Notes under the pieces: generated by a model
Told to the model about the DNA's origin: nothing
Database searches by the model: none
What the model saw: the letters and a program-made list of their open reading frames with translations, nothing else
Program-made: the position numbers and the translations under genes
From: Haloplanus salinus
Lineage (GTDB): Archaea > Halobacteriota > Halobacteria > Halobacteriales > Haloferacaceae
Length of the DNA: 64,000 nucleotides
Direction of reading: 5' to 3'
Assembly (NCBI RefSeq): GCF_003336245.1
Contig: NZ_QPHM01000001.1
Span: forward strand, 434,001 to 498,000
Part shown: positions 1 to 64,000 of the stretch, piece by piece
Layout: each line of letters starts with the position of its first letter
Numbering within the stretch: the stretch's first letter is position 1

Positions 1-681
1 CGCGAGCGCAAGGAACGGACGACGGGTCTCTCGCGGCTCACCTACGAGTACTTCGAGCGCGCCCGTCGCGAGGACCAGGACCTACGGACCGAATCCGACT
101 ACGTCGAACGCGACGTGCTCGCGTTCCCGACGTGGCCCCACGAGACGGTTCGTAACCTCTCCATCGCGGCCTTCTTCACCGGGATGATCTTCTTCCTCTC
201 GGCGACGATGCCGCCACACATCGGCGCGCCGGCCAACCCGAGTTCGACGCCGGCGATCATCCTGCCCGACTGGTATCTCTACTGGTCGTTCGGCCTGCTG
301 AAGCTCGGTCCGCTGAATCCCGACCTCGCCATCCTCGGCGGGTCGAAGATCACCGCCGACCGCACGTACGGCGTGCTGGCGAACGTCGTCGTCGTCGGCT
401 TCATCGCCATCGTCCCCTTCCTGAACAAGGGGTCGGCCCGACGCCCCGTCGAGCAGCCGTTCTGGTCGGCCATCGGCGTCGGCGGCATCGTCTTCGCGTT
501 CACCATCAGCCTGCTCGCGGTCAAGAACCTGATGCCGATGAACGTCGACCTGCTGTTCGATCTGACCTTCCTCGTGCCCATCGTGGCGACGACCATCACC
601 TACGCGGTGCTGAAGACGATGCGCGAGGGGTACATGTACGACCTCAACCGGCGGTACTACCGGCTCCGTCCGCCGAAGTAG
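1..681 (+). CDS. Cytochrome bc-type complex, cytochrome b C-terminal (subunit IV-like) protein, 5' partial
   Basis: The reading frame is open from base 1, so the gene starts outside the window; 226 residues are visible. It resembles the C-terminal, subunit IV-like half of cytochrome b, which helps form the quinol oxidation site of bc/b6f complexes in the membrane. After a charged stretch come about four hydrophobic segments. The quinol-site motif reads PDWY (in LPDWYLYWSFG) instead of the classical PEWY; PDWY variants are known in some prokaryotic bc complexes. The two small membrane-protein genes just downstream (gap 6 nt, then an 8-nt overlap) suggest a respiratory operon. The family call rests on the motif and topology. 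Confidence 0.82.
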   Translation, partial: RERKERTTGLSRLTYEYFERARREDQDLRTESDYVERDVLAFPTWPHETVRNLSIAAFFTGMIFFLSATMPPHIGAPANPSSTPAIILPDWYLYWSFGLLKLGPLNPDLAILGGSKITADRTYGVLANVVVVGFIAIVPFLNKGSARRPVEQPFWSAIGVGGIVFAFTISLLAVKNLMPMNVDLLFDLTFLVPIVATTITYAVLKTMREGYMYDLNRRYYRLRPPK

Positions 682-687
682 TCCGCC

Positions 688-1071
688 ATGCCTCCTTCAG
701 ACGACCACGGCGCCGACGCGCAGGGCAGCGTCCGCGACGCCGACGGCCGGCGGGACGTGGTCGTCCCGATGCGCCTCTACAAGACGATCACGGTCTTCTC
801 GACGCTCATCGCGATCGTAAGCGTGGTCTTTGGGTTCGTCCTCCTCGACGCGGCGACCATCCGGCTCAGCCTCCTGCGGCGCGTGATCGTCGGCCTCTTC
901 GGAGCGGTGGGTGTCGTCCCGCCGGAAGCCGTCCTCAGTGCCGTCCTCGCCGTCCTCGGTCTCGGTACGATCGGCCTCGGAGCCGGCGTCTACGTCCTCG
1001 GGACGCGGTTTCGTGCCCACGGAATGGGAAACCCTCAAGAGGACGCCGACGAATCTGCAGGTAATGGCTGA
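688..1071 (+). CDS. Small membrane protein of the cytochrome bc gene cluster
   Basis: 127-residue protein with a polar N-terminus (about 30 residues) and two to three hydrophobic segments (about residues 33-55, 65-80 and 88-108), then an acidic tail. It begins 6 nt after the cytochrome b stop codon and overlaps the next gene by 8 nt, so it is probably translated with them. It resembles the haloarchaeal family I recall as DUF7315, found beside bc-complex genes; no biochemical role is known to me. An accessory or assembly role in the respiratory complex is inference from position. Confidence 0.7.
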   Translation: MPPSDDHGADAQGSVRDADGRRDVVVPMRLYKTITVFSTLIAIVSVVFGFVLLDAATIRLSLLRRVIVGLFGAVGVVPPEAVLSAVLAVLGLGTIGLGAGVYVLGTRFRAHGMGNPQEDADESAGNG

Positions 1072-1342
1072 CGAATTCATCAAAGGGCTCGGCATCCTTA
1101 CCGGCGCCGGCCTCGGCTGGCTCGTGCTCGCGGGGTGGTACCGGACGCCGGGGTTCGAGAGCACACGGCAACTCGTGAGTCCGGTGTCTCCGGACCCGGC
1201 GAGCGCCGACCTGTTCAACCTGCTGGCCATCGGGCTGATGGACACGCTGCTGTGGTTCGCGATCCTCGGCCCGTTCGCGTTCTGGGTCGTCCTGCCCGCG
1301 GTCCGGCAGGCGCGGAAGGCGATGGACGAGCGGCAGGCATAG
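1064..1342 (+). CDS. Small two-helix membrane protein of the cytochrome bc gene cluster
   Basis: 92-residue protein starting MADEFIKGLG at the ATG that overlaps the previous stop codon by 8 nt. A longer upstream extension in this frame only reads through the previous gene in another frame and was not used. Two hydrophobic segments (about residues 8-25 and 50-78) with a polar loop between them predict a double-spanning membrane protein with a basic C-terminus. It resembles the haloarchaeal DUF7314 type found with bc-complex genes (from memory). Function unknown; the overlap supports co-translation with the upstream respiratory genes. Confidence 0.68.
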   Translation: MADEFIKGLGILTGAGLGWLVLAGWYRTPGFESTRQLVSPVSPDPASADLFNLLAIGLMDTLLWFAILGPFAFWVVLPAVRQARKAMDERQA

Positions 1343-1453
1343 CGCGGTCAGCGGAGTCACGCGGGTCGGCGTGGATTTTCGCGGGTGCGGCCGTGTCGTG
1401 ACCGGACGAGAAGACGGGTGAGCGAGTCGTCGTGGCGATTCTACGGGGTCACC

Positions 1454-1894
1454 TCAGACGACGGCGTTCCAGAGCGGTTCGATGAAGACGAACAGGCTCT
1501 GATAGCCGGCGTACAGCAGGGCGAGCAGCGACGCCGCGACGGCGCCTTTCGGCCGCTCGAACGTCATGTCGTTACGGGCCTCGACCTGTCGGGATTCGAA
1601 CTCGAAGAAGTCGGTGAGAAGCAGGCCGATGGCCAGCACCGACATGACCATGCCGCCGTGTGGCTCGATCACTAGGAAGACAAACGACGCGACCACCAGC
1701 GCGATCATCGTCAGCGAGTGCGGGAGGTACCGGCTCAGCTCATCGGCGCCGTCGTCGACCATGCGCTGGTGAACGGAGTGGGCGCGGATTCGCGTGAGCA
1801 TGTTCGCCACCACCAGCGCCAACACGACGTGTGCGATGTACGGCTCGAGCGCGTCGAGAGCGCCGACCGGGACGACGAACTGTAGCGGTTGCAT
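1454..1894 (-). CDS. Four-helix membrane protein, haloarchaeal conserved hypothetical
   Basis: 146 residues with about four hydrophobic segments and a Met start (MQPLQFVVPVGAL). The conserved-looking loop carries a His- and Arg-rich stretch (RIRAHSVHQRM) followed by FFEFESRQVEAR. It faces the bc-complex cluster and ends 111 nt after its last gene. It is reminiscent of the DUF7313 family that I recall near cytochrome bc genes. No catalytic motif is evident. A role linked to respiration is inferred from location only. Confidence 0.65.
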   Translation of the reverse strand: MQPLQFVVPVGALDALEPYIAHVVLALVVANMLTRIRAHSVHQRMVDDGADELSRYLPHSLTMIALVVASFVFLVIEPHGGMVMSVLAIGLLLTDFFEFESRQVEARNDMTFERPKGAVAASLLALLYAGYQSLFVFIEPLWNAVV

Positions 1895-1918
1895 ACTCCG
1901 AGTTCGAGCGCAGACTCA

Positions 1919-2617
1919 TTAGAAGTTTTCCGTTCGGGTTGGCGCCACTACGTCGAGCGATCCGGCGCGGTCGATCCGAACGGCCGATCCGCGGTCGACG
2001 ACGCCGCGATGGCCGCCGTCGACGACGAGGGCGACGGCGCCCTCGCGTTCGACCGAGACGGTGACGGTGCCGTCGGGGTCGACCACGCGGGTCTCCGCGG
2101 CCGTCGAGAACGGGGAGATGGGCACGAGGGCGACGCCCGCGCCGGCTTCGAGAACGGGGCCGCCCGCGGCGGCGGCGTAGCCGTCGCTCCCGAGCGGCGT
2201 CGCGAGGGCGACGCCGTCGGCGCGGACCGACCCCAGTCGCTCGCCGCCGACGGTGAGGGCGTACTCGGAGATGCTCGCGGGGGCGTCGGTCACGAGCGTC
2301 ACGTCACGGAGTCCGCGGGTGACGACGTCGCCGTCGGCGTGGACGCCGAGGATGGGGTGAGCAGTGACGCGATGGTCGCCGGCGGCGACGGCGGCGACGG
2401 CGGCGTCGAGCGAGTCGCGAGCGACGAGGTGGCGGCCGCCCGCGGCCGTCACCGGAAGCAGGGGCGCGGCGGGCGGCTCCACGGCGGCCGACCGGATCGC
2501 CTCGTCGCCGACGGCGACGACGACGGCCGGATCGGCAGTCTCGTCGACGACCGTCGCGCCGCCGACGGCCAGGGCCGCCGCGTCGTCGTCGCTCCCGCCC
2601 CGGACGGCGACGTTCAC
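1919..2617 (-). CDS. Divergent NAD kinase-fold protein (ATP-NAD kinase family)
   Basis: 232 residues. The C-terminal half carries the NAD kinase signature as TPLGSDGYAAAAGGP, comparable to the usual TPTGSTAY...GGP, followed by a beta-rich domain. The N-terminal catalytic motif GGDGT is reduced to VGDEA and the usual NE/D motif is not recognisable, so activity is uncertain; family members phosphorylate NAD to NADP in the cytoplasm. The GTG at 2617 is preceded by a GGAGG Shine-Dalgarno sequence about 8 nt upstream, which decides the start. Haloarchaea usually have two NAD kinase paralogues, and this looks like the shorter, more divergent type. Confidence 0.72.
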   Translation of the reverse strand: MNVAVRGGSDDDAAALAVGGATVVDETADPAVVVAVGDEAIRSAAVEPPAAPLLPVTAAGGRHLVARDSLDAAVAAVAAGDHRVTAHPILGVHADGDVVTRGLRDVTLVTDAPASISEYALTVGGERLGSVRADGVALATPLGSDGYAAAAGGPVLEAGAGVALVPISPFSTAAETRVVDPDGTVTVSVEREGAVALVVDGGHRGVVDRGSAVRIDRAGSLDVVAPTRTENF

Positions 2618-2690
2618 CGCCGGAACCTCCCGTCGTCGCGGCGCCTCGTCCGTGCCATGCGGGATACGTCACCGGACGATGGTAAAAAGT

Positions 2691-3998
2691 TCACTCGGTC
2701 GCGAACGGCCAGTCGCCGGTAGCGCGCAGACCGGCCGCCAGGTCCTGCGCGTCGAGGTCGGCGGCGACGGTGGCGGTGTCACGGCGGGGAATCCAGTCGG
2801 TCGACGCCAGATCGGCGACGAGCGCCGTCAGGAGGATCGCCCCTTCACGGAGCGTTCGCCGCTCCAGTTTGTCGAGCGTATCAGCGCGCGTGTGCCCCCA
2901 GCCTCGTCCTCGGTCGCCGTCGTCGCTCGACGCCAGAATCGTCGGCACGCCGCGGGCGGCGAACGGCCAGTGGTCGCTGTGAGGGTGCTGGGTCGGGCGG
3001 ACCGAAGCGGGGTGACCGAAGCGGTCGGCCACTCGCTCGACCGCCGCGGTGAGGGCGTCGAAGCCGTGGGTGTAGTACTGGAGCGTCCGGCCGCGACAGA
3101 CGCCGTCGCAGTTGACGACCGCCTGGATCCCGTCGGGGGCGACCAGTTCGGCCTCGCGTTTCGAGCCCTGGAGGCCCACCTCCTCGGCGCCGAAGCAGAC
3201 GATCCGGACCCGGCGGTCGAGGTCGGCGTCCTGCGCGAGGAGAGCGCGGGCGATTTCGACGACGGTCGCGGTGCCGGCGGCGTTGTCGACGGCTCCCTCG
3301 GCGATGTCGTGAGCGTCGACGTGGCTGGTCAGGTAGACGGCGCGGTCGGTGTCGGGGCCGATATCGGCGCGGACGACCCCGCTCTCGGCGCGGTGGGTCT
3401 CGCAGTCGACGCCGACGGTCACGGACGCGCCGGCGTACCGGCGGGCGAGGCGGGCGCCCACCTCACGGCTGACGCCGACAGCGGGGATTGGGCCGAGCGG
3501 GTCGGCGTCGGTGCCGACGCTTCCGGTGGGCGCGAGACAGCCCGGCGCGTGGTTGCGGAAGACGAATCCGACGGCGCCGGCCTCGACGGCGCGGTAGTAC
3601 TTCTCTCGGCGGTGGATGAAGCGGTCGTAGTAGTCGGGGACGCCCGCGGAGACGAGGGCGACGGCTCCGTCCAAGTCGGCGTCCGCGAAGTCCCGGGGAA
3701 GGCCGTCGCCGCAGTCGACCAGCGGTGCTTCGACGGTCCCGGCGGGACTCCGGGGCAGGGCGATGCATTCGGCGGTCCCGTCCGGCGTCTCGATCCGACT
3801 GGTGCCCCTGGTCCACCCCTGAATCCCGAAGTCCTCGACGCCCGCGTTTCGGGCGCCGAGGTCGTCGAGGGCGTCGCGGGTTGCCGTCAGCGCCTCGCGC
3901 TCGCCGGGACTCCCGGCCATGCGGTTCCCGATGTCGACCAATCGCTCCAGGTGGTTCCAGCCGGCGTCGCTGGTGAACGTCCCGCCGATCCAGTCCAT
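2691..3998 (-). CDS. M28 family zinc peptidase (aminopeptidase-like) with PA-type insertion
   Basis: 435 residues, close to the usual M28 length. Candidate metal ligands occur in the expected order: SHVDAHD (about residue 224), AVDNAAG, CFGAEEVG with the catalytic EE, NCDG, and GHTRADT near the C-terminus. Residues about 85-200 look like a protease-associated domain between the N-terminus and the metal-binding core. No signal peptide is visible, so a cytoplasmic peptidase is likely. It is separated from the divergent thiolase gene by 168 nt. The substrate cannot be told from sequence. Confidence 0.88.
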   Translation of the reverse strand: MDWIGGTFTSDAGWNHLERLVDIGNRMAGSPGEREALTATRDALDDLGARNAGVEDFGIQGWTRGTSRIETPDGTAECIALPRSPAGTVEAPLVDCGDGLPRDFADADLDGAVALVSAGVPDYYDRFIHRREKYYRAVEAGAVGFVFRNHAPGCLAPTGSVGTDADPLGPIPAVGVSREVGARLARRYAGASVTVGVDCETHRAESGVVRADIGPDTDRAVYLTSHVDAHDIAEGAVDNAAGTATVVEIARALLAQDADLDRRVRIVCFGAEEVGLQGSKREAELVAPDGIQAVVNCDGVCRGRTLQYYTHGFDALTAAVERVADRFGHPASVRPTQHPHSDHWPFAARGVPTILASSDDGDRGRGWGHTRADTLDKLERRTLREGAILLTALVADLASTDWIPRRDTATVAADLDAQDLAAGLRATGDWPFATE

Positions 3999-4135
3999 GA
4001 CGGGTGGTGTCGCCGGCCGTGACTAACGGTTTCGGTCGACGGGACCGGCAACACGTCGAACGTCGATTCAGCGACTGACAGCTGTCGAAGTCCAAACGCC
4101 CGAAATCGACGCCGAAGGCTGCCGAATCCGGCAAC

Positions 4136-4143
4136 TCTTTATT
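4136..4143 (+). promoter_or_regulatory. TATA box for thiolase/DUF35 operon
   Basis: The sequence tctttatt lies about 27 nt upstream of the thiolase ATG, the spacing expected when transcription starts at or next to the start codon. The rest of the 3999-4166 gap shows no gene. Confidence 0.6.
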
Positions 4144-4166
4144 CACTCGTCCGTCTATGTGACTCC

Positions 4167-5333
4167 ATGACAGGCGTACGTGTCGCCGGCGTCGGACTGA
4201 CGCATTTCGGGCGGCATCCGGAACGAACCGGACGTGATCTGTTCGGGGAAGCCGCACTCGCCGCTCGCGAGGAATCCGGGGTCGCTCTCGAGGACATCGA
4301 GTCGATCAACTACGGGAACTTCATGGGCTCGCTGTCGGAGCGACAGGGCCACCAGGCGCCACTCATGGCGGAGATGGTCGGACTCCAGTGTCCGGCGACG
4401 CGCTACGAGGAGGCGTGTGCCTCCGCCGGCGTCGCGGTCCGTGAGGCCGTTCGGGCCGTCCGCTCCGGCGAGGCCGACGTGATCCTCGCCGGCGGCTGTG
4501 AACGCATGACCAACCTCTCGACGGCGGACGTGACCGAGGGGCTGGCGACGGCCGCCGACGAACTCTACGAGATTCGGGCGGGGATGACCTTCCCCGGCGC
4601 GTACGCCTTGATGGCTCGGGCGTACTTCGAATCGTTCGGCGGGGAACGCGAGGACCTCGCGCACGTCGCGGTCAAGAATCACGACAACGCCCTCCCCAAC
4701 GAGTACGCGCAGTTCCACCGCGCCATCACCGTCGACGAGGTGCTCGACGCGCCGATGGTCTCAGACCCCGTCGGCCTCCTCGACGCCTGTCCCGTCACGG
4801 ACGGCGCGAGCGCGCTCGTCCTCGTCAGCGACGAGTACGCCGCGGAACACGACGTCGACGCCCCGGTGTCGATCACGGGGAGCGGGCAGGGCGGCGACAA
4901 CCTCGCGCTCCACGACCGCGAACGTCTCGCGGTCACGCCGGCGACGGAGCGGGCGGCGGCGGAAGCCTACGACGACGCCGGGTGTTCGGCCGACGACGTG
5001 GACCTCGTCGAGGTTCACGACTGTTTCACCATCGCGGAGGTGTTGGCCATCGAGGGGTTGGGCTTCTACGACCACGGCGAAGGAATCGGCGCGGCGCGAC
5101 GCGGCGAGACGACGGCGACGGGCGACCTGCCGGTGAACCTCTCGGGCGGCCTGAAGGCGAAGGGCCACCCCGTCGGCGCCACCGGCGGCAGTCAGATCGC
5201 GGAGATGACGCGCCTGCTCCGCGGCGATCACCCGAACAGCGACCACGTCGAGGACGCGACCCTCGGCGTCACGCACAACGCGGGTGGGACCGTCGCGAGC
5301 GCAGTCGTGCACGTACTGGAGGTGGATCGATGA
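4167..5333 (+). CDS. Thiolase-family acetyl-CoA acyltransferase (SCP-x-like archaeal type)
   Basis: 388 residues. The nucleophilic cysteine lies in EEACASAGVAV (about residue 90). The C-terminal active-site elements VEVHDCFTIAEV and GGLKAKGHPVGATGG are present. This type condenses or cleaves acyl-CoA thioesters. The stop codon overlaps the next gene's ATG (ATGA), and that gene encodes a DUF35 protein. In archaea thiolase, HMG-CoA synthase and DUF35 proteins are known to form a complex that channels acetoacetyl-CoA towards mevalonate, but haloarchaea carry several such pairs, so this one may instead serve fatty-acid or polyester metabolism. Confidence 0.88.
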   Translation: MTGVRVAGVGLTHFGRHPERTGRDLFGEAALAAREESGVALEDIESINYGNFMGSLSERQGHQAPLMAEMVGLQCPATRYEEACASAGVAVREAVRAVRSGEADVILAGGCERMTNLSTADVTEGLATAADELYEIRAGMTFPGAYALMARAYFESFGGEREDLAHVAVKNHDNALPNEYAQFHRAITVDEVLDAPMVSDPVGLLDACPVTDGASALVLVSDEYAAEHDVDAPVSITGSGQGGDNLALHDRERLAVTPATERAAAEAYDDAGCSADDVDLVEVHDCFTIAEVLAIEGLGFYDHGEGIGAARRGETTATGDLPVNLSGGLKAKGHPVGATGGSQIAEMTRLLRGDHPNSDHVEDATLGVTHNAGGTVASAVVHVLEVDR

Positions 5334-5704
5334 CCGACGCCGGCTACGACGAGTGGCTGGACGCCGTCGACGACGGCGAGGGCTACTTCCTCGCCTGTCC
5401 GGAGGGACACGGCTCGCTCCCGCCGCGACGGGTGTGTCCCCACTGCGGGTCGACGGGCCTCGACCACGCCGCCCTGCCGTCGACTGGGACGGTCGAAACG
5501 TTCACCATCTGTTACGTCGGCGGCCCGGACTTCGCCGACGAGGAACCGTACGCCACCGCCATCGCCGAGTTCGGCGATGTGCGCCTGACGGGGGTCGTCC
5601 GCGGCGTCGATCCCGAGGACGTGACGGTCGGGATGCCCGTCGAGGTGACGGTCGGAACGAACCGGACGACCGGCGACGACCTGCTCATTCTGCAGGCGCG
5701 ATAG
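5330..5704 (+). CDS. DUF35 Zn-ribbon/OB-fold protein, thiolase partner
   Basis: 124 residues starting at the ATG that overlaps the thiolase stop codon by 4 nt. The N-terminal rubredoxin-like ribbon has CPEGHG...RRVCPHCGS, where the first knuckle keeps only one Cys, so the metal site may be incomplete. The C-terminal half (about residues 50-124) is the OB-fold. DUF35 proteins act as acyl-CoA-binding bridges for thiolases, and the coupling here supports that. The 3' end overlaps the convergent hydrolase gene by 20 nt. Confidence 0.87.
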
Positions 5705-6623
5705 CCTCGCGGGTCGCGTCGACGAACTCCCTCGGGTGTTCGACGTGCGGCAGGAGTTTCGCGTGATCGAAGACGACGAGTCGGGCGTCCGCCTCGTCGG
5801 CCAGGTCCCGGCCCGTCGAGAGCGGCGGGAGCGTCGCGTCGCGACCCCAGACCATCGTCACGGGCGCGTCCAGGTCGCCGAGCGCGGCGCCGAGGTCCAA
5901 CTCGGAGTTACAGTGCCCGGAGACGAAGGCGGCGACGGCGAAGCGGGCGTTCTGCTGGTGAGTGGTCCGCCACTGGTAGTCGGTCCACTCCTCGGAGACC
6001 GAGGCGGGGTCGGCGTAGGCGTGGTCCGCGTTGAAATAGCGGATCGAGGGTTTCGAGACGAGGGCGTCGAAGAGGCCGGTGCCGACCACGGGCGAGCGGA
6101 GGAGTTCGCGGAGCCACGTCTTCGGCGGGTGGGGGCCGCCACGGGTCGTCGGACAGACGGCCAGCAGCGAGTCGACAGACACCCGCTCGTCGTCGGCCGC
6201 GTGGGCGACGTAGGCCGCCGAGAGCGACGAGGCGACGACGGCGGGGGCGTCGTACTCGGCGAGGAAGTCGGCGACGAAGTCCTCGTAGAGCGCGGCGGAG
6301 TACCGGAGCGGCGGCCGGTCGGAGCGGCCGAAGCCCGGGAGGTCCGGGGCGACGACGTGGTGGGTCTCGGCGAGGGCAGCGGCGACGTCCCGGAACTCGC
6401 CGCTCGAGCCGGCGGCGTTGATGCCGTGCAGGCAGACGAGAGTCGGGTCGCCCGGATCGCCCAGTTCGGCGTAGGCCACGTCCATGTCCCGCCAGCGATA
6501 CGTGCGCTCGGTCGCGTCGAGGGCCGGTTCGAGTTCGCCCGCGGCGCCACGGAGGAGGCGGTCGCCGAGGACGACACCGCCGGCGAGGCCCGCGATTGCG
6601 GCGCCGACTCGTCTGAGCTTCAT
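5685..6623 (-). CDS. Alpha/beta-fold hydrolase, probably membrane-anchored
   Basis: 312 residues. The N-terminus has a short hydrophobic stretch (residues 6-22, [14 protein letters not shown]) that could act as a membrane anchor. The oxyanion region [18 protein letters not shown] and [10 protein letters not shown] are typical of this family. The nucleophile elbow is non-canonical: it reads [10 protein letters not shown] where GNSLGG is usual, still compatible with a central Ser. An Asp in [10 protein letters not shown] and His in LLPHVEHP complete a plausible triad. Substrate unknown. Confidence 0.83.
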
Positions 6624-6647
6624 GGGTGGAGGTAGGCCGCGGTCGAC

Positions 6648-7697
6648 TTATTCCCGGCGGCCCTCGACGCAGTCGGCAATGGGGTCGAGCACCCGGTCGG
6701 CGACCGTGTACGGGTCCGATTCGCGCGCCTGTACCTCGTCGACGAGGGCGTCGATCCCGCCGTGACGCGCGAGTTCGTCCTCCAACAGGGCCGCGGCGTC
6801 CGCCCGGAGCAACTGCCGGATCTTCTCGGCGTAGCGCGTCCGCTCGCGGCGGGCGAGTTCGTCCGTCTCGCGGAGGTGGGCGTAGTGGTCGTCGAGGACG
6901 CCGATCAGGTGGTCGACGCCCTCCCCGTCGGTGGCGACGGTTTCGACGATCCGCGGGTCCCAAGCCTCGTCGTCGTCGTCGCCGTCGTCGTCGCCGTCGG
7001 CCATCGACCCGAGTCCGTGGTGGCCGGCGGCGCCGGTCGTCGACCCCTCGCGAAGGTGGAGCATCTCGCGCAGGTCGGAGACGGTGGTCGCGGCGCCGTC
7101 CATGTCGGCCTTGTTGACGACGAACACGTCGCCGATCTCCAGAATGCCGGCTTTGAGCATCTGCACGTCGTCGCCGCTGCCGGGTTGGACGAGGACCACG
7201 ACGGTGTCGGCGGTGCGCACCACGTCCACCTCGTTCTGTCCGGCGCCGACCGTCTCGACGACGATGCGGTCCTTCCCGAAGGCGTCGAGGGCGGTGATCG
7301 CGTCGCCGGTAGCGGTCGACAGCCCCCCCAACTGGCCGCGGGCGCTCATCGACCGGAAGAACACGTCCATGTCGCCGACGTTCGAGGCCATGCGGATCCG
7401 GTCGCCGAGGACCGCCCCGCCCGTGTAGGGCGAGGAGGGGTCGACGGCGATGACGCCGACGGTCAGCCCGTCGTCCCGGTAGCGCTTGGCGAGTTTGTCG
7501 ACGAGCGTCGACTTGCCCGCGCCGGGGCTACCGGTGACGCCGACGACTTCCGCGCTGCCGGTGTGGGCGTGCAGGGCGGAAACCAGGTCGCGATAGCCCG
7601 GCTCCTGGTTCTCGATGGTCGTGATCGTCCGCGCGAGCGCCCGGTGCTCGCCGTCGAGGACGCCCGTCACGAGGTCGTCGACTGCCGCCTCGCTCAT
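6648..7697 (-). CDS. meaB: Methylmalonyl-CoA mutase-associated GTPase MeaB
   Basis: 349 residues from MSEAAVDDLV. The Walker A motif is GSPGAGKSTLVDKL, followed by IAVDPSSPYTGGAVLGDR and the NKAD guanine-specificity motif (VVNKADMD), all typical of MeaB/ArgK G3E GTPases. They load and protect the adenosylcobalamin cofactor of methylmalonyl-CoA mutase. An acidic insert after residue about 215 (DGDDDGDDDDEAWD) is a haloarchaeal addition. The start overlaps the stop of the B12-binding subunit gene by 4 nt (ATGA), confirming the functional pairing. Confidence 0.93.
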   Translation of the reverse strand: MSEAAVDDLVTGVLDGEHRALARTITTIENQEPGYRDLVSALHAHTGSAEVVGVTGSPGAGKSTLVDKLAKRYRDDGLTVGVIAVDPSSPYTGGAVLGDRIRMASNVGDMDVFFRSMSARGQLGGLSTATGDAITALDAFGKDRIVVETVGAGQNEVDVVRTADTVVVLVQPGSGDDVQMLKAGILEIGDVFVVNKADMDGAATTVSDLREMLHLREGSTTGAAGHHGLGSMADGDDDGDDDDEAWDPRIVETVATDGEGVDHLIGVLDDHYAHLRETDELARRERTRYAEKIRQLLRADAAALLEDELARHGGIDALVDEVQARESDPYTVADRVLDPIADCVEGRRE

Positions 7698-8107
7698 CGT
7701 GAGACGTGTTCGCGTACGAAGTCGATCGTCTCCGCCATCGGTGTTCCGGGACCGAAAATCTCGGCCACGCCCGCCGCCTTGAGGTCCGCACGGTCCTCGT
7801 CGGGAACGATACCGCCGACGATGACGAGGGTATCCTCGAACGCGCCGTACTCCTTCAGCCCCTCGATCACCGTCGGGACGAGCGTGTTGTGCGCGCCGGA
7901 GAGGATGGAGATACCGAGGACGTCCACGTCCTCCTGCACCGCGGCCTGCACGATCTCCTCGGGGGCGCGGTGCAATCCGGAGTAGATCACTTCGAACCCG
8001 GCGTCGCGGAAGGCGCGCGCGATGACGTGAGCGCCGCGGTCGTGGCCGTCGAGGCCGACCTTGGCGACGAGACACCGGATCGTCCGCTGTTCTTGTCCCG
8101 TACTCAT
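7694..8107 (-). CDS. mcmA2: Methylmalonyl-CoA mutase B12-binding subunit (C-terminal domain protein)
   Basis: 137 residues forming a stand-alone cobalamin-binding Rossmann domain. The signature GLDGHDRGAHVIARAF contains the DxHxxG lower-ligand motif whose His coordinates cobalt, followed by GISILSGAHNTLVP and VIVGGIVPDED. It supplies cobalamin to the separately encoded catalytic subunit, which is not in this window. It is translationally coupled to meaB. A TATA-like gttaaagt sits about 30 nt before the ATG. Confidence 0.93.
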   Translation of the reverse strand: MSTGQEQRTIRCLVAKVGLDGHDRGAHVIARAFRDAGFEVIYSGLHRAPEEIVQAAVQEDVDVLGISILSGAHNTLVPTVIEGLKEYGAFEDTLVIVGGIVPDEDRADLKAAGVAEIFGPGTPMAETIDFVREHVSR

Positions 8108-8174
8108 GTGGTACCATTCACCGTGCGTCGGTTTGACTTTAACGGAGGCGCCGGACGGTCGCTGCCGTGGCCCA

Positions 8175-8183
8175 TCTTTATTA
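8175..8183 (+). promoter_or_regulatory. TATA box for small membrane-protein gene
   Basis: tctttatta lies about 29 nt before the ATG at 8208, consistent with a leaderless transcript. The intergenic region also holds the opposite-facing promoter of mcmA2. Confidence 0.55.
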
Positions 8184-8207
8184 TCGGCCGGATTGTTAAC
8201 GAACGAT

Positions 8208-8408
8208 ATGAATCAATTCATCACGAGGGTCGGCGACAGGGGCGAGGTGGTCGCCGCCGTCGCGGCGAGTATCGGCCTGACAGTGCTCTCGATGACCAAC
8301 GCGGCCCTCAGCGTCCACGCCGACCAGACGGCGTGGACCGAGGTGACACCCACACCCGCCGACCACGGCGACGCCGAGGACGGGGACGGGGAGGCCGCGT
8401 GGGGCTGA
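8208..8408 (+). CDS. Small single-helix protein, unknown function
   Basis: 66 residues starting MNQFITRVGD at an ATG placed at leaderless distance from a good TATA box. One hydrophobic segment (about residues 16-34, VVAAVAASIGLTVLSMTN) is followed by an acidic tail rich in Asp, Glu and Gly. It could be a membrane-anchored small protein. I do not recognise the family. It is flanked by mcmA2 (divergent) and the S9 peptidase (convergent). Confidence 0.6.
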   Translation: MNQFITRVGDRGEVVAAVAASIGLTVLSMTNAALSVHADQTAWTEVTPTPADHGDAEDGDGEAAWG

Positions 8409-8452
8409 TCGGCGAGCACCCGTCCGAATCGGGGGGACCGGCGGAGCCGACC

Positions 8453-10291
8453 CTACTCGGCCGCGAGATGTGTATCGAGGAACTCGACGATGGCGGCGTA
8501 GGCTTCGATCCTGTTTTCGAGTTTCGTGAAGCCGTGGCCCTCGTCCTCGAAGATCAGTTCCCGGACGGGGACGCCCGCCTCGCGGGCGCCCTCGACGATG
8601 CGATGGGCCTCGCTGACGGGGACTCGCGGGTCGTTCTCGCCGTGGAGGACGAACAGGGGAGCGGCGATGTCGTCGACGTGGTTGACGGGGCTGATCGACT
8701 CCAGTAGCGCCCGGTTCCCGTCGAGGGAGCCGTATTCGGCCTCGCGGAGTTCGCGCCGCCAGTCGCCCGTGTTTTCGAGGAACGTGACGAAGTTGGCGAT
8801 GCCGACGATGTCGATTCCGGCCGCCCAGATGTCGGGGTCGGCCGTCATGGCGGCGAGGGTCATGAACCCGCCGTAGGACGCGCCCATGACGGCGATGCGG
8901 TCGGGGTCGACGGCGGGGTGGTCGTGGAGCCAGTCGACGCCCGCCCGCAGGTCCGCGACCGAGTCCATCCGCTTCTCCACGTCGTCGAGGTGGGTGTAGG
9001 CCTTGCCGTAGCCCGTCGAGCCGCGGACGTTTGGCTCGAAGACGGCGTAGCCCCGCGAGAGGAGGTACTGCTTCACCCGACCGAACGAGGGCCGGCGCTG
9101 TGATTCGGGGCCGCCGTGGACGTCGACGACGACGGGGGTCTCGCCGTGACCCGTGTCGGTCTCGGGCAGGGAGAAGAAGGCGGGGATCTCCCGGTCGTCG
9201 AAGGAGGGGTAGCGGACGAGTTCCGGGGCGACGAAAGTGTCGCGGGGGATGCCCGCGGTCGAGGCGCGGGTGAAGCGTTCGGTCTCGCCGGTCGTCACGT
9301 CCACGACGTGGACGTTGGCGGTGTCGTCGCTCCGGGTGACGGTCAGGGCGAAGCGGTCGCCGTCGGGACCGAAGCTGACCCCGCCGGCGACGCAGGGTGG
9401 GAGGTCCGGCGTCGGGAAGTGGTCGAGTCGGCCGGGCGCGACGAGTTCGCCGACGCCGAGTTCCGTGTAGCCGTCGACGTTGCGGGAGTAGACCAGCCGT
9501 CGGGAGTCCTGATCGACCGCGACGCCGTCGACGTTCCACGCGTCGTCCGCGAGGGGAGTGGCCTCGGATCCCGCGGCTCCGACGGCCGATAGCTCGTCCG
9601 TCGAGAGGTCGATGTGTGAGAGCCGGAGGGTGTCGGTGTCGCGGTCGGTGGCGAGGTAGACACCCTCACCGTCGGGACCCCAGTCGGCGCTGAGGTGGCG
9701 GACGGTCCCCTCGTGTGGCGTGAGATGACGACGGCGTCCGGTGGCTACGTCGAGGACGTACACGTCCTGGTCGAAACTGGAGTGCGATTCGGTGAGGAGG
9801 AGCCGGTCGCCGTCGGGGCTCCAGCCGGCGACGGAGAACCAGCCGTCGCCCTCGAAGACGAGTTCGGCGTCGGCGCCGGTCGCCGTGCGGTCCTGCACGT
9901 ACACGTCGAAGACGGATTCGTCGCGACGGTTGGAGGCGAAGGCGAACCGCTCGCCGTCGGGACCCCACCCGCCGAACCAGTGTTTGGCGTCGGGGTGTTC
10001 GGTCAGGTCGGTGATCGAGCCGTCGGCGGCGTCCAGTCGGTAGAGCGTCTCCTTCTCGTCGCCGCCGCGGTCACGGCCGACGATCAGTTCGGGACGTTCG
10101 GGCGACCACGAGGCGAAGGTGACGCGGTCGTCGAAGAAGGTGCGCTGTTCGGGCCACGCGCCGGGGGCGTCGAGGGTCCACACTTGCGGGACGCCGGTGG
10201 TATCCATGAGAAAGGCGAGCGTCTCGCCGTCCGGGCCGACGGAGGCGCCGTGTGCGCTCCGCACGTTGAGGTAGCGCTCGATGTCGAACAT
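8453..10291 (-). CDS. S9 family serine peptidase (prolyl oligopeptidase/acylaminoacyl peptidase type)
   Basis: 612 residues. The N-terminal two-thirds is a beta-propeller with repeated WSPDG/WGPDG motifs. The C-terminal alpha/beta hydrolase domain (from about residue 380) carries the nucleophile in MGASYGGFM (about residue 470), the acidic residue in HGENDPRVPV and the His in EDEGHGF. Such enzymes cut short peptides or release N-acyl amino acids in the cytoplasm. No signal peptide is seen. Length and motif order match complete family members. Confidence 0.92.
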   Translation of the reverse strand: MFDIERYLNVRSAHGASVGPDGETLAFLMDTTGVPQVWTLDAPGAWPEQRTFFDDRVTFASWSPERPELIVGRDRGGDEKETLYRLDAADGSITDLTEHPDAKHWFGGWGPDGERFAFASNRRDESVFDVYVQDRTATGADAELVFEGDGWFSVAGWSPDGDRLLLTESHSSFDQDVYVLDVATGRRRHLTPHEGTVRHLSADWGPDGEGVYLATDRDTDTLRLSHIDLSTDELSAVGAAGSEATPLADDAWNVDGVAVDQDSRRLVYSRNVDGYTELGVGELVAPGRLDHFPTPDLPPCVAGGVSFGPDGDRFALTVTRSDDTANVHVVDVTTGETERFTRASTAGIPRDTFVAPELVRYPSFDDREIPAFFSLPETDTGHGETPVVVDVHGGPESQRRPSFGRVKQYLLSRGYAVFEPNVRGSTGYGKAYTHLDDVEKRMDSVADLRAGVDWLHDHPAVDPDRIAVMGASYGGFMTLAAMTADPDIWAAGIDIVGIANFVTFLENTGDWRRELREAEYGSLDGNRALLESISPVNHVDDIAAPLFVLHGENDPRVPVSEAHRIVEGAREAGVPVRELIFEDEGHGFTKLENRIEAYAAIVEFLDTHLAAE

Positions 10292-10327
10292 ACGGGTCGT
10301 TGGTCGGGCGCGACCAAACGTGTTGTC

Positions 10328-10588
10328 CTAAATGAGTCCCTCGGCTTCGAGCGCCGCCATCACGTCGTCGACGAGTTCGTCGACGGACGCGTACGGGAAC
10401 TCCTGGTGGCCGTCGAGGTTCGCGGCGAGTTCCATCGCGGAGAAGGACACGTCGCCGGCCTCGAACCGGGTGCCCGGCCCGTTCGGCAGCGCGGGGACGA
10501 GGTCCATCTGGTCGGTGACGGGGAAGTCCGCACCCTCGAATGCCGTCCTGAACTGCTCGCGAAGCTCGGCCGAAACGTCGTCGCTCAT
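10328..10588 (-). CDS. MTH865-like family small protein
   Basis: 86 residues from MSDDVSAELREQF. The pattern of FEGADFPVT, a Pro/Gly turn (PALPNGPGTRFEAG) and a C-terminal helix (VDELVDDVMAALEAEG) fits the MTH865-like family of small archaeal EF-hand-like folded proteins, whose role is unknown. An in-frame ATG six codons upstream (10606) is possible. It lies alone between the S9 peptidase and the glycosyltransferase. Confidence 0.8.
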   Translation of the reverse strand: MSDDVSAELREQFRTAFEGADFPVTDQMDLVPALPNGPGTRFEAGDVSFSAMELAANLDGHQEFPYASVDELVDDVMAALEAEGLI

Positions 10589-10691
10589 GCGTTGTCGTGG
10601 ACTCATCGCGGGCAAAAGCGTTCCGAAACGGGCGGAACGCGCTCGCATGGCAAGGCCGAAACCGGCACCGGGACGCGGGGACGACGGTTCG

Positions 10692-11753
10692 TCAGAGGAA
10701 GCCGTAATCGGCGACGACCGTCTCGTAGCAGTCGACGTAGCGGTCGAGGACCGCCTCGTGATCGTACGACGCGTACGCCTCGTTGACCGTCCAGCGCTCC
10801 AAGTCCGCCGCGGCGACGATTTCGTCCGCGAGCTCCCGCGGGGAGGTGACCAACGAGCCGCGGGGGTCCTCCTCGACGAGTTCGTGGGCGGCCGAGTCGG
10901 CCTGATACTCGACGACGCCGACACAGCCACACGCGAGCGCTCTGAGGAGGCTCGTCGCGAACGGCGCCCAGGTCGCCGTCTGGGCGACGACGTGGGCGCC
11001 CTTGAGGATCGGCACTTGGTCCGCGGGGTCGAGGGCGCCGAGGAACTCCACCCGGTCGTCGATGCGAAGGTCACGGGCGGCCCGCTCGGCGTCGGCGCGG
11101 GCGGGGCCGTCGCCGATGACCGCGGCCCGCCAGTCCTTCCCGCGGAGTTCCGCCAGCGCGAGGAGAAATCCCTCGACGTTGGCGCCCGCATCGAGCGAGC
11201 GGGCGTACACGACGTCGGCACGGGGATCGACGGGGGCGTCGCGGATGCCCGCCACGTCGACGCTGTCGGGGATCACCTCGATGGCGTCGTCGGCCGCGCC
11301 GCACTCGCGGACCGTCGTCCCGACGGTGTTCGAGGGGACGAGGACGCGCGCGGGTGAGCGAGCGGCCAAGCGGCGGCGCCACGGCGGCGTCCCGTCGTCG
11401 GGGGACGCCCACCACCCGGCGACGACGGGGGTTCGTCGGAGCCGACCGGCGGCCTTCGCGGCGGGCACCGCGAGGTGTGGCCGGGTGGCGACGTGGATCA
11501 CGTCGGGACGGACGCCGTCGAGGACGAACGGGAGTTTGGCCACGAACGCCCGTGGCGCGTGATCGGCCGTCACCCGGCGGTAGGTGACGCCCTCGGAGTC
11601 GAACGCCGGGTGATCGCCGTCCCACCACTGCACACAGCAGACCGTCACGTCGTGACCGCGGGCGGCTACGCGCTCGGCGACGGCTTGCAGCCGGCGCGCG
11701 TACCAGCCGTCGCCGTGGTGGGCCGTCGTCAGCGACACGAACGCGACACGCAC
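10692..11753 (-). CDS. Glycosyltransferase family 4 (GT-B fold)
   Basis: About 353 residues if translation begins at the GTG giving VRVAFVSLTTAHHGDGW, the usual first strand of GT-B enzymes. In-frame GTG (11765) and TTG (11780) starts are also possible. The N-terminal acceptor domain contains DVIHVATRPH. The C-terminal donor domain has VIGDGPAR, VEFLGALDPADQVPILKGAHV and an atypical ATWAPFATSLLRALACGCVGVVEY where GT4 enzymes have E-x7-E. It transfers a sugar from an activated donor, acceptor unknown. No glycan cluster surrounds it. Confidence 0.85.
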   Translation of the reverse strand: MRVAFVSLTTAHHGDGWYARRLQAVAERVAARGHDVTVCCVQWWDGDHPAFDSEGVTYRRVTADHAPRAFVAKLPFVLDGVRPDVIHVATRPHLAVPAAKAAGRLRRTPVVAGWWASPDDGTPPWRRRLAARSPARVLVPSNTVGTTVRECGAADDAIEVIPDSVDVAGIRDAPVDPRADVVYARSLDAGANVEGFLLALAELRGKDWRAAVIGDGPARADAERAARDLRIDDRVEFLGALDPADQVPILKGAHVVAQTATWAPFATSLLRALACGCVGVVEYQADSAAHELVEEDPRGSLVTSPRELADEIVAAADLERWTVNEAYASYDHEAVLDRYVDCYETVVADYGFL

Positions 11754-11870
11754 ACGCTCGCCCACGACGCGGGTGGTCAAAAATCTTCATCGTCGCCGGT
11801 CGGCGAAGTCGGTTCCCGACCGCCGGGAACCGCCGCGGGCTATGAGTGGTGGGCGGTCGAACGGCGACTC

Positions 11871-12308
11871 GTGTACGATCATATCCTGGTGCCGACCGAC
11901 GGGAGCGATCCGGCAGCCGCCGCCACCGAGCACGCGCTGGCCGTCGCCGAGCGGTTCGACGCGACGGTGCACGCCCTGTACGTCGTCGATGTCGGCGGCA
12001 TCGCCCACGAGGCGCCCGGACTCGGCCTCGACGCCCTCCGCGACGCCCTCAGCGCGGAGGGCGAGGCGGCGACGGCGGCCGTGACGGAGCGGGCGGCCGA
12101 CCGCGGGGTCGACGTGACGGACGCGGTGATCGAGGGGCTCGCGGAGGACACCATCGTCGACTACGCCGAAGCGAACGGCGTCGACCTGATCGTGATGGGG
12201 ACCCACGGGCGGCGCGGGCTGGACCGCTATCTGGTAGGGAGCGTCACGGAACGGGTCGTCAGAGCGACCGACGTGCCGACGCTGGTGGTCCGGGGGGAGT
12301 GGGGCTGA
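11871..12308 (+). CDS. Universal stress protein UspA family
   Basis: 145 residues from a GTG start (VYDHILVPTDGSD). It has the UspA ATP-binding features: PTDGS near the N-terminus and GTHGRRGLDRYLVGSVTERVVR near the C-terminus, matching the G-x2-G-x9-G(S/T) pattern of ATP-binding USPs. Single-domain cytoplasmic stress protein, very common in haloarchaea in many copies. The longer upstream frame overlaps the divergent glycosyltransferase start and was rejected. Confidence 0.9.
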   Translation: MYDHILVPTDGSDPAAAATEHALAVAERFDATVHALYVVDVGGIAHEAPGLGLDALRDALSAEGEAATAAVTERAADRGVDVTDAVIEGLAEDTIVDYAEANGVDLIVMGTHGRRGLDRYLVGSVTERVVRATDVPTLVVRGEWG

Positions 12309-12343
12309 ACGAGCGGGACGGGTGGCCGTCGGCTGCCGGCCCG

Positions 12344-12961
12344 TTACGACGGTCCGTAGACGACGACCGTCGCCTCGACGAACTCCCAGCTGTAGACGTG
12401 GTTGAGGAGGAGGTAGGCGACGACGCCGAGCGAGAGCGAGAGGATCCACGCGCCGGCGGCGATCCGGCCGACACGGGCGTGGGCGGTGTCGCGAAGCTCC
12501 GTGGGCGTGTGAGTCACGCCGAGGACGATGGCGTAGAGGACGACGGGGACGGAGACGATAGAGAGGATGATGTGGATGGCGAGCATCGCGAGGTAGGCGT
12601 AGTAAGCGAGTTGGGGGCCGACGAACTCCTTGGTGCCGCCGCCGCCGATCTTGGTCAGGTAGAGGACGAGGAAAACGAGGATGAGACCGAAGGCGGAGGC
12701 CATGGCGGTCGCGTGCTTTGTTACCTCGTCGCGGCGGATCCATCGCCAGCCGGCGATCAGCGAGAGGGTCGCGACGGTGTTGACGACGGCGATGGCGTCG
12801 GAGAGGCGGTTCACCTGTTCGAGTGAGAGGTCGGGAAAGATCGATCCGGGAACCACCCCGAGGAAGGTGCCGATCACGAGCCCGTAACCGACGACGGAGA
12901 GGACGGCGGTGACGGCGGCGGGGTGGTCCTTGACCGGGCCGCTGGCGCTGGCCGTTGCCAT
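12344..12961 (-). CDS. DUF420 family membrane protein
   Basis: 205 residues with about six hydrophobic segments. His residues placed in the helices (DEVTKHATAMAS, LAIHIILSIV, ARVGRIAAG) fit the DUF420 family, a heme-copper oxidase-associated membrane family related to CtaG/COX assembly proteins. Metal or heme handling is therefore possible but unproven. The gene converges with uspA. Length is normal for the family. Confidence 0.85.
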   Translation of the reverse strand: MATASASGPVKDHPAAVTAVLSVVGYGLVIGTFLGVVPGSIFPDLSLEQVNRLSDAIAVVNTVATLSLIAGWRWIRRDEVTKHATAMASAFGLILVFLVLYLTKIGGGGTKEFVGPQLAYYAYLAMLAIHIILSIVSVPVVLYAIVLGVTHTPTELRDTAHARVGRIAAGAWILSLSLGVVAYLLLNHVYSWEFVEATVVVYGPS

Positions 12962-13025
12962 GGCGGAGGGTTGGACCGCACCGGCTTGCCTCTTCCGTTC
13001 CGTGAGCGTCGCGGGGCAGTGAGGC

Positions 13026-14075
13026 TCAGATCACGCCGGTCACCGTCGCGGCTTCGCGCGCGGCCGCCTCGCTGATGCCGGTGCCGAGGATAGTGTACCG
13101 GTCGCGGATGCGGTGGGCGGTCGTCAGCGCCTCGATCACCGTCTCGTCGTCGAAGCCGAGTTCCGCGGCCGTCGTCGGCGCGCCGATGACCGCGAGTGCG
13201 TCGCGAATGTTCCGCCACATCCCCTGCTCGCCCTCGTGGAGGTAGGCGACGAGAATCGAGCCGACGCCGACCTGGTGGCCGTGGAGGGCGCGGCCGGGTT
13301 CGATGCGGTCCAGCCGGTGCGAGAAGAGGTGTTCGGCGCCGCTCGCGGGGCGGGACGACCCCGCGATGGACATGGCGACGCCGGAGGAGACGAGCGCCTT
13401 CACGACGACCCACGCCGACTCCTCCAGTCCCTGTTTGATCGACCCGGCATTCTCGACGAGCATCTCCGCGGTCATTCGGGAGAGTGCGCCCGCGTACTCG
13501 GAGTATTCGACGTTCTGCAGGCGGTGGGCGAGTTGCCAGTCCTCGACCGCGGTGTAGTTAGAGACGATGTCGGCACAGCCGGCGGTGGTGAGCTCCCACG
13601 GCGCGGCCGCGACGACTTCGGTGTCGGCGACGACGGCCAGCGGCGGGTCGGCGGCCACGCTGTGGCGGGTATCGCCCTCGGGAATCGAGGAGCGGCCGCT
13701 GACGATGCCGTCGTGACTGGCCGCGGTGGGGACGGAGACGAAGCCGAAGCCGAGGTGATCGGCCGCCATCTTCGCCGTGTCGATGGGTTTGCCGCCGCCG
13801 AGACCGACGAGATAGGTTGCGCCCTCGCGCTCGGCGGCCTCGACGACGCGCTCGACGGCGTCGAAGCCGGCGTTCTCGACGGTGACCGTCGCGGGATCGC
13901 TCCCGAGTTGAGCGCGGACCCGGTCGCCGACCAGTCGCTCGGGCGACGGACTCGTCACGACCAGCGGCCGGCCGACGACGGAGAGGTCGTCGACGACGGC
14001 GCCGAGGTCGGCGAGCACGCCGTGGCCCACGACCACGTTCCGGGGGAGCTTGATCCACGTCGACTTCTCGAACAT
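13026..14075 (-). CDS. egsA: sn-Glycerol-1-phosphate dehydrogenase (NAD(P)-dependent)
   Basis: 349 residues. It makes sn-glycerol-1-phosphate from dihydroxyacetone phosphate, the first committed step of archaeal ether-lipid synthesis. Visible motifs are the nucleotide-binding GLGGGKPIDTAK, the PTAASHDGIVSG loop, and likely Zn ligands in CADIVSNY, GAEHLFSHRLD and ALHGHQVGVG. It belongs to the iron-dependent alcohol dehydrogenase/glycerol dehydrogenase superfamily. Stand-alone gene; length standard. This gene is diagnostic for an archaeon. Confidence 0.95.
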   Translation of the reverse strand: MFEKSTWIKLPRNVVVGHGVLADLGAVVDDLSVVGRPLVVTSPSPERLVGDRVRAQLGSDPATVTVENAGFDAVERVVEAAEREGATYLVGLGGGKPIDTAKMAADHLGFGFVSVPTAASHDGIVSGRSSIPEGDTRHSVAADPPLAVVADTEVVAAAPWELTTAGCADIVSNYTAVEDWQLAHRLQNVEYSEYAGALSRMTAEMLVENAGSIKQGLEESAWVVVKALVSSGVAMSIAGSSRPASGAEHLFSHRLDRIEPGRALHGHQVGVGSILVAYLHEGEQGMWRNIRDALAVIGAPTTAAELGFDDETVIEALTTAHRIRDRYTILGTGISEAAAREAATVTGVI

Positions 14076-14129
14076 ACGCCACCTACTCGACGTGATCCTT
14101 TAGTAACTGAGGGTCGGGACCGCGACGGA

Positions 14130-15908
14130 TCACTCCCGCTGGGCCACCGGCAGAGCGAGCGTGACGGTGCTGCCGTCGCCGGACCCGTCGATGCTCATGT
14201 CGCCGGCGGAGAGTCGGGTCACCCAGTAGACGAAGAGCAGTCCCAGTCCGGAGCCGTGGTGAAGCTGGTCGATGTCGCGGTCGAAATCGAGGGTCTCCCG
14301 CTCGATGTCGGGGATGCCCGGTCCCTCGTCGGTGACGCGAACGAGCCCCCGTGCACCGTCGTCGACGACGGCGACCCGAACCGTCGGCGTCTCGCAGTCG
14401 GCGTACTTGACGGCGTTCTCGATCAGTTCGTCGACGGCGCCCGAGAGATCCGGAATCGCGGCTACGACGACCGAATCGGCGCCGATGAGGGCGATGTCGG
14501 CGTCCGGGTAGCGCTCCCGGAGCGCGTCCACGCGCCGGTCGGCGAGGTCGGCGAGGTCGATCGGAATCGGGTCGATCGGCTCCGTCAGAATCTCCACGAT
14601 CCGGCGCTCGCGGTCGGCCTGTTCGAGCAGGTGGTCGGCGTAGCGCTCGATCCGGCGGACGCCCGCTTCGACGTCCTCGATTCGGCCCTCGCGGACGTTC
14701 TCGGCGGTGCCGTGGATGACGTTCACGTCGTTACGGATGTTGTGACGGAGCCACTGTTCGAGCGCCTTCAACTGCCGTTTGCGCTCCTTTCGGTGCGAAA
14801 TGTCGCGCCCGATGCCCACCACGCGTGGCCCGTCGTCACCGCCGCCGTCCAGCCGCCGACCCCGGAACTCGTACGGGCAGGTGTGGCCGTGTTTGGTGAC
14901 GAGCGTGGCTTCCACCGTATGCGAACCCTCCTCGACGACGGTTTCGATGGCGGCCCGCACCCGTGACACGTCCGTGTCGGCGAACAACTCGGCGACGTTC
15001 ATCGAGGCCAACTCCCCGTCGTCGTACCCGGTGGCGTCGGTCACCGCGTCGTTCCACCGCAGGAGGCTGCCCTCGGCGTCGACGACGTAGAACACGTCCT
15101 GAAGCGTATCGAGCGCCTCCTCGACGAATCGCCGTTCGTCTTGGAGGGCACGCTGCACCTCGCGGAGGGGCGTGACGTCGACGACGACGGCCTGGCCGAT
15201 GTCCTTCCCCAGAAATTGCCCGGCTGCGGTCGACACCTGCACGTATCGCACCTCGCCGTCGGGTCGCTGGAGTTTCATCTGTGTCGGCCCGACCGACTCC
15301 TTGTGTTCGACCACGTCGGTCAGTTCCCGCCGGGCGATGGCTCGGTCGTGAGGGTGGACGAACTCGAAGATCGACCGCCCGACGAGTTCGTCCCGACCGT
15401 CGAGTCCGAGGAGGTCGAGGGTGGCGTCGTTACACCAGATCGACTCGCCGGCGTCGTCGAACAGGGTGATCGGAACGGGCGCCATCTCGATGAGATGGCG
15501 GTACCGGCGCTGATGTTCGTCGGAGAACCACGGGGCGTCCCGGTCGAGGGCGGCCTGGAGACGGGCGAGGATCGTCGACGGATCGGCGTCCGCCGGTACG
15601 TAGCCGCTCACGCCGGCGGCGACCGCCTCGTCGGTGACCGCCGGCGACGCCGATTCGAGGATCAACACGAAGGGGAGTCCCGGGTGGGAGACGCGGATCG
15701 ACCGCAACAGCCGGACCCCGTCCAGATCCGGGAGGGCGTAGCCGCTGACGACGCCGTCCACGTCGTCCCGGGCCACGAGGCGGAGACAGTCGCCCGCCGA
15801 GTCGAGGGTCGTCACGTCGAAACCGGCGTCGCGAAGCGTCGACAGCAGCCGGGCTTCGAGGTGCCGGGAAACGGCGACGAGCACGATTCGCGGCGACTCG
15901 TCGGACAT
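14130..15908 (-). CDS. PAS-domain sensor histidine kinase with degenerate receiver domain
   Basis: 592 residues from MSDESPRIVLV; the nine-codon upstream extension lacks support. Order: receiver-like domain (1-120), PAS (about 135-250, with FVHPHDRA), PAS (about 265-385, ending GIGRDISHRKERK), HisKA-like dimerisation region with the phosphoacceptor His in WLRHNIRNDVN (about 397), and HATPase_c with DELIENAVKYA, DEGPGIP and GSGLGLLFVYWV. In the receiver, the usual Asp of VVSDY is Gly (VVSGYALPDLDG), so it probably cannot be phosphorylated. No membrane segment; a cytoplasmic sensor, input unknown. Confidence 0.92.
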   Translation of the reverse strand: MSDESPRIVLVAVSRHLEARLLSTLRDAGFDVTTLDSAGDCLRLVARDDVDGVVSGYALPDLDGVRLLRSIRVSHPGLPFVLILESASPAVTDEAVAAGVSGYVPADADPSTILARLQAALDRDAPWFSDEHQRRYRHLIEMAPVPITLFDDAGESIWCNDATLDLLGLDGRDELVGRSIFEFVHPHDRAIARRELTDVVEHKESVGPTQMKLQRPDGEVRYVQVSTAAGQFLGKDIGQAVVVDVTPLREVQRALQDERRFVEEALDTLQDVFYVVDAEGSLLRWNDAVTDATGYDDGELASMNVAELFADTDVSRVRAAIETVVEEGSHTVEATLVTKHGHTCPYEFRGRRLDGGGDDGPRVVGIGRDISHRKERKRQLKALEQWLRHNIRNDVNVIHGTAENVREGRIEDVEAGVRRIERYADHLLEQADRERRIVEILTEPIDPIPIDLADLADRRVDALRERYPDADIALIGADSVVVAAIPDLSGAVDELIENAVKYADCETPTVRVAVVDDGARGLVRVTDEGPGIPDIERETLDFDRDIDQLHHGSGLGLLFVYWVTRLSAGDMSIDGSGDGSTVTLALPVAQRE

Positions 15909-16042
15909 ACGACATCGTGTCAACGCGGTCCACACACCTAACGATTTGGTCTGGGGTGCAAAATATATCGACTGGCTATACCAACCACGTGTTTAATTTC
16001 GGAAATGATCACCGACGGCGTTCTATATATACAAACTACCCC

Positions 16043-17167
16043 TACCTCGCCGTCGGCACCCTGCGCGACGTGCTATGGATGGACGCCTCGGCCAACGGGG
16101 CGGCGCTCGACGGCGACCTGCCGGCTGAAGAGGGCGGCGGCGCGAGCGGGCGCAACTGCTTCTCCGCGGGGACGACCCACTCGGTCCTCTTCGCGTGGTG
16201 GGTGTCGGTCGATCACGGCAACGCGATTCGAAGCGACACCGCGACGTTCGACGTCGGCCTCTACGGCGAGCAGTGCCGGCACAACGACGGCTCGGTGAGC
16301 GGCGTCGACGCCTACGACGGCCTCGTCGCCGTCGCCGTCGAGAACGACGATCCGCGGGCGGACGGCCGCGTCGCGCTCTACGACACGAGCGACGACGGGT
16401 TCGTCGGGAGCGCCCCGCTCGGCCCCCTGCCGGATCGGGTGAAGTTCACGCCCGACGGCAACACCGTGATGGTCGCCAACGAGGGCGAACCGGCGAGCGA
16501 CTACACCGAGGACCCCGAGGGGTCGGTCAGCGTCGTCGACGTGTCGAACGGTCCCGGGAACGCGTCGTCGGCGACCGCCGGCTTCGGCAACGTCGACGCC
16601 CGGAGCCTGCGCGAGGACGGCGTCCTCTCGCGGCTGGAAGGGCTCGAAGTGACCGCCCGCCCGCCGAGCTTCGGCGAAGGCGACGTTTCGGATCTCTCCG
16701 GACTCTACCTGTTCGGCGGTCGCTCCTACCTGATCCTCGACAGCGATGGTCAGCAGGTGTTCGAGAGCGGCGACCAGTTCGAGCAGATCGTTCGGAACTC
16801 CGACGACGACGAGAGCGGCATCGACGAGGAGAGTCCGGCTGCCGGCCCCGAACCGGAGGGCGTCGCGATCGGCGGGATCGACGGCGAGGTCTTCGCGTGC
16901 ATCGGTTTCGAGGAGGTCGGCGGCGTCGCCATGTTCGACGTGACCGACCCCGAAACCCCGTCGTTCGTCGACTACAGCAACACCCGCGACTTCGACATCG
17001 GCCCCGAGACCGCGACCGAGGACGAGGGTGAACCGGGGTCGGTCGCCGGCGACCTCGCCCCGGAGGGACTGACGTTCGTCCCGGCGACGGACAGCCCGAG
17101 CGGCGATCCCCTGCTGATCGTCGGCTACGAGGTCAGCGGAACGACGGCCGTCTACAGCATCGCCTGA
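16043..17167 (+). pseudogene. Decayed surface-protein gene: TasA/SipW-type fragment joined to choice-of-anchor I propeller
   Basis: The frame opens with the C-terminal part of a SipW-dependent-signal protein (VGTLRDVL...GRNCFSAG...VDHGNAIRSDTATFDVGLYGEQCRHNDG), without signal peptide or first half. It then passes into a choice-of-anchor I beta-propeller (LPDRVKFTPDGNTVMVANEG...DPEGSVSVVDV, later GLYLFGGRSYLILD, GPEPEGVAIG and [17 protein letters not shown]). The middle of the propeller, where family members have the DLEPEYIAVS and TANEGDARDY regions, is absent between about 16625 and 16640. Upstream bases 15909-16042 are AT-rich and hold no intact start. If expressed, translation could begin at GTG 16070 or ATG 16079. 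Probably non-functional. Confidence 0.7.
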
Positions 17168-17250
17168 GACGGCTCCCGCGTTCCGACGCTCACCCCTCTT
17201 TTGACTGCCGCGGTCGGTACGCTGATACGGACCCCGCCCGACCGCCCGGT

Positions 17251-18543
17251 ATGGACGTGGATATCACCCGTTCGCGGGTCCACGGACGGGCGCGCGCGCC
17301 GCCGTCGAAGAGCTACACGCACCGGGCGATCCTCGCGGCGGGGTACAGCGACGGCGCCGTCGTCGCCGACCCGCTGGTGAGCGCCGACACGCGGGCGACG
17401 ATGCGAGCCGTCGAGGCCTTCGGCGGGCGGGTCGACCGAACGGACGGCGACCTCGACGTGACGGGCTTTGCCGGCCGGCCTGGCGTCCCCGACGACGTCG
17501 TCGACTGCGCGAACAGCGGGACGACCACCCGCATCGTCACGGCGTGTGCAGCGCTCGCAGACGGGCTGACGGTGCTGACGGGCGACAACTCGCTGCGCTC
17601 GCGGCCGCAGGGACCGTTACTCGACGCCGTCGACCAACTCGACGGCCGCGCGGAGAGCACGCGGGGCAACGGGCAGGCACCGCTGGTCGTCGGCGGGTCG
17701 GTCGCGGGCGGCGCCGTCTCCATTCCCGGCGACGTGTCCTCACAGTACATCACCGCGCTCCTGATGGCGGGCGCGGTGACCGACGAGGGGATCGATATCG
17801 ACCTCGAAACCGAACTGAAGTCGGCGCCGTACGTCGATATCACGCTCGAAGTGCTGGACGCCTTCGGGGTCGAAGCCGCGGAAACGGTCGCTGGCTATCG
17901 GGTTCCGGGCGGGCAGCAGTACGAACGGGACGATCCGTACCCCGTCCCCGGCGATTTCTCGTCGATGTCGTACCTGCTCGCGGCTGGCGCCGTCGCGGCC
18001 GACGACGGCGGCGTCGTCGTCGCGGGCGCCTACCCCAGCGCACAGGGCGACAGCGCCATCGTCGACGTGTTGGAGCGCATGGGTGCCGATATTTCGTGGG
18101 ACCGCGAGGCGGGTGAGATCACGGTCCGCCGGAGCGACCTCTCGGGCGTCGAGGTGGACGTGGGCGACACGCCGGACCTGCTGCCCACCATCGCGGTCCT
18201 CGGCGCCGTCGCGGACGGCGACACCCGGATCGTCAACTGCGAGCACGTCCGGTTGAAAGAGACCGACCGGGTGCGCGCGATGGCGACGGAGCTGGAGACG
18301 CTGGGCGCCGCGGTGACCGAAGAGCCGGACACCCTGACGATCCACGGGGGCGAGAGCGACCTGCGGGGGGCGACGGTGGCGGGCCACGACGACCACCGGA
18401 TCGTGATGTCGCTGGCGGTCGCGGGACTCGTCGCCGAAGGGACGACGACCGTCGCGGGCGCGGGTCACGTCGACGTCTCTTTCCCAGGGTTCTTCGATGT
18501 GCTTTATGACCTCGGAGCCGAACTGGACGAACATGAACGGTAA
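17251..18543 (+). CDS. aroA: 3-phosphoshikimate 1-carboxyvinyltransferase (EPSP synthase)
   Basis: 430 residues. Shikimate pathway enzyme joining shikimate-3-phosphate and phosphoenolpyruvate. Motifs include [15 protein letters not shown] near the N-terminus, [44 protein letters not shown] and [15 protein letters not shown], all diagnostic. Full-length. The 3' end overlaps aroC by 11 nt, giving a two-gene aromatic amino-acid operon. Confidence 0.97.
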
Positions 18544-19690
18544 CCGATTCGGTCGTCTGTTCCAAGTGACGACCTACGGCGAGAGTCACGGGGACGCGAT
18601 GGGCGTCGTCGTCTCGGGCTGTCCGGCCGGCCTCGAACTGTCCGAGGCGGACATCCAGCGTGACCTCGACCGGCGCAAGCCGGGACAGTCGATGATCACG
18701 ACCAGCCGGGGCGAACCCGACGAAGTACGCATCCACAGCGGCCTGCAGGACGGGTACACGACCGGCACGCCGCTGGGGATGGTCATCCAGAACAAGGACG
18801 CCCGGTCGGGCAAGTACGAGCCCTACGTGACGGCACCCCGTCCGTCCCACGGCGACTTCACGTACTCCGCGAAGTTCGGCACGCGCAACTGGGGCGGCGG
18901 CGGACGGTCCTCGGCCCGCGAGACGGTGAACTGGGTGGCCGCGGGCGCGGTGGCGAAGAAGGTGCTGGACGACCACGGGATCGAACTCAAGGCCCACGTC
19001 AACCAGATCGGCGACATCGAGGCGCCCGACGTGAGCTTCGAGCAGATGCTGGAACACAGCGAGGACAACGAGGTGCGGTGTGCACACCCCGAGACGGCCG
19101 ACCGGATGCGCGAGCGGATCGAGCAGTACCAGAAGGAGGGCGATTCGATCGGCGGGTCCGTCGAGTTCGAGGTACGCGGCGTCCCCCGTGGCCTCGGCGC
19201 ACCGCGGTTCGATTCGATGACCGCTCGCCTCGGGCAGGCGATGATGTCGGTCCCGGCGGCGACGGCCTTCGAGTTCGGCCTCGGGCGCGAGGCGCGCCGA
19301 TACAGGGGCTCGGAGCGCAACGAGGATTGGGAGTTCGACGAGGACGGCGACCCCGTCCCCGTCGGCAACGACCACGGCGGGATCCAAGGCGGCATCACGA
19401 CCGGCCAGCCGATCCGTGGCGAAGTGACGATCCACGCGCCGACGTCGATCCCCAAGGCCCAGACGACCGTCGACTGGGAGACCGGCGAGGAGAAGGAGAT
19501 CCAGGTCGTCGGGCGCCACGATCCGGTCTTGCCGCCGCGGGGAGTGCCCGTCGTCGAGTCGATGCTCGCGCTGACGCTCGTCGACTTCCTGTTGCTGTCG
19601 GGGCGGGCCAACCCCGACCGGATGGACGGGCGACCCGGCAAGTACGAAACCGACTATCACCCCCGCAGTCCTGGGAACGTCGACGAGTAG
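18533..19690 (+). CDS. aroC: Chorismate synthase
   Basis: 385 residues from [20 protein letters not shown], the conserved N-terminal signature. The ATG overlaps the end of aroA by 11 nt. Further motifs are RRKPGQS, the [11 protein letters not shown] loop and [12 protein letters not shown]...GQPI. It converts EPSP to chorismate using reduced FMN. The frame-extended start at 18497 lies inside aroA and was not chosen. Neighbouring aroA supports a coupled shikimate operon. Confidence 0.97.
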
Positions 19691-19721
19691 AGCGGTTTCA
19701 GCCGTGATAACCGGCCCCGGA

Positions 19722-19729
19722 GATATACA
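19722..19729 (+). promoter_or_regulatory. TATA box for DICT-domain gene
   Basis: gatataca lies about 29 nt before the ATG at 19755, fitting a leaderless transcript separate from the aroA-aroC operon. Confidence 0.55.
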
Positions 19730-19754
19730 CTATCGCAGTCCGCCGTTCCGGTAG

Positions 19755-20519
19755 ATGGTCGCCGACGGCGGTCTCTCGGGTATCGAGGACTTCTTTCAGG
19801 AGGCGAGTGGTCACGACGTGTCGCTCGTCACGATCGATCGGACGGAGCCGAGACCCGTCCAGGACCTGCTGGCGAAGGCGTTCAGCATGCAGACGGTCGA
19901 CCTGATCGAACGGTCGCTCCCGAGGGACGACGACGACGTCGTCGCCCTTCGTAAGAACGGCCGGGTGACGGCCGTCTCGTCGCTCCGCGAACTGATGCAG
20001 TCGTTCCTGCTCGTGAACGCCGAGCGGTTCAAGACGGGGACCAAGGGCTTCGACGACGGCGTGCCGGCCGTGCTCCGAGGGATGGACGAGACGCTGTTCG
20101 ACCTGCGTGGGTATCCGGCGTCCAACAGGGAGAAACTCCTGCTCGTCCTCGTCTCGCGGCACATCGAACGGCTGGCGTACGAGGCGGGTACCGGGACGCT
20201 TCGTTCGACGTTCCAACAGCTCTCGCGGCTCGAAGACGAACTCGGAACGAAGAAGCTGTACGAGCGACTCGCGGGGCGAACCGTCGACGTCCACGTCTAC
20301 GGCGTCCCGGACGAGGTGCCGCGCGGGCTCGACGCGGCGGTCCACACCAGCACTAGCGACGAGTACCGGAACTCCTGGTGTGTCGTCTTCAGTCCGTCGG
20401 ACGGTCCGGGGGCGGCGCTGATCGCCTCCCAGCAGGAGCCCAATCGATGGCGGGGGTTCTGGACGTACGACCCCGAGACGGTCGGACGCGTGGACCGCTA
20501 CCTCGAACGGTCGTTCTGA
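19755..20519 (+). CDS. DICT sensory domain protein
   Basis: 254 residues. The first part (to about residue 130) has the helical DICT-like start (IEDFFQEASGHDVSLVTIDR) with FDDGVPAVLRGMDETLFDLR. The second half has HIERLAYEAGTGTLRSTFQQLSRLEDE and ends in WRGFWTYDPETVGRVDRYLE. DICT domains are predicted sensory modules associated with two-component and light-linked systems; haloarchaea encode them as stand-alone proteins. No kinase or DNA-binding domain is attached. No membrane segment. Confidence 0.82.
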   Translation: MVADGGLSGIEDFFQEASGHDVSLVTIDRTEPRPVQDLLAKAFSMQTVDLIERSLPRDDDDVVALRKNGRVTAVSSLRELMQSFLLVNAERFKTGTKGFDDGVPAVLRGMDETLFDLRGYPASNREKLLLVLVSRHIERLAYEAGTGTLRSTFQQLSRLEDELGTKKLYERLAGRTVDVHVYGVPDEVPRGLDAAVHTSTSDEYRNSWCVVFSPSDGPGAALIASQQEPNRWRGFWTYDPETVGRVDRYLERSF

Positions 20520-20593
20520 GACGGGTGGGTGTCCCCCCGGGAATCGGCCACACGCTCGGGGCCTAAACCCCCGAAATCGGGAGTCTTACATCA

Positions 20594-20598
20594 TTTTT
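20594..20598 (+). terminator. Short T-tract terminator after the DICT gene
   Basis: A TTTTT run (in tcatttttgc) follows a GC-rich stretch downstream of the DICT stop codon. Archaeal termination commonly uses such T-runs. The assignment is tentative because the porA promoter starts close by. Confidence 0.35.
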
Positions 20599-20654
20599 GC
20601 TTGGTAACGTATAGCAAAGGCTTTAGTCGAACCGTCGTCAATCGTTTCGTTAGT

Positions 20655-20669
20655 GGCCCTTCGAGGGCC
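20655..20669 (+). promoter_or_regulatory. Hairpin in the porA 5' leader
   Basis: GGCCCT-TCG-AGGGCC forms a perfect 6-bp stem with a 3-nt loop, ending 11 nt before the porA ATG. A TATA-like ctttag at about 20621 would place the transcription start near 20646, so the hairpin would be in the leader RNA. Its position could mask or expose the start region. Function is inference. Confidence 0.4.
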
Positions 20670-20680
20670 GTGAAGTAAAT

Positions 20681-22567
20681 ATGACTGACCACGAGCTCAT
20701 GTGGCGGATTGCTGGTGGCTCCGGCGACGGTATCGCGTCGACCAGCCAGAACTTCGCCAAGGCCCTGATGCGCGCGGGCCTGCACGTCTTTACGCATCGA
20801 CATTATCCGTCGCGGATTCGCGGCGGCCACACCTACACCGAGGTACGCGCCGACTCGGAGCCGGTGCGGTCCCGCGGCGACGGGTTCAACTGCCTGCTCG
20901 CGCTCGGCGACTCCTTCGCACGGAATCCCAAAGAGGACGCCTACTACGGCGACGAGGAAGTGAAGCCGCTGGCGGAGAACCTCGACGAACTCAACGAGGG
21001 CGGCGTCATCGTCTACGACACCGGCCTGCTAGACGCCGACGATATTCCGAACTTCGAGGAGCGCGTCGAGGAGAACGGCTGGCACGTCTATCCGATCAAC
21101 CTCCGCGAAATCGCCCGTGACCACGGGCGCGAGGTCATGCGGAACACCGCGGGCGTCGGCGCGACGGCCGCGTTGCTGGGAATCGACCTCTCCTACTTCG
21201 AGGAACTGATGGCCGAGTCGATGCCGGAGGACATCCTCGAACCCAACACGGAGATTCTCCACTACACCCACGACATGGTGACCGAGGAGTTCGAGTTCAC
21301 CCACGACCTCCGCGTCCCCGAGGGTGATCACGACGAGGAACAGGTGCTCCTGTCGGGCAGCGACAGTATCGCCTACGGCGCCATCGACGAGGGCTGCCGG
21401 TTCATCGCCGGCTACCCGATGACGCCGTGGACCGAAGTGTTCACCATCATGTCACAGGCGCTGCCCGGGGTGGGCGGCATCTCCGAACAGGTGGAGGACG
21501 AAATCGCCGCCGCGGCGCTCGCACTCGGCGCTTCCCACGCCGGCGTCAAGGCGATGTCCGGCTCCTCCGGCGGCGGGTTCGCGCTCATGTCCGAGCCGCT
21601 CGGCCTCGCGGAGATGTCCGAGACGCCCGTCGTCCTCGTCGAGGCGATGCGCGCCGGCCCCTCGACTGGCCTGCCGACGAAGCCCGAACAGGCCGACCTC
21701 GAACACGTCCTCTATACGAGCCAGGGGGACTCGAACCGCGTCGTGCTGGCGCCGGGGACGGTCGCCGAGGCGTACGAACAGTCGCGGCTCGCCTTCCAGC
21801 TCGCCTACGGCTACAACATCCCGGTGATCCTGCTGTACGACCAGAAGATCGGCGGCGAGCTGATGAACGTGCCCGCGAGCCACTTCGACCGCGAACCGAA
21901 CCCCGATCTGGGTGCCGTCACGACCGAGGCCGAACTGGAGGACGCTCCCCACGGCCCCGGCGGGAAGTTCCATCGCTACCGCTACGACGCTGATGACGGC
22001 GTCAGCCCGCGGTCCGTCCCCGGCCAGAAGGGCGGCCACTTCCTCGTGACCGGTAACGAACACAACCAGGCCGGCCACATCGAGGAGGATCCGACCAACC
22101 GCGTTACGCAGGTCGAGCGTCGGGCGTCGAAGCTCGACGCCATCCGCGGGTTACTCGACGACCGGAACACGCAGACGCACATGGGTCCCGACGACGCCGA
22201 CTACGGACTGATCACCTTCGGGAGCCAGCAGGGCACCGTCGCGGAGGCGGTCGACCGTCTCAACGACGCCGGCCACTCGGTGAAAGGCATCGGCGTCAGC
22301 GACATGATGCCGTACCCGGTCGAAGAGATGACCGAGTTCCTCGAGAGCGTCGACGAGGCGCTGGTGGTCGAGATGAACTCCTCGGGGCAGTTCCGGGGCC
22401 TCACGCAGAAAGAGCTCGGTCGGTTCGGCGACAAGCTGTCGAGCCTCCTGAAGTACAACGGCGAACCGTTCGAGCCCGCCGAAATCGTCGCGGGCTTCGA
22501 AGCGAGCATCGAGGGTCAGGACGTGCCCAAACAGCAGACGACCTACGTCCCAGCGGCAGGTGACTAA
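20681..22567 (+). CDS. porA: Pyruvate:ferredoxin oxidoreductase alpha subunit (fused gamma-alpha)
   Basis: 628 residues. The N-terminal gamma-type domain has GGSGDGIASTSQNFAKAL and HYPSRIRGGHTYTEVR. The alpha domain begins near residue 225 with SGSDSIAYGAIDEGCRFIAGYPMTPWTEV, and the C-terminal domain near residue 500 (GLITFGSQQGTVAEAV). With the beta subunit it decarboxylates 2-oxoacids to acyl-CoA and reduces ferredoxin. Size and the downstream Lrp gene match the haloarchaeal por locus better than the shorter kor (2-oxoglutarate) paralogue, though substrate is not provable here. Confidence 0.92.
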   Translation: MTDHELMWRIAGGSGDGIASTSQNFAKALMRAGLHVFTHRHYPSRIRGGHTYTEVRADSEPVRSRGDGFNCLLALGDSFARNPKEDAYYGDEEVKPLAENLDELNEGGVIVYDTGLLDADDIPNFEERVEENGWHVYPINLREIARDHGREVMRNTAGVGATAALLGIDLSYFEELMAESMPEDILEPNTEILHYTHDMVTEEFEFTHDLRVPEGDHDEEQVLLSGSDSIAYGAIDEGCRFIAGYPMTPWTEVFTIMSQALPGVGGISEQVEDEIAAAALALGASHAGVKAMSGSSGGGFALMSEPLGLAEMSETPVVLVEAMRAGPSTGLPTKPEQADLEHVLYTSQGDSNRVVLAPGTVAEAYEQSRLAFQLAYGYNIPVILLYDQKIGGELMNVPASHFDREPNPDLGAVTTEAELEDAPHGPGGKFHRYRYDADDGVSPRSVPGQKGGHFLVTGNEHNQAGHIEEDPTNRVTQVERRASKLDAIRGLLDDRNTQTHMGPDDADYGLITFGSQQGTVAEAVDRLNDAGHSVKGIGVSDMMPYPVEEMTEFLESVDEALVVEMNSSGQFRGLTQKELGRFGDKLSSLLKYNGEPFEPAEIVAGFEASIEGQDVPKQQTTYVPAAGD

Positions 22568-22568
22568 C

Positions 22569-23507
22569 ATGAGTGCATTCTCAGCCATCGGTGAGGACCG
22601 GGAGATCGACCGCGAAGAGTTCACGCCAACCCTAGAGCCACAGGCGACGTGGTGCCCGGGCTGTGGCGACTTCGGCGTCCTGAAGGCGCTGAAACAGGCG
22701 ATGCCCGAGGTGGGCCGTAACCCCGACGAGGTGTTGCTGGTCACCGGCATCGGCTGTTCCGGCAAGCTGAACAGCTACTTCGAGTGTTACGGCTACCACT
22801 CGATCCACGGGCGCTCGCTGCCCATCGCCCGCGCGGCGAAGCTCGCCAACCCCGAACTCGAGGTCATCGCGGCCGGCGGCGACGGCGACGGCTACGGCAT
22901 CGGCGGGAACCACTTCATGCACACCGCCCGCGAGAACCACGACATGACGTACATCGTCTTCAACAACGAAATCTTCGGCCTGACGAAGGGGCAGACGTCG
23001 CCCACGTCACCGAAGGGCCACAAGTCGAAGACGCAGCCCCACGGGAGTGCCAAAGACCCCATCCGGCCGCTCTCGCTCGCGCTCACGTCCGGCGCCTCGT
23101 ACGTCGCCCGGACGGCCGCGGTCAACCCGAATCAGGCGAAGGAGATCCTCGTCGAGGCGATGCAGCACGACGGCTTCGCCCACGTCGACTTCCTCACCCA
23201 GTGTCCGACCTGGAACAAGGACGCCCGGCAGTACGTCCCGTACATCGACATCAACGACTCCGAGGACTACGAGCACGATCCGATGGACAAGGCGGAAGCG
23301 CAGAAGATGGCCAGCGAAGCCGAACAGGCCCTCTACGAGGGTGAGGTCCTGACCGGCCGGTTCTACGTCGACAGCGACCGCCCCTCCTACTCCGAGGAGA
23401 AGCAGGCGATCGGCGAGATGCCCGAGGAACCGCTCGCCGAGCGGTACTTCGACGACGACTACGAGTGGGAGCGAACCCACGATATGCTGCTCGACCGGCA
23501 CAAGTAG
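22569..23507 (+). CDS. porB: Pyruvate:ferredoxin oxidoreductase beta subunit
   Basis: 312 residues. It binds thiamine diphosphate and carries Cys ligands (ATWCPGCGDFGVL, GIGCSGKLNSYF). The TPP motif is GGDGDGYGIGGNH...FNNEIFGLTKGQTSPTS. The chosen ATG lies 1 nt after the porA stop codon and is preceded by AGGTGA at about 5 nt spacing, a good ribosome-binding site. The GTG at 22560 in the same frame is less likely. Coupled to porA; together they form the full enzyme. Confidence 0.94.
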   Translation: MSAFSAIGEDREIDREEFTPTLEPQATWCPGCGDFGVLKALKQAMPEVGRNPDEVLLVTGIGCSGKLNSYFECYGYHSIHGRSLPIARAAKLANPELEVIAAGGDGDGYGIGGNHFMHTARENHDMTYIVFNNEIFGLTKGQTSPTSPKGHKSKTQPHGSAKDPIRPLSLALTSGASYVARTAAVNPNQAKEILVEAMQHDGFAHVDFLTQCPTWNKDARQYVPYIDINDSEDYEHDPMDKAEAQKMASEAEQALYEGEVLTGRFYVDSDRPSYSEEKQAIGEMPEEPLAERYFDDDYEWERTHDMLLDRHK

Positions 23508-23542
23508 CCTCCGTATTCCTCCGGAGACGGATCGCGAACCGA

Positions 23543-23549
23543 TTTTTTT
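23543..23549 (+). terminator. T7 tract terminator of porAB
   Basis: TTTTTTT follows 35 nt after the porB stop codon, just before the lrp promoter. T-runs are the main archaeal termination signal. A second T-run at 23562-23567 lies inside the lrp promoter. Confidence 0.55.
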
Positions 23550-23556
23550 CTTCGCA

Positions 23557-23567
23557 ACATATTTTTT
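23557..23567 (+). promoter_or_regulatory. TATA box for the Lrp-type regulator
   Basis: acatatttttt is centred about 28 nt before the ATG at 23590, indicating a leaderless transcript separate from porAB. Confidence 0.55.
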
Positions 23568-23589
23568 CCATGGACCAAAACAACTAGGT

Positions 23590-24018
23590 ATGAGTACGCT
23601 CGATACGGAACGTCGGATTCTCTCCGTCCTCGAAGAGGACGCACAGGCGTCCTACGGGGAGATCGCCGACCGGGCCGGTGTCTCGAAGCCGACGGTCAGA
23701 AAGTACATCCAACAGATGGAGGAGGACGGCGTCATCGTCGGCTACACCGCGGAGGTGGATCCGAAGAAGCTCTCGGGGCAGTCCATCGCCATCGTCGGTA
23801 TCCAAGTCGAGAGCGAACGCTACGTCGAGGTGACCCGCGCGCTGAAGGAGATGGACGCCGTCGAAACGCTCTATACGTCCTCCGGCGACCACATGCTGAT
23901 GGCGGAGGTCCGAGCGACCGACGGCGGCGCCCTTGGCAACGTGATCAACGACGACATCCTCGACATCGACGGCGTGACCGCCACGCATCCCTCCTTCCTG
24001 CAGGAACGCCTCAAATAG
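23590..24018 (+). CDS. lrpA1: Lrp/AsnC family transcriptional regulator
   Basis: 142 residues. The N-terminal helix-turn-helix is ASYGEIADRAGVSKPTVRKYIQQMEEDGVI (helices within residues 18-47). The C-terminal RAM/effector domain includes VVDP-like EVDPKKLSGQ and SGDHMLMAEVRA. Lrp proteins form octamers that sense amino acids. In Halobacterium an Lrp regulator is encoded next to porAB and linked to amino-acid and carbon metabolism; the same arrangement here supports control of the neighbouring por genes, but the operator was not identified. Confidence 0.9.
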   Translation: MSTLDTERRILSVLEEDAQASYGEIADRAGVSKPTVRKYIQQMEEDGVIVGYTAEVDPKKLSGQSIAIVGIQVESERYVEVTRALKEMDAVETLYTSSGDHMLMAEVRATDGGALGNVINDDILDIDGVTATHPSFLQERLK

Positions 24019-24054
24019 CGGAATCTTGAGGGCCGCCGGCACGCTATCTCTCCC

Positions 24055-25311
24055 ATGACCGACGAGGGCGGGACGCTTCCGGGCGCCGGCGACGACGACC
24101 CCCGCATCGTCTGTCACGTCGACATGGACTGTTTTTATGCTAGCTGTGAGCGGCTTCGGGAGCCCGAACTGCGGGGCGAACCGGTCGTCGTCGGGATGGG
24201 CTACGAATCCGGCGAGCCACACGGCGCCGTCGCCACCGCGAGCTACGAAGCACGCGCCTACGGGGTGGAGAGCGCCCAGCCCGTCTCACAGGCGCTCGAA
24301 CGCCTTCCCCGAAAGACCGTGGCCCGCGAGGACCGCACCCTCGACCCCGCGGACGCGGGGTACTACCGACCGGTCGACCTGGACTACTACCGCGAAGTGG
24401 CGGACGAAATAAAGGCGATCCTCCACGAGTGTGCGGGCCGCGTGCGCGAGGTGAGCGTCGACGAGGCGTACCTCGACGTGACCGAACGAACGGCGTGGGA
24501 CGTAGTGGACGGCCGCCCGCTCGCGGAGGGGTACGCCCGGTACGTCAAGGAGCGCATCGCCCGCGAGGTTGGCGTCCCGGCGAGCGTCGGCGTCGCGCCC
24601 ACGATGAGCGCCGCGAAGGTGGCGAGCGACCACGACAAGCCGGACGGCCTCGTCGTCGTGGAACCGGGCACGGTGCGCGACTTCTTCGACCCCCTGCCGG
24701 TCGAGGCGGTCCACGGCGTCGGGCCGGTGACGGCGCGGGAACTGGGCGAGATGGGTATCGAGACGGCGGGTGACCTCTCGGCCGCGGACCCCACGGCGAT
24801 CCGCGAGCGGTTCGGCGAGCGTGGGCGGACGTTCTACGACCGGGCACGCGGGAACGACGACCGGGCGGTGACGCCGACGGGTCGCCCCAAGAGCCTGTCC
24901 CGGGAGTCGGCGTTCACCGAGGCGACGGCCGACGCGGAGAGACAGCGCGAGACGGTGTCGGGGCTGGCGGCGGACGTGGCCGAACGCGCCGAGGGGAAGG
25001 GTGCGCTGTACCGCACCATCGGCATCAAGGTGGTGACGCCGCCGTACGACGTGCACACCCGCGAGCGGTCGCTTCCCGGACCAGTGGCCGACGCCGACCT
25101 GGTCCGGGAGGTGGCCGGCGACCTCCTCGCGGAGTTCGAGGGCGACACGATTCGGAAACTCGGCGTCCGGGTGTCGAACCTGCAGTTCGGAGCGGCGGCG
25201 CAGGCGCGGCTGGACGGCTGGGACGGGGACGATGCGCCGGCGGGGACGACGCCCGACCGGTCGCCGACCGACGGCCAGTCGTCGCTGGCGGACTTCGACG
25301 GGTGGGAGTAG
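24055..25311 (+). CDS. dinB: Y-family DNA polymerase IV
   Basis: 418 residues. Catalytic carboxylates lie in HVDMDCFYASCE (about residue 24) and in REVSVDEAYLDVT (about residue 140). A helix-hairpin-helix is visible in VHGVGPVTARELGEMGI. The little-finger domain is the C-terminal third. The extreme C-terminus carries QSSLADFDGW, close to a PCNA-interacting (PIP) box. It copies damaged DNA. It has a 20-residue N-terminal extension. The gene ends 50 nt before the HerA-like ATPase gene. Confidence 0.94.
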   Translation: MTDEGGTLPGAGDDDPRIVCHVDMDCFYASCERLREPELRGEPVVVGMGYESGEPHGAVATASYEARAYGVESAQPVSQALERLPRKTVAREDRTLDPADAGYYRPVDLDYYREVADEIKAILHECAGRVREVSVDEAYLDVTERTAWDVVDGRPLAEGYARYVKERIAREVGVPASVGVAPTMSAAKVASDHDKPDGLVVVEPGTVRDFFDPLPVEAVHGVGPVTARELGEMGIETAGDLSAADPTAIRERFGERGRTFYDRARGNDDRAVTPTGRPKSLSRESAFTEATADAERQRETVSGLAADVAERAEGKGALYRTIGIKVVTPPYDVHTRERSLPGPVADADLVREVAGDLLAEFEGDTIRKLGVRVSNLQFGAAAQARLDGWDGDDAPAGTTPDRSPTDGQSSLADFDGWE

Positions 25312-25361
25312 GACGCCCGTCTGACGCGGAACTATGGGGAACGCGCGTCTCTCGAAAACCG

Positions 25362-27347
25362 ATGACGGACACGGAGACGGAAACCATCACGGTCGCGGAC
25401 GTGAGCGACGGTCCCGGTGGCGACGCCGACGCCGACCCGGGGACGCCGGTCTCGCTCCCGGTCGTGGAACTGCTCACCGGCCGGGGGTTCGTCACGGGGA
25501 AGTCCGGGTCGGGGAAGTCCAACACCGCGTCGGTGCTGGTCGAGAACCTCCTCGAAAACAACTTCCCGGTCCTCGTGGTCGACACCGACGGCGAGTACTA
25601 CGGCCTGAAAGAGGAGTTCGAACTGCTACACGCGGGCGCCGACGACGAGTGTGACATCCAGGTCAGCCCGGAACACGCCGAGAAAATCGCGTCGCTGGCG
25701 CTGGAGGGGAACGTCCCCATCATCCTCGACGTGTCGGGCTACCTCGACGACGACGAGGCGAAGGAACTCCTACTGTCGGTCGCCCGCCACCTGTTCGCCA
25801 AGGAGAAGAAGCTCAAGAAGCCCTTCCTGATGCTCGTCGAGGAGGTCCACGAGTATATCCCCGAGGGCGGCGGCCTCGACGAGGCGGGGAAGATGCTGAT
25901 CAAGATCGGCAAGCGGGGCCGGAAACACGGCCTCGGCATCGTCGGCATCAGCCAGCGACCCGCCGACGTAAAGAAGGACTTCATCACGCAGTGTGACTGG
26001 CTAGTGTGGCACCGCCTCACGTGGAACAACGACACGAACGTCGTGAGTCGGATCATCGACGCCGAACACGCCAACGCGGTCGAGGATCTCGGCGACGGCG
26101 AGGCGTTCCTGATGACCGACTGGAGCGAGTCGGTACGCCGGGTGCAGTTCCACCGCAAGCGGACCTTCGACGCGGGGGCGACGCCCGGCCTCGACGACTT
26201 CGAGCGCCCGGAACTCAAGTCGATCAGCGACGACCTCGTCTCGGACCTCCGCGAGATCAGCGACGAACAGGAGCGCCGCGAGAGCGAACTCGCCGACCTC
26301 CGACGGGAGGTAGAGAAGAAAGCACAGCGCATCCGCGAACTCGAAGCCGAACTGGAGGAGGCCCGCGACCTCTCGCGGATGGCCGACCGGTTCGCGCAGG
26401 CGATGTTGCAGAAAGCGGAGGCGCCGTACCGCGGCGGCGAGGGCCGCAACCTCGCCCGAGCGGGGACGGTAGCCGAGGACCAGGCCGAGCTACGCGAGTA
26501 CGAGCCGGACGGCGACGGGACGAGCGCGCCGACGGACGACGGCGACGGCGACGGCGACGACCACCCCGACATCGAGCCGAACGAGTGGCCGACACCCGAA
26601 GCAGTGACGGGAGGCGACGGCGCCGAGGACGGGGAGAGAGCAGGGGACGCCACCCCCGCTCCCGGCGCCTCGAACGGCCAGACGGAAGTGACGTTCGGCG
26701 ACGCCGCGGACGAGGACTCGGCGTCGTCGGTCGAGTCGGCGGCAGGGGCGGACGCGGAGGCGTCCACACCCGCCGGCCCCGAACCCGGCACGCGCGAGGG
26801 GGTCGTCGCCCGGTTGCGGGCCGACATCGACGAGTTGCCGGCCCTCTCGCGGCGGATGCTCGCACACTACCGCACGGCGGGGCCGGCCGAGCCGGTCGAC
26901 GCCCACGTCGCCGCGGGCGGGACGCCGGAAGAGCCGATGGCGTACGGCCGAAACCGTCCCCTTCGGACGGCCGGTTTCGTCGAACACGTCGAGGAGGGGC
27001 AGTATCGGTACACGCTGCCGGACCGGGTGGCCGAGGCGTTCGACGGCCACCTCGACGGCGACGCCCTCGACGAGGTGGTCCGGGACGTGGAACGAGCGTT
27101 CGTCGACGGGGAGACGCTGGCGGCCGAGGCGACGGACGTACGTGCGGCGGACGAGCGCGACGAGGTGGAACTCGTCGACGACGACGTGGCCGGCGACGAC
27201 GGGTTCGTCGACGAGGACGCGGTACTGGTCGAGGAGAGCGGCGGCGCGCCGGCGTCGGCGGACGACGCGACGCGCCGGCAGATGTCGTCGGGGGGCGAGC
27301 GGGGGAGCGACGATCCGAGCGCGCGAACCGACGCGGAGATCCTCTAG
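25362..27347 (+). CDS. HerA/DUF87-type ATPase with C-terminal winged-helix-like domain
   Basis: 661 residues from MTDTETETI; the upstream in-frame start overlaps dinB. Walker A is TGKSGSGKSNTASVL (about residue 45), Walker B LMLVEEVHEYIP (about 165), and the family motif ISQRPADVKKDFITQCD follows. A coiled coil (about 290-340, EKKAQRIRELEAELEEAR) leads to a low-complexity acidic linker (about 380-480), then a folded domain ending LPDRVAEAFDGHL. HerA relatives pump or remodel DNA with NurA; no nurA gene is adjacent. Its exact role is unknown. Confidence 0.85.
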   Translation: MTDTETETITVADVSDGPGGDADADPGTPVSLPVVELLTGRGFVTGKSGSGKSNTASVLVENLLENNFPVLVVDTDGEYYGLKEEFELLHAGADDECDIQVSPEHAEKIASLALEGNVPIILDVSGYLDDDEAKELLLSVARHLFAKEKKLKKPFLMLVEEVHEYIPEGGGLDEAGKMLIKIGKRGRKHGLGIVGISQRPADVKKDFITQCDWLVWHRLTWNNDTNVVSRIIDAEHANAVEDLGDGEAFLMTDWSESVRRVQFHRKRTFDAGATPGLDDFERPELKSISDDLVSDLREISDEQERRESELADLRREVEKKAQRIRELEAELEEARDLSRMADRFAQAMLQKAEAPYRGGEGRNLARAGTVAEDQAELREYEPDGDGTSAPTDDGDGDGDDHPDIEPNEWPTPEAVTGGDGAEDGERAGDATPAPGASNGQTEVTFGDAADEDSASSVESAAGADAEASTPAGPEPGTREGVVARLRADIDELPALSRRMLAHYRTAGPAEPVDAHVAAGGTPEEPMAYGRNRPLRTAGFVEHVEEGQYRYTLPDRVAEAFDGHLDGDALDEVVRDVERAFVDGETLAAEATDVRAADERDEVELVDDDVAGDDGFVDEDAVLVEESGGAPASADDATRRQMSSGGERGSDDPSARTDAEIL

Positions 27348-27361
27348 CCGCCCGCGGTCGG

Positions 27362-28006
27362 TTACGCCCCCGACACCAGGTCGTCGAGCGCCGCCCGCGG
27401 GTCGTCCGCCTTGGCGACGCCGCTGGCGAGAAGGACGCCGGCGGCGCCGAGGTCGGCGGCCGCGGCCAAGTCGTCGCCGGTCGAGACGCCGGCGCCGCAG
27501 TAGACGTCCACCTCGGGGTCGACGGCGCCCGCGGCGGCGACGGCACCCTCGACGATGCCGGGGTCCGCGGTGCTCACCGACACGTCGCCGCCGATGAGTT
27601 CGGGCGGTTCGACCGCGACGGCGTCGGGGCCGAGCGCGGCCGCCGCCGCGACCTGATCGGGGTTGTTGGCACAGACGACCGTCTCCAGGTCGGCGCGCTC
27701 GGCGGCGTCGAGGGCGCCGTCGACGTCGGCGAGCGTCAGGCGACGCTCGGAGTGGTTGAGGAGCGTCCCCGTCGCGCCGGCGGCGGCGGCGGCCTCGGCG
27801 AGGGTGTGGCCGGTGTGGCTGCCGTAAGAAATCGGGGCGACGTGCTGGGCCCACGTCTCGACGCCCGTCTCCGCGACGCGTTCGAGGTGGGCGGCCTGTG
27901 GGGCGACGGCGATTCGGACGCCGCTTTCCGCGGCCACGTCGTGGGCCGCCTCCGCGACGGCGACCGGATCACAGGGGTACGCCTTCAGGTTGACGAGAAC
28001 GAACAT
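27362..28006 (-). CDS. tpiA: Triose-phosphate isomerase (archaeal short type)
   Basis: 214 residues, typical for the compact archaeal form. Motifs: [10 protein letters not shown] (substrate Lys), the catalytic His in [11 protein letters not shown], the catalytic Glu in [11 protein letters not shown], and the phosphate-binding [10 protein letters not shown] and [14 protein letters not shown]. It interconverts dihydroxyacetone phosphate and glyceraldehyde-3-phosphate, and also feeds the egsA substrate. Single gene, convergent with the DUF87 ATPase. Confidence 0.95.
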
Positions 28007-28042
28007 GCTGTGGAGCGCGTGGCGTGAGATGAAAAAACGTGG

Positions 28043-29149
28043 CTATCCCTCCTCGATGGCCTCCGCGACGGCTTCGACCGTCTCGACGTCCACGCCGTAC
28101 TCCTCGGCGAGCGACTGGGCGGCGGCGGGCGAGAGGGGCGAGCGGTCGTTCCCGCCGTGGTGGTCGTGGATCGGGTCGAGACGGCCGTCGCTCACCTCCA
28201 AGTTCACCGCGTCCCAGCGGGCGTAGTGGCCCATCGCGTCGAAGTACGCCTTGGTCGCGCGGCGTTCGGAGCGGTCGAACTCGGCGGTGAGGAGCGTCTC
28301 CTCCCCTATCGCCGGCCCGGCTTTCACGATACCGGCGGGGTTGACGAGCATGCTCCCACCGTTGCCGACGCCGAAGCCGATTTCCCCCGCCTCGAAGCCG
28401 TCGGGCACGTCGTCGCTCATGTAGGCCGAACAGGAGACGACGAACGACTGCGTCTCGAAGGCGTACTCGCGGACGGCGGGGTAGATGTCGCAGGTGTCGC
28501 GGGCCTCGGCCGAGGCGGCGCGGGTCTTGTCGCCGGGGTGGCCGTGTTGCTCCCAGAACCCCGGCCAGACGGCGGCGTGAATCTCCTCACCCTTCGCACA
28601 GAGCGCCGCCTTCGAGAGCGTCATGTGGTTCTCGTAGCAGACGAGGCCGCCGAGACGCCCCACGTCGGTGTCGTGGACGGCGAGGTGTTCGGGGTCGCCA
28701 CGGCCCCAGATGGCCCGTTCGTCGTGGGTGGGCATGAGTTTCCGGTGACGACGTATTAAGTCGCCGGAGCGGTCGAAAAAGAACAGCGAGTTGTAGAGCG
28801 TCCCGCTACCCGGCCGGTCGTCCACCTCGTTGGTGCCGAGGACGAGATGCAGGTCGGCGTCGGCGACGGCCTCGCCGATGGTCGCGACGGCGTCGTCGTC
28901 GACGTGGAGGCTGTTTTCGGCGAGGTCGACCATCAGGTCGGTCCACCGGGCGATGGAGGTGCTCCGTCGCCAGTAGGGGTAGCCGGGGAAGTACGTCTCG
29001 GGAAAGACGAGCACGTCGACGCCCGCGTCGCCGGCGCGGTCGATCCACCGGCAGGTTTTGTCGAGGGTCGCCTCGGCGTCGTGATAAACCGGTTCGATCT
29101 GTGCGGCACCGAGGGTGAACGACTCGGCGACGTCGCGGTCGCGTGACAT
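28043..29149 (-). CDS. Nitrilase-superfamily carbon-nitrogen hydrolase
   Basis: 368 residues. The catalytic triad is visible: Glu in VFPETYFPGYPYWR (about residue 51), Lys in HRKLMPTHDERAIWGRGD (about 138), and Cys in GGLVCYENHM (about 170). The ERAIWGxGD stretch and the size point to the nitrilase branch proper (nitrile or cyanide to acid and ammonia) rather than an amidase. Cytoplasmic; usually forms helical oligomers. A TATA-like tataat at 29174-29179 lies 27 nt before the start. It sits directly downstream of an 82-bp palindrome. Confidence 0.88.
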   Translation of the reverse strand: MSRDRDVAESFTLGAAQIEPVYHDAEATLDKTCRWIDRAGDAGVDVLVFPETYFPGYPYWRRSTSIARWTDLMVDLAENSLHVDDDAVATIGEAVADADLHLVLGTNEVDDRPGSGTLYNSLFFFDRSGDLIRRHRKLMPTHDERAIWGRGDPEHLAVHDTDVGRLGGLVCYENHMTLSKAALCAKGEEIHAAVWPGFWEQHGHPGDKTRAASAEARDTCDIYPAVREYAFETQSFVVSCSAYMSDDVPDGFEAGEIGFGVGNGGSMLVNPAGIVKAGPAIGEETLLTAEFDRSERRATKAYFDAMGHYARWDAVNLEVSDGRLDPIHDHHGGNDRSPLSPAAAQSLAEEYGVDVETVEAVAEAIEEG

Positions 29150-29190
29150 GGCGCCGGATTGACCGGCGACCGGTATAATCGTACGCCCTC

Positions 29191-29272
29191 ATACGGTTGA
29201 TTGTAAGTCAGTACCGGTGGGTCGCCGAGACGATCCGGCGACCCACCGGTGAACAGTTACAATAATCCGTAT
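29191..29272. repeat. 82-bp near-palindrome: 37-bp inverted repeat, 8-nt centre
   Basis: Two 37-base arms (29191-29227 and 29236-29272) pair without gaps. The inner 15 bp are perfect (ACCGGTGGGTCGCCG), as are ATTGTAA and the outer ATACGG; mismatches fall in two short blocks (6 and 3 bases wide). The spacer is agacgatc. The right end touches the stop codon of the MBF1 gene and the left end lies just upstream of the nitrilase promoter. It could be a bidirectional terminator hairpin, a regulatory structure or a tiny non-autonomous mobile element. No clear flanking target duplication was seen. Confidence 0.8.
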
Positions 29273-29796
29273 CAGTCCTTGCGCTTGACCACGTCGCCGA
29301 GGGTGGTCGTCGTCGACGACCCGCCGGACCACTCGGCGTCCTCGTCGCCGGCGCCCTCGGAGAGCGAGATGTCGAGTTTCCGTTCGAGTTTCGTCTGGAC
29401 CTCGTCGCTCGGGAGGATGTCCCCGCGTTCGAGCTTGCGGATGAGGCTCGCCTTCTCGTTGAGTTCGTTCGCGAGGGCCTCCTGGCTCAGGCCGCGGTCC
29501 TCGCGGGCCGAGCGGATGCGGTCGTCGTAGTCGGCCGCGAGCTCCTCCATGTCGTCGAACATGTCGCGGCGACGGGTGGAGCCACTGGACGACCCGCCGG
29601 ACGAGGACGAGGACGAGGACGAGGAGGACGAAGACGAAGACGAAGTAGAGTACTTGCTCGAGGACGAACTGCTCGACTCCGTTCGGACCTCGGTGCCGAA
29701 GTCGGTACAGCTGTCACAGAGTTCGAGTTCGGCCCCCTCGACTTTCGTCGTCGTGAGCGACGAACTCTCCGCACCACACATTTCACACTGGGGCAT
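29272..29796 (-). CDS. mbf1: Multiprotein-bridging factor 1 homologue (aMBF1)
   Basis: 174 residues. An N-terminal zinc ribbon (MPQCEMCGAES and LELCDSCTDF) is followed by a long Ser-rich linker (about residues 45-80) and a Cro/C1-type helix-turn-helix (SAREDRGLSQEALANELNEK, then LIRKLERGDILPSDEV). aMBF1 is a conserved archaeal protein that binds ribosomes and may link translation and transcription. The Ser linker is unusually long and encoded by a near-repetitive tract. TATA-like cttttat lies 27 nt upstream. Length is a little above the usual because of the linker. Confidence 0.93.
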   Translation of the reverse strand: MPQCEMCGAESSSLTTTKVEGAELELCDSCTDFGTEVRTESSSSSSSKYSTSSSSSSSSSSSSSSSGGSSSGSTRRRDMFDDMEELAADYDDRIRSAREDRGLSQEALANELNEKASLIRKLERGDILPSDEVQTKLERKLDISLSEGAGDEDAEWSGGSSTTTTLGDVVKRKD

Positions 29797-29842
29797 ACCT
29801 GTCCGTAGCGGACGGCCGGGGATAAAAGGTGCGCCCGGGGGG

Positions 29843-30451
29843 TTACGACAGGTCGGCCCACGCGCCACGGAACCGCTGGAGCGCGGTGAAATGTCCGATA
29901 GCGGCGAAGAAGGCGAGCAGGTAGCCGACGGCCGAGAGGGAGAGCGGGCCGATCGGTCCCCCCACGACGGCGGCGACGATGGCGACGACGCCGATGAGCG
30001 CGAGACGGTCCGCACGGCCGACGAGGCCACCGTACTCCCGCCCGAGGCCGACGGCCTGGATCTGTGTGCCGAGATAGGAAGTCATGAGGACGCCGGTGAC
30101 CGCGAGGAGGCCAAGGTCGTAGCGGGAGACGCCGGCCGCGAGGCCGACGACGAGGACGATGTCGGCGTAGCGATCCAGCACGTGATCCAGCAGGTCACCG
30201 CCGCGGGAGTCGGCGTTCTGGGTGCGCGCGAGGGCGCCGTCGAGCAGGTCCAGCCAGCCGTTCGCGAGGACGCAGGCCGCGCCGAGGACGTAGCCGACGG
30301 GCGTGGCGAGGTAGAAGCCGACGGCGGCGGCGACGGCGAACGCGAAGGCGAGGACGCTGATCCCGTCGGGGGTGAGGCCGATCCGGTCGGCCGTCGCGAC
30401 CATCGGGTCGAGGACGAGTTCGGCCAGCGGCCGGAGGCGGTCGAGGGTCAC
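29843..30451 (-). CDS. CDP-alcohol phosphatidyltransferase family membrane enzyme
   Basis: 202 residues, GTG start overlapping the kinase-like gene's stop by 4 nt (GTGA). The family signature D-x2-D-G-x2-A-R-x8-G-x3-D-x3-D is met by DLLDGALARTQNADSRGGD followed by LLDHVLDRYAD. Five to six hydrophobic segments. It transfers a phospho-alcohol from a CDP-activated lipid; in archaea these include archaetidylserine, archaetidylglycerol and archaetidylinositol phosphate synthases. Which one this is cannot be decided from sequence. Confidence 0.88.
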   Translation of the reverse strand: MTLDRLRPLAELVLDPMVATADRIGLTPDGISVLAFAFAVAAAVGFYLATPVGYVLGAACVLANGWLDLLDGALARTQNADSRGGDLLDHVLDRYADIVLVVGLAAGVSRYDLGLLAVTGVLMTSYLGTQIQAVGLGREYGGLVGRADRLALIGVVAIVAAVVGGPIGPLSLSAVGYLLAFFAAIGHFTALQRFRGAWADLS

Positions 30452-30957
30452 AGGTAGTCGGTGAACTCCACGTCGCCAGCGCTGGGGCCGCGGTCGCCGG
30501 TGACCACGGCCTCGATGTCGGCGGCCACGTCGGCCGGCGTCCGGTCGGTGGTGTCGACTTCGTACACCGAATCGAGGCCGTGGCGCTCGACGGCCTCGGA
30601 GAGGATCACGTCGAGCGCTTCGCTCTCGGCGTTCTCGGTCGCCTTGGCCTCGTCGGCACCGCGCTCCCGAAGGCGACGTTCGAGGGTGTCGGGGCGACAC
30701 CGGAGGACGACCACCCGGTCGGCGTCGAGGTGGTGGGCGAGGTGGGACTCGGCGACGCCCGACCAGTCGCCGACAGCCTCGCGGACGGCGTCGAGGTCGG
30801 CCACGAGCGAACCACGGCCCTCGTCGCGTTCGGACCAGAGGCCCGCCTCGCGGATCAGGTCGTTGAGGTGGATCACCGGACCGTCGAGCAGGGTCGTCGT
30901 CGTCGTCTTCCCGGTGCCGGGCGTGCCGGTGACGGCGACCCGAGGGCCGTCGCTCAC
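30448..30957 (-). CDS. Adenylate kinase-like NTPase (Fap7/AK6 type)
   Basis: 169 residues from a GTG that overlaps the hisC stop codon (GTGA). The P-loop is VAVTGTPGTGKTTTT (about residues 6-20), then VIHLNDLI and VVVLRCRPDTLERRL. The size and GTPGTGK loop fit the archaeal AK6/Fap7-like group, involved in nucleotide balance and, in eukaryotes and some archaea, ribosome maturation. It is coupled on both sides: hisC upstream, CDP-alcohol transferase downstream. Confidence 0.85.
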   Translation of the reverse strand: MSDGPRVAVTGTPGTGKTTTTTLLDGPVIHLNDLIREAGLWSERDEGRGSLVADLDAVREAVGDWSGVAESHLAHHLDADRVVVLRCRPDTLERRLRERGADEAKATENAESEALDVILSEAVERHGLDSVYEVDTTDRTPADVAADIEAVVTGDRGPSAGDVEFTDYL

Positions 30958-32036
30958 ACCCGTACCTCCTCGAGGACGTCGTTGATCGTCTCGACGGCGC
31001 GGGGCGTGCTCTCGCGGGTGCCACAGGAGACGCGGACGCAGTCGGGGAGGCCGAAACTGGAGCAGTCGCGGACGATGACGCCCCGGCGCTTCGTGGCCTC
31101 GGCGACGGCGGCGGCGTCGCCCACCTCCGCGAGGACGAAGTTGCCGCCGCTCTCCCAGGTGGGCGCGTCGAGGTTCTCGCGGAGGTGGGCACGCGCCCAG
31201 CGCGCCGTCTCGACCGTGCGTTCGAGATGGTCGTCGTCGTCGAGAGCGGCGAGGGCGGCCCGACACGCCAGTTCGTTCGCGGCGAAGGGCGTGTTGACGC
31301 GGGCGTACGCCGCCGCCCACGCCTCCGGGACGACGGTGTAGCCGACGCGAAGCCCCGCGAGGCCGTACGCCTTCGAGAACGTCCGCAGGACCGCGAGATT
31401 GTCGTGCTCGTCGGTGAGTGCGACCGACGACGGCGCCCGAGTGTACGCGCCGTACGCCTCGTCGACGACGACGAGGGTGTGTTCGTCGACGGATTCGGTC
31501 ACCTCGACGATCGCCTCGCGGGAGAACTCGGCGCCGGTCGGGTTGTGCGGCGTCGTGAGATACACCATCCGCTCGCCGTCGTAGGCGTCGAGGACCGTCG
31601 CGGGCGTCTGTGCGAAGTCGTCCGCCTTCGACAGTTCGTAGGTCGTCACCTCGCCGTGGTGATACCGGGCGCTCATCGGGTAGTACGAGAAGCCGGGATC
31701 GGGCACCAGCATCCGGTCGCCGGGGTCGAGGCAGGCCCGCGAGAGATAGTCGATGGCGCCGTCGGCGCCGGGGGCGATCCACACCCGCTCGGGCGTCACC
31801 CCCCAGCGGTCGGCGACGGCTTCGCCGAGGTCGGTGTGTGAGGCCTTCGGGTAGACGTTGACCGTCGGTGCCGCCGCCCGGATGGCCTCGACGGCCGCCG
31901 GACTCGGCCCGTGCGGGTTCTCGTTCGACGAGAGTTTCGTGAGGTCGTCGGGGTCCAGCCCCAGTTCGCGGGCCACCTCTTCGGCGCCGCGACCGGGGAC
32001 GTACGGCGAGAGATCGGAAAGGTCCCGTGGTTGCAT
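30954..32036 (-). CDS. hisC: Histidinol-phosphate aminotransferase
   Basis: 360 residues. PLP-dependent fold-type I enzyme of histidine synthesis. Motifs are KLSSNENPHGPSP, TPHNPTG, VVVDEAYGAY, the PLP Lys in TFSKAYGLAGLRVGY, and a C-terminal Arg in RVSCGTRES. First gene of a three-gene overlapping operon with the adenylate kinase-like and CDP-alcohol transferase genes, an arrangement I recall in haloarchaea. A TATA-like cttaac lies about 30 nt before the ATG. Confidence 0.94.
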   Translation of the reverse strand: MQPRDLSDLSPYVPGRGAEEVARELGLDPDDLTKLSSNENPHGPSPAAVEAIRAAAPTVNVYPKASHTDLGEAVADRWGVTPERVWIAPGADGAIDYLSRACLDPGDRMLVPDPGFSYYPMSARYHHGEVTTYELSKADDFAQTPATVLDAYDGERMVYLTTPHNPTGAEFSREAIVEVTESVDEHTLVVVDEAYGAYTRAPSSVALTDEHDNLAVLRTFSKAYGLAGLRVGYTVVPEAWAAAYARVNTPFAANELACRAALAALDDDDHLERTVETARWARAHLRENLDAPTWESGGNFVLAEVGDAAAVAEATKRRGVIVRDCSSFGLPDCVRVSCGTRESTPRAVETINDVLEEVRV

Positions 32037-32075
32037 AGTCGGAGGATGCGGACGCCGACGGTTAAGCGTGTTCGA

Positions 32076-32558
32076 TCACTCACCGCCGGTGATGGCGTCG
32101 ATGCCCTCGTGGGCCAGTTCGAGCGTCTCCGTCGCCGCCGCGGGACGGTCGGCGGCGAGTTCCGGTCCCGTCCACCGGGCGGGGGTCGCGTCGCGGCAGC
32201 GCCAGCCACGCGCTCGCTCGCCCGCGGCGTCGAGCAGGAACACCCGCACGTCGCGTCGCTCGACCCGGCCGGCCACCCAGTCGCGGAGCCAGTCCCAGAG
32301 CCGTCGGTCGTCGGTAATCCCCCGCCGGAGCGTGAGGGCGGGCGAGGCGGTTCGGCGGCGGGACGGGGACGGGACGGCGCCGAACGGACCACGCCAGTCG
32401 AGCCAGTCCACCTTCGCCGCGTCGTCGCTCCCGGGCTCCTCGGCCGGCCGCGCCTGCACGCACACCGATAGCCCACGCACCTCGGTGAAGCCGAGCGACG
32501 GTCGGTCGTCCCCGATGTCGACGTCGAAGCGGTGGCGTCGGTAGGGGTCGTCGCTCAT
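32076..32558 (-). CDS. gp19-family contractile tail tube protein, orphan copy 1
   Basis: 160 residues from MSDDPYRRHRFDVD, the ATG overlapping the upstream tube gene's stop (ATGA). It resembles the conserved phage-tail region of gp19-type tube proteins in phages and extracellular contractile injection systems. FTEVRGLSV matches the usual F-x-E-V-x-G-L start, LTLRRGITDDRRLWDWLRDW the hallmark L-K-R-G-x-T-D region, and ATETLELAHEGID the conserved end. The middle differs from typical members: the loop that usually carries the EYREG segment is rewritten (AKVDWLDWRGPFG). No signal peptide. No other tail gene flanks it. Confidence 0.85.
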   Translation of the reverse strand: MSDDPYRRHRFDVDIGDDRPSLGFTEVRGLSVCVQARPAEEPGSDDAAKVDWLDWRGPFGAVPSPSRRRTASPALTLRRGITDDRRLWDWLRDWVAGRVERRDVRVFLLDAAGERARGWRCRDATPARWTGPELAADRPAAATETLELAHEGIDAITGGE

Positions 32559-33148
32559 CCCGCGTCGGGACGTTTCCGCGTCGGGGTCGGCCGTTCCTCG
32601 GGGCGGAACCGACGGATCGGGTTCCGCAGCCCCTCGCTCGGCTTCCGCGGCGTCGGCGAGTCGGTCTCGGGGCGCTCGTCCCTCCCCGCGCCGTCGGGTT
32701 CCGACCCCGTATCGACGCGGCGGAGTCCTTCGCACGCGATCTCCACCGCTTCGATGGCGACGGCCGAGCGCCCGGCGTCGAGCGTCGGCGCCGCGTACCG
32801 CGTCGGCCACGCGTTCCGGAGTTCCCACCGTGCGGCCGGCGCCCCCTCCTCGTCGAGGAGGACGACGGCGATGGAGCGACGCGCCTCGTCGACCCGTCCC
32901 TGTTCGACGAGCCGTCGCCACTCGTAGAGTTCGATGGCGTCGGTCGTGACGCCGTAGCGCAGTCCGAGCGCGCCGTACTCGTTCGAGCCGGCGAGTTTCC
33001 GCGGCGTCGGCGGGTCGTTGCCCTCGCGGTACTCGACGACGGTCGTCGAGGAGTCGGGGATTCGACACCGGCTGAACCCCGCCTTCGCCACCCCGTCGAT
33101 TTCGAGGAGGAAGCGAGCCATCCGGAGCGGGCCGTGTCGGTCAGGCAT
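32555..33148 (-). CDS. gp19-family contractile tail tube protein, orphan copy 2 with basic Pro/Arg tail
   Basis: 197 residues. Residues about 8-150 fit the gp19 tube fold: GFSRCRIPDS, VVEYREGNDPPTPRKLAG, ALGLRYGVTTDAIELYEWRR, VVLLDEEGAPAARWELRNAWPTRY and IEAVEIACEGLRRV, all at expected positions. The last about 45 residues form an unusual Pro/Arg-rich tail. Two different tube paralogues side by side are typical of extracellular contractile injection systems, which build a tube from several gp19 paralogues. A 4-nt overlap couples it to the next gene. Confidence in the fold is high; function in this cell is unknown. Confidence 0.87.
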   Translation of the reverse strand: MPDRHGPLRMARFLLEIDGVAKAGFSRCRIPDSSTTVVEYREGNDPPTPRKLAGSNEYGALGLRYGVTTDAIELYEWRRLVEQGRVDEARRSIAVVLLDEEGAPAARWELRNAWPTRYAAPTLDAGRSAVAIEAVEIACEGLRRVDTGSEPDGAGRDERPETDSPTPRKPSEGLRNPIRRFRPEERPTPTRKRPDAG

Positions 33149-33209
33149 CGGCCCGCCCCGGTCGGCCGGCGTTCCCGCCCGCTGTGCGTAGTGTGGTACC
33201 GTCTCTCAT
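33141..33209 (-). other. 22-codon leader ORF overlapping the tail tube gene
   Basis: ATG at 33209 opens a 22-codon frame (MRDGTTLRTAGG...GRADA) whose stop overlaps the tube gene's ATG by 8 nt, and GGGAGGTG lies about 15 nt before it. It may be a translational-coupling leader or the remnant of a lost upstream gene. The rest of the 33149-33332 gap shows no gene. Speculative. Confidence 0.3.
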
Positions 33210-33332
33210 TTCGAGTGATCGAACACCTCCCACTCTCTTGAAACTTTGCGCGGGGGAGACGGTTCGCGGTGGTCGTCCGCCGTGCGCCGGGACGGTCGGC
33301 GAGCCGCCGGCACTGCCGCGCGAACCCCCGCC

Positions 33333-34919
33333 TCAGAGCCAGTCGTCGAGGCGGTCGGCCAGCCGACAGCTCAGGGCGGCGATGGTGAGCGTCGGGTTCA
33401 TCGCGCCGCCGGTGGGGAAGACGCTGCTGCCGGCGATCCAGAGGTTGTCACAGTCGTGGGCGCGGCAGTCGGGGGCGACGACGCTCGATTCGGGGTCGGT
33501 TCCCATCCGGGTCGTGCCCATGTGGTGGTACGCCGGCCCCGTCGCATCGGGGCCGACGACCCAGTCTATCTCCGCGCCGAGTTCCTCGAGGATCGACCGC
33601 TGGACTTCGTTGGCCCGCTCGATGGCGGTTCGCGTCTCCGGCCCCAGCGACCAGTGGACGTCGGGCACGGGGTTGTCGTGGTCGTCCGTGGTCGAGCGAT
33701 CGAGGGTGATGCGGTTCTCGGCGCGCGGGAACTGCTCGACGAGGCCGCCGACGGCGAGGTGGGTGCCGTAGGACTCCCGGAGGTCGTCGAGCAGGGAGTC
33801 GCCCCAGTCGTCGGCGTGGAGCGAGTCGATGACCGGGGAGGGACCGGCGTAGTTGAGGAACTCCAGTTTGACCCCTGGTAAGGGGTCCACTCCGTCGTAG
33901 AGGGCGTGACACTCGGTGGTGTTGAAGCCGACGTGGTTCTGTCGGGTCGGGCGGTCGATCCGGCCGCCGACGCCGGCGAAGCAGTGATCCATGAAGTAGC
34001 GCCCGACCAGGCCGGAGGAGTTGGCGAGGCCGTCGGGGTGGGCGTCGGAGTCGGAGAGCAGGAGGAGGCGGACGTTCTCGACGCCGCCGCACGCGAGGAC
34101 GACGGCGTCGGCGTCCTGTCGGTGTTCCTCGCCGTCGGGCGTCGCGTAGACGGCGGCCTCGACGCGTCGCCCGGCGTCGTCGTGGGCGAGTCGCTGGACT
34201 GGCGCCCGGTCGATAACGCGGGCGCCCGCCGCCTCCGCGCGCGAGACGTGACGCTCCGCGGTGTATTTCGCGCCGGACGGACAGACGGGTTTACAGGTGC
34301 CGTAGCCGACGCAAGCCGAGGCGCCGTCCGCCGGTTCGGAGTTGCGGGCGTTCGGCACGGAGTGGGTGGGGAGGCCGAGCGACTCGCAGGCCTCGGCGAA
34401 GATGGCGTCGCTGTGTGAGGGCGGGAAAGCGGGGAGGGGGAACGGCTCCTCGCGGGGCGGGGCGAAGGGGTTGTCGTCGGCGCCGGCGACGCGCAACTCC
34501 CGTTCGGCCGCGGCGTAGTACGGGCGCAAGTCGGCGTAGTCGACGGGCCAGTCGGTGGCGACGCCGTGGCGGCTCCGGAGTTCGAAGTCGCGCTCGTGGA
34601 GGCGCATCACCATGCCCTGCCAGTGGAGCGTCGACCCGCCGACGCCTTTCACGCGGGCGGCGTTCAGCGGGTAGCCCCTCGGGCCGCTGGAGGTGTAAGC
34701 GTCGCGCTCGCCGCCCATGCCCCAGAGGCCGTCGAGACCGGGGCGGATGTGCGTGTCGAGCTGTTCGATCCGATCGTCGAGGTCGAACCGCGGGCCGGCG
34801 TCGAGGACGACGACGTCGTGACCCGCCTCCGCGAGGCGGGCGGCGACGATGGCGCCCGCGGGGCCGGCGCCGACGATGCAGACGTCGGCGTCCGGGTCGG
34901 GGGAGCGGTCCTCAACCAT
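33333..34919 (-). CDS. GMC-family FAD oxidoreductase (gluconate 2-dehydrogenase large-subunit type)
   Basis: 528 residues from MVEDRSPDPD. FAD-binding motif DVCIVGAGPAGAIVAARLAEAG (residues about 11-30), the VGGSTLHWQG substrate loop, a Cys-rich stretch (ACVGYGTCKPVCPSGAK), and the C-terminal YHHMGTTRMG and NLWIAGSSVFPTGGAMNPTLTIAAL. Such enzymes oxidise sugars, sugar acids or alcohols. The start overlaps the small subunit's stop by 8 nt. It has no signal peptide itself, while the partner carries a Tat signal, so the pair may be exported together. No cytochrome c subunit gene is next to it. Confidence 0.9.
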   Translation of the reverse strand: MVEDRSPDPDADVCIVGAGPAGAIVAARLAEAGHDVVVLDAGPRFDLDDRIEQLDTHIRPGLDGLWGMGGERDAYTSSGPRGYPLNAARVKGVGGSTLHWQGMVMRLHERDFELRSRHGVATDWPVDYADLRPYYAAAERELRVAGADDNPFAPPREEPFPLPAFPPSHSDAIFAEACESLGLPTHSVPNARNSEPADGASACVGYGTCKPVCPSGAKYTAERHVSRAEAAGARVIDRAPVQRLAHDDAGRRVEAAVYATPDGEEHRQDADAVVLACGGVENVRLLLLSDSDAHPDGLANSSGLVGRYFMDHCFAGVGGRIDRPTRQNHVGFNTTECHALYDGVDPLPGVKLEFLNYAGPSPVIDSLHADDWGDSLLDDLRESYGTHLAVGGLVEQFPRAENRITLDRSTTDDHDNPVPDVHWSLGPETRTAIERANEVQRSILEELGAEIDWVVGPDATGPAYHHMGTTRMGTDPESSVVAPDCRAHDCDNLWIAGSSVFPTGGAMNPTLTIAALSCRLADRLDDWL

Positions 34920-35469
34920 CCCCGTCCTCCATGGCGGCACGCTGGTAGCTCTCGGTGCCGCCGGGGTAGGCGACGGGGTTCTCGATGCCGACCAGTCGGC
35001 CGCCGGTCGGCGAGGCGTAGAAGGCATAGAGGAGTTCGTTCACGAGGTGGAAGCGAATCCGCTCGGAGAGGTAGCCGTCGGCGTCGGGGTCGGCCACGTC
35101 GACGCCGAGGTCACGGAGGAGGTCGTCGCGGGTCGATCGATCGAGGTCGGCGAGGGGGGCGTCGACCCAGTCCCGAGCCGTCGCGTCGAGGTCGGCGGCG
35201 ACGGCGAGAACCTCGTCCCGGCGGTCGTCGGGGAGACCGGCGACGTACGTCTCGACGAAGGCGTCGACGCCCCCGGCGGCGGACGGGTACACCGTCTCCG
35301 CGACGGCGACGAGGGTCGTTAGGCCGTCGTCGGGGACGGGAGTGGCGTCGACTGTCGGTTCGTCGGAGGCGTCGGCGCCGTCCCCGTCGTCGAGAAACGC
35401 CGTGCCGGCGACGCCAGCGACACCCGTCGCGGCCAAGGCCGCCAGCGCGTCCCGTCGGCTCAGATCCAT
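34912..35469 (-). CDS. Gluconate 2-dehydrogenase subunit 3 family protein, Tat signal
   Basis: 185 residues. Tat-type signal at the N-terminus (LSRRDALAALAATGVAGVAG). The rest matches the subunit 3 family: TLVAVAETVYPSAAGGVDAFVETYV, helical middle, and LLYAFYASPTGGRLVGIENPVAYPGG. These subunits accompany GMC dehydrogenases at the cell surface. Located upstream of and overlapping the GMC gene. Preceded by a TATA box and an operator-like palindrome, so the pair is probably regulated. Confidence 0.9.
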   Translation of the reverse strand: MDLSRRDALAALAATGVAGVAGTAFLDDGDGADASDEPTVDATPVPDDGLTTLVAVAETVYPSAAGGVDAFVETYVAGLPDDRRDEVLAVAADLDATARDWVDAPLADLDRSTRDDLLRDLGVDVADPDADGYLSERIRFHLVNELLYAFYASPTGGRLVGIENPVAYPGGTESYQRAAMEDGDG

Positions 35470-35479
35470 CGGGCGCGGA

Positions 35480-35493
35480 TTAGGCAGGCCTAA
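35480..35493 (-). promoter_or_regulatory. Operator-like palindrome TTAGGC-AG-GCCTAA at the GMC operon promoter
   Basis: A perfect 6-2-6 palindrome overlaps the downstream edge of the TATA-like tract (35491-35498, on the minus strand cataaattta) and ends 10 nt before the start codon. Half-sites TTAGG/CCTAA resemble DtxR/SirR-family metal-regulator operators. A bound regulator would block transcription initiation. Regulator identity is inference. Confidence 0.5.
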
Positions 35494-35607
35494 ATTTATG
35501 ACTTGCCCTCTCGGGGCGCGACACCGGTGGGGCGGCGTTTGGGTGGGTTCGGCCTCTCCGTCGATTCTCGCCCGTCCGTCGCGGCGAGCGTCGACGACGG
35601 TCGTCGG

Positions 35608-36339
35608 TCAGTCCTGTTCGACGGTGAACGAGAGGGTTTCGACGCCCTCGACCTCCACCTCGACGTCGTCGCCGTCTTCGAGGCCGCCGACGCCGGAGGG
35701 CGTCCCCGTCGAGATGACGTCGCCGGGTTCGAGCGTCATGTACGTGGAGATTTCCTCGATCAGTTGGGGCACGGAGAAGATGAGCTGCGTGATGTCGGAG
35801 GACTGCTTCTCGTCGCCGTTGACACGAAGGCTGATCGCGGCGTCGTCGGGCAGGTGATCGGGGTCGGCGACGACCGGTCCCATCGGGGCGCCGCCGTCGA
35901 AGGCCTTACCGCGGACCCAGTTCTGCTCCTGACGCTGGTCGTCGCGGTTCGAGATGTCACAGACGACCGTGTAGCCGGCGATCACGTCCTCGGCGTCGGC
36001 GGCGTCGACGTTCCGGCACTGCTCGCCGACGACGACGCCGAGTTCGGCCTCCCAGTCGACCTGCTCTTTCCCCGCGGGGAGGGTGACGGTGTCGCCGTGG
36101 GCAGCGACGGTGTTGGGGGGCTTGAGGAAGAGCATGGGGCGGTCGGGGATGTCCATACCCGTCTCCTCGGCGTGGTCGGCGTAGTTGAGGCCGATACAGA
36201 CGATTTTCGACGGCTCGCACGGTGCGAGGACGTCCACCTCGTCGGGGTCGTAGGTGGAATCGGCGAAGCTGACGGCGTCGCCGTGCCACTCGCCGGTCCG
36301 TACCATGCCTGCGGGATCGCGGAATCTGACGCGTCGCAT
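35608..36339 (-). CDS. Fumarylacetoacetate hydrolase family protein
   Basis: 243 residues. Metal ligands of the FAH fold are visible in WEAELGVVVGE and ISNRDDQRQEQNWVRGKAFDGGAP. Further motifs: CIGLNYADHAEETG and LEPGDVISTGTPSGVG. Members hydrolyse or decarboxylate C-C bonds in acylpyruvates and related acids from aromatic or sugar-acid breakdown. Proximity to the gluconate-type dehydrogenase hints at sugar-acid metabolism, but it has its own promoter (TATA-like ggcttatt about 30 nt upstream). Confidence 0.92.
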   Translation of the reverse strand: MRRVRFRDPAGMVRTGEWHGDAVSFADSTYDPDEVDVLAPCEPSKIVCIGLNYADHAEETGMDIPDRPMLFLKPPNTVAAHGDTVTLPAGKEQVDWEAELGVVVGEQCRNVDAADAEDVIAGYTVVCDISNRDDQRQEQNWVRGKAFDGGAPMGPVVADPDHLPDDAAISLRVNGDEKQSSDITQLIFSVPQLIEEISTYMTLEPGDVISTGTPSGVGGLEDGDDVEVEVEGVETLSFTVEQD

Positions 36340-36452
36340 GCGGATTGCGTTATTCGCGGACGGAATAAGCCTTCCTCGTCGGTGCGGGTGCCGTCGGTCA
36401 CACGACGATCCTAAAGATTGATGTTGGTATCCGGACAACTCCCGGGCGGACT

Positions 36453-37184
36453 ATGGAACTCACCTGGCACGGCCACTCCACGTGGCACGTTTCGGTCGAC
36501 GACACCTCGCTGTTGATCGACCCGTTCTTCGACAACCCGTTCACGGCGGTCGATCCCGCCGACCTCTCCCCGGATTACGTCCTCCTGACCCACGGGCACG
36601 CCGACCACGTGGGGAGCGTCGGTGCGTTCACCGACGCGACGATCGTGGGCACGCCGGAACTGGTCGGCTGGGTGGCCGACGAACACGGCGCCGAGGACAC
36701 GGTCGGCATGAACCTCGGCGGCACCGTCGAGTGTGGATCGACGTACGTGACGATGCACCGCGCGGACCACACGAACGGCATCGGTACCGACTACGAGTAC
36801 AGCGCGGGGATGCCCGCGGGCTACGTCGTCGGCGATACGGTGCCCACGCAGGAGACCGACGAGGACGCCTTCGCGTTCTATCACGCCGGCGACACGGGAC
36901 TGATGAGCGAGATGCGCGACGTGATCGGGCCGTTCCTCGAGCCGGACGCCGCGGCGCTCCCGGTCGGCGACCACTTCACCATGGGGCCGGCGCAGGCGGC
37001 CATCGCGGCCGACTGGCTCGACGTGGATCACGTCTTCCCGATGCATTACGACACCTTCCCGCCGATCGAAATCGACGTCGAGGACGTGGAGCGTGAGGTG
37101 TCGGCGGCCGGCTCCGACGCCGAGGTGCACGTCCTCGACGGCGACGAGGGCTTCGCGTTCGAGCGGCCGTACGCCGAGGAGTGA
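36453..37184 (+). CDS. MBL-fold metal-dependent hydrolase (UPF0173 type)
   Basis: 243 residues. Metal-binding motif [10 protein letters not shown] (about residue 47), an N-terminal [10 protein letters not shown] typical of the UPF0173 group, [20 protein letters not shown] and [12 protein letters not shown] provide the remaining ligands. Cytoplasmic hydrolase of unknown substrate; relatives of the ulaG type open sugar-acid lactones. Full-length. Own promoter likely (cctaaag at about 36411). Confidence 0.9.
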
Positions 37185-37264
37185 TCCCGTCGACGGGGAG
37201 GCGGCCGTCGCGGACGGCCGGAATCCGCACTATTTAGACGCCGCGGGCCGTGCGATCGGACGCG

Positions 37265-37663
37265 ATGAGCGACATCGAAACCATCACCGTTAGCGACGAG
37301 GGCTTCGAGTGTGTCAACCAGGTCGGCGACTTCGAGTTCACGGTCGACGCCACCGACGAGACGGGACCGAACCCGAACGCGGCGCTCGTGGCGACGTACG
37401 CCTCCTGTTTCCTGCCGGCGTTCCGCGTCGGCGCCCAGCAGCGCGACCACGACGACCTCGGCACGGTACAGATCGACGCGAGCGCCGACCTCGACGAGGA
37501 CGACGACCTCGCGTCCATTCACTTCGCGATCCACGTCGAGGCCGACGTCGACGACGAAACGCTCGACGAGATCGTCGAGCGGGCCGAGGGCATCTGTCAC
37601 GTGCACACGGCGCTCCGCGAGGGGCTGCACGCCGAAGTCGACGTGTACGGCGACGCGTTCTGA
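37265..37663 (+). CDS. OsmC family protein
   Basis: 132 residues from MSDIETITVSD. The family pattern of a central Cys in ATYASCFLPAFRVGAQQRDH (about residue 44) and a C-terminal Cys in AEGICHVHTALREGL is present, matching the two redox Cys of OsmC peroxiredoxin-like proteins that reduce organic hydroperoxides. A catalytic Arg is not obvious. TATA-like tatttaga lies about 31 nt upstream. Confidence 0.88.
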   Translation: MSDIETITVSDEGFECVNQVGDFEFTVDATDETGPNPNAALVATYASCFLPAFRVGAQQRDHDDLGTVQIDASADLDEDDDLASIHFAIHVEADVDDETLDEIVERAEGICHVHTALREGLHAEVDVYGDAF

Positions 37664-37723
37664 GCGACGAGTAGTCGTCGGCGCCGCCGCTTCCGGGTGC
37701 GCGGCGACGTCGACGAAGGGGAC

Positions 37724-37861
37724 TCAGCGGCGGTACCAGCGGTAGCTCATCGCACGGCCGTCGACGATGACGACCTCCTGTCCTTCGGTCGTGCGCTCGT
37801 CGGGGTCGCCCGCGTCTTCCGCCTCATCGCGGAAGACGTATGGGCTGTCACTCGATGACAT
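37724..37861 (-). CDS. Small 45-residue protein, unknown function
   Basis: From ATG at 37861: MSSSDSPYVFRDEAEDAG..., ending VVIVDGRAMSYRWYRR. The start lies at leaderless distance from a strong TATA box (cttttatta-like tract at 37883-37893 read on the minus strand), which is why this start is preferred over the longer upstream frame. Acidic first half, basic aromatic end. I do not recognise the family. Probably real because of the promoter spacing. Confidence 0.55.
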   Translation of the reverse strand: MSSSDSPYVFRDEAEDAGDPDERTTEGQEVVIVDGRAMSYRWYRR

Positions 37862-37992
37862 ACACCGTGGTATGGGCCCACACGTAAATAAAGTTGTGTC
37901 AGACACCGCAGCGCGACGGTCTCCCCTCACTCGTCGGGACGGTCGTTCCACAGTGCGAACGACACCGTGCTTTCTTGTGGTGTGTCACCCTA

Positions 37993-39552
37993 ATGAACCG
38001 TAGTGGGAATGGCTCGGAGACAGGCGACCGACGGCGACCGCGGGAGGATCGACGCCGGAGTGGACCGACTATCGCGGACACGGCGGCGGTGGGTTGCGTG
38101 AGCGGACACGGCGAGCGTGCGCCCGAGGCCGACTTGGGGCTTCTCGACGCGACGATGATCGGCATGGGGGCGATGATCGGCGCGGGAATTTTCGTCCTGA
38201 CGGGGTTAGCGGCCGAAATCGCGGGACCGGCGGCCATCCTCGTGTTCGCGCTCAACGGCGTCGTCACGGCGTTCACGGGGCTTTCATACGCCGAACTCGC
38301 CGCCTCCATCCCGAAAAGTGGTGGCGGCTACGCCTTCGTCCGGGAGGTGTTCGCCGACCTCCCTTCGTTCGTCATGGGGTGGATGCTGTGGTTCGCGTAT
38401 ATGATCGCCGGGGGGTTGTACGCGCTGGGGTTCGCCCCTAACTTCCTCGAACTCCTGCACGTCTACGACCTGACGCCGGCACCGGATCAGGTGGGTGCCG
38501 TGGCGCTACCGGTCGTCGACGCCGCCATCCCCGCGGCCGTCGGCCTCGCGTTCGTCGCCGTCCTCGGGCTGGTCGCGCTGAACGCCATCTCGACGGCGGC
38601 GAGCGGGAGCGTCGAGACGGTTTTCACGCTCATCAAGGTGGGCATCCTCGTCGTCTTCGTCGCCTTCGGCGTCACGTCGCCGATGTTCACGAGCGCCGAG
38701 TTCCAGCCGCTGTTCGCGGACGGCGGCGGCCCGCTCAGCATCCTCCCCGCGATGGGACTCACCTTCATCGCCTTCGAGGGCTACGACCTCATTACGACGG
38801 TGACGGAAGAGGTGAAAAACCCCCGCGAGAACATCCCGAAGGCCATCTTCGTGAGCCTCGCGGTGACCGTCGTCGTCTACCTCGCGGTGGTGGGCGTCGC
38901 GGTGGGGACGCTCGGCGCCGGAGGGTTGGCGGCAGCGGGCGAAGCCGGCATCGCGCAGGCGGCGACGGAGTTCATGCCGACGGGGCTGCCGGTCATTCGG
39001 AACGGGGGTGCGATCATCGTCTTCGGCGCCGTCTTCTCGACGCTGACGGCGCTGAACGCCGTGGTCATCGCCTCGTCTCGGGTGGCGTTCTCGATGGGGC
39101 GGGAGGAACAACTCCTCCCCTCGTTCGGCCAGTTGCACCACCGCTACGGGACGCCCTTCGTCGCCATCCTCGCGAGCGGGGTGGTGATGCTCGGCTCCGT
39201 CGTCTTGCCGACCCGGAGCGCCGGCAACATGTCCAGTCTCTTCTTTCTCCTCTCTTTCGTCGTCGTCAACGGCTCGGTCATCAAACTCCGTCGGGAACGC
39301 CCCGACATGAACCGACCGTACGAGATGCCGTACTATCCGGTTCCCCCGATCCTCGGCATCGTCCTCAATCTCATCCTGACGGGCGTACTGGTGGAGTACC
39401 TACTCCGGACGGACGTACTGGCGCTCGCGCTCAGCGGTGGCTGGATCCTGCTCGGAATCGTGGCCTACGCCATCTACACCCGGCTGGGGGCGGACGAGAG
39501 CGCGGGCGAACCGATCGATCCCGACGAGACGACACCGCAGACCGACGACTGA
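37993..39552 (+). CDS. APC-superfamily amino-acid permease
   Basis: About 519 residues from the ATG at 37993; a GTG at 38098 (VSGHGERAPEADLGLLDA) would remove a hydrophilic Arg-rich extension and is a reasonable alternative. The first helix is GMGAMIGAGIFVLTGLAAEIAGPA, the consensus of APC transporters, followed by about eleven more hydrophobic segments, SGGGYAFVREVF and AFEGYDLITTVTEEVKNP. It takes up amino acids or related cations. The TrkA-type gene follows after 5 nt, suggesting regulation of this permease by an RCK protein. Confidence 0.88.
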   Translation: MNRSGNGSETGDRRRPREDRRRSGPTIADTAAVGCVSGHGERAPEADLGLLDATMIGMGAMIGAGIFVLTGLAAEIAGPAAILVFALNGVVTAFTGLSYAELAASIPKSGGGYAFVREVFADLPSFVMGWMLWFAYMIAGGLYALGFAPNFLELLHVYDLTPAPDQVGAVALPVVDAAIPAAVGLAFVAVLGLVALNAISTAASGSVETVFTLIKVGILVVFVAFGVTSPMFTSAEFQPLFADGGGPLSILPAMGLTFIAFEGYDLITTVTEEVKNPRENIPKAIFVSLAVTVVVYLAVVGVAVGTLGAGGLAAAGEAGIAQAATEFMPTGLPVIRNGGAIIVFGAVFSTLTALNAVVIASSRVAFSMGREEQLLPSFGQLHHRYGTPFVAILASGVVMLGSVVLPTRSAGNMSSLFFLLSFVVVNGSVIKLRRERPDMNRPYEMPYYPVPPILGIVLNLILTGVLVEYLLRTDVLALALSGGWILLGIVAYAIYTRLGADESAGEPIDPDETTPQTDD

Positions 39553-39557
39553 TCACC

Positions 39558-40205
39558 ATGTCCCTCGACATCATCATCGCTGGCGGCGGACGTGTTGGCT
39601 TCGAGACGGCGGCCCTCCTCGACAACCGAGGACACGACGTCACGGTCGTCGAATCCGACGGCGACCGTTGTGACGCGGTGGCCGACGAGTACGTAGCGAC
39701 GATCATCCGGGGCGACGCCTCCAATCCCGACATCCTCCGGCAGGCCGACGTGGCGGGGAGCGACGTGATCGCCGGCCTCACCGGCCTCCCGGGGTTGAAC
39801 CTCGCCATCTGCATGGAGGCGGCGGAGCTGAACCCGGAGCTTCGGACGGTCGCTCGCATCGCCGAGCGCAACCAGGGGGGGTACGAACGATTCGTCGACG
39901 AGACGGTCTTCCCCGAGGGCGCCGGCGCCCGGGTGGCGGCGAACGAGATCCAGGGCAGCGACGTGCGGACGCTCGCGGACGTGACGGGGACGCTCGAAAT
40001 CATGGAAGTTCGGGTCGAAGAGGGCGCGCCCGCCGCGGGCAAGGCGCTTCGTGAAGTCCGCTTCCCCGCCGGTACGCTCGTCATCTCGGACGACGACGGG
40101 GAGCGCGTCGCCCGCCCGGAGACGACGCTCGCGCCGGGCAAGCGCTACGTCATCGCGGTCGAACCGGACGTGGCCGACGAAGTGATGAACCTGCTACGGG
40201 GTTAG
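39558..40205 (+). CDS. trkA: TrkA/RCK-type regulatory NAD-binding protein
   Basis: 215 residues. The N-terminal Rossmann domain starts IIIAGGGRVGFETAALLDNRG, with the acidic residue in VVESD that binds NAD ribose; ATIIRGDASNPDIL follows. The C-terminal TrkA_C domain (about 135-215) has LEIMEVRVEEGAPAAGKAL. Normally such proteins gate K+ channels or transporters, but the only transporter here is the APC permease immediately upstream (5 nt gap), so the pair probably works together. Confidence 0.9.
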   Translation: MSLDIIIAGGGRVGFETAALLDNRGHDVTVVESDGDRCDAVADEYVATIIRGDASNPDILRQADVAGSDVIAGLTGLPGLNLAICMEAAELNPELRTVARIAERNQGGYERFVDETVFPEGAGARVAANEIQGSDVRTLADVTGTLEIMEVRVEEGAPAAGKALREVRFPAGTLVISDDDGERVARPETTLAPGKRYVIAVEPDVADEVMNLLRG

Positions 40206-40981
40206 AGCACGGCGCCGATGTCGCCCAGCGAGTCGAGGACGTAGTCGGGCCGGACGTCGCTCCGCTCCACGTCACGGTCGTCGGTGACCCCGGTTCGGAC
40301 GAGGGCCGTCGTCATGCCGGCGCGTTCGCCGAGGGCGATGTCGGTGTCGAGGCGATCGCCGACGACCAGGCAGTCCGCCGGTGGGAGGTCGAGACGGTCG
40401 CGAACGATTCGCTGGGCCGGCTCGGACGGTTTCCCGAGCATCACGTCCGGCTCGCGTCCGACCACGCCCGCGACGGCGTTGATGATCGCCCCCGATCCGG
40501 GCAGGTCCCCTTCGGCGGCGGGAATCACCATATCGGGGTCGGTGCCGACGAGCGTCACGTCCTCGTCGTCGCAGGCGCGGAGCGCCGCACAGAGCCGGTC
40601 GTAGTCGAACGATCGGTCGATGGAGACGACGACGGCGTCGGCGCGTCCCTCGTCGGTCACGACGGAGAGTCCGACGTCGGTCAACTGTTCGACGAGGGCG
40701 CCCTCGCCGACGACGAAGAGGGCGTCGTCGGCGTGGTTGTCGGCGAGGTAGTCGGTCGTGATCGTTCCCGCGGTGACGATTTCGTCCGGGTGGGCTTCGA
40801 AACCGGCCCGGCGGAGCCGGTCGGCGTACGCGGGCGGTCGCTTGGTCGGGTTGTTCGAGACGAACAGGCGACGCAGGCCGGCCTGCCCCAGTCGGTCGAG
40901 GCCCTCGGCGGCCCCCGGGATCGGCTCGTCACCACGCACGACCGTTCCGTCCACGTCGAGGACGACTCCGCGATAGGTCAT
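40202..40981 (-). CDS. HAD-IIA family phosphatase (NagD/PGP-like)
   Basis: 259 residues. Motif I is VVLDVDGTVVRGDEPIPGA with the nucleophilic Asp, motif II in FVSNNPTKRP, and motif III/IV in MLGKPSEPAQRIV and VVGDRLDTDIALGERAGM. The C2-type cap between motifs II and III puts it in HAD-IIA. Such enzymes dephosphorylate small sugar phosphates, 2-phosphoglycolate or p-nitrophenyl phosphate. Its last 4 nt overlap the convergent trkA gene. Confidence 0.92.
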   Translation of the reverse strand: MTYRGVVLDVDGTVVRGDEPIPGAAEGLDRLGQAGLRRLFVSNNPTKRPPAYADRLRRAGFEAHPDEIVTAGTITTDYLADNHADDALFVVGEGALVEQLTDVGLSVVTDEGRADAVVVSIDRSFDYDRLCAALRACDDEDVTLVGTDPDMVIPAAEGDLPGSGAIINAVAGVVGREPDVMLGKPSEPAQRIVRDRLDLPPADCLVVGDRLDTDIALGERAGMTTALVRTGVTDDRDVERSDVRPDYVLDSLGDIGAVL

Positions 40982-41036
40982 CGGAGGCGATAGGCACGGG
41001 GGACAGTTGAACTTCGCGCTCGGCCTGAACCGGATT

Positions 41037-41076
41037 AACGCCCGATTAGCCAGCACAACGCCTCATTAGCTAATTG
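41037..41076 (+). repeat. 20-bp tandem direct repeat upstream of the SipW-type exported protein
   Basis: Two units starting at 41037 and 41057 share AACGCC--ATTAGC with a period of exactly 20 bp, and continue into a TAATT stretch. The spacing of about two helical turns suits a same-face regulatory site. The gap 40982-41139 otherwise contains no gene. Confidence 0.5.
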
Positions 41077-41139
41077 GGTACGTCGAGAGCGTCCGAACGA
41101 CCCAGGGGGGCGACACCGTCCCGACCCGGGAGCGCGATC

Positions 41140-42690
41140 ATGACAGACGACTTTACACTCACGAGGCGGAAGGCCCTCGCCGCCCTCGGCACCATCGGCG
41201 TGGCGTCGGCGGGCGCGGGCCTCGGGACGAGCGCGTACTTCTCCGATCAGGAGACGTTCCAGAACAATCGGCTGACCGCCGGCGAACTCGACATGAAGGT
41301 GAGTTGGGCGGAACACTACAGCGACTGGAGCCCGGACGAGGCGGAGTTCGCCAGCATGGCTGACGGCGAACTGGTCGTCGACGACCGCGAGGGGTTCATG
41401 AACGCCACCCTTCAAGAGCAGTTTCCGGACGACGGGACGCGACAGGCCATCGAGTCCGGCGACACCGATCCCTGCGAGGCCCTGGCGGACGTGCCCGACG
41501 ACCTCGACGGCCCGGTGATCGACATCGCGGACGTAAAGCCCGGCGACTTCGGGGAGGTTACCTTCGACTTCGCACTCTGTGACAACCCCGGCTACGTCTG
41601 GCTGAACGGGGCGCTCCGCGACGCGAACGAGAACGGCCTGACCGAACCGGAGGCCGACGACCCGGACGAGGAGGCCGGCGTCGTCGAGCTCCTCGACGAG
41701 ATTCGGGTGACGGTCTGGTACGACAGCGGGAACAACGTTCTGGAAGACACCGAAAGCATCGTCACGGATCGGGAGTTCGGCGAGACACCCAGTTCGTCGG
41801 CCATCGCCGTCTCCGGCGACGACCGATTCGTCGCGCAGGGCACGCTTCGGGAGGTCCTCACGCAGCTTTCGGTCGGCCCCGGTATCCCGCTGGACGCGGA
41901 TCCGACCACCGACGGTCGGGATTGCTACACGAACTCGCCGACGGTTCACTACGTCGGCTTCCTGTGGGAACTGCCGGTCGATCACGCCAACGAGATCCAA
42001 TCCGATAGCGTGACCTTCGACCTCGGCTTCTACACCGAGCAGTGCCGCCACAACGACGGCGTGGGGCTGTCGACGGACCTCGAAGCGTACTACCCGCTGG
42101 ACGGGACGGCGAACGTGGGCGACGCGAGCGGGAACGGGGGCGATCTGACTGCAACTGGGGACAGTTCATACGCGACCGGACAGGTCGGGCAGGCGGCGTC
42201 GTTCGACGGAAGCGACGACTACCTCGTCGCGGACCCGAGCCCCTCGGTTTCGGGCTCGTTTAGCCTCTCCGTCTGGCTGAACGGCGCCGGGTTCGGACAT
42301 ACGTCGTATCCGCTCGCCGCATCGAAGTGGCAGGCCGGACAGAACCGGGACTACCTCATCGGCTACAACGGACCGCAGGGACGGCTGTACGCCCAATTCA
42401 ACCGGGAACCAGACGGGAACAAGGAGACGCTGTACGGACCGGCGCCAGCGACGGATACGTGGTATCACTGTGTTCTGACGTACGACGCGTCCAGCCAGGA
42501 AGGGACGTTCTACGTCGACGGGACCGAAGTCGACACCGGGACGGGACCGTTCAACGACACCGCGTCGGCCTTCGTCATCGGCTCGAAAGACGGCGGTGGC
42601 AACCCGTGGAACGGTCTCGTCGACGACGTCCGAATCTACTCCCGCACCCTCTCCGCCAGCGAGGTGCAGTCGCTCTACGACGCGGCCTGA
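41140..42690 (+). CDS. SipW-dependent-type exported protein with TasA-like domain and LamG domain
   Basis: 516 residues from MTDDFTLTRRKALAALGTIG; the signal resembles SipW-type signals, with twin Arg and a hydrophobic core ending at YFSDQETFQNN. Residues about 50-305 form the TasA/camelysin-like region (GELDMKVSW..., CYTNSPTVHYVGFLWELPVDHANEIQSD, FYTEQCRHNDG). Residues about 310-516 are a concanavalin/LamG domain (YYPLDGTANVGDASGNG, FDGSDDYLV, DTWYHCVLTYDASS, VDDVRIYSRTLSASEV). Predicted cell-surface or fibre-type protein binding glycans. A related but broken gene is at 16043-17167. Confidence 0.85.
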   Translation: MTDDFTLTRRKALAALGTIGVASAGAGLGTSAYFSDQETFQNNRLTAGELDMKVSWAEHYSDWSPDEAEFASMADGELVVDDREGFMNATLQEQFPDDGTRQAIESGDTDPCEALADVPDDLDGPVIDIADVKPGDFGEVTFDFALCDNPGYVWLNGALRDANENGLTEPEADDPDEEAGVVELLDEIRVTVWYDSGNNVLEDTESIVTDREFGETPSSSAIAVSGDDRFVAQGTLREVLTQLSVGPGIPLDADPTTDGRDCYTNSPTVHYVGFLWELPVDHANEIQSDSVTFDLGFYTEQCRHNDGVGLSTDLEAYYPLDGTANVGDASGNGGDLTATGDSSYATGQVGQAASFDGSDDYLVADPSPSVSGSFSLSVWLNGAGFGHTSYPLAASKWQAGQNRDYLIGYNGPQGRLYAQFNREPDGNKETLYGPAPATDTWYHCVLTYDASSQEGTFYVDGTEVDTGTGPFNDTASAFVIGSKDGGGNPWNGLVDDVRIYSRTLSASEVQSLYDAA

Positions 42691-42741
42691 GTCGTCCCCA
42701 AACCAAAGAGCCATTTGGAGGCCGCCCTACAATCAAGTACC

Positions 42742-43521
42742 GTGACGAACACGCAGTTGACGCTCATTCAGATCGACAACTACGGGCCGTGGACGGTGAC
42801 GCCGGAACCACGCCGCGAGATGGACCTCCAGACGCTCCAGTCGCGGCTGTTCGCGGACCTCGCACAGTTCGTCGGCCACCGGGGCGGCTACGCCTTCTTC
42901 ACCCGCTTCGACAACATGGTCGCCGTGACCAACGGGCTCGACGGGGACGACCACCGCCTCCTGCAGGAGTCGACGGGCAACCGGTACCCGGTCACCGTCA
43001 GTCTCGGCGTCGGCGTCGACCCGAACCCCGCCGTCGCGCTGGAGCAGGCGACGGAGGGGCTCCAAGGCGCCGGGAGCGCACAGGACGGCGACCGGCGCGA
43101 GGTGCTGAACGGGACGCCGGTCGCGGAGTCGTCCGACGACGACGTCTCCATCGCCCACTTCGACGTGAACGACGCGACCGAGAAGTACACCGATCAGCTC
43201 AACGAGTTCGACTCGTTCATCCAGATCGAACAGGGCTACGCCTCGCTGATGCGGTACCTCCGCGAGGAGCACGGTGGCCTCTCCTTTTTCGTCGGCGGCG
43301 ACAACATCATCGCCGTCACGCCGGATATGGACGGCGCCGACTACCGGGCGGCCATCGACCACGTCGAGGAGACGGTCGGCGTCGACCTGAAAGTCGGTGT
43401 CGGACGGGGCGAACACGCCCACGAGGCGGGGATGGCGGCGAAGCACGCGCTGGAGGAGTGTCGACACCACGGCACTGCGGTCGAACTGGGCGGGGCCGCC
43501 GAAAGGATCGAGGGCGAGTAG
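42742..43521 (+). CDS. GTP cyclohydrolase III
   Basis: 259 residues from the GTG giving VTNTQLTLIQIDNYGPWT, the conserved N-terminus. Two tandem GGDEF-like nucleotide-binding halves are visible, with FFTRFDNMVAVTNG in the first and FFVGGDNIIAVTPDMD in the second. It converts GTP to 2-amino-5-formylamino-6-ribosylaminopyrimidinone phosphate, starting riboflavin and coenzyme F420 synthesis in archaea. Length matches the family. Stand-alone. Confidence 0.94.
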   Translation: MTNTQLTLIQIDNYGPWTVTPEPRREMDLQTLQSRLFADLAQFVGHRGGYAFFTRFDNMVAVTNGLDGDDHRLLQESTGNRYPVTVSLGVGVDPNPAVALEQATEGLQGAGSAQDGDRREVLNGTPVAESSDDDVSIAHFDVNDATEKYTDQLNEFDSFIQIEQGYASLMRYLREEHGGLSFFVGGDNIIAVTPDMDGADYRAAIDHVEETVGVDLKVGVGRGEHAHEAGMAAKHALEECRHHGTAVELGGAAERIEGE

Positions 43522-43538
43522 GCCGGCGACGGGCGTCG

Positions 43539-44702
43539 CTACGCTTCGATAGCCGCCTCGTCCACGTCGAAGCCCTGAGCTTCGAGCGCGTCCTGCATCG
43601 CGGTGAGGAGGCACGCGACGTTCTGCCGGCGGGCCGAATACCCCATGCAGCCGATCCGCCAGATCTCGCCGTCGAGTTCACCGAGACCGCTCGCGATCTC
43701 GATGTCGTACTCGTCCATCAGGAACTGGATGACGGCCGTGTCGTCGACACCGTCGGGCACTCGAACCGTATTGAGGCTGGGGAGCCAGTGCTCCTCGGCC
43801 GCGGCCATCTCGAGGCCCATGTCCTCGAGGCCGGCCTTGAGTTCGCCCGCCACCCGACGGTGGCGCTCCCAGCGGTTCTCGAGTCCCTCCTCGGCGACGA
43901 GGCGGAGCGCCTCGCGAAGCCCGTAGTACGGCGTGGTGGGCGGGGTGTGGTGGTAGTTGCGCTCGTCGCCCCAGTACTCCATCAGCAGGTTGAGGTCGAG
44001 ATACCACGACGCGGGGTCGGAGTCCCGAGCCTCGATCTTTTCGCGTGCCCGCTCGTTGATCGTCAGCGGCGTCGCGCCGGGGGTCGAGGAGAGACACTTC
44101 TGGGGACTGCCGTAGGCGACGTCGACGCCCCAGTCGTCGACGTGAACCGGGACCCCGGAGAGCGACGTGACACAGTCCGCGATGGTGTAGGCGTCGTGTT
44201 CGCGGGCGATGTCCACCAGTTCGGACATGTTGGGCTGGCGGATGCCCGTCGTCGTGTCGGCGTGACAGATGCCGAAGACGTCGACGTCGTGTGCCTCGAA
44301 CGCCTCCCGAACGTCGGCGGGGTCGAGGGGTTCGGTGGGGGAGACGTCGAGGGACGCGACGTCGCCGCCGACGCGACGCGCCATCTGTGCCATGCGGTCG
44401 CCCCAGTACGCGGTCGTTCGGACGAGCATGGTTTCGCCGGGTTCGAGCAGGTTCCCGATCGCCGTCTCCATCGCGGCCGTCCCGGTCCCACTCGTCGCCA
44501 GCGTCCACTCGTTGTCCGTTTGGAACGTGTACCGCAGGAGCTCCTGAATGTCGTCCATGATCTCCAAGAACGAGGGGTCCATGTACCCGAGCGCCTGCGT
44601 CGACATCGCACGGAGGACGCGCGGGTGGATCATACTCGGGCCGGGACCCATCAGGATGCGTGACGGTGTATCGAGTTCGCTCGTCTCCGGTGGACTTCTC
44701 AT
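43539..44702 (-). CDS. Class V PLP-dependent aminotransferase (alanine-glyoxylate/serine type)
   Basis: 387 residues from MRSPPETSELD. The N-terminus ILMGPGPSMIHPRVLRAM is typical of alanine:glyoxylate aminotransferases. SGTGTAAMETAIGNLLEPGE, CHADTTTGIRQP and the PLP Lys in VAYGSPQKCLSSTPGATPL are visible, with the C-terminal substrate Arg in WRIGCMGYSAR. The longer upstream frame lacks support. TATA-like aataaaaa at 44725-44732 is 27 nt upstream. Substrate pair uncertain (alanine, serine or aspartate with glyoxylate or pyruvate). Confidence 0.92.
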   Translation of the reverse strand: MRSPPETSELDTPSRILMGPGPSMIHPRVLRAMSTQALGYMDPSFLEIMDDIQELLRYTFQTDNEWTLATSGTGTAAMETAIGNLLEPGETMLVRTTAYWGDRMAQMARRVGGDVASLDVSPTEPLDPADVREAFEAHDVDVFGICHADTTTGIRQPNMSELVDIAREHDAYTIADCVTSLSGVPVHVDDWGVDVAYGSPQKCLSSTPGATPLTINERAREKIEARDSDPASWYLDLNLLMEYWGDERNYHHTPPTTPYYGLREALRLVAEEGLENRWERHRRVAGELKAGLEDMGLEMAAAEEHWLPSLNTVRVPDGVDDTAVIQFLMDEYDIEIASGLGELDGEIWRIGCMGYSARRQNVACLLTAMQDALEAQGFDVDEAAIEA

Positions 44703-44785
44703 ATGCCGACAGATGAACGAACGGAATAAAAACCTGCGTGTTCGTGGCAATATATTGTCGAAGCGCAGTTCGACGATTGTGGTAT

Positions 44786-44806
44786 GTGAACAAGAAACAC
44801 GTTCAC
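44786..44806. repeat. Inverted repeat GTGAAC-N9-GTTCAC
   Basis: A 6-bp inverted repeat with a 9-nt spacer inside the 311-nt gap 44703-45013, which otherwise holds only the divergent aminotransferase promoter and the pilin promoter. It could be an operator; no partner known. Confidence 0.35.
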
Positions 44807-45047
44807 AGTGGTCGAGGAACGGATCGCCGTCGGAGCGGGGTCGGGACGAGGACGCGGGGCGGGCGCCGAGAGCGTAGCGACCCACCCGACCGAGCGGCGT
44901 CGATTCCGTGGAGACGGCGGCGCTAACGCTCCGAGCGATGGTGGTCCCAGTTCAGGGACGGGGACGATCCTTCGGTTCGCCCTCGAGGGCCGGTCGGTCC
45001 ACCGATCGGACGGGTGCGTTTTTATTCACGCTGGTCGATACTCTACC

Positions 45048-45589
45048 GTGCCGGGACATTTGGTGGCGGAGCGTCGGGGGCCGCCCCCGTCGTCGCGGTG
45101 GCGTTACTCGTCGCTCTCGTGGTCATTCTGGCGATCACGGTGTCGGGGTTCGTCCTGACACAGGAGTCGGACGTCCCCCCGCCGGCGCCACGGGTCAGCG
45201 TCTCGTACGAACTCGTCCCCGACGGGAGCGAACGGACCATCGCCGTGACGCTGGAGGGCGGCGACGCCGTCGACACCGGTCGACTCTACGTCACCGGCTC
45301 GGCGGATCTGGACATCGGCGCCGCACCGGGTGAGACGGGAGCGGCGGACGAACGGTGGGCCAGTTCCCGGAAGACGTTCGTCGAGGCCCCACCCGACGAC
45401 CCGCCACAGGTCGGCATCGGCGACCGGTAGGAGTCCGGCGAGACGATCCATCTCGATCCCATCGGCGACGCCACGGGCGTGACAGTCGAACTCTACTGGA
45501 ACACGCAGCCGGTCGAGGGAATCAATCCCGGAACGGTGACGGGTGACGACGCGTACCTGATCGCGGAGTTCAGGGTCCGAAAGCACTGA
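45048..45589 (+). pseudogene. Type IV pilin (archaeal pilin N-terminal family), frameshifted and with internal stop
   Basis: A TATA box (ttttatt, 45019-45026) is 26 nt before the GTG at 45048, which opens VPGHLVAERRG, a good class III prepilin signal. A run of five G (45076-45080) is one base short: adding one G continues as AAPVVAVALLVALVVILAIT, the pilin hydrophobic helix, in the other frame. That frame meets TAG at 45428, after which ESGETIHLDPIGDATGVTVE and a typical pilin C-terminus run to TGA at 45589. Two independent lesions indicate a recently dead pilin gene (or, for the G-run, a sequencing error). Confidence 0.75.
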
Positions 45590-45765
45590 GGCCGCCGGCC
45601 AGCCCCCGTTCCCGTCCCCGCTTCCTCTCCGCGCGACTCGCCCGAAAATCGCCGTCCGGACACGCGACGGCGCGAGCCCTCGCGGTGGCGGCCCGGTAGA
45701 GGGTCGACGTGAGCCGCAGTATTGGGGCATCCGTCCGTTGGGTTTCGAGTGGCAATCCGAACACG

Positions 45766-46440
45766 ATGGAGCCCACCGACCCCGATCCGGAACGGCTGCG
45801 CAAACTGCTCGGCGACGCGACCGGACGGGAGACGATCCAGCAACTCATGGCGCTCATTCCGGTTGCGAACGGGACGGCGCCGGAGACCGTCGCGAAGTGG
45901 TACGGGTTCGAGACGGAGACCGTCAGGGAGTGGCTCGACGAGTTCGGACGGGACGCGTCCGGGGCGTTCGATCACGCCGAGCGGTTCGGCAAGGCCGGGC
46001 GCCGCGTTACGCCGACTGGACAGGAGGGTCACTCGCACGTGGAGTATCTCGACTACGAGGTCATAGCGGAGCACGGCTGGGAGCTCGGCGATTCGAACCT
46101 CTTCGAGAAGGCACGAACCGCCGACCTCGAGGCGCCGGCGTACGGCGGTCTCACCGTCGAGGGAGGCGACTCCGTGCTGGAGGCGGTGGAGGCGGCGGGG
46201 CTCGACTGGCCCCACGCCTGTCGGGGCGGCGCCTGTTCGAACTGTGCGGTCATCGTCAAACACGGTGAGATATCCATGCCGGGCGATCAGATACTTCCCG
46301 GAGAGGCGGTCGGACGCGGGGCCCGTCTCGCCTGCGTCGGGACGCCGGTGACCGACCACGTCGAGGTCGTGTACAACGTCGACGAACTCGACTTCCTCGA
46401 GGAGTATCGACTCCCCTCACGGTCGGAGTCGACCGCGTGA
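45766..46440 (+). CDS. 2Fe-2S plant-type ferredoxin with N-terminal helical domain
   Basis: 224 residues. The C-terminal half is a 2Fe-2S ferredoxin: CRGGACSNC gives three cysteines and ACVGT the fourth. The N-terminal about 100 residues form an HTH-like helical region (TIQQLMALIPVANGTAPETVAKWYGFETETVREWLDEF), as in several haloarchaeal ferredoxins. Cytoplasmic electron carrier, possibly for oxidoreductases such as the por complex, although not adjacent. Upstream in-frame residues lack support for an earlier start. Confidence 0.9.
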   Translation: MEPTDPDPERLRKLLGDATGRETIQQLMALIPVANGTAPETVAKWYGFETETVREWLDEFGRDASGAFDHAERFGKAGRRVTPTGQEGHSHVEYLDYEVIAEHGWELGDSNLFEKARTADLEAPAYGGLTVEGGDSVLEAVEAAGLDWPHACRGGACSNCAVIVKHGEISMPGDQILPGEAVGRGARLACVGTPVTDHVEVVYNVDELDFLEEYRLPSRSESTA

Positions 46441-46554
46441 GGCGTCAGCGCGTCGGCCACCTCCTCGGACACCACGACGTTGCGCCCGTCGTTCGAGCCG
46501 TCTTTCGGACGGGGCGGCGGCTCCGCCGAGCTCGTGCGTGCACACCGGAACCGA

Positions 46555-46680
46555 ATGCGTCGAGCCGGGACTCGACGTGGAGTACTAACCGTCGGCACCG
46601 CGACCGCGTTCCTCGGTACGGTCGCGGGTCGTTCGCCGCCGGCGAGCCCGGAGCAGCCCGGATCCGATCTCCATGGCTGA
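46555..46680 (+). other. 41-codon frame with Tat-like signal, probably a fragment
   Basis: Encodes MRRAGTRRGVLTVGTATAFLG... then ends SDLHG. It resembles only the signal peptide of an exported protein with no mature domain. It overlaps the next possible start (ATG 46673). Most likely a gene fragment in the decayed stretch between ferredoxin and tRNA-Trp. Confidence 0.3.
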
Positions 46681-46757
46681 TCGTTTCACCGACCTCGATT
46701 CCCGCGTCGTCTCTCGGCTGCGTGGATCCGCGAAGGCAACGCTCGATAAGTACAGCC

Positions 46758-46985
46758 ATGCCGACCTGTGCGACATTCTCCGACGGGTCGATCACGTGGC
46801 AACTGAACGCCGGCCGCGATCCAGTGGACGTGGCGGCACGGGCCGCGACGACGCCGGGCGTGATCCGTCGCTACTACGATCAGCCCGACCTCGACGCCGA
46901 GCTCCGACGTCGTGTCACACAGTTCGACGACATCGACATCTGCGAGCACGGCGATCCGACCGACTTCGACGAGGTAACAGAATGA
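46758..46985 (+). pseudogene. Remnant of a tyrosine recombinase (integrase), C-terminal part
   Basis: Frame 46758-46985 encodes GSITWQLNAGRDPVDVAA, then TTPGVIRRYYDQPDL and a charged end. This resembles the last catalytic region of haloarchaeal tyrosine recombinases, where an H/R-x-x-R box precedes the nucleophilic Tyr (here YYDQP). The conserved box itself is changed to SDGS. An overlapping frame from ATG 46673 (MADRFTDLDSRVVSR...YSHADLCDILRR) could be the preceding part, joined by a frameshift near 46785-46800. It lies 128 nt from the 3' end of tRNA-Trp, the usual position of an integrase in a tRNA-targeting element. Confidence 0.45.
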
Positions 46986-47112
46986 TCCGGACGACAGCGT
47001 CTCGACGGGACGAACAGCCACGCTCAGGGGACAGCCGTCGCTCGCATTCAGGTTTCGTTAGTGGAGCGCCGCTAATGGTGGATAAAACCCGCCGTAAGAG
47101 TTTATTTCAGAG

Positions 47113-47289
47113 TGGGGTCGGAGGGATTTGAACCCCCGATCGACTGATATCTCCGGTTACGCCTCGGTACTCCAGAGGGTCGTCGTCGCGCGGCGATGAT
47201 CAGTCGCGCGCTCGGTATATCAGTCTGGAGTGTCGTCACCGGGCGGAGCCTCTGGAGTCAGTCGCCATGCCGGGCTTGGCCACGACCCC
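47113..47289 (-). tRNA. trnW: tRNA-Trp (CCA) with 103-nt intron
   Basis: Exon 1 (47289-47252) starts GGGGTCGTGG and runs into the anticodon loop CTCCAG. Exon 2 (47148-47113) starts ATCAGTCG and ends CGACCCC plus discriminator A. Acceptor GGGGTCG/CGACCCC and anticodon arm ACTGA/TCAGT pair perfectly; the T loop is GTTCAAATC. The anticodon is CCA. Mature length is 74 nt. No CCA is encoded. The intron position and length equal those known for Haloferax volcanii tRNA-Trp, spliced at a bulge-helix-bulge motif. Confidence 0.95.
47149..47251 (-). ncRNA. tRNA-Trp intron, box C/D guide RNA
   Basis: The intron carries a C-like box (GTGACGA) and two CCGA boxes acting as D' (47215-47212) and D (47167-47164). 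The guide before D' pairs with exon 2 (ATATCAGTC) so that its fifth base faces U39. The guide before D (CTCTGGAGT) pairs with the anticodon region so that its fifth base faces C34. Both follow the N+5 rule, matching the known self-guided 2'-O-methylation of C34 and U39 in haloarchaeal tRNA-Trp. Confidence 0.85.
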
Positions 47290-47329
47290 TCGACAACTCT
47301 TTATCCGAAGGACGGTAAAGGGATTTCGG

Positions 47330-47551
47330 TTATCGGTCGGTGGCGGCCCAGTCGCACTCTTGGCACTTGTAGCCCGTAACTAGCTCGGTGACCGAGGGCA
47401 TGTAAGCGACGGCGAGGACGTCGCTGTCGCAGTCCGGACACTGTCGGTCGGCGTCCTCGATGGCGTCGGCCTCCATGGGCGGGTCGCCCTCGATCAGTTC
47501 GGCCAGTCGTTCGGCGGTCACCATCCGACCCTGGACGACGCGGTTCGTCAT
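47330..47551 (-). CDS. DUF5795 family small zinc-ribbon protein
   Basis: 73 residues from MTNRVVQGRMVTAERLAELIEG, a start shared with the DUF5795 family as I recall it. Two CxxC knuckles (QCPDCDSD and YKCQECDW) bind zinc. Function unknown; very common in haloarchaea. TATA-like cttact lies about 30 nt before the ATG. Located 40 nt from the tRNA-Trp 5' end. Confidence 0.82.
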   Translation of the reverse strand: MTNRVVQGRMVTAERLAELIEGDPPMEADAIEDADRQCPDCDSDVLAVAYMPSVTELVTGYKCQECDWAATDR

Positions 47552-47714
47552 GACTCGACGGTAGGCGCGGAGACAAGTAAGCCCTGTGTGCCAAGGGTCG
47601 GCAGTGGTGTCGGCGACCGGTAGTTTTGATACTATGGAATGGTATGGACCGATACGGATAGATAACCATGCACGGTGGCGTAGGCAGCCGACACGGTGAT
47701 GGGGTGACGAACCG

Positions 47715-47873
47715 GTGACTGCACCGTACAACTACGATGGGATGTTACCGCTGGGACCGGAACGCGGGTCCGAGTACGTCTGTTCGCGGTGTGAGTCGAC
47801 GTTCGACGACGACCACTACCTCTGTCCGGTCTGTGGAACGCTCACGCTCGAACGTCGCTCGGCGGAGTCCTGA
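47715..47873 (+). CDS. Small zinc-ribbon protein (52 residues)
   Basis: From a GTG start: VTAPYNYDGMLPLGPERG..., with knuckles YVCSRCES and YLCPVCGT 14 residues apart. An internal ATG at 47742 would shorten it to 43 residues and keep both knuckles. It ends 78 nt before the HalX response regulator. Small zinc-finger proteins are abundant in haloarchaea; role unknown. Confidence 0.55.
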   Translation: MTAPYNYDGMLPLGPERGSEYVCSRCESTFDDDHYLCPVCGTLTLERRSAES

Positions 47874-47950
47874 GGGGACAGGAGCGAGTCGGCAGAACTA
47901 TTTTTCCCCCACCCGTGGTACCGTGGTAGCCGACCCGACTCGGCACAGTC

Positions 47951-48526
47951 ATGACCCCGTCACCACCCCATATTCTCGTCGTCGAGGACGAGACCGAACT
48001 GGCCGAACTGTTCGCCGAGTGGCTTTCGGAGGAGTACGACGTCGAGGTGGCGACGGACGGGGAGACGGCGCTGGAGCTGGTCGACGACGACACCGACGTG
48101 GTGTTGCTCGACCGCCTGATGCCCGGTCTCTCCGGCGACGAAGTGCTGGAGACGATCCGTGAGCGTGGCCTCGATCCCCGGGTGGCGATGGTGACCGCGG
48201 TCGAACCCGACTTCGATGTCCTCGACATGGGCTTCGACGATTACGTCGTCAAGCCCCTCTTCCGGGCGGACATCCAGCGGCTCGTCGGGGGGCTGCTCGA
48301 ACGCGACGCGTACGACAGACAGCTCTCGGAGCTGTTCTCCACGGCCTCGAAACTCGCCGCGCTCGAATCCCACAAGGAGCCGGACGAACTCGCCGACAGC
48401 GAGGAGTACCGACGGCTCGAAGCGGAACTAGAGCGCGCACGCGAGCGTGTCGAGCAGCTCGAAACGGACATGAGCGAGGCGGACTTCGAGGCCGTCTTCT
48501 ACGACTTCGACCGGATCGACCTGTAA
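47951..48526 (+). CDS. HalX-domain response regulator
   Basis: 191 residues. Receiver domain (about 1-120): ILVVEDETELAELF, phosphoacceptor Asp in VVLLDRLMPGLSG, Thr in MVTAVEPDFD and Lys in YVVKPL. The C-terminal HalX domain (about 125-191) forms a coiled coil (LESHKEPDELADS, LEAELERARERVEQLETDM). HalX regulators are haloarchaeal signalling proteins, usually without a DNA-binding domain. A cognate kinase gene is not adjacent; the kinase at 14130 is far away. All phosphorylation residues are intact. Confidence 0.93.
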   Translation: MTPSPPHILVVEDETELAELFAEWLSEEYDVEVATDGETALELVDDDTDVVLLDRLMPGLSGDEVLETIRERGLDPRVAMVTAVEPDFDVLDMGFDDYVVKPLFRADIQRLVGGLLERDAYDRQLSELFSTASKLAALESHKEPDELADSEEYRRLEAELERARERVEQLETDMSEADFEAVFYDFDRIDL

Positions 48527-48707
48527 CGGGACGGCACCGTCGGCCGACGTGTCGCCACGTTTCGAGAGCCGTACCAATCGACATTTGTCTCGGGGGGATG
48601 ACAATCGGATGTATGCTACGATCCGACGGCAGTCCGACCGCCGTTCCGTCACGATCGGTCCCCGAGTATCGTGTATCCGGGCCGTTGGCCGAACGGAGTG
48701 GGAGCCG

Positions 48708-49112
48708 ATGAGCGTAAGCAACACCCAGACGGGCGAGTCCCTGGTGAGTCTCCCGGGGAATCCGCTCGGCTACGTAGCGATTCTGTTTGCACTGGTGACT
48801 GGCGCCATCCATCTCCTGCTCGCTCCGCAGGTGGTCGGATTCAGCCAGACCCTCGCCATCCTCTTTGCGCTCAACGGTCTCGGCTTTCTCGGCGGAATTA
48901 TCGTCTTCTTGACACGGTACTGGCGGCGCGAACTCTATCTGGTCGCTGCGCTTTACGCCTTGGTGACGGTCCTCGCGCTGTTCGTCTTCCAGGGGTTCGG
49001 GGTCGAGGCCTTCATGCGGCAGGGGCAGCTGAATCCGCTGGCAGTCGTCTCGAAGGCGGCCGAGGCCCTGCTCGCCATCGTCGCCGGAGTACTATACGCG
49101 AACGAGAGCTGA
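48708..49112 (+). CDS. Four-helix membrane protein, unknown function
   Basis: 134 residues from MSVSNTQTGESLVSLPG. About four hydrophobic segments: AILFALVTGAIHLLLAP, LAILFALNGLGFLGGIIVF, LYLVAALYALVTVLALFVF and VVSKAAEALLAIVAGVLY. A conserved-looking His lies in the first segment. I recall similar short membrane proteins in haloarchaea but no function. The longer upstream frame (48549) is unsupported. Convergent with the FAD-linked oxidase. Confidence 0.75.
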   Translation: MSVSNTQTGESLVSLPGNPLGYVAILFALVTGAIHLLLAPQVVGFSQTLAILFALNGLGFLGGIIVFLTRYWRRELYLVAALYALVTVLALFVFQGFGVEAFMRQGQLNPLAVVSKAAEALLAIVAGVLYANES

Positions 49113-49126
49113 CCGACCGCCGTCGA

Positions 49127-50521
49127 TCAGGCGTCCGGTCCGTCGAAGACTTTGCCGGGGTTCATGATGCCCGCCGGATCGAGCGCCCGTTTGATCGACC
49201 GCATGGCGTCGACCGCCGCCTCGCCGTGTTCGGCGACGAGGTAGTCCTGTTTCCCGAGACCGATTCCGTGCTCGCCGGTCGACGTGCCGCCGAGTTCGAT
49301 GGCGCGTTCGACGATCTTGCGCGACACGTCCGCCCCACGGGCGACGTGGTCAGGGTCGTCCTTGTCCACCATCACCGCGTAGTGGAGGTTGCCGTCGCCG
49401 GCGTGACCGAAGCAAGGGATGAGGAAGTCCTCCGCCTCGGCCAGTTCCTTCGCGTAGCGGATGATGCCGGGGTACTCGCTGATGGGGACGGTCACGTCGC
49501 CGGGTGTGAGCGGCGAGAGGTGGTCCTCGTACGGTTCGAGCGCCTCGGCGAGTTCCCGGCGCGCCGCCCACAGTTCGTCCATACCGCGGTCGTTCTCGGC
49601 CACCTCGAAACTCGTCACGTCGTGGGCCTCGAACACCGACCGACAGAACTCGATCTCCGCTTCGATGCCGTGGTTGGCGTGAAACTCGACGAACACCATC
49701 GGCACGTCGGGCAGATCGGTGTCGAGGTGGGCGTTCGACATCGCGGCGCTCAGGCGGTCGATGAGTTCGATCTTCGCCACGTCGACGCCGGAGCGGACGG
49801 CGTCGAAGACCGCCTCCGCGGCGTCGTCGAGCGTCTCGAAGTGGGCGCGCCCGCCTCGAATCTGGGCCGGACGGCCGGCCAGCTTGATCGTCACCCGGGT
49901 GATGACCCCGAGGGTACCCTCGCTGCCGACGACGACGTCGCCGAGGTCGTACCCGCTCGACGTCTTGACCGCTCGACTGCCGGTCGTGATCACCTCGCCC
50001 GTCGGGAGGACGACCTCCATTCCCAGCACCCAGTCGCTCACCTCGCCGTATTTGACCGTCTTCATCCCGCTAGCGTCGTTGGCGAGCATGCCACCGATGG
50101 TCGAAATCTTCCCCGAGGCGGGCATCGACGGCAGGAAGAGCCCGTGTTTCGCCACCGCCTCGTTCACGTCGTCGCCGAGGATGCCCGGCTGGATGTCCAC
50201 CTGCAGGTCGTCCGGGCGGACGTCGAGGACCGCGTCCATCCGCGTCATGTCGAGCGTGATCCCGCCGTCGATGGGGATGGCGTTACCCTCTAAGCTCGTC
50301 CCCGCGGCGTAGGGCGTGACGGGCACGCCGTGTTCGGTCGCCGCGCGCATGACCGACGCCACGTCCGCCGTCGACTCCGGCCAGACGACCACGTCGGGAC
50401 GAACGCCGTCCTCGCGCGCCGTCCCCCAGTCGTGGGAACGCTGGTCCCGGTCGGCGTCGGCCACCGATGTCTGGTCCGGATCGAGCCCCAGGTCGTCGAC
50501 GAACGTGGTATCGTGGTGCAT
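49127..50521 (-). CDS. FAD-linked oxidase (D-lactate dehydrogenase/GlcD type)
   Basis: 464 residues from MHHDTTFVDDLG. The PCMH-type FAD domain has TPYAAGTSLEGNAIPIDGGI, VDIQPGILGDDVN, TIGGMLANDASGMKTVKYG and GSEGTLGVITRVTIKL. The C-terminal FAD-oxidase domain has CFGHAGDGNLHYAV and TGEHGIGLGKQDYL. It oxidises 2-hydroxy acids such as D-lactate or glycolate. No fused iron-sulfur (CCG) domain and no adjacent glcE/F genes, so the electron acceptor is unknown. Confidence 0.92.
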   Translation of the reverse strand: MHHDTTFVDDLGLDPDQTSVADADRDQRSHDWGTAREDGVRPDVVVWPESTADVASVMRAATEHGVPVTPYAAGTSLEGNAIPIDGGITLDMTRMDAVLDVRPDDLQVDIQPGILGDDVNEAVAKHGLFLPSMPASGKISTIGGMLANDASGMKTVKYGEVSDWVLGMEVVLPTGEVITTGSRAVKTSSGYDLGDVVVGSEGTLGVITRVTIKLAGRPAQIRGGRAHFETLDDAAEAVFDAVRSGVDVAKIELIDRLSAAMSNAHLDTDLPDVPMVFVEFHANHGIEAEIEFCRSVFEAHDVTSFEVAENDRGMDELWAARRELAEALEPYEDHLSPLTPGDVTVPISEYPGIIRYAKELAEAEDFLIPCFGHAGDGNLHYAVMVDKDDPDHVARGADVSRKIVERAIELGGTSTGEHGIGLGKQDYLVAEHGEAAVDAMRSIKRALDPAGIMNPGKVFDGPDA

Positions 50522-50704
50522 GCTTCGACCCAGCAGTGGTGGGAGTATAGGCTTGTTGCTCGGCGAGTGAGCACGAAACGGCGATATCGACCCTGAAACC
50601 GCTCGACGGGGACGGCCACGAGCGGCCCCGAAGCGCGACGGGTCGAATCTCAATGCCGAGAATTGGCCAGTTCGTTTTTGTGTGTCGGTATCCTCCTGAT
50701 CGCA

Positions 50705-52177
50705 ATGGCCCGGTCACGCGTCCCCCGGCTGTATCGGTTCGTGCGCGACCGAACTGCGCAGGCCGAACCGATCGGCGTGGTGCTCGTCATCGGCCTCGTC
50801 CTCGCCTCGACGACGGTCGTCGTCGCGTTCGGGTCGGCCGCCATCGGCGACGTGCAGTCCCGGTCCGAACTCGACCGGGCGGAGAACGGGATGACGCTGC
50901 TCGACTCCCGGCTCTCGACCGTGGCGCTCGGCGATTCCGAGACCCAAAGCGTCGACCTCCCCACGACGAGCGGCGGGTACACCGTCGATCCGGACGCGGG
51001 GACCATCCGCATCGTCCACCGGAACTACGACGGCTCCAACGACGCGACGCTGGTGCCGAACACGTCCCTCGGCGCCATCGTCTACCGGAGCGACGGGGCG
51101 TCCATCGCGTACCAGGGCGGCGGCGTCTGGCGGTCGTACGAGGACGGGTCGACCCGGATGGTCTCGCCCCCCGAGTTCCACTACCGCCAAGGGACGCTCA
51201 CCTTCCCGCTCGTCCGCATCGAGGGGTCGGGGGGTGCCACGGGGACGGCGACGGTGACCGCACGGTCAGCCGGTCGGGGGGCGTCGGTGTATCCGGACGA
51301 GGCGACGTACCCCAACGGTGAGAACTACTCCAACCCGGTCGAGGACGGGACGGTCGAAGTCATCATCGACAGCGAGTACGCGGAGGCGTGGGGGTCGTAT
51401 TTCAGCACGCGGACCGACGGCAACGTCTCCTACCCCGGTCCGAACACCGTCGCAGTCGAACTCATCACCATCGGGACGCTCGGCGACTTCCAGATGCCCC
51501 CGGAGACGCAGGGACTCACCGTCCGTGGGATGGACAGCGGTCACTCGCTCCAGGACTTCTCGTTTACCATCCGCCCACAGGACACCGAGGAGTCTTCCTT
51601 CGCGAACCTCGACTGGTCGCTCTACGCCCGACAGGGCCAACGGCAGTTCGAGATTCACGTCGGCGGTAACGGGGTCAACGACTGTAACGAGGACGTCGCG
51701 CTCTCGCTGTACTACAGCGACGACGGCGGCGACACCCACCACGGCTGGTACAGCGACAACTACCTCGAAACGAAGTGTGGGGAGGTGAACGGCAAGCCGG
51801 CCGACGGCGACGAGATATGGGTCGACGTCGACCTCACCCCGCCGAACGGGACGGCCAGCATGAACTACGAGAAGGTGAAAAACGACAACGTCCGCTTCAA
51901 GTCGGGGTCGAAGACGCTCGCGAGCGACGCGACGTTCGACGACCACCCGCCCGACCCGGGCGTCACCTACACCAGCGGGAGCGACGAGGATCTGCCCGTA
52001 CTCACCCGGCACTACTTCGCGAAGATGGGTCCCGGCTTCGACCTGGTCGTCGCCGACCAGAACAACGCGGGCATCGGCGAATCCGGCTCCGCGGGCTACA
52101 TCTACTACGGCGGGAACGGCAGGGTCGTCACCTACCTCCACATCACGAACCACAACGTGACCGCGCAGGTCAACTGA
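50705..52177 (+). CDS. Large pilin-like secreted protein (DUF7289 type)
   Basis: 490 residues. The N-terminal segment RDRTAQAEPIGVVLVIGLVLASTTVVVAFG resembles a class III prepilin signal and hydrophobic helix. The rest is a beta-rich, Ser/Thr/Gly-rich ectodomain. The 255-residue protein encoded convergently has a similar design, and both fit the haloarchaeal DUF7289 family. Its end overlaps that gene's end by 8 nt. Likely a minor pilin or tip protein of the neighbouring pilus system; assignment is inference from family and position. Confidence 0.78.
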   Translation: MARSRVPRLYRFVRDRTAQAEPIGVVLVIGLVLASTTVVVAFGSAAIGDVQSRSELDRAENGMTLLDSRLSTVALGDSETQSVDLPTTSGGYTVDPDAGTIRIVHRNYDGSNDATLVPNTSLGAIVYRSDGASIAYQGGGVWRSYEDGSTRMVSPPEFHYRQGTLTFPLVRIEGSGGATGTATVTARSAGRGASVYPDEATYPNGENYSNPVEDGTVEVIIDSEYAEAWGSYFSTRTDGNVSYPGPNTVAVELITIGTLGDFQMPPETQGLTVRGMDSGHSLQDFSFTIRPQDTEESSFANLDWSLYARQGQRQFEIHVGGNGVNDCNEDVALSLYYSDDGGDTHHGWYSDNYLETKCGEVNGKPADGDEIWVDVDLTPPNGTASMNYEKVKNDNVRFKSGSKTLASDATFDDHPPDPGVTYTSGSDEDLPVLTRHYFAKMGPGFDLVVADQNNAGIGESGSAGYIYYGGNGRVVTYLHITNHNVTAQVN

Positions 52178-52937
52178 TCCGCACCCTGATCGTCGTCTTC
52201 ACGACGTGGAGGTTGTCGGTTTCGAACGAACACGAGACGGTTCCGGAGCCGTCGAGCGGATCGCAGGACGCGCCGGCCATGCCCTCCAGTTGCGTCTCGA
52301 AGTAACGCTTCCAGGCTTCCGCGCGGCGCGGTTCGGTTTCGACGACGACGGTCACTTGATTCGACGGCTGAGTGTGCGAGACGACGGCCGTACCGCCCCG
52401 GACGCTCCGGATGAGCACGGTCGTCGACCCGGAGCGACGCTGGGCAGTCCCGGTGGCGGATTCGAGGGTCGTGTAGTGGAGTACGGTCCGGTTCTCGTCG
52501 AACCGGAACGGAGGGGCGCGGCGCATCGCCGCCCCGCCGCGGTCGACGCGGAAGACGGCACCGAACTCGTAGACGACGCCTCGGGAGAGGTCGTTCCCGT
52601 CACCGGACGTGCCGAACGCGACCGCCCGGGACTGCGCGGAGCCCACCGTCGTCCCGTCCGACAGCGAGACGTTTGCGTCTGACGTCGCCCCGAGCGTCAG
52701 CGTGGTCTCCGCGAGTTTGATCTCCGTCGCCCGCGACGGCGCCCCGCCGTGGGCGATGTCGCGCTGGTTGTCCGCGAACACCTCGAACGCCCGTTCGCCG
52801 TTGTCGATCCGTTCCGCGTTTCGCGCGTCTTGTAGGCTGCCGAGGCCGACGACGGTGACGAGCCCGACCGACGCCGTGATCAGCGAGAACACGAGGACGA
52901 AGCTCAACACGTCGCTAACCGCGCGCTCGTCAATCAT
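52170..52937 (-). CDS. Pilin-like protein (DUF7289 type), last gene of the pilus operon
   Basis: 255 residues. Starts MIDERAVSDVLSFVLVFSLITASVGLVTVVG, a prepilin-like sequence with a hydrophobic helix at residues about 10-30. The ectodomain contains FEVFADNQRDIAHGGAPSRATEI and a C-terminal CxC-like Cys pair (SCDPLDGSGTVSC). ATG overlaps the preceding gene by 8 nt. Expected at the cell surface in a pilus. Confidence 0.8.
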   Translation of the reverse strand: MIDERAVSDVLSFVLVFSLITASVGLVTVVGLGSLQDARNAERIDNGERAFEVFADNQRDIAHGGAPSRATEIKLAETTLTLGATSDANVSLSDGTTVGSAQSRAVAFGTSGDGNDLSRGVVYEFGAVFRVDRGGAAMRRAPPFRFDENRTVLHYTTLESATGTAQRRSGSTTVLIRSVRGGTAVVSHTQPSNQVTVVVETEPRRAEAWKRYFETQLEGMAGASCDPLDGSGTVSCSFETDNLHVVKTTIRVRIS

Positions 52938-53382
52938 TCCGCACCTCCAAGGCCCCCGACGCGGGGTCGTACTCGACTATCAACGTGCCGCCGGTCACCG
53001 TCGTCTCGGCGACCGGCCGGCGCGTCCGGACCGTGACGTTGGCCGCGGCGTCGGACCGGCCGGTCGTGAGGACGAGGCGGTGGACGGTCGGCGGATCCAC
53101 CTCGACGATACGGATGCGGTACGCGTCGCCGGCGACGCGCGAGGGGACGTCGATCCGGAGCCGGACGGTACAGGAGTCACAGTCGGCGAGGCGGCCGGCA
53201 CTCGCCAGGTCGTCGGCGACGGTCTGTCCGATCACCTGCAGTTCGATCCGTGCGGACTGATCTCGCTGGTCTTCGACCAGACCACCGCCGGCGACGATCA
53301 GGCCGGAGACGAGGATGCCCGCGATACCGAGCGAGAGAACGTAGCCGAGCGCTGTCGAGGTGGCACGGCGGTCACGACGCAT
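52930..53382 (-). CDS. Pilin-like protein (DUF7266 type)
   Basis: 150 residues. MRRDRRATSTALGYVLSLGIAGILVSGLIV provides a short basic N-terminus and a hydrophobic helix. A Cys pair (DCDSC) follows in the ectodomain. It matches the haloarchaeal DUF7266 family. The ATG overlaps the stop of the upstream gene by 1 nt (TGATG), and its own end overlaps the next gene by 8 nt, indicating co-translation. Confidence 0.8.
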   Translation of the reverse strand: MRRDRRATSTALGYVLSLGIAGILVSGLIVAGGGLVEDQRDQSARIELQVIGQTVADDLASAGRLADCDSCTVRLRIDVPSRVAGDAYRIRIVEVDPPTVHRLVLTTGRSDAAANVTVRTRRPVAETTVTGGTLIVEYDPASGALEVRND

Positions 53383-54620
53383 CACGGGGGACACCCCGCC
53401 GTGTCGTGAATCTCGCTCACGCGACGATCCGATGCGCCGTCGGTCACCGTACCGTTGATGTAGTACGCCGCGTCCGGCACGTCGATCAACGACATCGTCC
53501 CATCGGCGGCCAGACCGGTCGAGTCGTCGTAGACCGTCCCGTTGGTCACGTAGGTGACGCGAACGTCGACGCTGGCGACGTCGTCGTTCGGATCGCTGGT
53601 GTTCCAGTCGACGGCGAAGTCGCTGCCCGACTGCGTGACGTCGAAGGTCGTGAAGGTGGGGCCGGTTGCCGGTTCCCCTGCCTCGCCCGGCGCCGCACGA
53701 ACCGTCCGCCGGTGATCGAGGTCCCGTGTGGCGACGCCGATTCGTGCCGTCGCGGCGTAGATGGCTGGCGTCGTGTACGGGTCGTCGCCGGCCGTCGTCG
53801 AGTACGTCGGCGGCGACGGTGGCGTACACTGTCCCGGGACGTTGGCCGTATCGACGGCGGTCCGGAACCCCTCCGGGTGGCGGTCGACGACGAACGAGTA
53901 GGTGGCGTCGATGCGGTCGCCGTTCGACACCGATACGTTGACCGTCCCCGTCGGGCGGACGTCGGCCAGCGGCGGACAGTAGTCGCCGTCGACCCGGCCG
54001 GCGCCGAGATCGATGTGCCCGCGCGTCAGTTCGCAGGTGCCCCGGCCCACGACGGTGACCTGTGGCCCGCTCCCGTCGTCCTCGACGATCACGTCCTGTG
54101 CGGTACCGTCGTCGACGGTGATGGTCGTGCCGCCGGGCGAGTCGACGGACGAGGGCGTGACGGTTAGCCGGAAGCGCCGAACCGACGAGTCGGTGGCCAT
54201 CGTCCAGTCGCCCTCACCGTCCCGATTGACGATGCCGGTGGTCGCGTTCGCGTCGACGATACGGGTCCCCTCCTGGACGCCGTCGCGGTCCACGTCCCCC
54301 GCCAGCCCGTCGGTGGCGGAGTAGTTCGCGAGCGTCGGTATCCAGTCGTCCGTCGCGGCGCGATACGCGTCGCGCCGGTCGGCGAAGCCGGTCGCGTTCC
54401 GCCGGTTGGCGTGTGCAACGGCGCCGCCGAGGCCGTCGACGACGGCGCTCCGGAACGTCTCGGCTTTCTCGACGTCGGCGTGGGTCTGGCGCGTCGCCAG
54501 GTTCTCCGTGTAGATGACGGAGTTGAGCAGGAGGCTCAGCGAGAGGAAGATGACGGCGAGCGCGAGCGCGCCGACGAGGAGCAGCTGTGCGCGGCTTCGC
54601 TCCCCGGTCACATCCGCCAC
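53382..54620 (-). CDS. Pilus-associated secreted protein (DUF7261 type)
   Basis: 412 residues. SRAQLLLVGALALAVIFLSLSLLLN is the N-terminal hydrophobic helix (residues about 10-35), preceded by an acidic/basic start. The ectodomain is beta-rich and Thr-rich, with Cys residues in RGTCELTRG, DYCPPL, GQCTPP and TAGCPP. It fits DUF7261, a family of pilin-cluster proteins in haloarchaea. It is the largest minor pilin-like protein of the operon and overlaps the gene before it by 13 nt. Confidence 0.8.
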   Translation of the reverse strand: MADVTGERSRAQLLLVGALALAVIFLSLSLLLNSVIYTENLATRQTHADVEKAETFRSAVVDGLGGAVAHANRRNATGFADRRDAYRAATDDWIPTLANYSATDGLAGDVDRDGVQEGTRIVDANATTGIVNRDGEGDWTMATDSSVRRFRLTVTPSSVDSPGGTTITVDDGTAQDVIVEDDGSGPQVTVVGRGTCELTRGHIDLGAGRVDGDYCPPLADVRPTGTVNVSVSNGDRIDATYSFVVDRHPEGFRTAVDTANVPGQCTPPSPPTYSTTAGDDPYTTPAIYAATARIGVATRDLDHRRTVRAAPGEAGEPATGPTFTTFDVTQSGSDFAVDWNTSDPNDDVASVDVRVTYVTNGTVYDDSTGLAADGTMSLIDVPDAAYYINGTVTDGASDRRVSEIHDTAGCPP

Positions 54621-55210
54621 ACCACCACCTCCACGCGGACGACGTTGTACAGTCCCGTCGACGAGTCCGGGGGGATCAGGGCGTCGTAGGTGGTCGAGCC
54701 GTTGACCGTCGTGTCGGTCGGCGTCTCGTTCGCGTCGTAGAGCGGGTCGTCGTCGTAGAGCATCACCGTCGTCGTCGCCGTGGCCGCGTTGTCGCTCGGC
54801 TCGCCGCGGTAGATGAACCGCTGGCGGGAGAACGACCCCGTGTCCACGGTGTAGGTGAAGTAGACGTTGAAAGCGACGCCGCGGGCTTCGAAGGTGTCGA
54901 GGAGCATCCGACCGAGCGCCGTCCGTTCGACTTCGGCGTCCGTCGTGTATCCGCCGCCGGAGGTGCCATGAAGCGTCCCGTTCGTCTCGTCCCAGTAGGC
55001 AACGGCGGCGTCGAGCGCGCCGTTCTCCCGGGCCGCGTCGAGGACGCCCGCGGCCGACGCGCCCTGCTGGTTCTCGATGTGCTGGCTGGCCGTACTCGCC
55101 GACAGCGGGGTGACGGCCGTCACCTGCAGGGCGAAGACGACGCTCGCGAGGACGACGATGCCTGCGGCGACTGCCTCCAGCGTGTGTGCCTGTGCGCGCA
55201 CGGTTACCAC
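54608..55210 (-). CDS. Pilin-like protein (DUF7288 type)
   Basis: 200 residues. MVTVRAQAHTLEAVAAGIVVLASVVFALQ gives a prepilin-like signal and helix; the rest is a soluble ectodomain, with a C-terminal hydrophobic strand (LYNVVRVEVVVW). Fits the haloarchaeal DUF7288 family. It overlaps DUF7287 by 7 nt upstream and DUF7261 by 13 nt downstream. Confidence 0.8.
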   Translation of the reverse strand: MVTVRAQAHTLEAVAAGIVVLASVVFALQVTAVTPLSASTASQHIENQQGASAAGVLDAARENGALDAAVAYWDETNGTLHGTSGGGYTTDAEVERTALGRMLLDTFEARGVAFNVYFTYTVDTGSFSRQRFIYRGEPSDNAATATTTVMLYDDDPLYDANETPTDTTVNGSTTYDALIPPDSSTGLYNVVRVEVVVWRM

Positions 55211-55746
55211 ATCCTGACGATTACGGTCGCGGTCGTCCCGTCGACGTAGACGACGCGTCGCCCGATCACCGACGCACCGTTGGGGGGGAGGCGGTCGCCC
55301 GCGTCGAGCGCGAACCCGGTCGAACAGTCGTCGGTGTCGCTCACGTACACCCGCGTGTTGTCGGAGCAGACGGGGTTCGAGGTGCCGTCGTCGTCGGCCC
55401 CGACGACGGTCACGTTGGCGTGATGGCCCGCGGAGAGGCCGACCTGCTCGGCGAAGGGAGCGGCGTCGTCGAAGGTACAGCCGGTGTCGGTGTCGTCGGC
55501 GTCGAAAAAGGCGATCGTGCAGCGACGGTCGAGCGTCGCGCCGCCACTGCCGTCACCGTCACCGTCGTCGAGGAGGTCGTAGACCACCGTGTCCGCGACG
55601 CGGTCGATGCCCGCGAGCTCCTCCTGTGGACCGTCCGCGAACGGCTGGAAGATACCGGGGACGAAGGCGACGACGAACGCGACGGTGACGAGGAAGACGC
55701 TCGTGCCGATGGCGAAGTCGATGGTGGTCTGTGCGCGGTCGGTCAT
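55204..55746 (-). CDS. Pilin-like protein (DUF7287 type)
   Basis: 180 residues from MTDRAQTTIDFAIGTSVFLVTVAF. The helix at residues about 8-35 follows a short charged segment, as in TadE-like and pilin proteins. Cys residues in DRRCTIAF, TGCTF and PVCSDN could form disulfides outside. Fits DUF7287. The ATG overlaps the pilC stop codon by 4 nt (ATGA). First pilin-like gene after pilB-pilC. Confidence 0.8.
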   Translation of the reverse strand: MTDRAQTTIDFAIGTSVFLVTVAFVVAFVPGIFQPFADGPQEELAGIDRVADTVVYDLLDDGDGDGSGGATLDRRCTIAFFDADDTDTGCTFDDAAPFAEQVGLSAGHHANVTVVGADDDGTSNPVCSDNTRVYVSDTDDCSTGFALDAGDRLPPNGASVIGRRVVYVDGTTATVIVRMW

Positions 55747-57767
55747 CCAACCACCAGCCACACGGCCAGCGCGATGGTCTGCAGGATCACCACGAACTTG
55801 ACGCCGGCCATCAGCTTCGCGGTCCGGATGTAGCCGCTGATGACCCCCGAGAGGATGGCCTGTAAGGTGACGGCGTGGAAGAAGAGCAGGGAGAGCAGTT
55901 GGGTGTCGATGCCGCCGCCGAACTGCGAGGAGCCGCCGCCCCCGCCGCTACTGCCCGCCTGTTCGGTCAGCCCCGCCATCACGTCGAGGAACTGCGTCTT
56001 CAGGATCGCCATCACGCCCAGCAGGGTGAGGTAGGTCATCAGGATGATCGCCACCTGCATCCGGGTACGCGACCGCCGCTCGCGTTCGATGTCGTCCTGG
56101 TTCTCGCTGGCCTGTGCCGCGGTGGTCAGGACTTGCGTGATCTGACTCGACGCCTCCTGGGCCTTGCCGATGAGTTTGACCGTCCGCGCCAGGCGGGGGA
56201 TGTGGTACTTGTTGTTGAATTCGATCAGCGCCGTCCGCAGGCTCATGCCGTAGTTCACCTTCGCGTAGAGAACCTCGAACTCGTCGGCCAGCTTCCCCGA
56301 CGACGTCTCGGCGACGGTGTTTACCGACTCCAGCAGGGTCTGTCCCGTGTCGTTCGCGCTCGACAGTTTGCGGAGGTTGTCGGAGAGTTTGCCCGTGATG
56401 GCCGCCCGAGACCGGACGTTCCATTCGTGGAAGACGCCGAGCGGAACGAGCGTCAGGTAGAGCGGAACGTAGATCCACAGGAACGTCCCCCAGACGGGAG
56501 CCCGAACCATGCCGCCCCACGTCGTCGGCGCCGCGCCGCTGACCGCGGCGAACGCGACCAACACCAACGCCGCGGGGGCGGTCAGCGCCAGCGTGAACGG
56601 CGGGTGGTCCCTGAAGAAGTGATGCGGATTTCGGAGGAGCTGTTTCGTCCGGAACGTTCCCTCACGGGTTTTGATACGGTCGAAGACGCCGAATTCGCCC
56701 ACGTACTGTTCGATCAGCCCGAGGGAGAACAGCCCGCCGTCGTCCGTCGGTCCGGAGTTGGCGCCGTCGGGGTCGAGGTAGCCGTCGCCGGGCTCGTCCT
56801 GTTTCACCGTCGAGACGAGCACCAGGAACATCGCGCCGGTGATCGGAATGAGTCCGTACACCGTCGCGTACAGCATGAACGACTGGGCCTCCCCCAACAT
56901 GCTCATGATGACGAGGATGATGATCAACAGGAGGGGAAACAGCGAGAGCGTCATATACATCTCGCCGAACAGTTCGAGGGTGTCGAGCGTGACCTCCTGT
57001 TGCTGCTTGGCCGTTCGCATGTGTTTGTCCTTCTTATCGGAGAGAAACGCCTGCATGTTCCCGCCGGAGTTGACGATGGAGAGCATGTCGGTCAGGAACT
57101 GCGAAAGGTCGTCGCTCGGCGTCTCGCTGGCCTGTTGCTGGATAGCGTTGCGGTAGTCGGTGCCGAAATACTCCGTCTCTTGGACGATGCTCTGGAACTC
57201 GTAGGCAACCTCGCCGTACGTGTCGTCGGCTTTCGCCATCGCCTCCAGAATCTCCAGCTGATTGAGCCCCCCGACCGACAGGGCGTACATGAACGAGATG
57301 GAGTCGGAGAGGAGCATGTTGATCTCGCGTTCCCGCGAGGAGGCCCGCGAGTAGGGGATGGCGATCAGCGTGCCGAAGCCGGCGGTGAAGCCGACGGTGC
57401 CGGCGATGATGCCGACGGTGCCGATGGCGGCGGGCACCTTGACCAGGTCGATGAACGCGACGACGGCCTCGTTGGGGATGCGCGCCCCCGTCGAGAACAG
57501 CTCGGGGGAGACGAGGCCGAGCGCGAAGAGGCCGTAGCCGAGGAGCGTCCCGAGAAGCCACAGGACGAGTCCGAGGAGCACGCCGACGGCGAGCGCACGC
57601 GAGAGGTAGAGTTCGACCGTCGTCGCCATCCGCGCCTGGACGAGTTTCGTCTCCACGTCGCCGACGAAGTCGCCGTCGCTGTCGAACAGCCGCCGATAGA
57701 GGGGGTAAAACAGGTCGCCGAGGCTGTCGACGCCGCCGTTCAGTCCACGACCGGTGTCGAGGCTCAC
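55743..57767 (-). CDS. pilC: Type IV pilus assembly membrane protein PilC (T2SS F family)
   Basis: 674 residues, GTG start. Two T2SSF-like domains: the first (about 110-300) with the LLSDSISFMYALSVGGLNQLEILEAMAK motif, the second (about 480-640) with LRKLSSANDTGQTLLESV. About eight to nine membrane segments, in groups at 55-120, 270-320, 390-440 and 600-674. It is the platform protein on which pilins are assembled. The duplicated F domain is typical of archaeal PilC. One base separates it from the pilB stop codon. Confidence 0.93.
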   Translation of the reverse strand: MSLDTGRGLNGGVDSLGDLFYPLYRRLFDSDGDFVGDVETKLVQARMATTVELYLSRALAVGVLLGLVLWLLGTLLGYGLFALGLVSPELFSTGARIPNEAVVAFIDLVKVPAAIGTVGIIAGTVGFTAGFGTLIAIPYSRASSREREINMLLSDSISFMYALSVGGLNQLEILEAMAKADDTYGEVAYEFQSIVQETEYFGTDYRNAIQQQASETPSDDLSQFLTDMLSIVNSGGNMQAFLSDKKDKHMRTAKQQQEVTLDTLELFGEMYMTLSLFPLLLIIILVIMSMLGEAQSFMLYATVYGLIPITGAMFLVLVSTVKQDEPGDGYLDPDGANSGPTDDGGLFSLGLIEQYVGEFGVFDRIKTREGTFRTKQLLRNPHHFFRDHPPFTLALTAPAALVLVAFAAVSGAAPTTWGGMVRAPVWGTFLWIYVPLYLTLVPLGVFHEWNVRSRAAITGKLSDNLRKLSSANDTGQTLLESVNTVAETSSGKLADEFEVLYAKVNYGMSLRTALIEFNNKYHIPRLARTVKLIGKAQEASSQITQVLTTAAQASENQDDIERERRSRTRMQVAIILMTYLTLLGVMAILKTQFLDVMAGLTEQAGSSGGGGGSSQFGGGIDTQLLSLLFFHAVTLQAILSGVISGYIRTAKLMAGVKFVVILQTIALAVWLVVG

Positions 57768-57768
57768 G

Positions 57769-60564
57769 TCACTCCCCCTCGTCCGCGTCGGTCACGTCGC
57801 CGAAGCCCCACTCGTCCATGTCGGCGGCGGGTTCGTCGTCCGCGTCGGCGGGTGGGTCGTCGGGTGTCTCGGCCTCCGTCTCGGCGTCGTCGTCGAACGG
57901 AGCGTCCGCGGTCTCTGCATCGGACGCCGACGACTCCCAGTCGAGGTCGGCATCGACCGGCTCGTCGTCGGGTCCGTCGTCGAAGGAGATGTCGAATCCA
58001 TCGGCGCCGGACGGGGCGTCGGCGGCCGGAGCGCTTCCCACGTCCGGCTCCGCGTCGAACGACGACTCGTCCAACGGCGATCCGTCGAGGTCGACCGCGT
58101 CGTCGCTCCGCTCGCCTGCGTCGGTGTGGTCGGTGGTGTCCTCGTCGCCGCCGTCGGCCGAGGCCGGGGGCGCGCTCGGTGAGGCCGTCACGTCCGCGGC
58201 GGGGTCCACGTTCGTGAGCGCCGCATCGATTCCCGGGACGGACTCACCGCGGTACTCCTCGAACAGTTCCGTTTCGGCACGGTCGAGGATGTCCGCACAC
58301 AGCTCCAACCCCGCCTCGTTCGGATCGGGGCGGGGCACCATCGCCTCCTTCTCCGGATCGATGTCGATGAGGACCGACTCCATCTCGCGGAGGTCCTCTA
58401 GGCTACGTTCGAGCTGATCGTTCGCCATCAACGAGAGGATGGTCTCCTCGTCGTTGATGAACGCCTGGACGGTGGCGGCGACCTGCGTGTACGTGTTGAG
58501 GCCGTTCTCGATGAGGTACGCGAGGACGGCCTCGCGTTTGAACAACTCTTCCTCCAGCCGACCGCGGGTCCACCCGCGGTCGAACCGAATCTCGTCCAAC
58601 GTGTTCGAGTTGCTCATCCGGAGGAACTCGTCGGTCTCGGCCTGCCACTGGTAGACGTCTTGGACGTTGATCTCGTCGTTCTCGGCGTCGTAGAAGTTGA
58701 TCTCGGTGAGGTTCTTGTTCCGGCGGACCTTCCGGCCGCCGACCCGGGTCTGGGTCTGGATCGACACCAGATCGAGCGCGGAGAACATCGTCTTCGAGAC
58801 GTTGATCGGCTCCGTGGTGAACCGCTTGAGCACTTCGCCCACGCTGTCGGCGTGGAACGTCGTCAGCGTGGTGTGGCCGGTCGACATGACCTGGAAGAGG
58901 GTCCGACCCTCCTCGCCCCGAATCTCGCCCATGACGATGTACTCGGGGCGCTGGCGGAGCGCGGCCTCCAACAGGTCGAACTCGTCCACGTCGCCCTGTT
59001 CGTCGTCGGAGAAGGAGGGCCGGGTGACGGAGGCAACCCAGTTGCGCTGGGGGAGCTCCACCTCGCGCGTGTCCTCGATGGAGACGATTTTGGAGTTCGA
59101 GGGGATAAACAGGGAGACGGCGTTCAGGCTCGTGGTCTTCCCGGAGGCCGTCCCGCCGGCGAAGATCAGGGACTTGTTGTTCTCGATGGCGAGCCACAGA
59201 TACGCCATCTCCTCCAGCGAGAACGTCTTCCAGTTGATCAGGTCGACCGGCGTGAAAGGCACGTCCTTGAACTGGCGGATGGTGTAGTTGGTGCCGTGGT
59301 CGGACACCTCCTTGCCGAGGGTGAGTTGGGCGCGGGAGCCGTCGGGGAGGGTGGCGTCGACCTGTGGCCGTCGCTTGCTGATCCCTTTGCCCGACCGCTG
59401 GGCGAGTTTGACGACGAAGTCGTCGAGTTCGTCGTCGCCGTGGTAGATGTTCGAGATGATCTGCTCGTAGTCGCTGTGGTAGACGAAGACGGGTGAGTGG
59501 TAGCCGTCACACGAGATGTCCTCGACGTTGATGTCGTGTTTGATGCCGTCGATGCGCTCGTAGCCGATGAAGTCACGCTTGAGGTAGTAGAGCAGTTTCT
59601 CGACCTGGTACTCCGAAAGGTGGTCGGCGTCCTCCTCGACCAAGGCGGGTTCGGGGCGAGCGCTAAGCCCCGACAGGTCCTCGTCGGCGTCGGGCGCGGG
59701 CCGCCAGCCGAGCCGTTCGAGGAGGCGGCCGGCCGTCCCGTCGGCGCCCTCGACGCCGAGTTGGGTGGCGATGGTGTCGAGGAGGCCGCTCCCGGACGTC
59801 TTCGAGTAGAGGTCGTACCGTTCGAGCAGCGCGTACGTCTCGTCTTTGATCACCCGTTCGCGCTCGTCGAGGCCGCCCGCGACCTCGACGTCGGCGTATT
59901 TGATCGCGCTCTGGAGTTTGGCCCGCAGGAACTCGAGTAGGTCGTCCTCGATCGGCGTCGTGTGGGGCTGGACCACGTAGTATTTCTTCTCGTTCTCCTT
60001 GCGCGACTGAAAGATGACGACGTAGGCGTAGGGTTTGTTCACCCAGTAGCGATCGATCTCCCGGAAGTGGAGTTTCTTCTCCGTCGGGACCGTCTTCTCC
60101 AGGTCGTACCGATTGGTGACGGTCGTCGCGCCGAACTCCGTCGTGAAGAAGTCGTCCTCGGCGAGAGCCTCGTCGACGTCGACCGTTCGGTCGTCGACGA
60201 CGGCGTCGAGCTCCGCGGCGAGGCTCTCGCCGACGGAGAGCACGTTCTCGGTTTTCTCCGGGTCGAACCCGAGGACGTCGCTGGGATCGAACGGGACCAC
60301 GTTCCCCGAGCCGTCGGTCGGTGGCTCACCCTCCCCGTCGTAGTAGAACTCCCGCTTGTAGTCCGCCCACGTCCAGAGATCCTTGACGACCGGTGGGGAG
60401 TCACCCCGCGCACGCGAGATGGCGGCGTCGAGTCGCGCCGCCGCCACCGCGCCGGCGGCGAGCGAGTCGGAAAGTGCCGCCGGATCGACCGCGTCGTTCC
60501 GACCGACCGCGGCCGCGCCGCCGAACCCCTCTGAATCGGAGCCCTCGGCGTCGTCGATAGCCAT
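57769..60564 (-). CDS. pilB: Type IV pilus assembly ATPase PilB (T2SS E family)
   Basis: 931 residues from MAIDDAEGSDSEG. The ATPase core carries Walker A FAGGTASGKTTSLN (about residue 469), an Asp/His-type region, and Walker B EYIVMGEIRGEE (about 542). N-terminal domains (about 60-420) bind the platform. A C-terminal extension of about 150 residues, rich in Asp, Ala and Ser and ending WGFGDVTDADEGE, is unusually long and probably disordered. It powers pilin assembly in the cytoplasm. Leaderless TATA box upstream; first gene of a seven-gene operon. Confidence 0.94.
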   Translation of the reverse strand: MAIDDAEGSDSEGFGGAAAVGRNDAVDPAALSDSLAAGAVAAARLDAAISRARGDSPPVVKDLWTWADYKREFYYDGEGEPPTDGSGNVVPFDPSDVLGFDPEKTENVLSVGESLAAELDAVVDDRTVDVDEALAEDDFFTTEFGATTVTNRYDLEKTVPTEKKLHFREIDRYWVNKPYAYVVIFQSRKENEKKYYVVQPHTTPIEDDLLEFLRAKLQSAIKYADVEVAGGLDERERVIKDETYALLERYDLYSKTSGSGLLDTIATQLGVEGADGTAGRLLERLGWRPAPDADEDLSGLSARPEPALVEEDADHLSEYQVEKLLYYLKRDFIGYERIDGIKHDINVEDISCDGYHSPVFVYHSDYEQIISNIYHGDDELDDFVVKLAQRSGKGISKRRPQVDATLPDGSRAQLTLGKEVSDHGTNYTIRQFKDVPFTPVDLINWKTFSLEEMAYLWLAIENNKSLIFAGGTASGKTTSLNAVSLFIPSNSKIVSIEDTREVELPQRNWVASVTRPSFSDDEQGDVDEFDLLEAALRQRPEYIVMGEIRGEEGRTLFQVMSTGHTTLTTFHADSVGEVLKRFTTEPINVSKTMFSALDLVSIQTQTRVGGRKVRRNKNLTEINFYDAENDEINVQDVYQWQAETDEFLRMSNSNTLDEIRFDRGWTRGRLEEELFKREAVLAYLIENGLNTYTQVAATVQAFINDEETILSLMANDQLERSLEDLREMESVLIDIDPEKEAMVPRPDPNEAGLELCADILDRAETELFEEYRGESVPGIDAALTNVDPAADVTASPSAPPASADGGDEDTTDHTDAGERSDDAVDLDGSPLDESSFDAEPDVGSAPAADAPSGADGFDISFDDGPDDEPVDADLDWESSASDAETADAPFDDDAETEAETPDDPPADADDEPAADMDEWGFGDVTDADEGE

Positions 60565-60587
60565 TGCACGAATCAAGATAGTCGCAG

Positions 60588-60595
60588 ATATAAAC
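60588..60595 (-). promoter_or_regulatory. TATA box for the pilB operon
   Basis: On the minus strand gtttatat is about 27 nt before the ATG at 60564. The remaining intergenic sequence 60596-60820 shows no convincing gene. Confidence 0.6.
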
Positions 60596-60823
60596 TCTGT
60601 TGGCCGATCTAGACGCATGATAATTTGAGTGTAGCGGCTGCGACGGGCGCGAACGTTCCCTGAAGGGATGCCCGGACCGCGTGCCACGGCCGAACCACGG
60701 CGTTCGGGCGTAGGCACGTCGTCGCGGCCGCCGCCGGACTCGCTGGCTCGCCCGGAGGCCGTGCTGACGGCTCCGGTGGGGGGACGACGGCGACGCACGC
60801 TCCCGAGCCCACGGCCACGCGTA

Positions 60824-60831
60824 CATTTATC
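60824..60831 (+). promoter_or_regulatory. TATA box for the thermosome-like gene
   Basis: catttatc lies about 40 nt before the ATG, leaving a short leader of perhaps 18 nt. Confidence 0.5.
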
Positions 60832-60869
60832 ACTGGACCGAACGTTTCACAGCAACGAGTGTCAGACGT

Positions 60870-62534
60870 ATGAATGGTGTGCACGGGATTGCGGCCGTCG
60901 ACCGACGGACGACGGGCGACGACGCGCGGAAGCGGAACATCGCGGCGGGAACCGCACTGGCCGAGCTGTTGCGGACGACGCTCGGCCCGACCGGCCGCGA
61001 CAAGATGCTGGTCGGCGACGGGACGGTGATCGTGAGCAACGACGGCGCGAGCATCGTGGACCGGCTCTCGCTCGACTCGCCGGCCGCACGGCTGCTCGCC
61101 GATGTTGCCCGCGCCCAGCGCGGCGAACTGGGGGACGGATCGACGACCGCCGTCGTCCTCGCGGGGGCGTTGCTGGCCGAAGCCGAGAGGCTCTTCGACG
61201 ACGGCGTTCATCCGACGACGGTGATCGCAGGCTACGCCGACGCCTCGCGGCGCGCCCGGTCACGCCTCGGCGAGTTGGTGTCGGCGCCCGACGGCGAGGC
61301 GGCGCGCCGGAACGTGGTTTCGACCGCCATCACCGGCCGGTGGGACGAGCGCCGGACGGCGTTTCTCGCCGACCTGTCGACGCGGGCGCACCGCGCCGCC
61401 CGCGACGCCGACGCCGGCGGGGCGAACCCCTCCGCCATTACGATCCACGGCGTCGCCGGTGGGGCGACGACGGACTCCGAACTCCTCGACGGGCTGGTCA
61501 TCGACACCGACGCGTCCTCGACGAGTCTCTCATCGATCCCGGCCGACGTGCCGCGCCACCTGTCCGACGCCCGGATCGCCCTCCTAGACGACGAACTCAC
61601 GATCCAGTCGCCCGAGTCGGCCCGATACAGCGTCGACGGTCCCGACGGACTCCGGCGCGCCCGGGACCACGAGCGCGACGAGTATCGGCGCTACGTCGAG
61701 ACCCTCCGGAACCACGGCGTCGACGTGTGTTTCTGTCAGAAGTCGATCGACGACGGTCTCCGTGCCCGCCTCGCCAGGGCAGGGATTCTCGCCTTCGAGC
61801 GCACCCGGCAGGACGAGGTGCACAAGCTGAGCCGGGCGACGGGCGCGCGGCCGGTGATGCGCCTCGACGCCCTCGACCCGTCGGCGGTCGGACGTGCGGA
61901 CGAACTGGAGCGCGTGCGTCTCGGCGGCGGGTCGTTCGTCGTCGTCCGTGAGGCGTCGTCGCGGCAGGTGTCGGTGGTGCTTCGGGGGAGTCCCGAGCAC
62001 GTCGTGGACGAGACGGAGCGGATCGTGCGCGACGGCATCGCGCTCCTACGGACGCTCGATGCCCGTCCCGGCTTGGTTCCGGGTGGCGGCGCGACGGAGG
62101 TAGCGCTCGCGCTGGCGGTCCGAGCGTTCGGACGCTGCGTCGACGACCGCCGGGCGCTCGCCGTCGACGCGTTCGCCGACGCCATCGAGACCATCCCCGT
62201 GTCGTTGGCGCGGAACGCGGGCATGGACCCCATCGACAGCCTGCTCGAACTTCGGCGGCGCCACGCCGACGGCGAGCGGTCGGTCGGGATCGACGGCGAC
62301 TCCCGGAGCGTCACCGACGTGGCGGCCCGTGGCGTCGTCGAACCCGTCCGTCTCGCGGACCGCGTCGTCGCCAACGCGACGGACGCGGCGACGCTCGTGC
62401 TTCGGATCGACGACGTGATCCGGACGCGGGGGACGAGCGATGGGGGCGCACACGACCACGATCACGATCACGATCACGACCACGGCGGCGTCAGCGGCGA
62501 CCCGGGGGGGTATCCGTGGGCGATCAGTCACTGA
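60870..62534 (+). CDS. Divergent thermosome (group II chaperonin) subunit with His/Asp tail
   Basis: 554 residues. Conserved chaperonin parts are visible: AELLRTTLGPTGRDKMLVGDG, VIVSNDGASIVDRL, GDGSTTAVVLAGALL (with the nucleotide-hydrolysis Asp), and PGGGATEVALALAVRAFG. The apical region and spacing are divergent relative to standard thermosome subunits. The C-terminus carries a repeated His-Asp motif (HDHDHDHDHDHGG), instead of the usual Gly/Met-rich tail, then PWAISH. It probably forms or joins a folding ring; the tail may bind metal. Likely a minor, specialised paralogue such as CCT3. Confidence 0.88.
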   Translation: MNGVHGIAAVDRRTTGDDARKRNIAAGTALAELLRTTLGPTGRDKMLVGDGTVIVSNDGASIVDRLSLDSPAARLLADVARAQRGELGDGSTTAVVLAGALLAEAERLFDDGVHPTTVIAGYADASRRARSRLGELVSAPDGEAARRNVVSTAITGRWDERRTAFLADLSTRAHRAARDADAGGANPSAITIHGVAGGATTDSELLDGLVIDTDASSTSLSSIPADVPRHLSDARIALLDDELTIQSPESARYSVDGPDGLRRARDHERDEYRRYVETLRNHGVDVCFCQKSIDDGLRARLARAGILAFERTRQDEVHKLSRATGARPVMRLDALDPSAVGRADELERVRLGGGSFVVVREASSRQVSVVLRGSPEHVVDETERIVRDGIALLRTLDARPGLVPGGGATEVALALAVRAFGRCVDDRRALAVDAFADAIETIPVSLARNAGMDPIDSLLELRRRHADGERSVGIDGDSRSVTDVAARGVVEPVRLADRVVANATDAATLVLRIDDVIRTRGTSDGGAHDHDHDHDHDHGGVSGDPGGYPWAISH

Positions 62535-62576
62535 ACGGCGGCCACGAACCGGCTATCGTCGGCCCTCCGGGGGAGC

Positions 62577-62933
62577 CTACACGAGGAGGGCGGCGATGCC
62601 GATGCCGACGAGCGCCCCGAACAGGTTCGCGGCGGCGTACCAGACGGCGAGGCGGCGGTCGCCCGTCTCCCACAGCCGAACGGTGTCGACCGAGAACGAG
62701 GAGAACGTCGTGTACGATCCGCACGCACCGGTACCGACGAACAGGAGGACGTCCTCGCCGGCCCCGAGGAAGGTGACGAGCGCGAGGACGAACGACCCGA
62801 GGACGTTGACCGTGAACGTTCCGTAGGGAAACCGCCGGTTGCCCGCGACGCCGCCGACGTAACGGCCGGTCGCGAACCGAAGGACCGCGCCGAGGGCGGC
62901 GCCGGCGCCGACGAGAGGCGCCGGGTCGATCAT
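62577..62933 (-). CDS. crcB: CrcB/Fluc fluoride channel subunit 1
   Basis: 118 residues with four hydrophobic segments. The pore-lining Asn lies in TFTVNVLGSFVLALV, and the Fluc motif GTGACGSYTTFSSFSVDTVRL is intact. It overlaps the upstream crcB gene by 4 nt (ATGA). Two different subunits form a heterodimeric fluoride exporter, protecting cells from fluoride. No fluoride riboswitch was recognised upstream. Confidence 0.93.
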   Translation of the reverse strand: MIDPAPLVGAGAALGAVLRFATGRYVGGVAGNRRFPYGTFTVNVLGSFVLALVTFLGAGEDVLLFVGTGACGSYTTFSSFSVDTVRLWETGDRRLAVWYAAANLFGALVGIGIAALLV

Positions 62934-63322
62934 CGGCTGCCACCCCAGAGCGCCCCCGCGGCGCGCCGGCCGGCGAGGACGGCGGTGAAGCCGGCGGCGT
63001 AACTCGCCACGACGTATCCGAGACCGATCGCCGGCGTCGACTGGACGGTTTCCAGCGCGAACGTGCTGTACGTGGTAAACGAGGAGAGAAATCCGGTGCC
63101 GAGGACGACGCTCGTCTCCTCGCTGAGTACGCCGTGGAGGTCGGCCTCGGAGGCCAGAAAGCCGAGCGCGAGACAACCGAGAACGTTCGCCGCGAACGTG
63201 CCGGCGAGGCCGGGCAGCACGAGCGAGAGGACGTACCGGAAGGTCGCCCCGGCGAAACCACCGACTGCGACGAGGGCGGCGAGTTCGAGCAGCCGAAGCC
63301 GCGATGCCGTTGACCGGTCCAT
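62930..63322 (-). CDS. crcB: CrcB/Fluc fluoride channel subunit 2
   Basis: 130 residues from MDRSTASRLRLLEL; an in-frame GTG one codon earlier is possible. Four hydrophobic segments; conserved GTFAANVLGCLALGFL and GTGFLSSFTTYSTFALETVQ. First gene of the crcB pair, coupled to the second by an ATGA overlap. TATA-like attaata lies about 30 nt before the start. Confidence 0.93.
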   Translation of the reverse strand: MDRSTASRLRLLELAALVAVGGFAGATFRYVLSLVLPGLAGTFAANVLGCLALGFLASEADLHGVLSEETSVVLGTGFLSSFTTYSTFALETVQSTPAIGLGYVVASYAAGFTAVLAGRRAAGALWGGSR

Positions 63323-63407
63323 CACAACCGCCGGTTTCGAGGGCGGTCCGTATTAATCGGCACGCCGACCCGCCACCGCAGGGCATGTTCGTTTCAGTGA
63401 ACTTCAG

Positions 63408-63432
63408 TATAATTAACCATAAGTAAATTATA
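63408..63432 (+). promoter_or_regulatory. AT-rich inverted repeat upstream of the AmiS/UreI gene
   Basis: TATAATT-N11-AATTATA forms a 7-bp inverted repeat in an AT-rich island. It includes the probable TATA elements about 85-105 nt before the ATG at 63515. It may be a regulator site. A Shine-Dalgarno-like GAGGGGTGG precedes the ATG, so the transcript has a leader. Confidence 0.45.
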
Positions 63433-63514
63433 AGTCGTGGTTCGCCGTCTGTCCACGTGTCATGTTTCCAACTATCGTGGGCCACGGCAGTCGTCGTACA
63501 CCGAGGGGTGGACC

Positions 63515-64000
63515 ATGACGTTGTACGGCGTTCTCGGCATGGGACTACTGTTCGTCGGGGGCGTCCTCTTCGTCAACGGGATGTGGCTCCTCGGCTACGG
63601 CTCGGACAGGGACGTCGCGGTCTTCAACTTCCTCGTCGGCCTGATCACGTTCCTCATCGTCCTCTGGTGGGCGTTCGGCGGCGACGCCTCGGAGGGAACC
63701 GCGTTCAACGCCGCCGGAACGATGCTGTTCTCGTTCACGTACCTCTGGATCGGGGCGAACGCCATCCGCGGCGTCGACGATCAGCGCTCGTTCGGCTGGT
63801 ACTGCGGGTTCGTCGCCGTCACGGCGGTGCCGACGGCGTATCTCGTCTTCCGCTCCGGTGACGTCGGGTTGACGGGGCTGTGGCTCCTGTGGGCGGTGCT
63901 CTGGGCCGCCTTCTTCATCCTGTTGGCGCTCGAACGCGACGATCTCACCAACCCGGTCGGCTCGTTCACCGCCGTCACCGGCGCCGTCACGGCAGTCGGC
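63515..64000 (+). CDS. AmiS/UreI family channel, 3' partial
   Basis: 162 codons are visible and the gene runs off the window. Repeated membrane segments start with GVLGMGLLFVGGVLFVNGMWLLG, followed by FNFLVGLITFLIVLWWAFGG and FSFTYLWIGANAIRG. The AmiS/UreI family forms urea or short-amide channels, proton-gated in Helicobacter UreI. Here a nitrogen-uptake role is likely. The leader has a Shine-Dalgarno-like GAGGGGTGG and an AT-rich inverted repeat upstream. Neighbouring urease or amidase genes would lie beyond the window. Confidence 0.85.
   Translation, partial: MTLYGVLGMGLLFVGGVLFVNGMWLLGYGSDRDVAVFNFLVGLITFLIVLWWAFGGDASEGTAFNAAGTMLFSFTYLWIGANAIRGVDDQRSFGWYCGFVAVTAVPTAYLVFRSGDVGLTGLWLLWAVLWAAFFILLALERDDLTNPVGSFTAVTGAVTAVG

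Follow-up and report, generated by a model that had tools for sequence, protein, structure and literature searches.

A MITE-like foldback element at the stop codon of an MBF1-like gene in Haloplanus salinus

The palindrome and its gene neighbourhood

The window analysed here, a stretch of 64,000 nucleotides from the genome of Haloplanus salinus, contains on its minus strand an MBF1-like gene (29272 to 29796; helix-turn-helix, PF01381) and, as the next gene downstream, a nitrilase-family gene (28043 to 29149, minus strand; CN_hydrolase, PF00795), both recognised from their open reading frames (ORFs) and Pfam domains. Between them, a first-pass annotation had reported a near-perfect palindrome at 29191 to 29272 that abuts the MBF1 stop codon. 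An inverted repeat is indeed present at this place, and a repeat finder merges the region into one inverted pair. The palindrome is far beyond chance: the RNA fold of 29181 to 29282 reaches -52.3 kcal/mol, where shuffled sequences average -27.4 (z -7.4) and none of 200 does as well, while the DNA fold of the 80-bp element described below reaches -28.8 against a shuffled mean of -10.5 (z -8.5).

While the place originally given was right, the exact element runs from 29192 to 29271, the earlier span having added one paired base of each flanking TCA. It is a complete 80-bp copy of a foldback, MITE-like mobile element, lying on the plus strand (the strand of the covariance model R1, built from 26 sequences), and represents the best match of the genome to that model (E 1.6e-21). 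According to the fold and the alignment, the left arm (29192 to 29226, plus strand, 35 nt, starting with TACGG) comprises an outer terminal repeat and an inner stem, and is followed by a 10-nt loop (29227 to 29236) and by a right arm of 35 nt (29237 to 29271, plus strand) that ends in CCGTA. The element is bordered by two target-site repeats: a TCA on the left (29189 to 29191), recognised from the sequence and from empty sites in congeners, and a TCA on the right (29272 to 29274), which on the minus strand is the TGA stop codon of MBF1. The stop codon that the palindrome had been seen to abut is, in other words, the very triplet that received the insertion. The absence of a T-run, also recorded previously, is borne out by the sequence after the hairpin of the window copy, and Rfam holds no match to the element above the gathering score, with four sub-threshold matches only.

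A dispersed family that duplicates its target

A 90-base query returned 55 matches at E <= 10 in the H. salinus genome, both strands and weak fragments counted, and matches in 11 of 11 congeners. In the same genome, the search with R1 gave at least 85 matches at E <= 1 and at least 41 distinct element places at E <= 5.3e-4, 32 of them at E <= 1e-7. The two strands were merged by hand, and the copy count is a lower bound, since 150 of 5625 candidates were scored. Only one of the 41 places falls inside the window. The case that the first-pass annotation had named as refuting its reading, a single-copy and non-conserved sequence, does not apply, as there are many copies in this genome and its relatives. 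In a class-wide survey, 138 of 391 haloarchaeal genomes, belonging to 44 of 86 genera, had an R1 match at E <= 1e-6, E-values being rough because of the short calibration. Natrarchaeobius chitinivorans (G330) carries at least 149 R1 matches, and a pattern describing the outer arms finds 355 matches in this species versus 0 for the reversed control. Plasmid-borne copies were detected in Halomicrobium, Natronomonas, Natrinema, Natrialba, Natribaculum, Halomontanus and Natronorubrum, while a phage collection held no match to the element and viral contigs held none to the strict arm pattern. A match in Flavobacterium was rejected, since no element was found around it. The element is therefore one copy of a hairpin-shaped mobile family spread through many haloarchaea.

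The family consensus opens with TACGGTTTAYTGTAAGTCATTNCCGG and an inner stem, continues through a loop of some 10 nt and closes with a nearly complementary right arm whose last bases are CCGTA. Its members are about 80 bp long, with terminal repeats of the form TA-NNN-...TGTAA...CCGG and a fully paired interior. The short mismatch blocks already noticed in the arms of the window copy prove to be a family trait, as T.T, G.G, C.C and A.A mismatches are conserved in the consensus and recur across copies. When 24 sequences are compared, each from a different genome, 95.3% of cells are paired versus 79.9% in shuffles, and changes on both sides affect 18 of 31 pairs versus 11.9 in shuffles. The terminal bases covary as well (TACGG/CCGTA, TAGTG/CACTA, TAGGG/CCCTA), the ends found being TACGG, TAGTG, TACTG, TAGGG or TAATG. 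This could mean that the element needs to fold, or that its two arms are kept similar by palindromic repair; both fit these data.

Identical triplets flank 17 of the 41 H. salinus copies and 25 of the 30 loci of the class sample (the best locus read from each of 30 genomes), compared with 34 of 1420 offset controls; the remaining 24 H. salinus copies now lack them. In N. chitinivorans, 63 of 78 copies have identical triplets (TCA 38, TGA 24, TTA 1), part of this sample having been found by a pattern that demands T-N-A on one side. The duplicated triplets are thus TCA or TGA (TSA), rarely TTA, and they belong to the target rather than to the element, because identical elements carry either TCA or TGA.

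Empty sites point in the same direction. The MBF1 site is without the element in 11 of 11 congeners; in two of these (G002 and G003) the downstream sequence resumes at once and the stop codon is TAG, so that the ancestral triplet is not exactly readable there. The element is likewise absent from a cysteine-desulfurase-like site and from a SAM-hydrolase site in 11 of 11 congeners each, and at the SAM-hydrolase gene one congener (G009) has a single TGA followed by the downstream sequence that in H. salinus comes after TGA-element-TGA. Another congener (G006) has eight 100%-identical copies at eight sites, and all 10 copies fetched from it show perfect triplet repeats. The dispersed copies, the 3-bp repeats, the empty sites and this burst of identical copies support a mobile-element reading: the element is of the MITE-like foldback kind, non-autonomous and mobile until recently, and its copies move into 3-bp TSA targets and duplicate them. 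Of the three options first proposed for the palindrome, the tiny mobile element is supported; the terminator hairpin and the RNA structure are unsupported as its origin.

Several individual loci deserve mention. At L110, L097, L094, L171 and L129 the copies are in tandem, the TSA repeat being followed by TACGG, and these arrangements represent one element inserted at the end repeat of another. At L113 and L361, from two congeners, the element lies in the middle of a different palindromic repeat, in opposite orientations; these flanks are assigned to another repeat because the match between them spans only 84 bp and is self-palindromic, and the idea of one site hit in two species was dropped. 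Two genomes of one genus (G119 and G337) share the same insertion (L139 and L140) with flanks 99% identical, indicating that some copies are vertically inherited. In N. chitinivorans, a 190-bp version (L169, 760 to 955, from contig C12) carries some 110 additional bases in the loop between its two arms. In the same species, copies at 1256, 3235, 7218 and 5591 (L105, L106 and L108) are flanked by CTA, ATA or TTA on one side and TAG on the other, without TSA repeats, and model matches of this kind possibly constitute a second hairpin family.

Insertions at stop codons

The position found at MBF1 is a common one. In H. salinus, 32 of the 41 copies coincide precisely with the stop codon of a coding-like ORF versus 26 of 257 control sites, and in the class sample 17 of 30 do so versus 59 of 633. 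The controls are the remaining TNA sites within these loci that are either non-coding or stops, genes were called with a home-made caller, and the stop counts rest on looser ORF rules, a stricter rule having missed MBF1. In N. chitinivorans, a stop codon is recognised at 35 of the 78 copies, while 41 copies are intergenic and 2 are inside ORFs. Eight of eight further genes tested in H. salinus encode real Pfam proteins. Eight regions of named plasmids were inspected: in three of them an annotated gene (archease, FAD-dependent oxidoreductase and PHP-domain genes) ends at the element, and in the other five no annotated CDS does so, the PLSDB annotation being incomplete. In 17 H. salinus copies with unequal triplets, counted by eye, the triplet facing the stop-bearing ORF is still a stop and the other one has changed, a pattern that is suggestive only, because a stop is what identifies the gene side in the first place.

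The preference of the element for certain targets accounts for part of this excess. Pooling the copies with intact TSA repeats, the share at stop codons is 55 of 100 versus 8.6% of control sites; the expected share is 12-20% once controls are weighted by the target preference seen in non-stop insertions, and up to 34% if the preference is learned from all insertions, so that part of the excess reflects sequence context. It could also be argued that insertion into TSA is random and that stop codons are merely harmless places where copies survive, an explanation that competes with the stop-codon part of our reading and not with mobility. The resemblance of stop contexts to the preferred target and the scarcity of N. 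chitinivorans copies within ORFs would both agree with such survivorship. Nevertheless, the first 60 nucleotides downstream of a gene should be about as harmless, yet insertions at the stop and 1-60 nt downstream of it are split 56:18, while the TSA sites open to them are split 217:348 (odds ratio 5.0, p 1.3e-9; L071 and L119, a single site, both enter the count). Survivorship alone is accordingly considered a rather doubtful account of the pattern, and exact stop-codon insertions are far commoner than either target composition or the safety of the downstream region predicts.

As TGA is itself a stop codon, its duplication leaves the gene with its own stop and places the element directly after it. 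A mobile element that duplicates a stop codon as its target can enter essential genes without breaking them, and landing in this way is a route to high copy number in compact genomes.

Candidate mechanism and related repeats

The segment 29192 to 29271 is very probably a non-autonomous, MITE-like foldback copy belonging to a family that inserts into TSA, occurs in excess at stop codons and would be moved by a DDE-type transposase in trans. We infer such a trans-acting enzyme because the 3-bp duplication is fixed and the ends are inverted. The transposase would cut at the terminal TA ends and join the cut ends to TSA sites staggered by 3 bp, mildly favouring a context with C before and G after the target. 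The over-representation at stop codons would then combine this preference with a further bias, be it of insertion or of selection, and the copy in the window would have entered the MBF1 stop codon after the lineage split from the sampled congeners.

Arm searches of the H. salinus genome yielded no autonomous partner: all 15 matches to the left arm and 25 of the 26 to the right arm belong to 80-bp copies, and the lone match outside the listed copies (C3:187346) is, over the sequence inspected there, one half of a diverged hairpin. The arm pattern likewise disclosed no such partner in 14 N. chitinivorans regions around seemingly isolated arms, most of these arms being full copies with one diverged arm. 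At 30 DDE_Tnp_1 loci from six genomes, matching ends combined with a TSA repeat were not found; L203 contains one arm resembling that of the element, and the inverted pair at L204 is of chance level and dissimilar to the element. Several observations count against the explanation favoured here: the fruitless searches for a partner, the N. chitinivorans copies away from recognised stop codons, the H. salinus copies with unequal triplets, the share of the stop-codon excess that is due to sequence context, and the strong interior pairing, for which an ordinary DDE mechanism has no need. A more far-reaching proposal, which we regard as unlikely, is that throughout the class the insertion machinery, and not just selection, is aimed at stop codons, perhaps through a single-copy domesticated transposase without an element of its own, and that full-length folding is required, the hairpin being the substrate. 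Knowing the enzyme would tell whether the insertion step itself is directed to stop codons.

The MITEs of bacteria and archaea, which are IS-derived and non-autonomous, resemble the element in being short and non-coding, in their terminal inverted repeats and target-site duplication, and in their many copies and recent burst. The features by which MITEs are recognised are found here as a length of 80 bp with arms of 35+35 nt, a fixed 3-bp duplication and many dispersed copies. Unlike MITEs, the element has a fully paired interior and a marked tendency to land at stop codons, and the limited searches made found no parent IS for it. Elements of the IS1031 subgroup of the IS5 family and of the PIF-Harbinger type use a 3-bp TNA target. 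The TNA-type duplication (TCA/TGA, rarely TTA) is shared with them, whereas the element is almost restricted to TSA and no related transposase could be linked to it at the 30 DDE_Tnp_1 loci. In the literature searched, no description of the family was recognised, although a name for it may already exist.

A different view would be that the palindrome is a transcription terminator or a 3'-end mRNA stabiliser of MBF1, that is, an RNA hairpin under selection. In agreement with this, a very stable hairpin lies directly 3' of the MBF1 stop codon, many copies sit at gene 3' ends, and the interior is paired with two-sided changes across the 24 genomes, although such changes can also stem from replication errors that correct palindromes. 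The T-run is missing, however; the hairpin is absent at the MBF1 end and at the two other gene ends in all the congeners, and the 3-bp target repeats denote arrival by insertion. The strand of the element relative to the stop codon or TGA shows no clear bias either (6:11 in H. salinus, 30:33 in N. chitinivorans and 12:13 in the class sample), and this speaks against an RNA role that depends on orientation. We hold this explanation to be quite improbable, and a terminator, an operator and a conserved RNA gene were rejected as the origin on account of the empty congener sites, the lack of an Rfam match, of strand bias and of a T-run. As a side effect, the mobile element may influence MBF1 transcript ends. 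More generally, the family sets strong hairpins immediately behind the stop codons of many haloarchaeal genes, and these could alter transcript ends and may confuse the annotation of terminators and 3'-UTRs.

Still less probable is a palindrome of REP/REPIN type, mobilised through a Y1 (RAYT) transposase via single-stranded hairpins, for which the whole-element hairpin with its conserved asymmetric mismatches and the reported supply of stop codons to flanking ORFs by GTAG REPs (PMC3733652) would speak, but which disagrees with ends devoid of a GTAG/CGTC tag and with the TCA or TGA repeats beside identical elements and the single TGA of the G009 empty site, both indicative of staggered double-strand insertion. 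REPs, as described in the same source, are 20-40 bp long and GTAG/CGTC-tagged. They resemble the element in being palindromic, in lying near gene 3' ends and, for some, in supplying the stop codon, and they differ from it in that the element measures 80 bp, truly duplicates 3 bp of the host stop codon and is untagged. Among repeats that supply stop codons, the GTAG REPs of bacteria offer the nearest precedent.

Haloarchaea also harbour the SMRs of Haloquadratum walsbyi, of 80-110 bp, with prominent inverted ends, up to 54 copies and an unknown parent (PMC3119063). The same source describes them as lacking target duplications and as targeting IS605-type elements, PATEs or other mobile elements. 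Size, inverted ends, copy number, haloarchaeal hosts and the unknown parent are common to both, whereas the element duplicates TSA and sits at gene ends, a distinction drawn from the published description of SMRs. Among the haloarchaeal repeats of the literature searched, SMRs come closest in kind to the element.

Follow-up and report, generated by a model that had tools for sequence, protein, structure and literature searches.

Why should a haloarchaeal genome keep two genes for the tube of a contractile injection system (CIS) where no such machine surrounds them? We addressed this question for a gene pair on the reverse strand of a 64,000-nucleotide stretch of the Haloplanus salinus genome, which was analysed as a whole and is called the window here:

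32555-33148, reverse strand: gene A, Cis1-type inner-tube paralogue, 197 aa (PF06841, 3.7e-37)
32076-32558, reverse strand: gene B, Cis5-type tube-adaptor paralogue, 160 aa (PF06841, 1.3e-24)

The stop codon of A and the ATG of B share a 4-nt ATGA overlap in this genome. An earlier note on this DNA had described the two genes as coupled gp19 paralogues; both open reading frames are in place, and PF06841, TIGR02241 and Foldseek agree on what they encode. In the profile search against gp19 models that the note had proposed, both proteins scored far over the cut-offs (PF06841, cut-off 28.2 bits: A 127.6 and B 86.9 bits; TIGR02241, cut-off 62.4 bits: A 123.6 and B 81.3 bits). Among solved structures, CIS tube proteins were matched at 2e-17 to 2e-16 by A and at 3e-11 to 3e-10 by B. 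Foldseek searches with both AlphaFold models retrieved CIS tube, adaptor and Hcp chains, the top matches being CIS tube and adaptor chains at 1e-6 to 3e-8 with a probability of 1.00. Confidence in the monomer models is moderate (mean pLDDT 68 for A and 71 for B), chiefly owing to disorder in the A tail and in the loops of both proteins, and this disorder also accounts for the moderate TM-scores of the Foldseek matches. A and B belong unambiguously to the gp19 family of tail-tube proteins, with a tube-barrel fold predicted for both. They are the only gp19 matches in the whole genome, which is 99.93% complete.

The earlier note had also pictured an island devoid of sheath, gp25 and spike, and genome-wide Pfam searches bore this out and added the tube cap to the missing parts. 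Searches for the CIS sheath (PF17482, PF04984), gp25 (PF04965), the spike base Phage_base_V (PF04717) and the Pvc16 tube cap (PF14065) were negative in the window's genome and in the other pair-carrying genomes searched, and positive in CIS controls. At the locus itself, neither a CIS-type AAA+ ATPase nor a LysM protein adjoins the pair. A single Baseplate_J gene in the genome led to a provirus at about C1:2.30-2.33 Mb (about 2303000-2326000; loci L169 and L170 in our labelling), ~1.85 Mb from the pair, which has the only contractile tail of this genome. Besides Baseplate_J it encodes a terminase, a capsid protein, a tail chaperone, a tube protein (phrog_12452) and a sheath protein (phrog_10244). 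Pfam models miss this sheath, which is clear in PHROGs (1e-119), so that the absence of a sheath from this genome is to be read as the absence of a CIS sheath. The provirus tube is unrelated to A, and the provirus sheath family occurs in 2 of the 28 pair-carrying genomes searched and is missing from the other 26; we therefore ruled out that the pair is part of the resident provirus. Nor do tailed-provirus genes (terminase, portal, capsid) adjoin the tube genes, whose neighbours are metabolic in every lineage. A viral origin was rejected as well, since viral and phage collections gave only distant matches at about 28-34% identity, with the nearest viral tubes at some 30%. Models of anti-phage defence in PADLOC matched neither A nor B.

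Comparison with NCBIfam models separated the two genes. A matched TIGR02241 and CIS1 best, with CIS1 at 102 bits against 54 for CIS5, and B matched CIS5 at 80 bits against 13 for CIS1. Both stay under the equivalog cut-offs, A with 102.2 against 220 bits for CIS1 (NF053769) and B with 80.1 against 260 bits for CIS5 (NF053770). Among 120 gp19 proteins placed in one tree, A forms one group (99) beside Cis1 and B one group (92) beside Cis5; in a focused tree, the orphan A clade (100/99) falls within a group with type-2 haloarchaeal Cis1. The Cis1 of one type-2 CIS locus (L071) is 67% identical to A, and this locus has the order sheath, Cis1, a 132-aa protein, Cis5. This is the ancestral order, to which the pair corresponds once the flanks and the middle gene are removed. 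Judged by sequence and tree position, A is a Cis1 descendant outside the curated NF053769 equivalog that derives from one of the two haloarchaeal CIS lineages, and B derives from the Cis5 adaptor.

Across the Halobacteria surveyed, gp19 was found in 80 of 391 genomes. Sheath genes accompany it in 47 of these and gp25 in 46, which are the CIS carriers, and 33 have neither. The resulting CIS frequency (47/391, 12%) agrees with the complete clusters reported in 41 of 350 haloarchaeal genomes, 12% (PMC11566945). The 33 genomes free of sheath and gp25 comprise 25 with the A-B pair and 8 with a single, different orphan gp19. A family survey of 170 genomes, divided by our own split into 25 with the pair, 17 with CIS and 5 with a single gp19, supplied three more pairs (genomes G453, G454 and G474). 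A scan of named genomes, which also gave Haloferax and Halorubrum species, SHRA6 and strain XH8, added Halorientalis persicus and H. pallida and brought the total to 30, a count to be read as at least 30 haloarchaeal genomes. Among genomes with the closest relatives of A, a sheath is present in 44 of 49, and the other five are all pair-carrying haloarchaea. A never occurs without B in this clade. The pair has a single origin and is independent of CIS in the genomes that carry it. The earlier note had allowed for a set of tail genes simply split off by rearrangement; this is at odds with the presence of the pair in ~30 genomes, at several sites, with one clade per gene.

The identical A-B order is found at about seven unrelated sites (Haloferax, Halorubrum, Halorientalis, Haloplanus and others). 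In the window the neighbours are a GMC oxidoreductase gene and a class I/II aminotransferase gene that is hisC by context, in keeping with the earlier note. Elsewhere, with names read by eye except where Pfam was run, one flank carries a helix-hairpin-helix protein in Halorubrum and either a glycosidase or a metal ATPase in Haloferax, and the neighbours are ribonucleotide reductase in Halorientalis, and gatB and topA in strain XH8. The comparison of related genomes that the note had suggested thus yielded sites that differ by genus with the A-B order kept. No partner gene near the pair is common to different genera, and no RNA element or tRNA was found at the pair site. Four Haloplanus genomes have the site empty, with the GMC oxidoreductase gene followed directly by hisC and the hisC leader intact:

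32037-32075, reverse strand: hisC leader, the downstream boundary of the module; CACGCTTAA[GC]CGTC...CCGCAT is kept in pair-carrying and pair-less genomes

In one genome (G454; L167 6884-8458) the GMC gene is separated from the pair by the gene of a 524-aa protein whose N-terminus has a camelysin-like (Peptidase_M73) match, indicating that the GMC-hisC interval received more than one insertion.

In established CIS structures, the YxEG loop between strands 2 and 3 of a tube protein contacts the next ring. The corresponding region and one further region of A and B are as follows:

32969-33058, reverse strand: A residues 31-60, probable inter-ring stacking loop with YREG motif, conserved, of low confidence and disordered in the monomer model
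32349-32456, reverse strand: B residues 35-70, variable insert, partly Trp/Arg-rich, in place of the stacking loop
32558-32707, reverse strand: A residues ~148-197, C-terminal Pro/Arg-rich tail by alignment, absent in Halorubrum and Halorientalis

The loop motif Y[RE][EA]G was kept in 25 of 25 orphan A proteins, and conservation of the stacking loop is equal in A and in true Cis1 (0.65 each). The loop is also present in all 62 CIS gp19 proteins, in 60 by motif and in two as EEGG. B carries 15-48 variable residues at this position instead (25/25), and a YxEG-type motif was found in none of the 25. As the rest of the protein is better conserved in B than in Cis5 (identity 0.59 against 0.47), B is not decaying and the loop was specifically lost. 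With the loops disordered in moderate-confidence monomers, the argument on stacking rests on sequence and on the architecture established for CIS. The B insert is often Trp-rich and possibly amphipathic (DWFDWGDRL, PWWDFGDWFDQY, LWRRLLVRDASW; Haloplanus, Halorientalis, Halorubrum), and that of Haloferax is Arg/Pro-rich rather than Trp-rich. The A tail varies by genus in the alignment, being Arg/Pro-rich, acidic or missing. Charge complementarity between A tail and B insert was considered and set aside as a general feature, since only Haloferax has it. The rewritten loop and the Pro/Arg-rich tail that the earlier note had each seen in one copy are both real, the loop belonging to B and the tail to A.

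In the three genera with several genomes, core dN/dS values were 0.13-0.27 for A and 0.29-0.31 for B; both cores are under purifying selection. These values are somewhat above those of most neighbours (hisC 0.19 and most others 0.15-0.25 in the Haloplanus comparison), the NG86 method being rough at these distances. The A tail in Haloplanus is nearly relaxed, with a dN/dS of 0.7 against 0.27 for the domain. A frameshift or stop was found in none of the pairs of the searched set. The occurrence of the pair in at least 30 genomes, intact and under selection, suggests a tube put to a new use.

The earlier note had overlooked the Cis1 and Cis5 identity of the genes and the empty sites, and also a short ORF (sORF) upstream of A:

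33141-33209, reverse strand: sORF of 22 codons plus stop, probable leader ORF, out of frame with A and overlapping the A start
33238-33248, reverse strand: promoter-like element CAAAGTTTCAA, whose TTCAA core precedes the sORF start codon by 33 nt

At 29 of 30 pair loci an ATG ORF with 16-49 codons stops within -2 to +11 nt of the A start, and a comparable one was found in 64 of 343 control genes (controls with at least 110 nt upstream), the 29 loci not being independent since the pairs are related by descent in ~7 lineages. The 30th locus has a GTG/TTG version by eye. In eight pair-carrying Haloplanus genomes, TTCAA stands at -33 (once -32) from the sORF ATG despite a distance from sORF to A that varies from 43 to 67 nt, indicating that the element is anchored to the sORF. 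Such an anchored promoter-like element fits a leaderless transcript. TATA-like stretches at a similar distance were seen by eye in other genera. The sORF peptides are variable and little conserved; we therefore treat the sORF as a leader ORF and not as a gene for a functional peptide, and its translation rather than its product seems to matter. In Haloferax, termination-reinitiation is an established mechanism where genes overlap briefly (PMC6728339, PMC10666635). Of the H. volcanii pairs spaced by -8 to +10 nt, 45.2% encode subunits of heteromeric complexes, compared with 5.6% of distant pairs (PMC10666635). A and B are separated, with no overlap, by 59-123 nt in Halorubrum, 39 nt in Halorientalis and 13 nt in G305, so that strict coupling of A and B is not general.

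We give about an even chance to the proposal that a haloarchaeal CIS gave rise to the locus by domestication and loss of the sheath, with A making rings or a tube ended by B under coupled translation. Of the CIS genes, Cis1 and Cis5 alone would have been kept, as A and B, and would form a compact module under a promoter of their own. A leaderless mRNA would begin at the sORF; ribosomes ending the sORF would reinitiate at A, and those ending A would reinitiate at the overlapping B, fixing the A:B ratio. With its loop intact, A is predicted from sequence and fold to adopt the form of a Cis1 subunit and to build stackable hexameric rings, whereas the loop-less, Cis5-like B would join the A stack on one face and end it. 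The product may be a short capped tube or a double ring in the cytoplasm. Such an assembly, having no sheath, spike or baseplate, would be unable to inject and would probably act as a soluble scaffold, a carrier or a sequestering ring, which is our first choice of role, with interference in CIS assembly as its main rival. The data themselves show the module to be domesticated and CIS-independent; its A-ring and B-cap mechanism we infer from the Cis1/Cis5 ancestry, from the loop present in A and lost in B, and from coupling of expression. The fuller reading, that of a sheath-free two-protein nanotube or capped ring with A as its body, B as its end and expression through the leader ORF, working autonomously in the cytosol as a carrier, scaffold or CIS-interfering device, is a tentative one that we would put at somewhat worse than even. 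Of the two alternatives offered by the earlier note, a tube-only assembly with a new role is the favoured candidate, and a pair feeding a system elsewhere is largely excluded.

For interference, the two proteins would have to co-assemble with tube subunits made by a competing or incoming CIS, or else derail the assembly of a CIS borne by a mobile element. CIS clusters transfer horizontally among haloarchaea (PMC11566945), a loop-less B would end a tube, and A, up to 67% identical to the functional type-2 Cis1 of L071, is near enough to co-assemble with it. No genome of the family survey carries both the pair and a CIS (25 and 17 among 170), but some 2.5 double carriers are expected by chance and a count of zero is not significant (~0.07 by our own arithmetic), and mutual exclusion was dropped on this ground. 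Injected tubes are, moreover, pre-assembled in the attacker, so that it is hard to see how a decoy in the cytosol of the target would act, and the negative PADLOC result also speaks against such a function, which we regard as unlikely. Similarly improbable in our estimate is a repurposed domain that has lost the tube property, in which case a small hetero-oligomer of A and B (a dimer or single ring) would bind another protein. The loss of the loop in B, the A tails that differ across genera and the Trp-rich segment in the B insert of several genera are consistent with it; conservation of the A loop to the level of true Cis1 is unexpected if stacking was lost.

Chance survival of a decaying remnant of a lost CIS was already disfavoured and is judged very improbable. 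Relaxation of the Haloplanus A tail, the lack of the pair in some relatives and the other single orphan gp19 genes of haloarchaea agree with decay, which is opposed by 30 intact pairs with one clade per gene and A never without B, by purifying selection on both cores and by conservation of the sORF and the promoter-like element. Least probable of all, and only barely to be entertained, is a supply of tube subunits in trans to a tail encoded elsewhere, by a mobile CIS or by the resident provirus. The provirus does offer sheath, tube, tail chaperone, baseplate J, capsid and terminase in the window's genome, but it brings its own unrelated tube and its sheath is missing from 26 of 28 pair genomes; CIS sheath and gp25 occur in no pair genome searched, and Phage_base_V and Pvc16 are likewise missing from the window's genome.

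The domesticated derivative that we prefer can be set against known systems. T6SS-like CIS are known among archaea from Halogeometricum borinquense and Haloferax elongans, whereas H. volcanii carries no CIS cluster (PMC11566945). Haloarchaeal CIS resemble the pair in having Cis1 and Cis5 proteins, with Cis1 before Cis5 in the type-2 operon (L071) as in A-B; unlike them, the pair lacks a sheath, gp25, a spike, a cap and the small protein, its genes are adjacent or overlapping, and its B is loop-less. No mention of orphan pairs was found in that study (PMC11566945), and no description of such a pair was found in the open-access literature searched, which does not prove its absence. The tube proteins Pvc1/Pvc5 and Afp1/Afp5 and those of the Algoriphagus and Anabaena CIS share the sequence family (TIGR02241/PF06841) and the predicted fold with A and B. 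Characterised members of this family act inside a complete contractile machine. The T6SS tube protein Hcp is similar to the A and B models by Foldseek, and Hcp rings can exist alone; unlike Hcp, whose rings belong to a secretion machine, the pair comes with no T6SS core genes and has no sequence match to it. Many domestications of entire contractile tails are known. In the haloarchaeal pair a single component, the inner tube along with the adaptor, seems to have been excised once, kept alone and then maintained in many haloarchaea for long enough that it diverged into several genera. If the assembly is real, a non-injecting tube has a use, comparable to that of capsid proteins reused as encapsulins. 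The pair also provides a simple two-gene test case, in tractable archaea, of a stacking subunit against a naturally loop-less terminator.

Single orphans fall in both the Cis1 and the Cis5 half of the tree, which suggests repeated origins of stand-alone gp19 genes. One such Cis1-like gene, with no sheath, is followed by a Peptidase_S74 (endosialidase-chaperone) gene (L060 1819-17649 and L061, in G046 and G253); its flanks encode 2000-residue PQQ-propeller/beta-helix proteins, possibly a tail-fibre-like surface system. More single orphans were seen in CIS-less haloarchaea (L044/L052 in G097 and G197, L054/L057 in G209 and G310, L059 in G036, L041 in G030). Relatives of A named 'phage tail protein', 30-48% identical to it, are found on many bacterial plasmids, among them those of Deinococcus, Cereibacter, Rhizobium and others.
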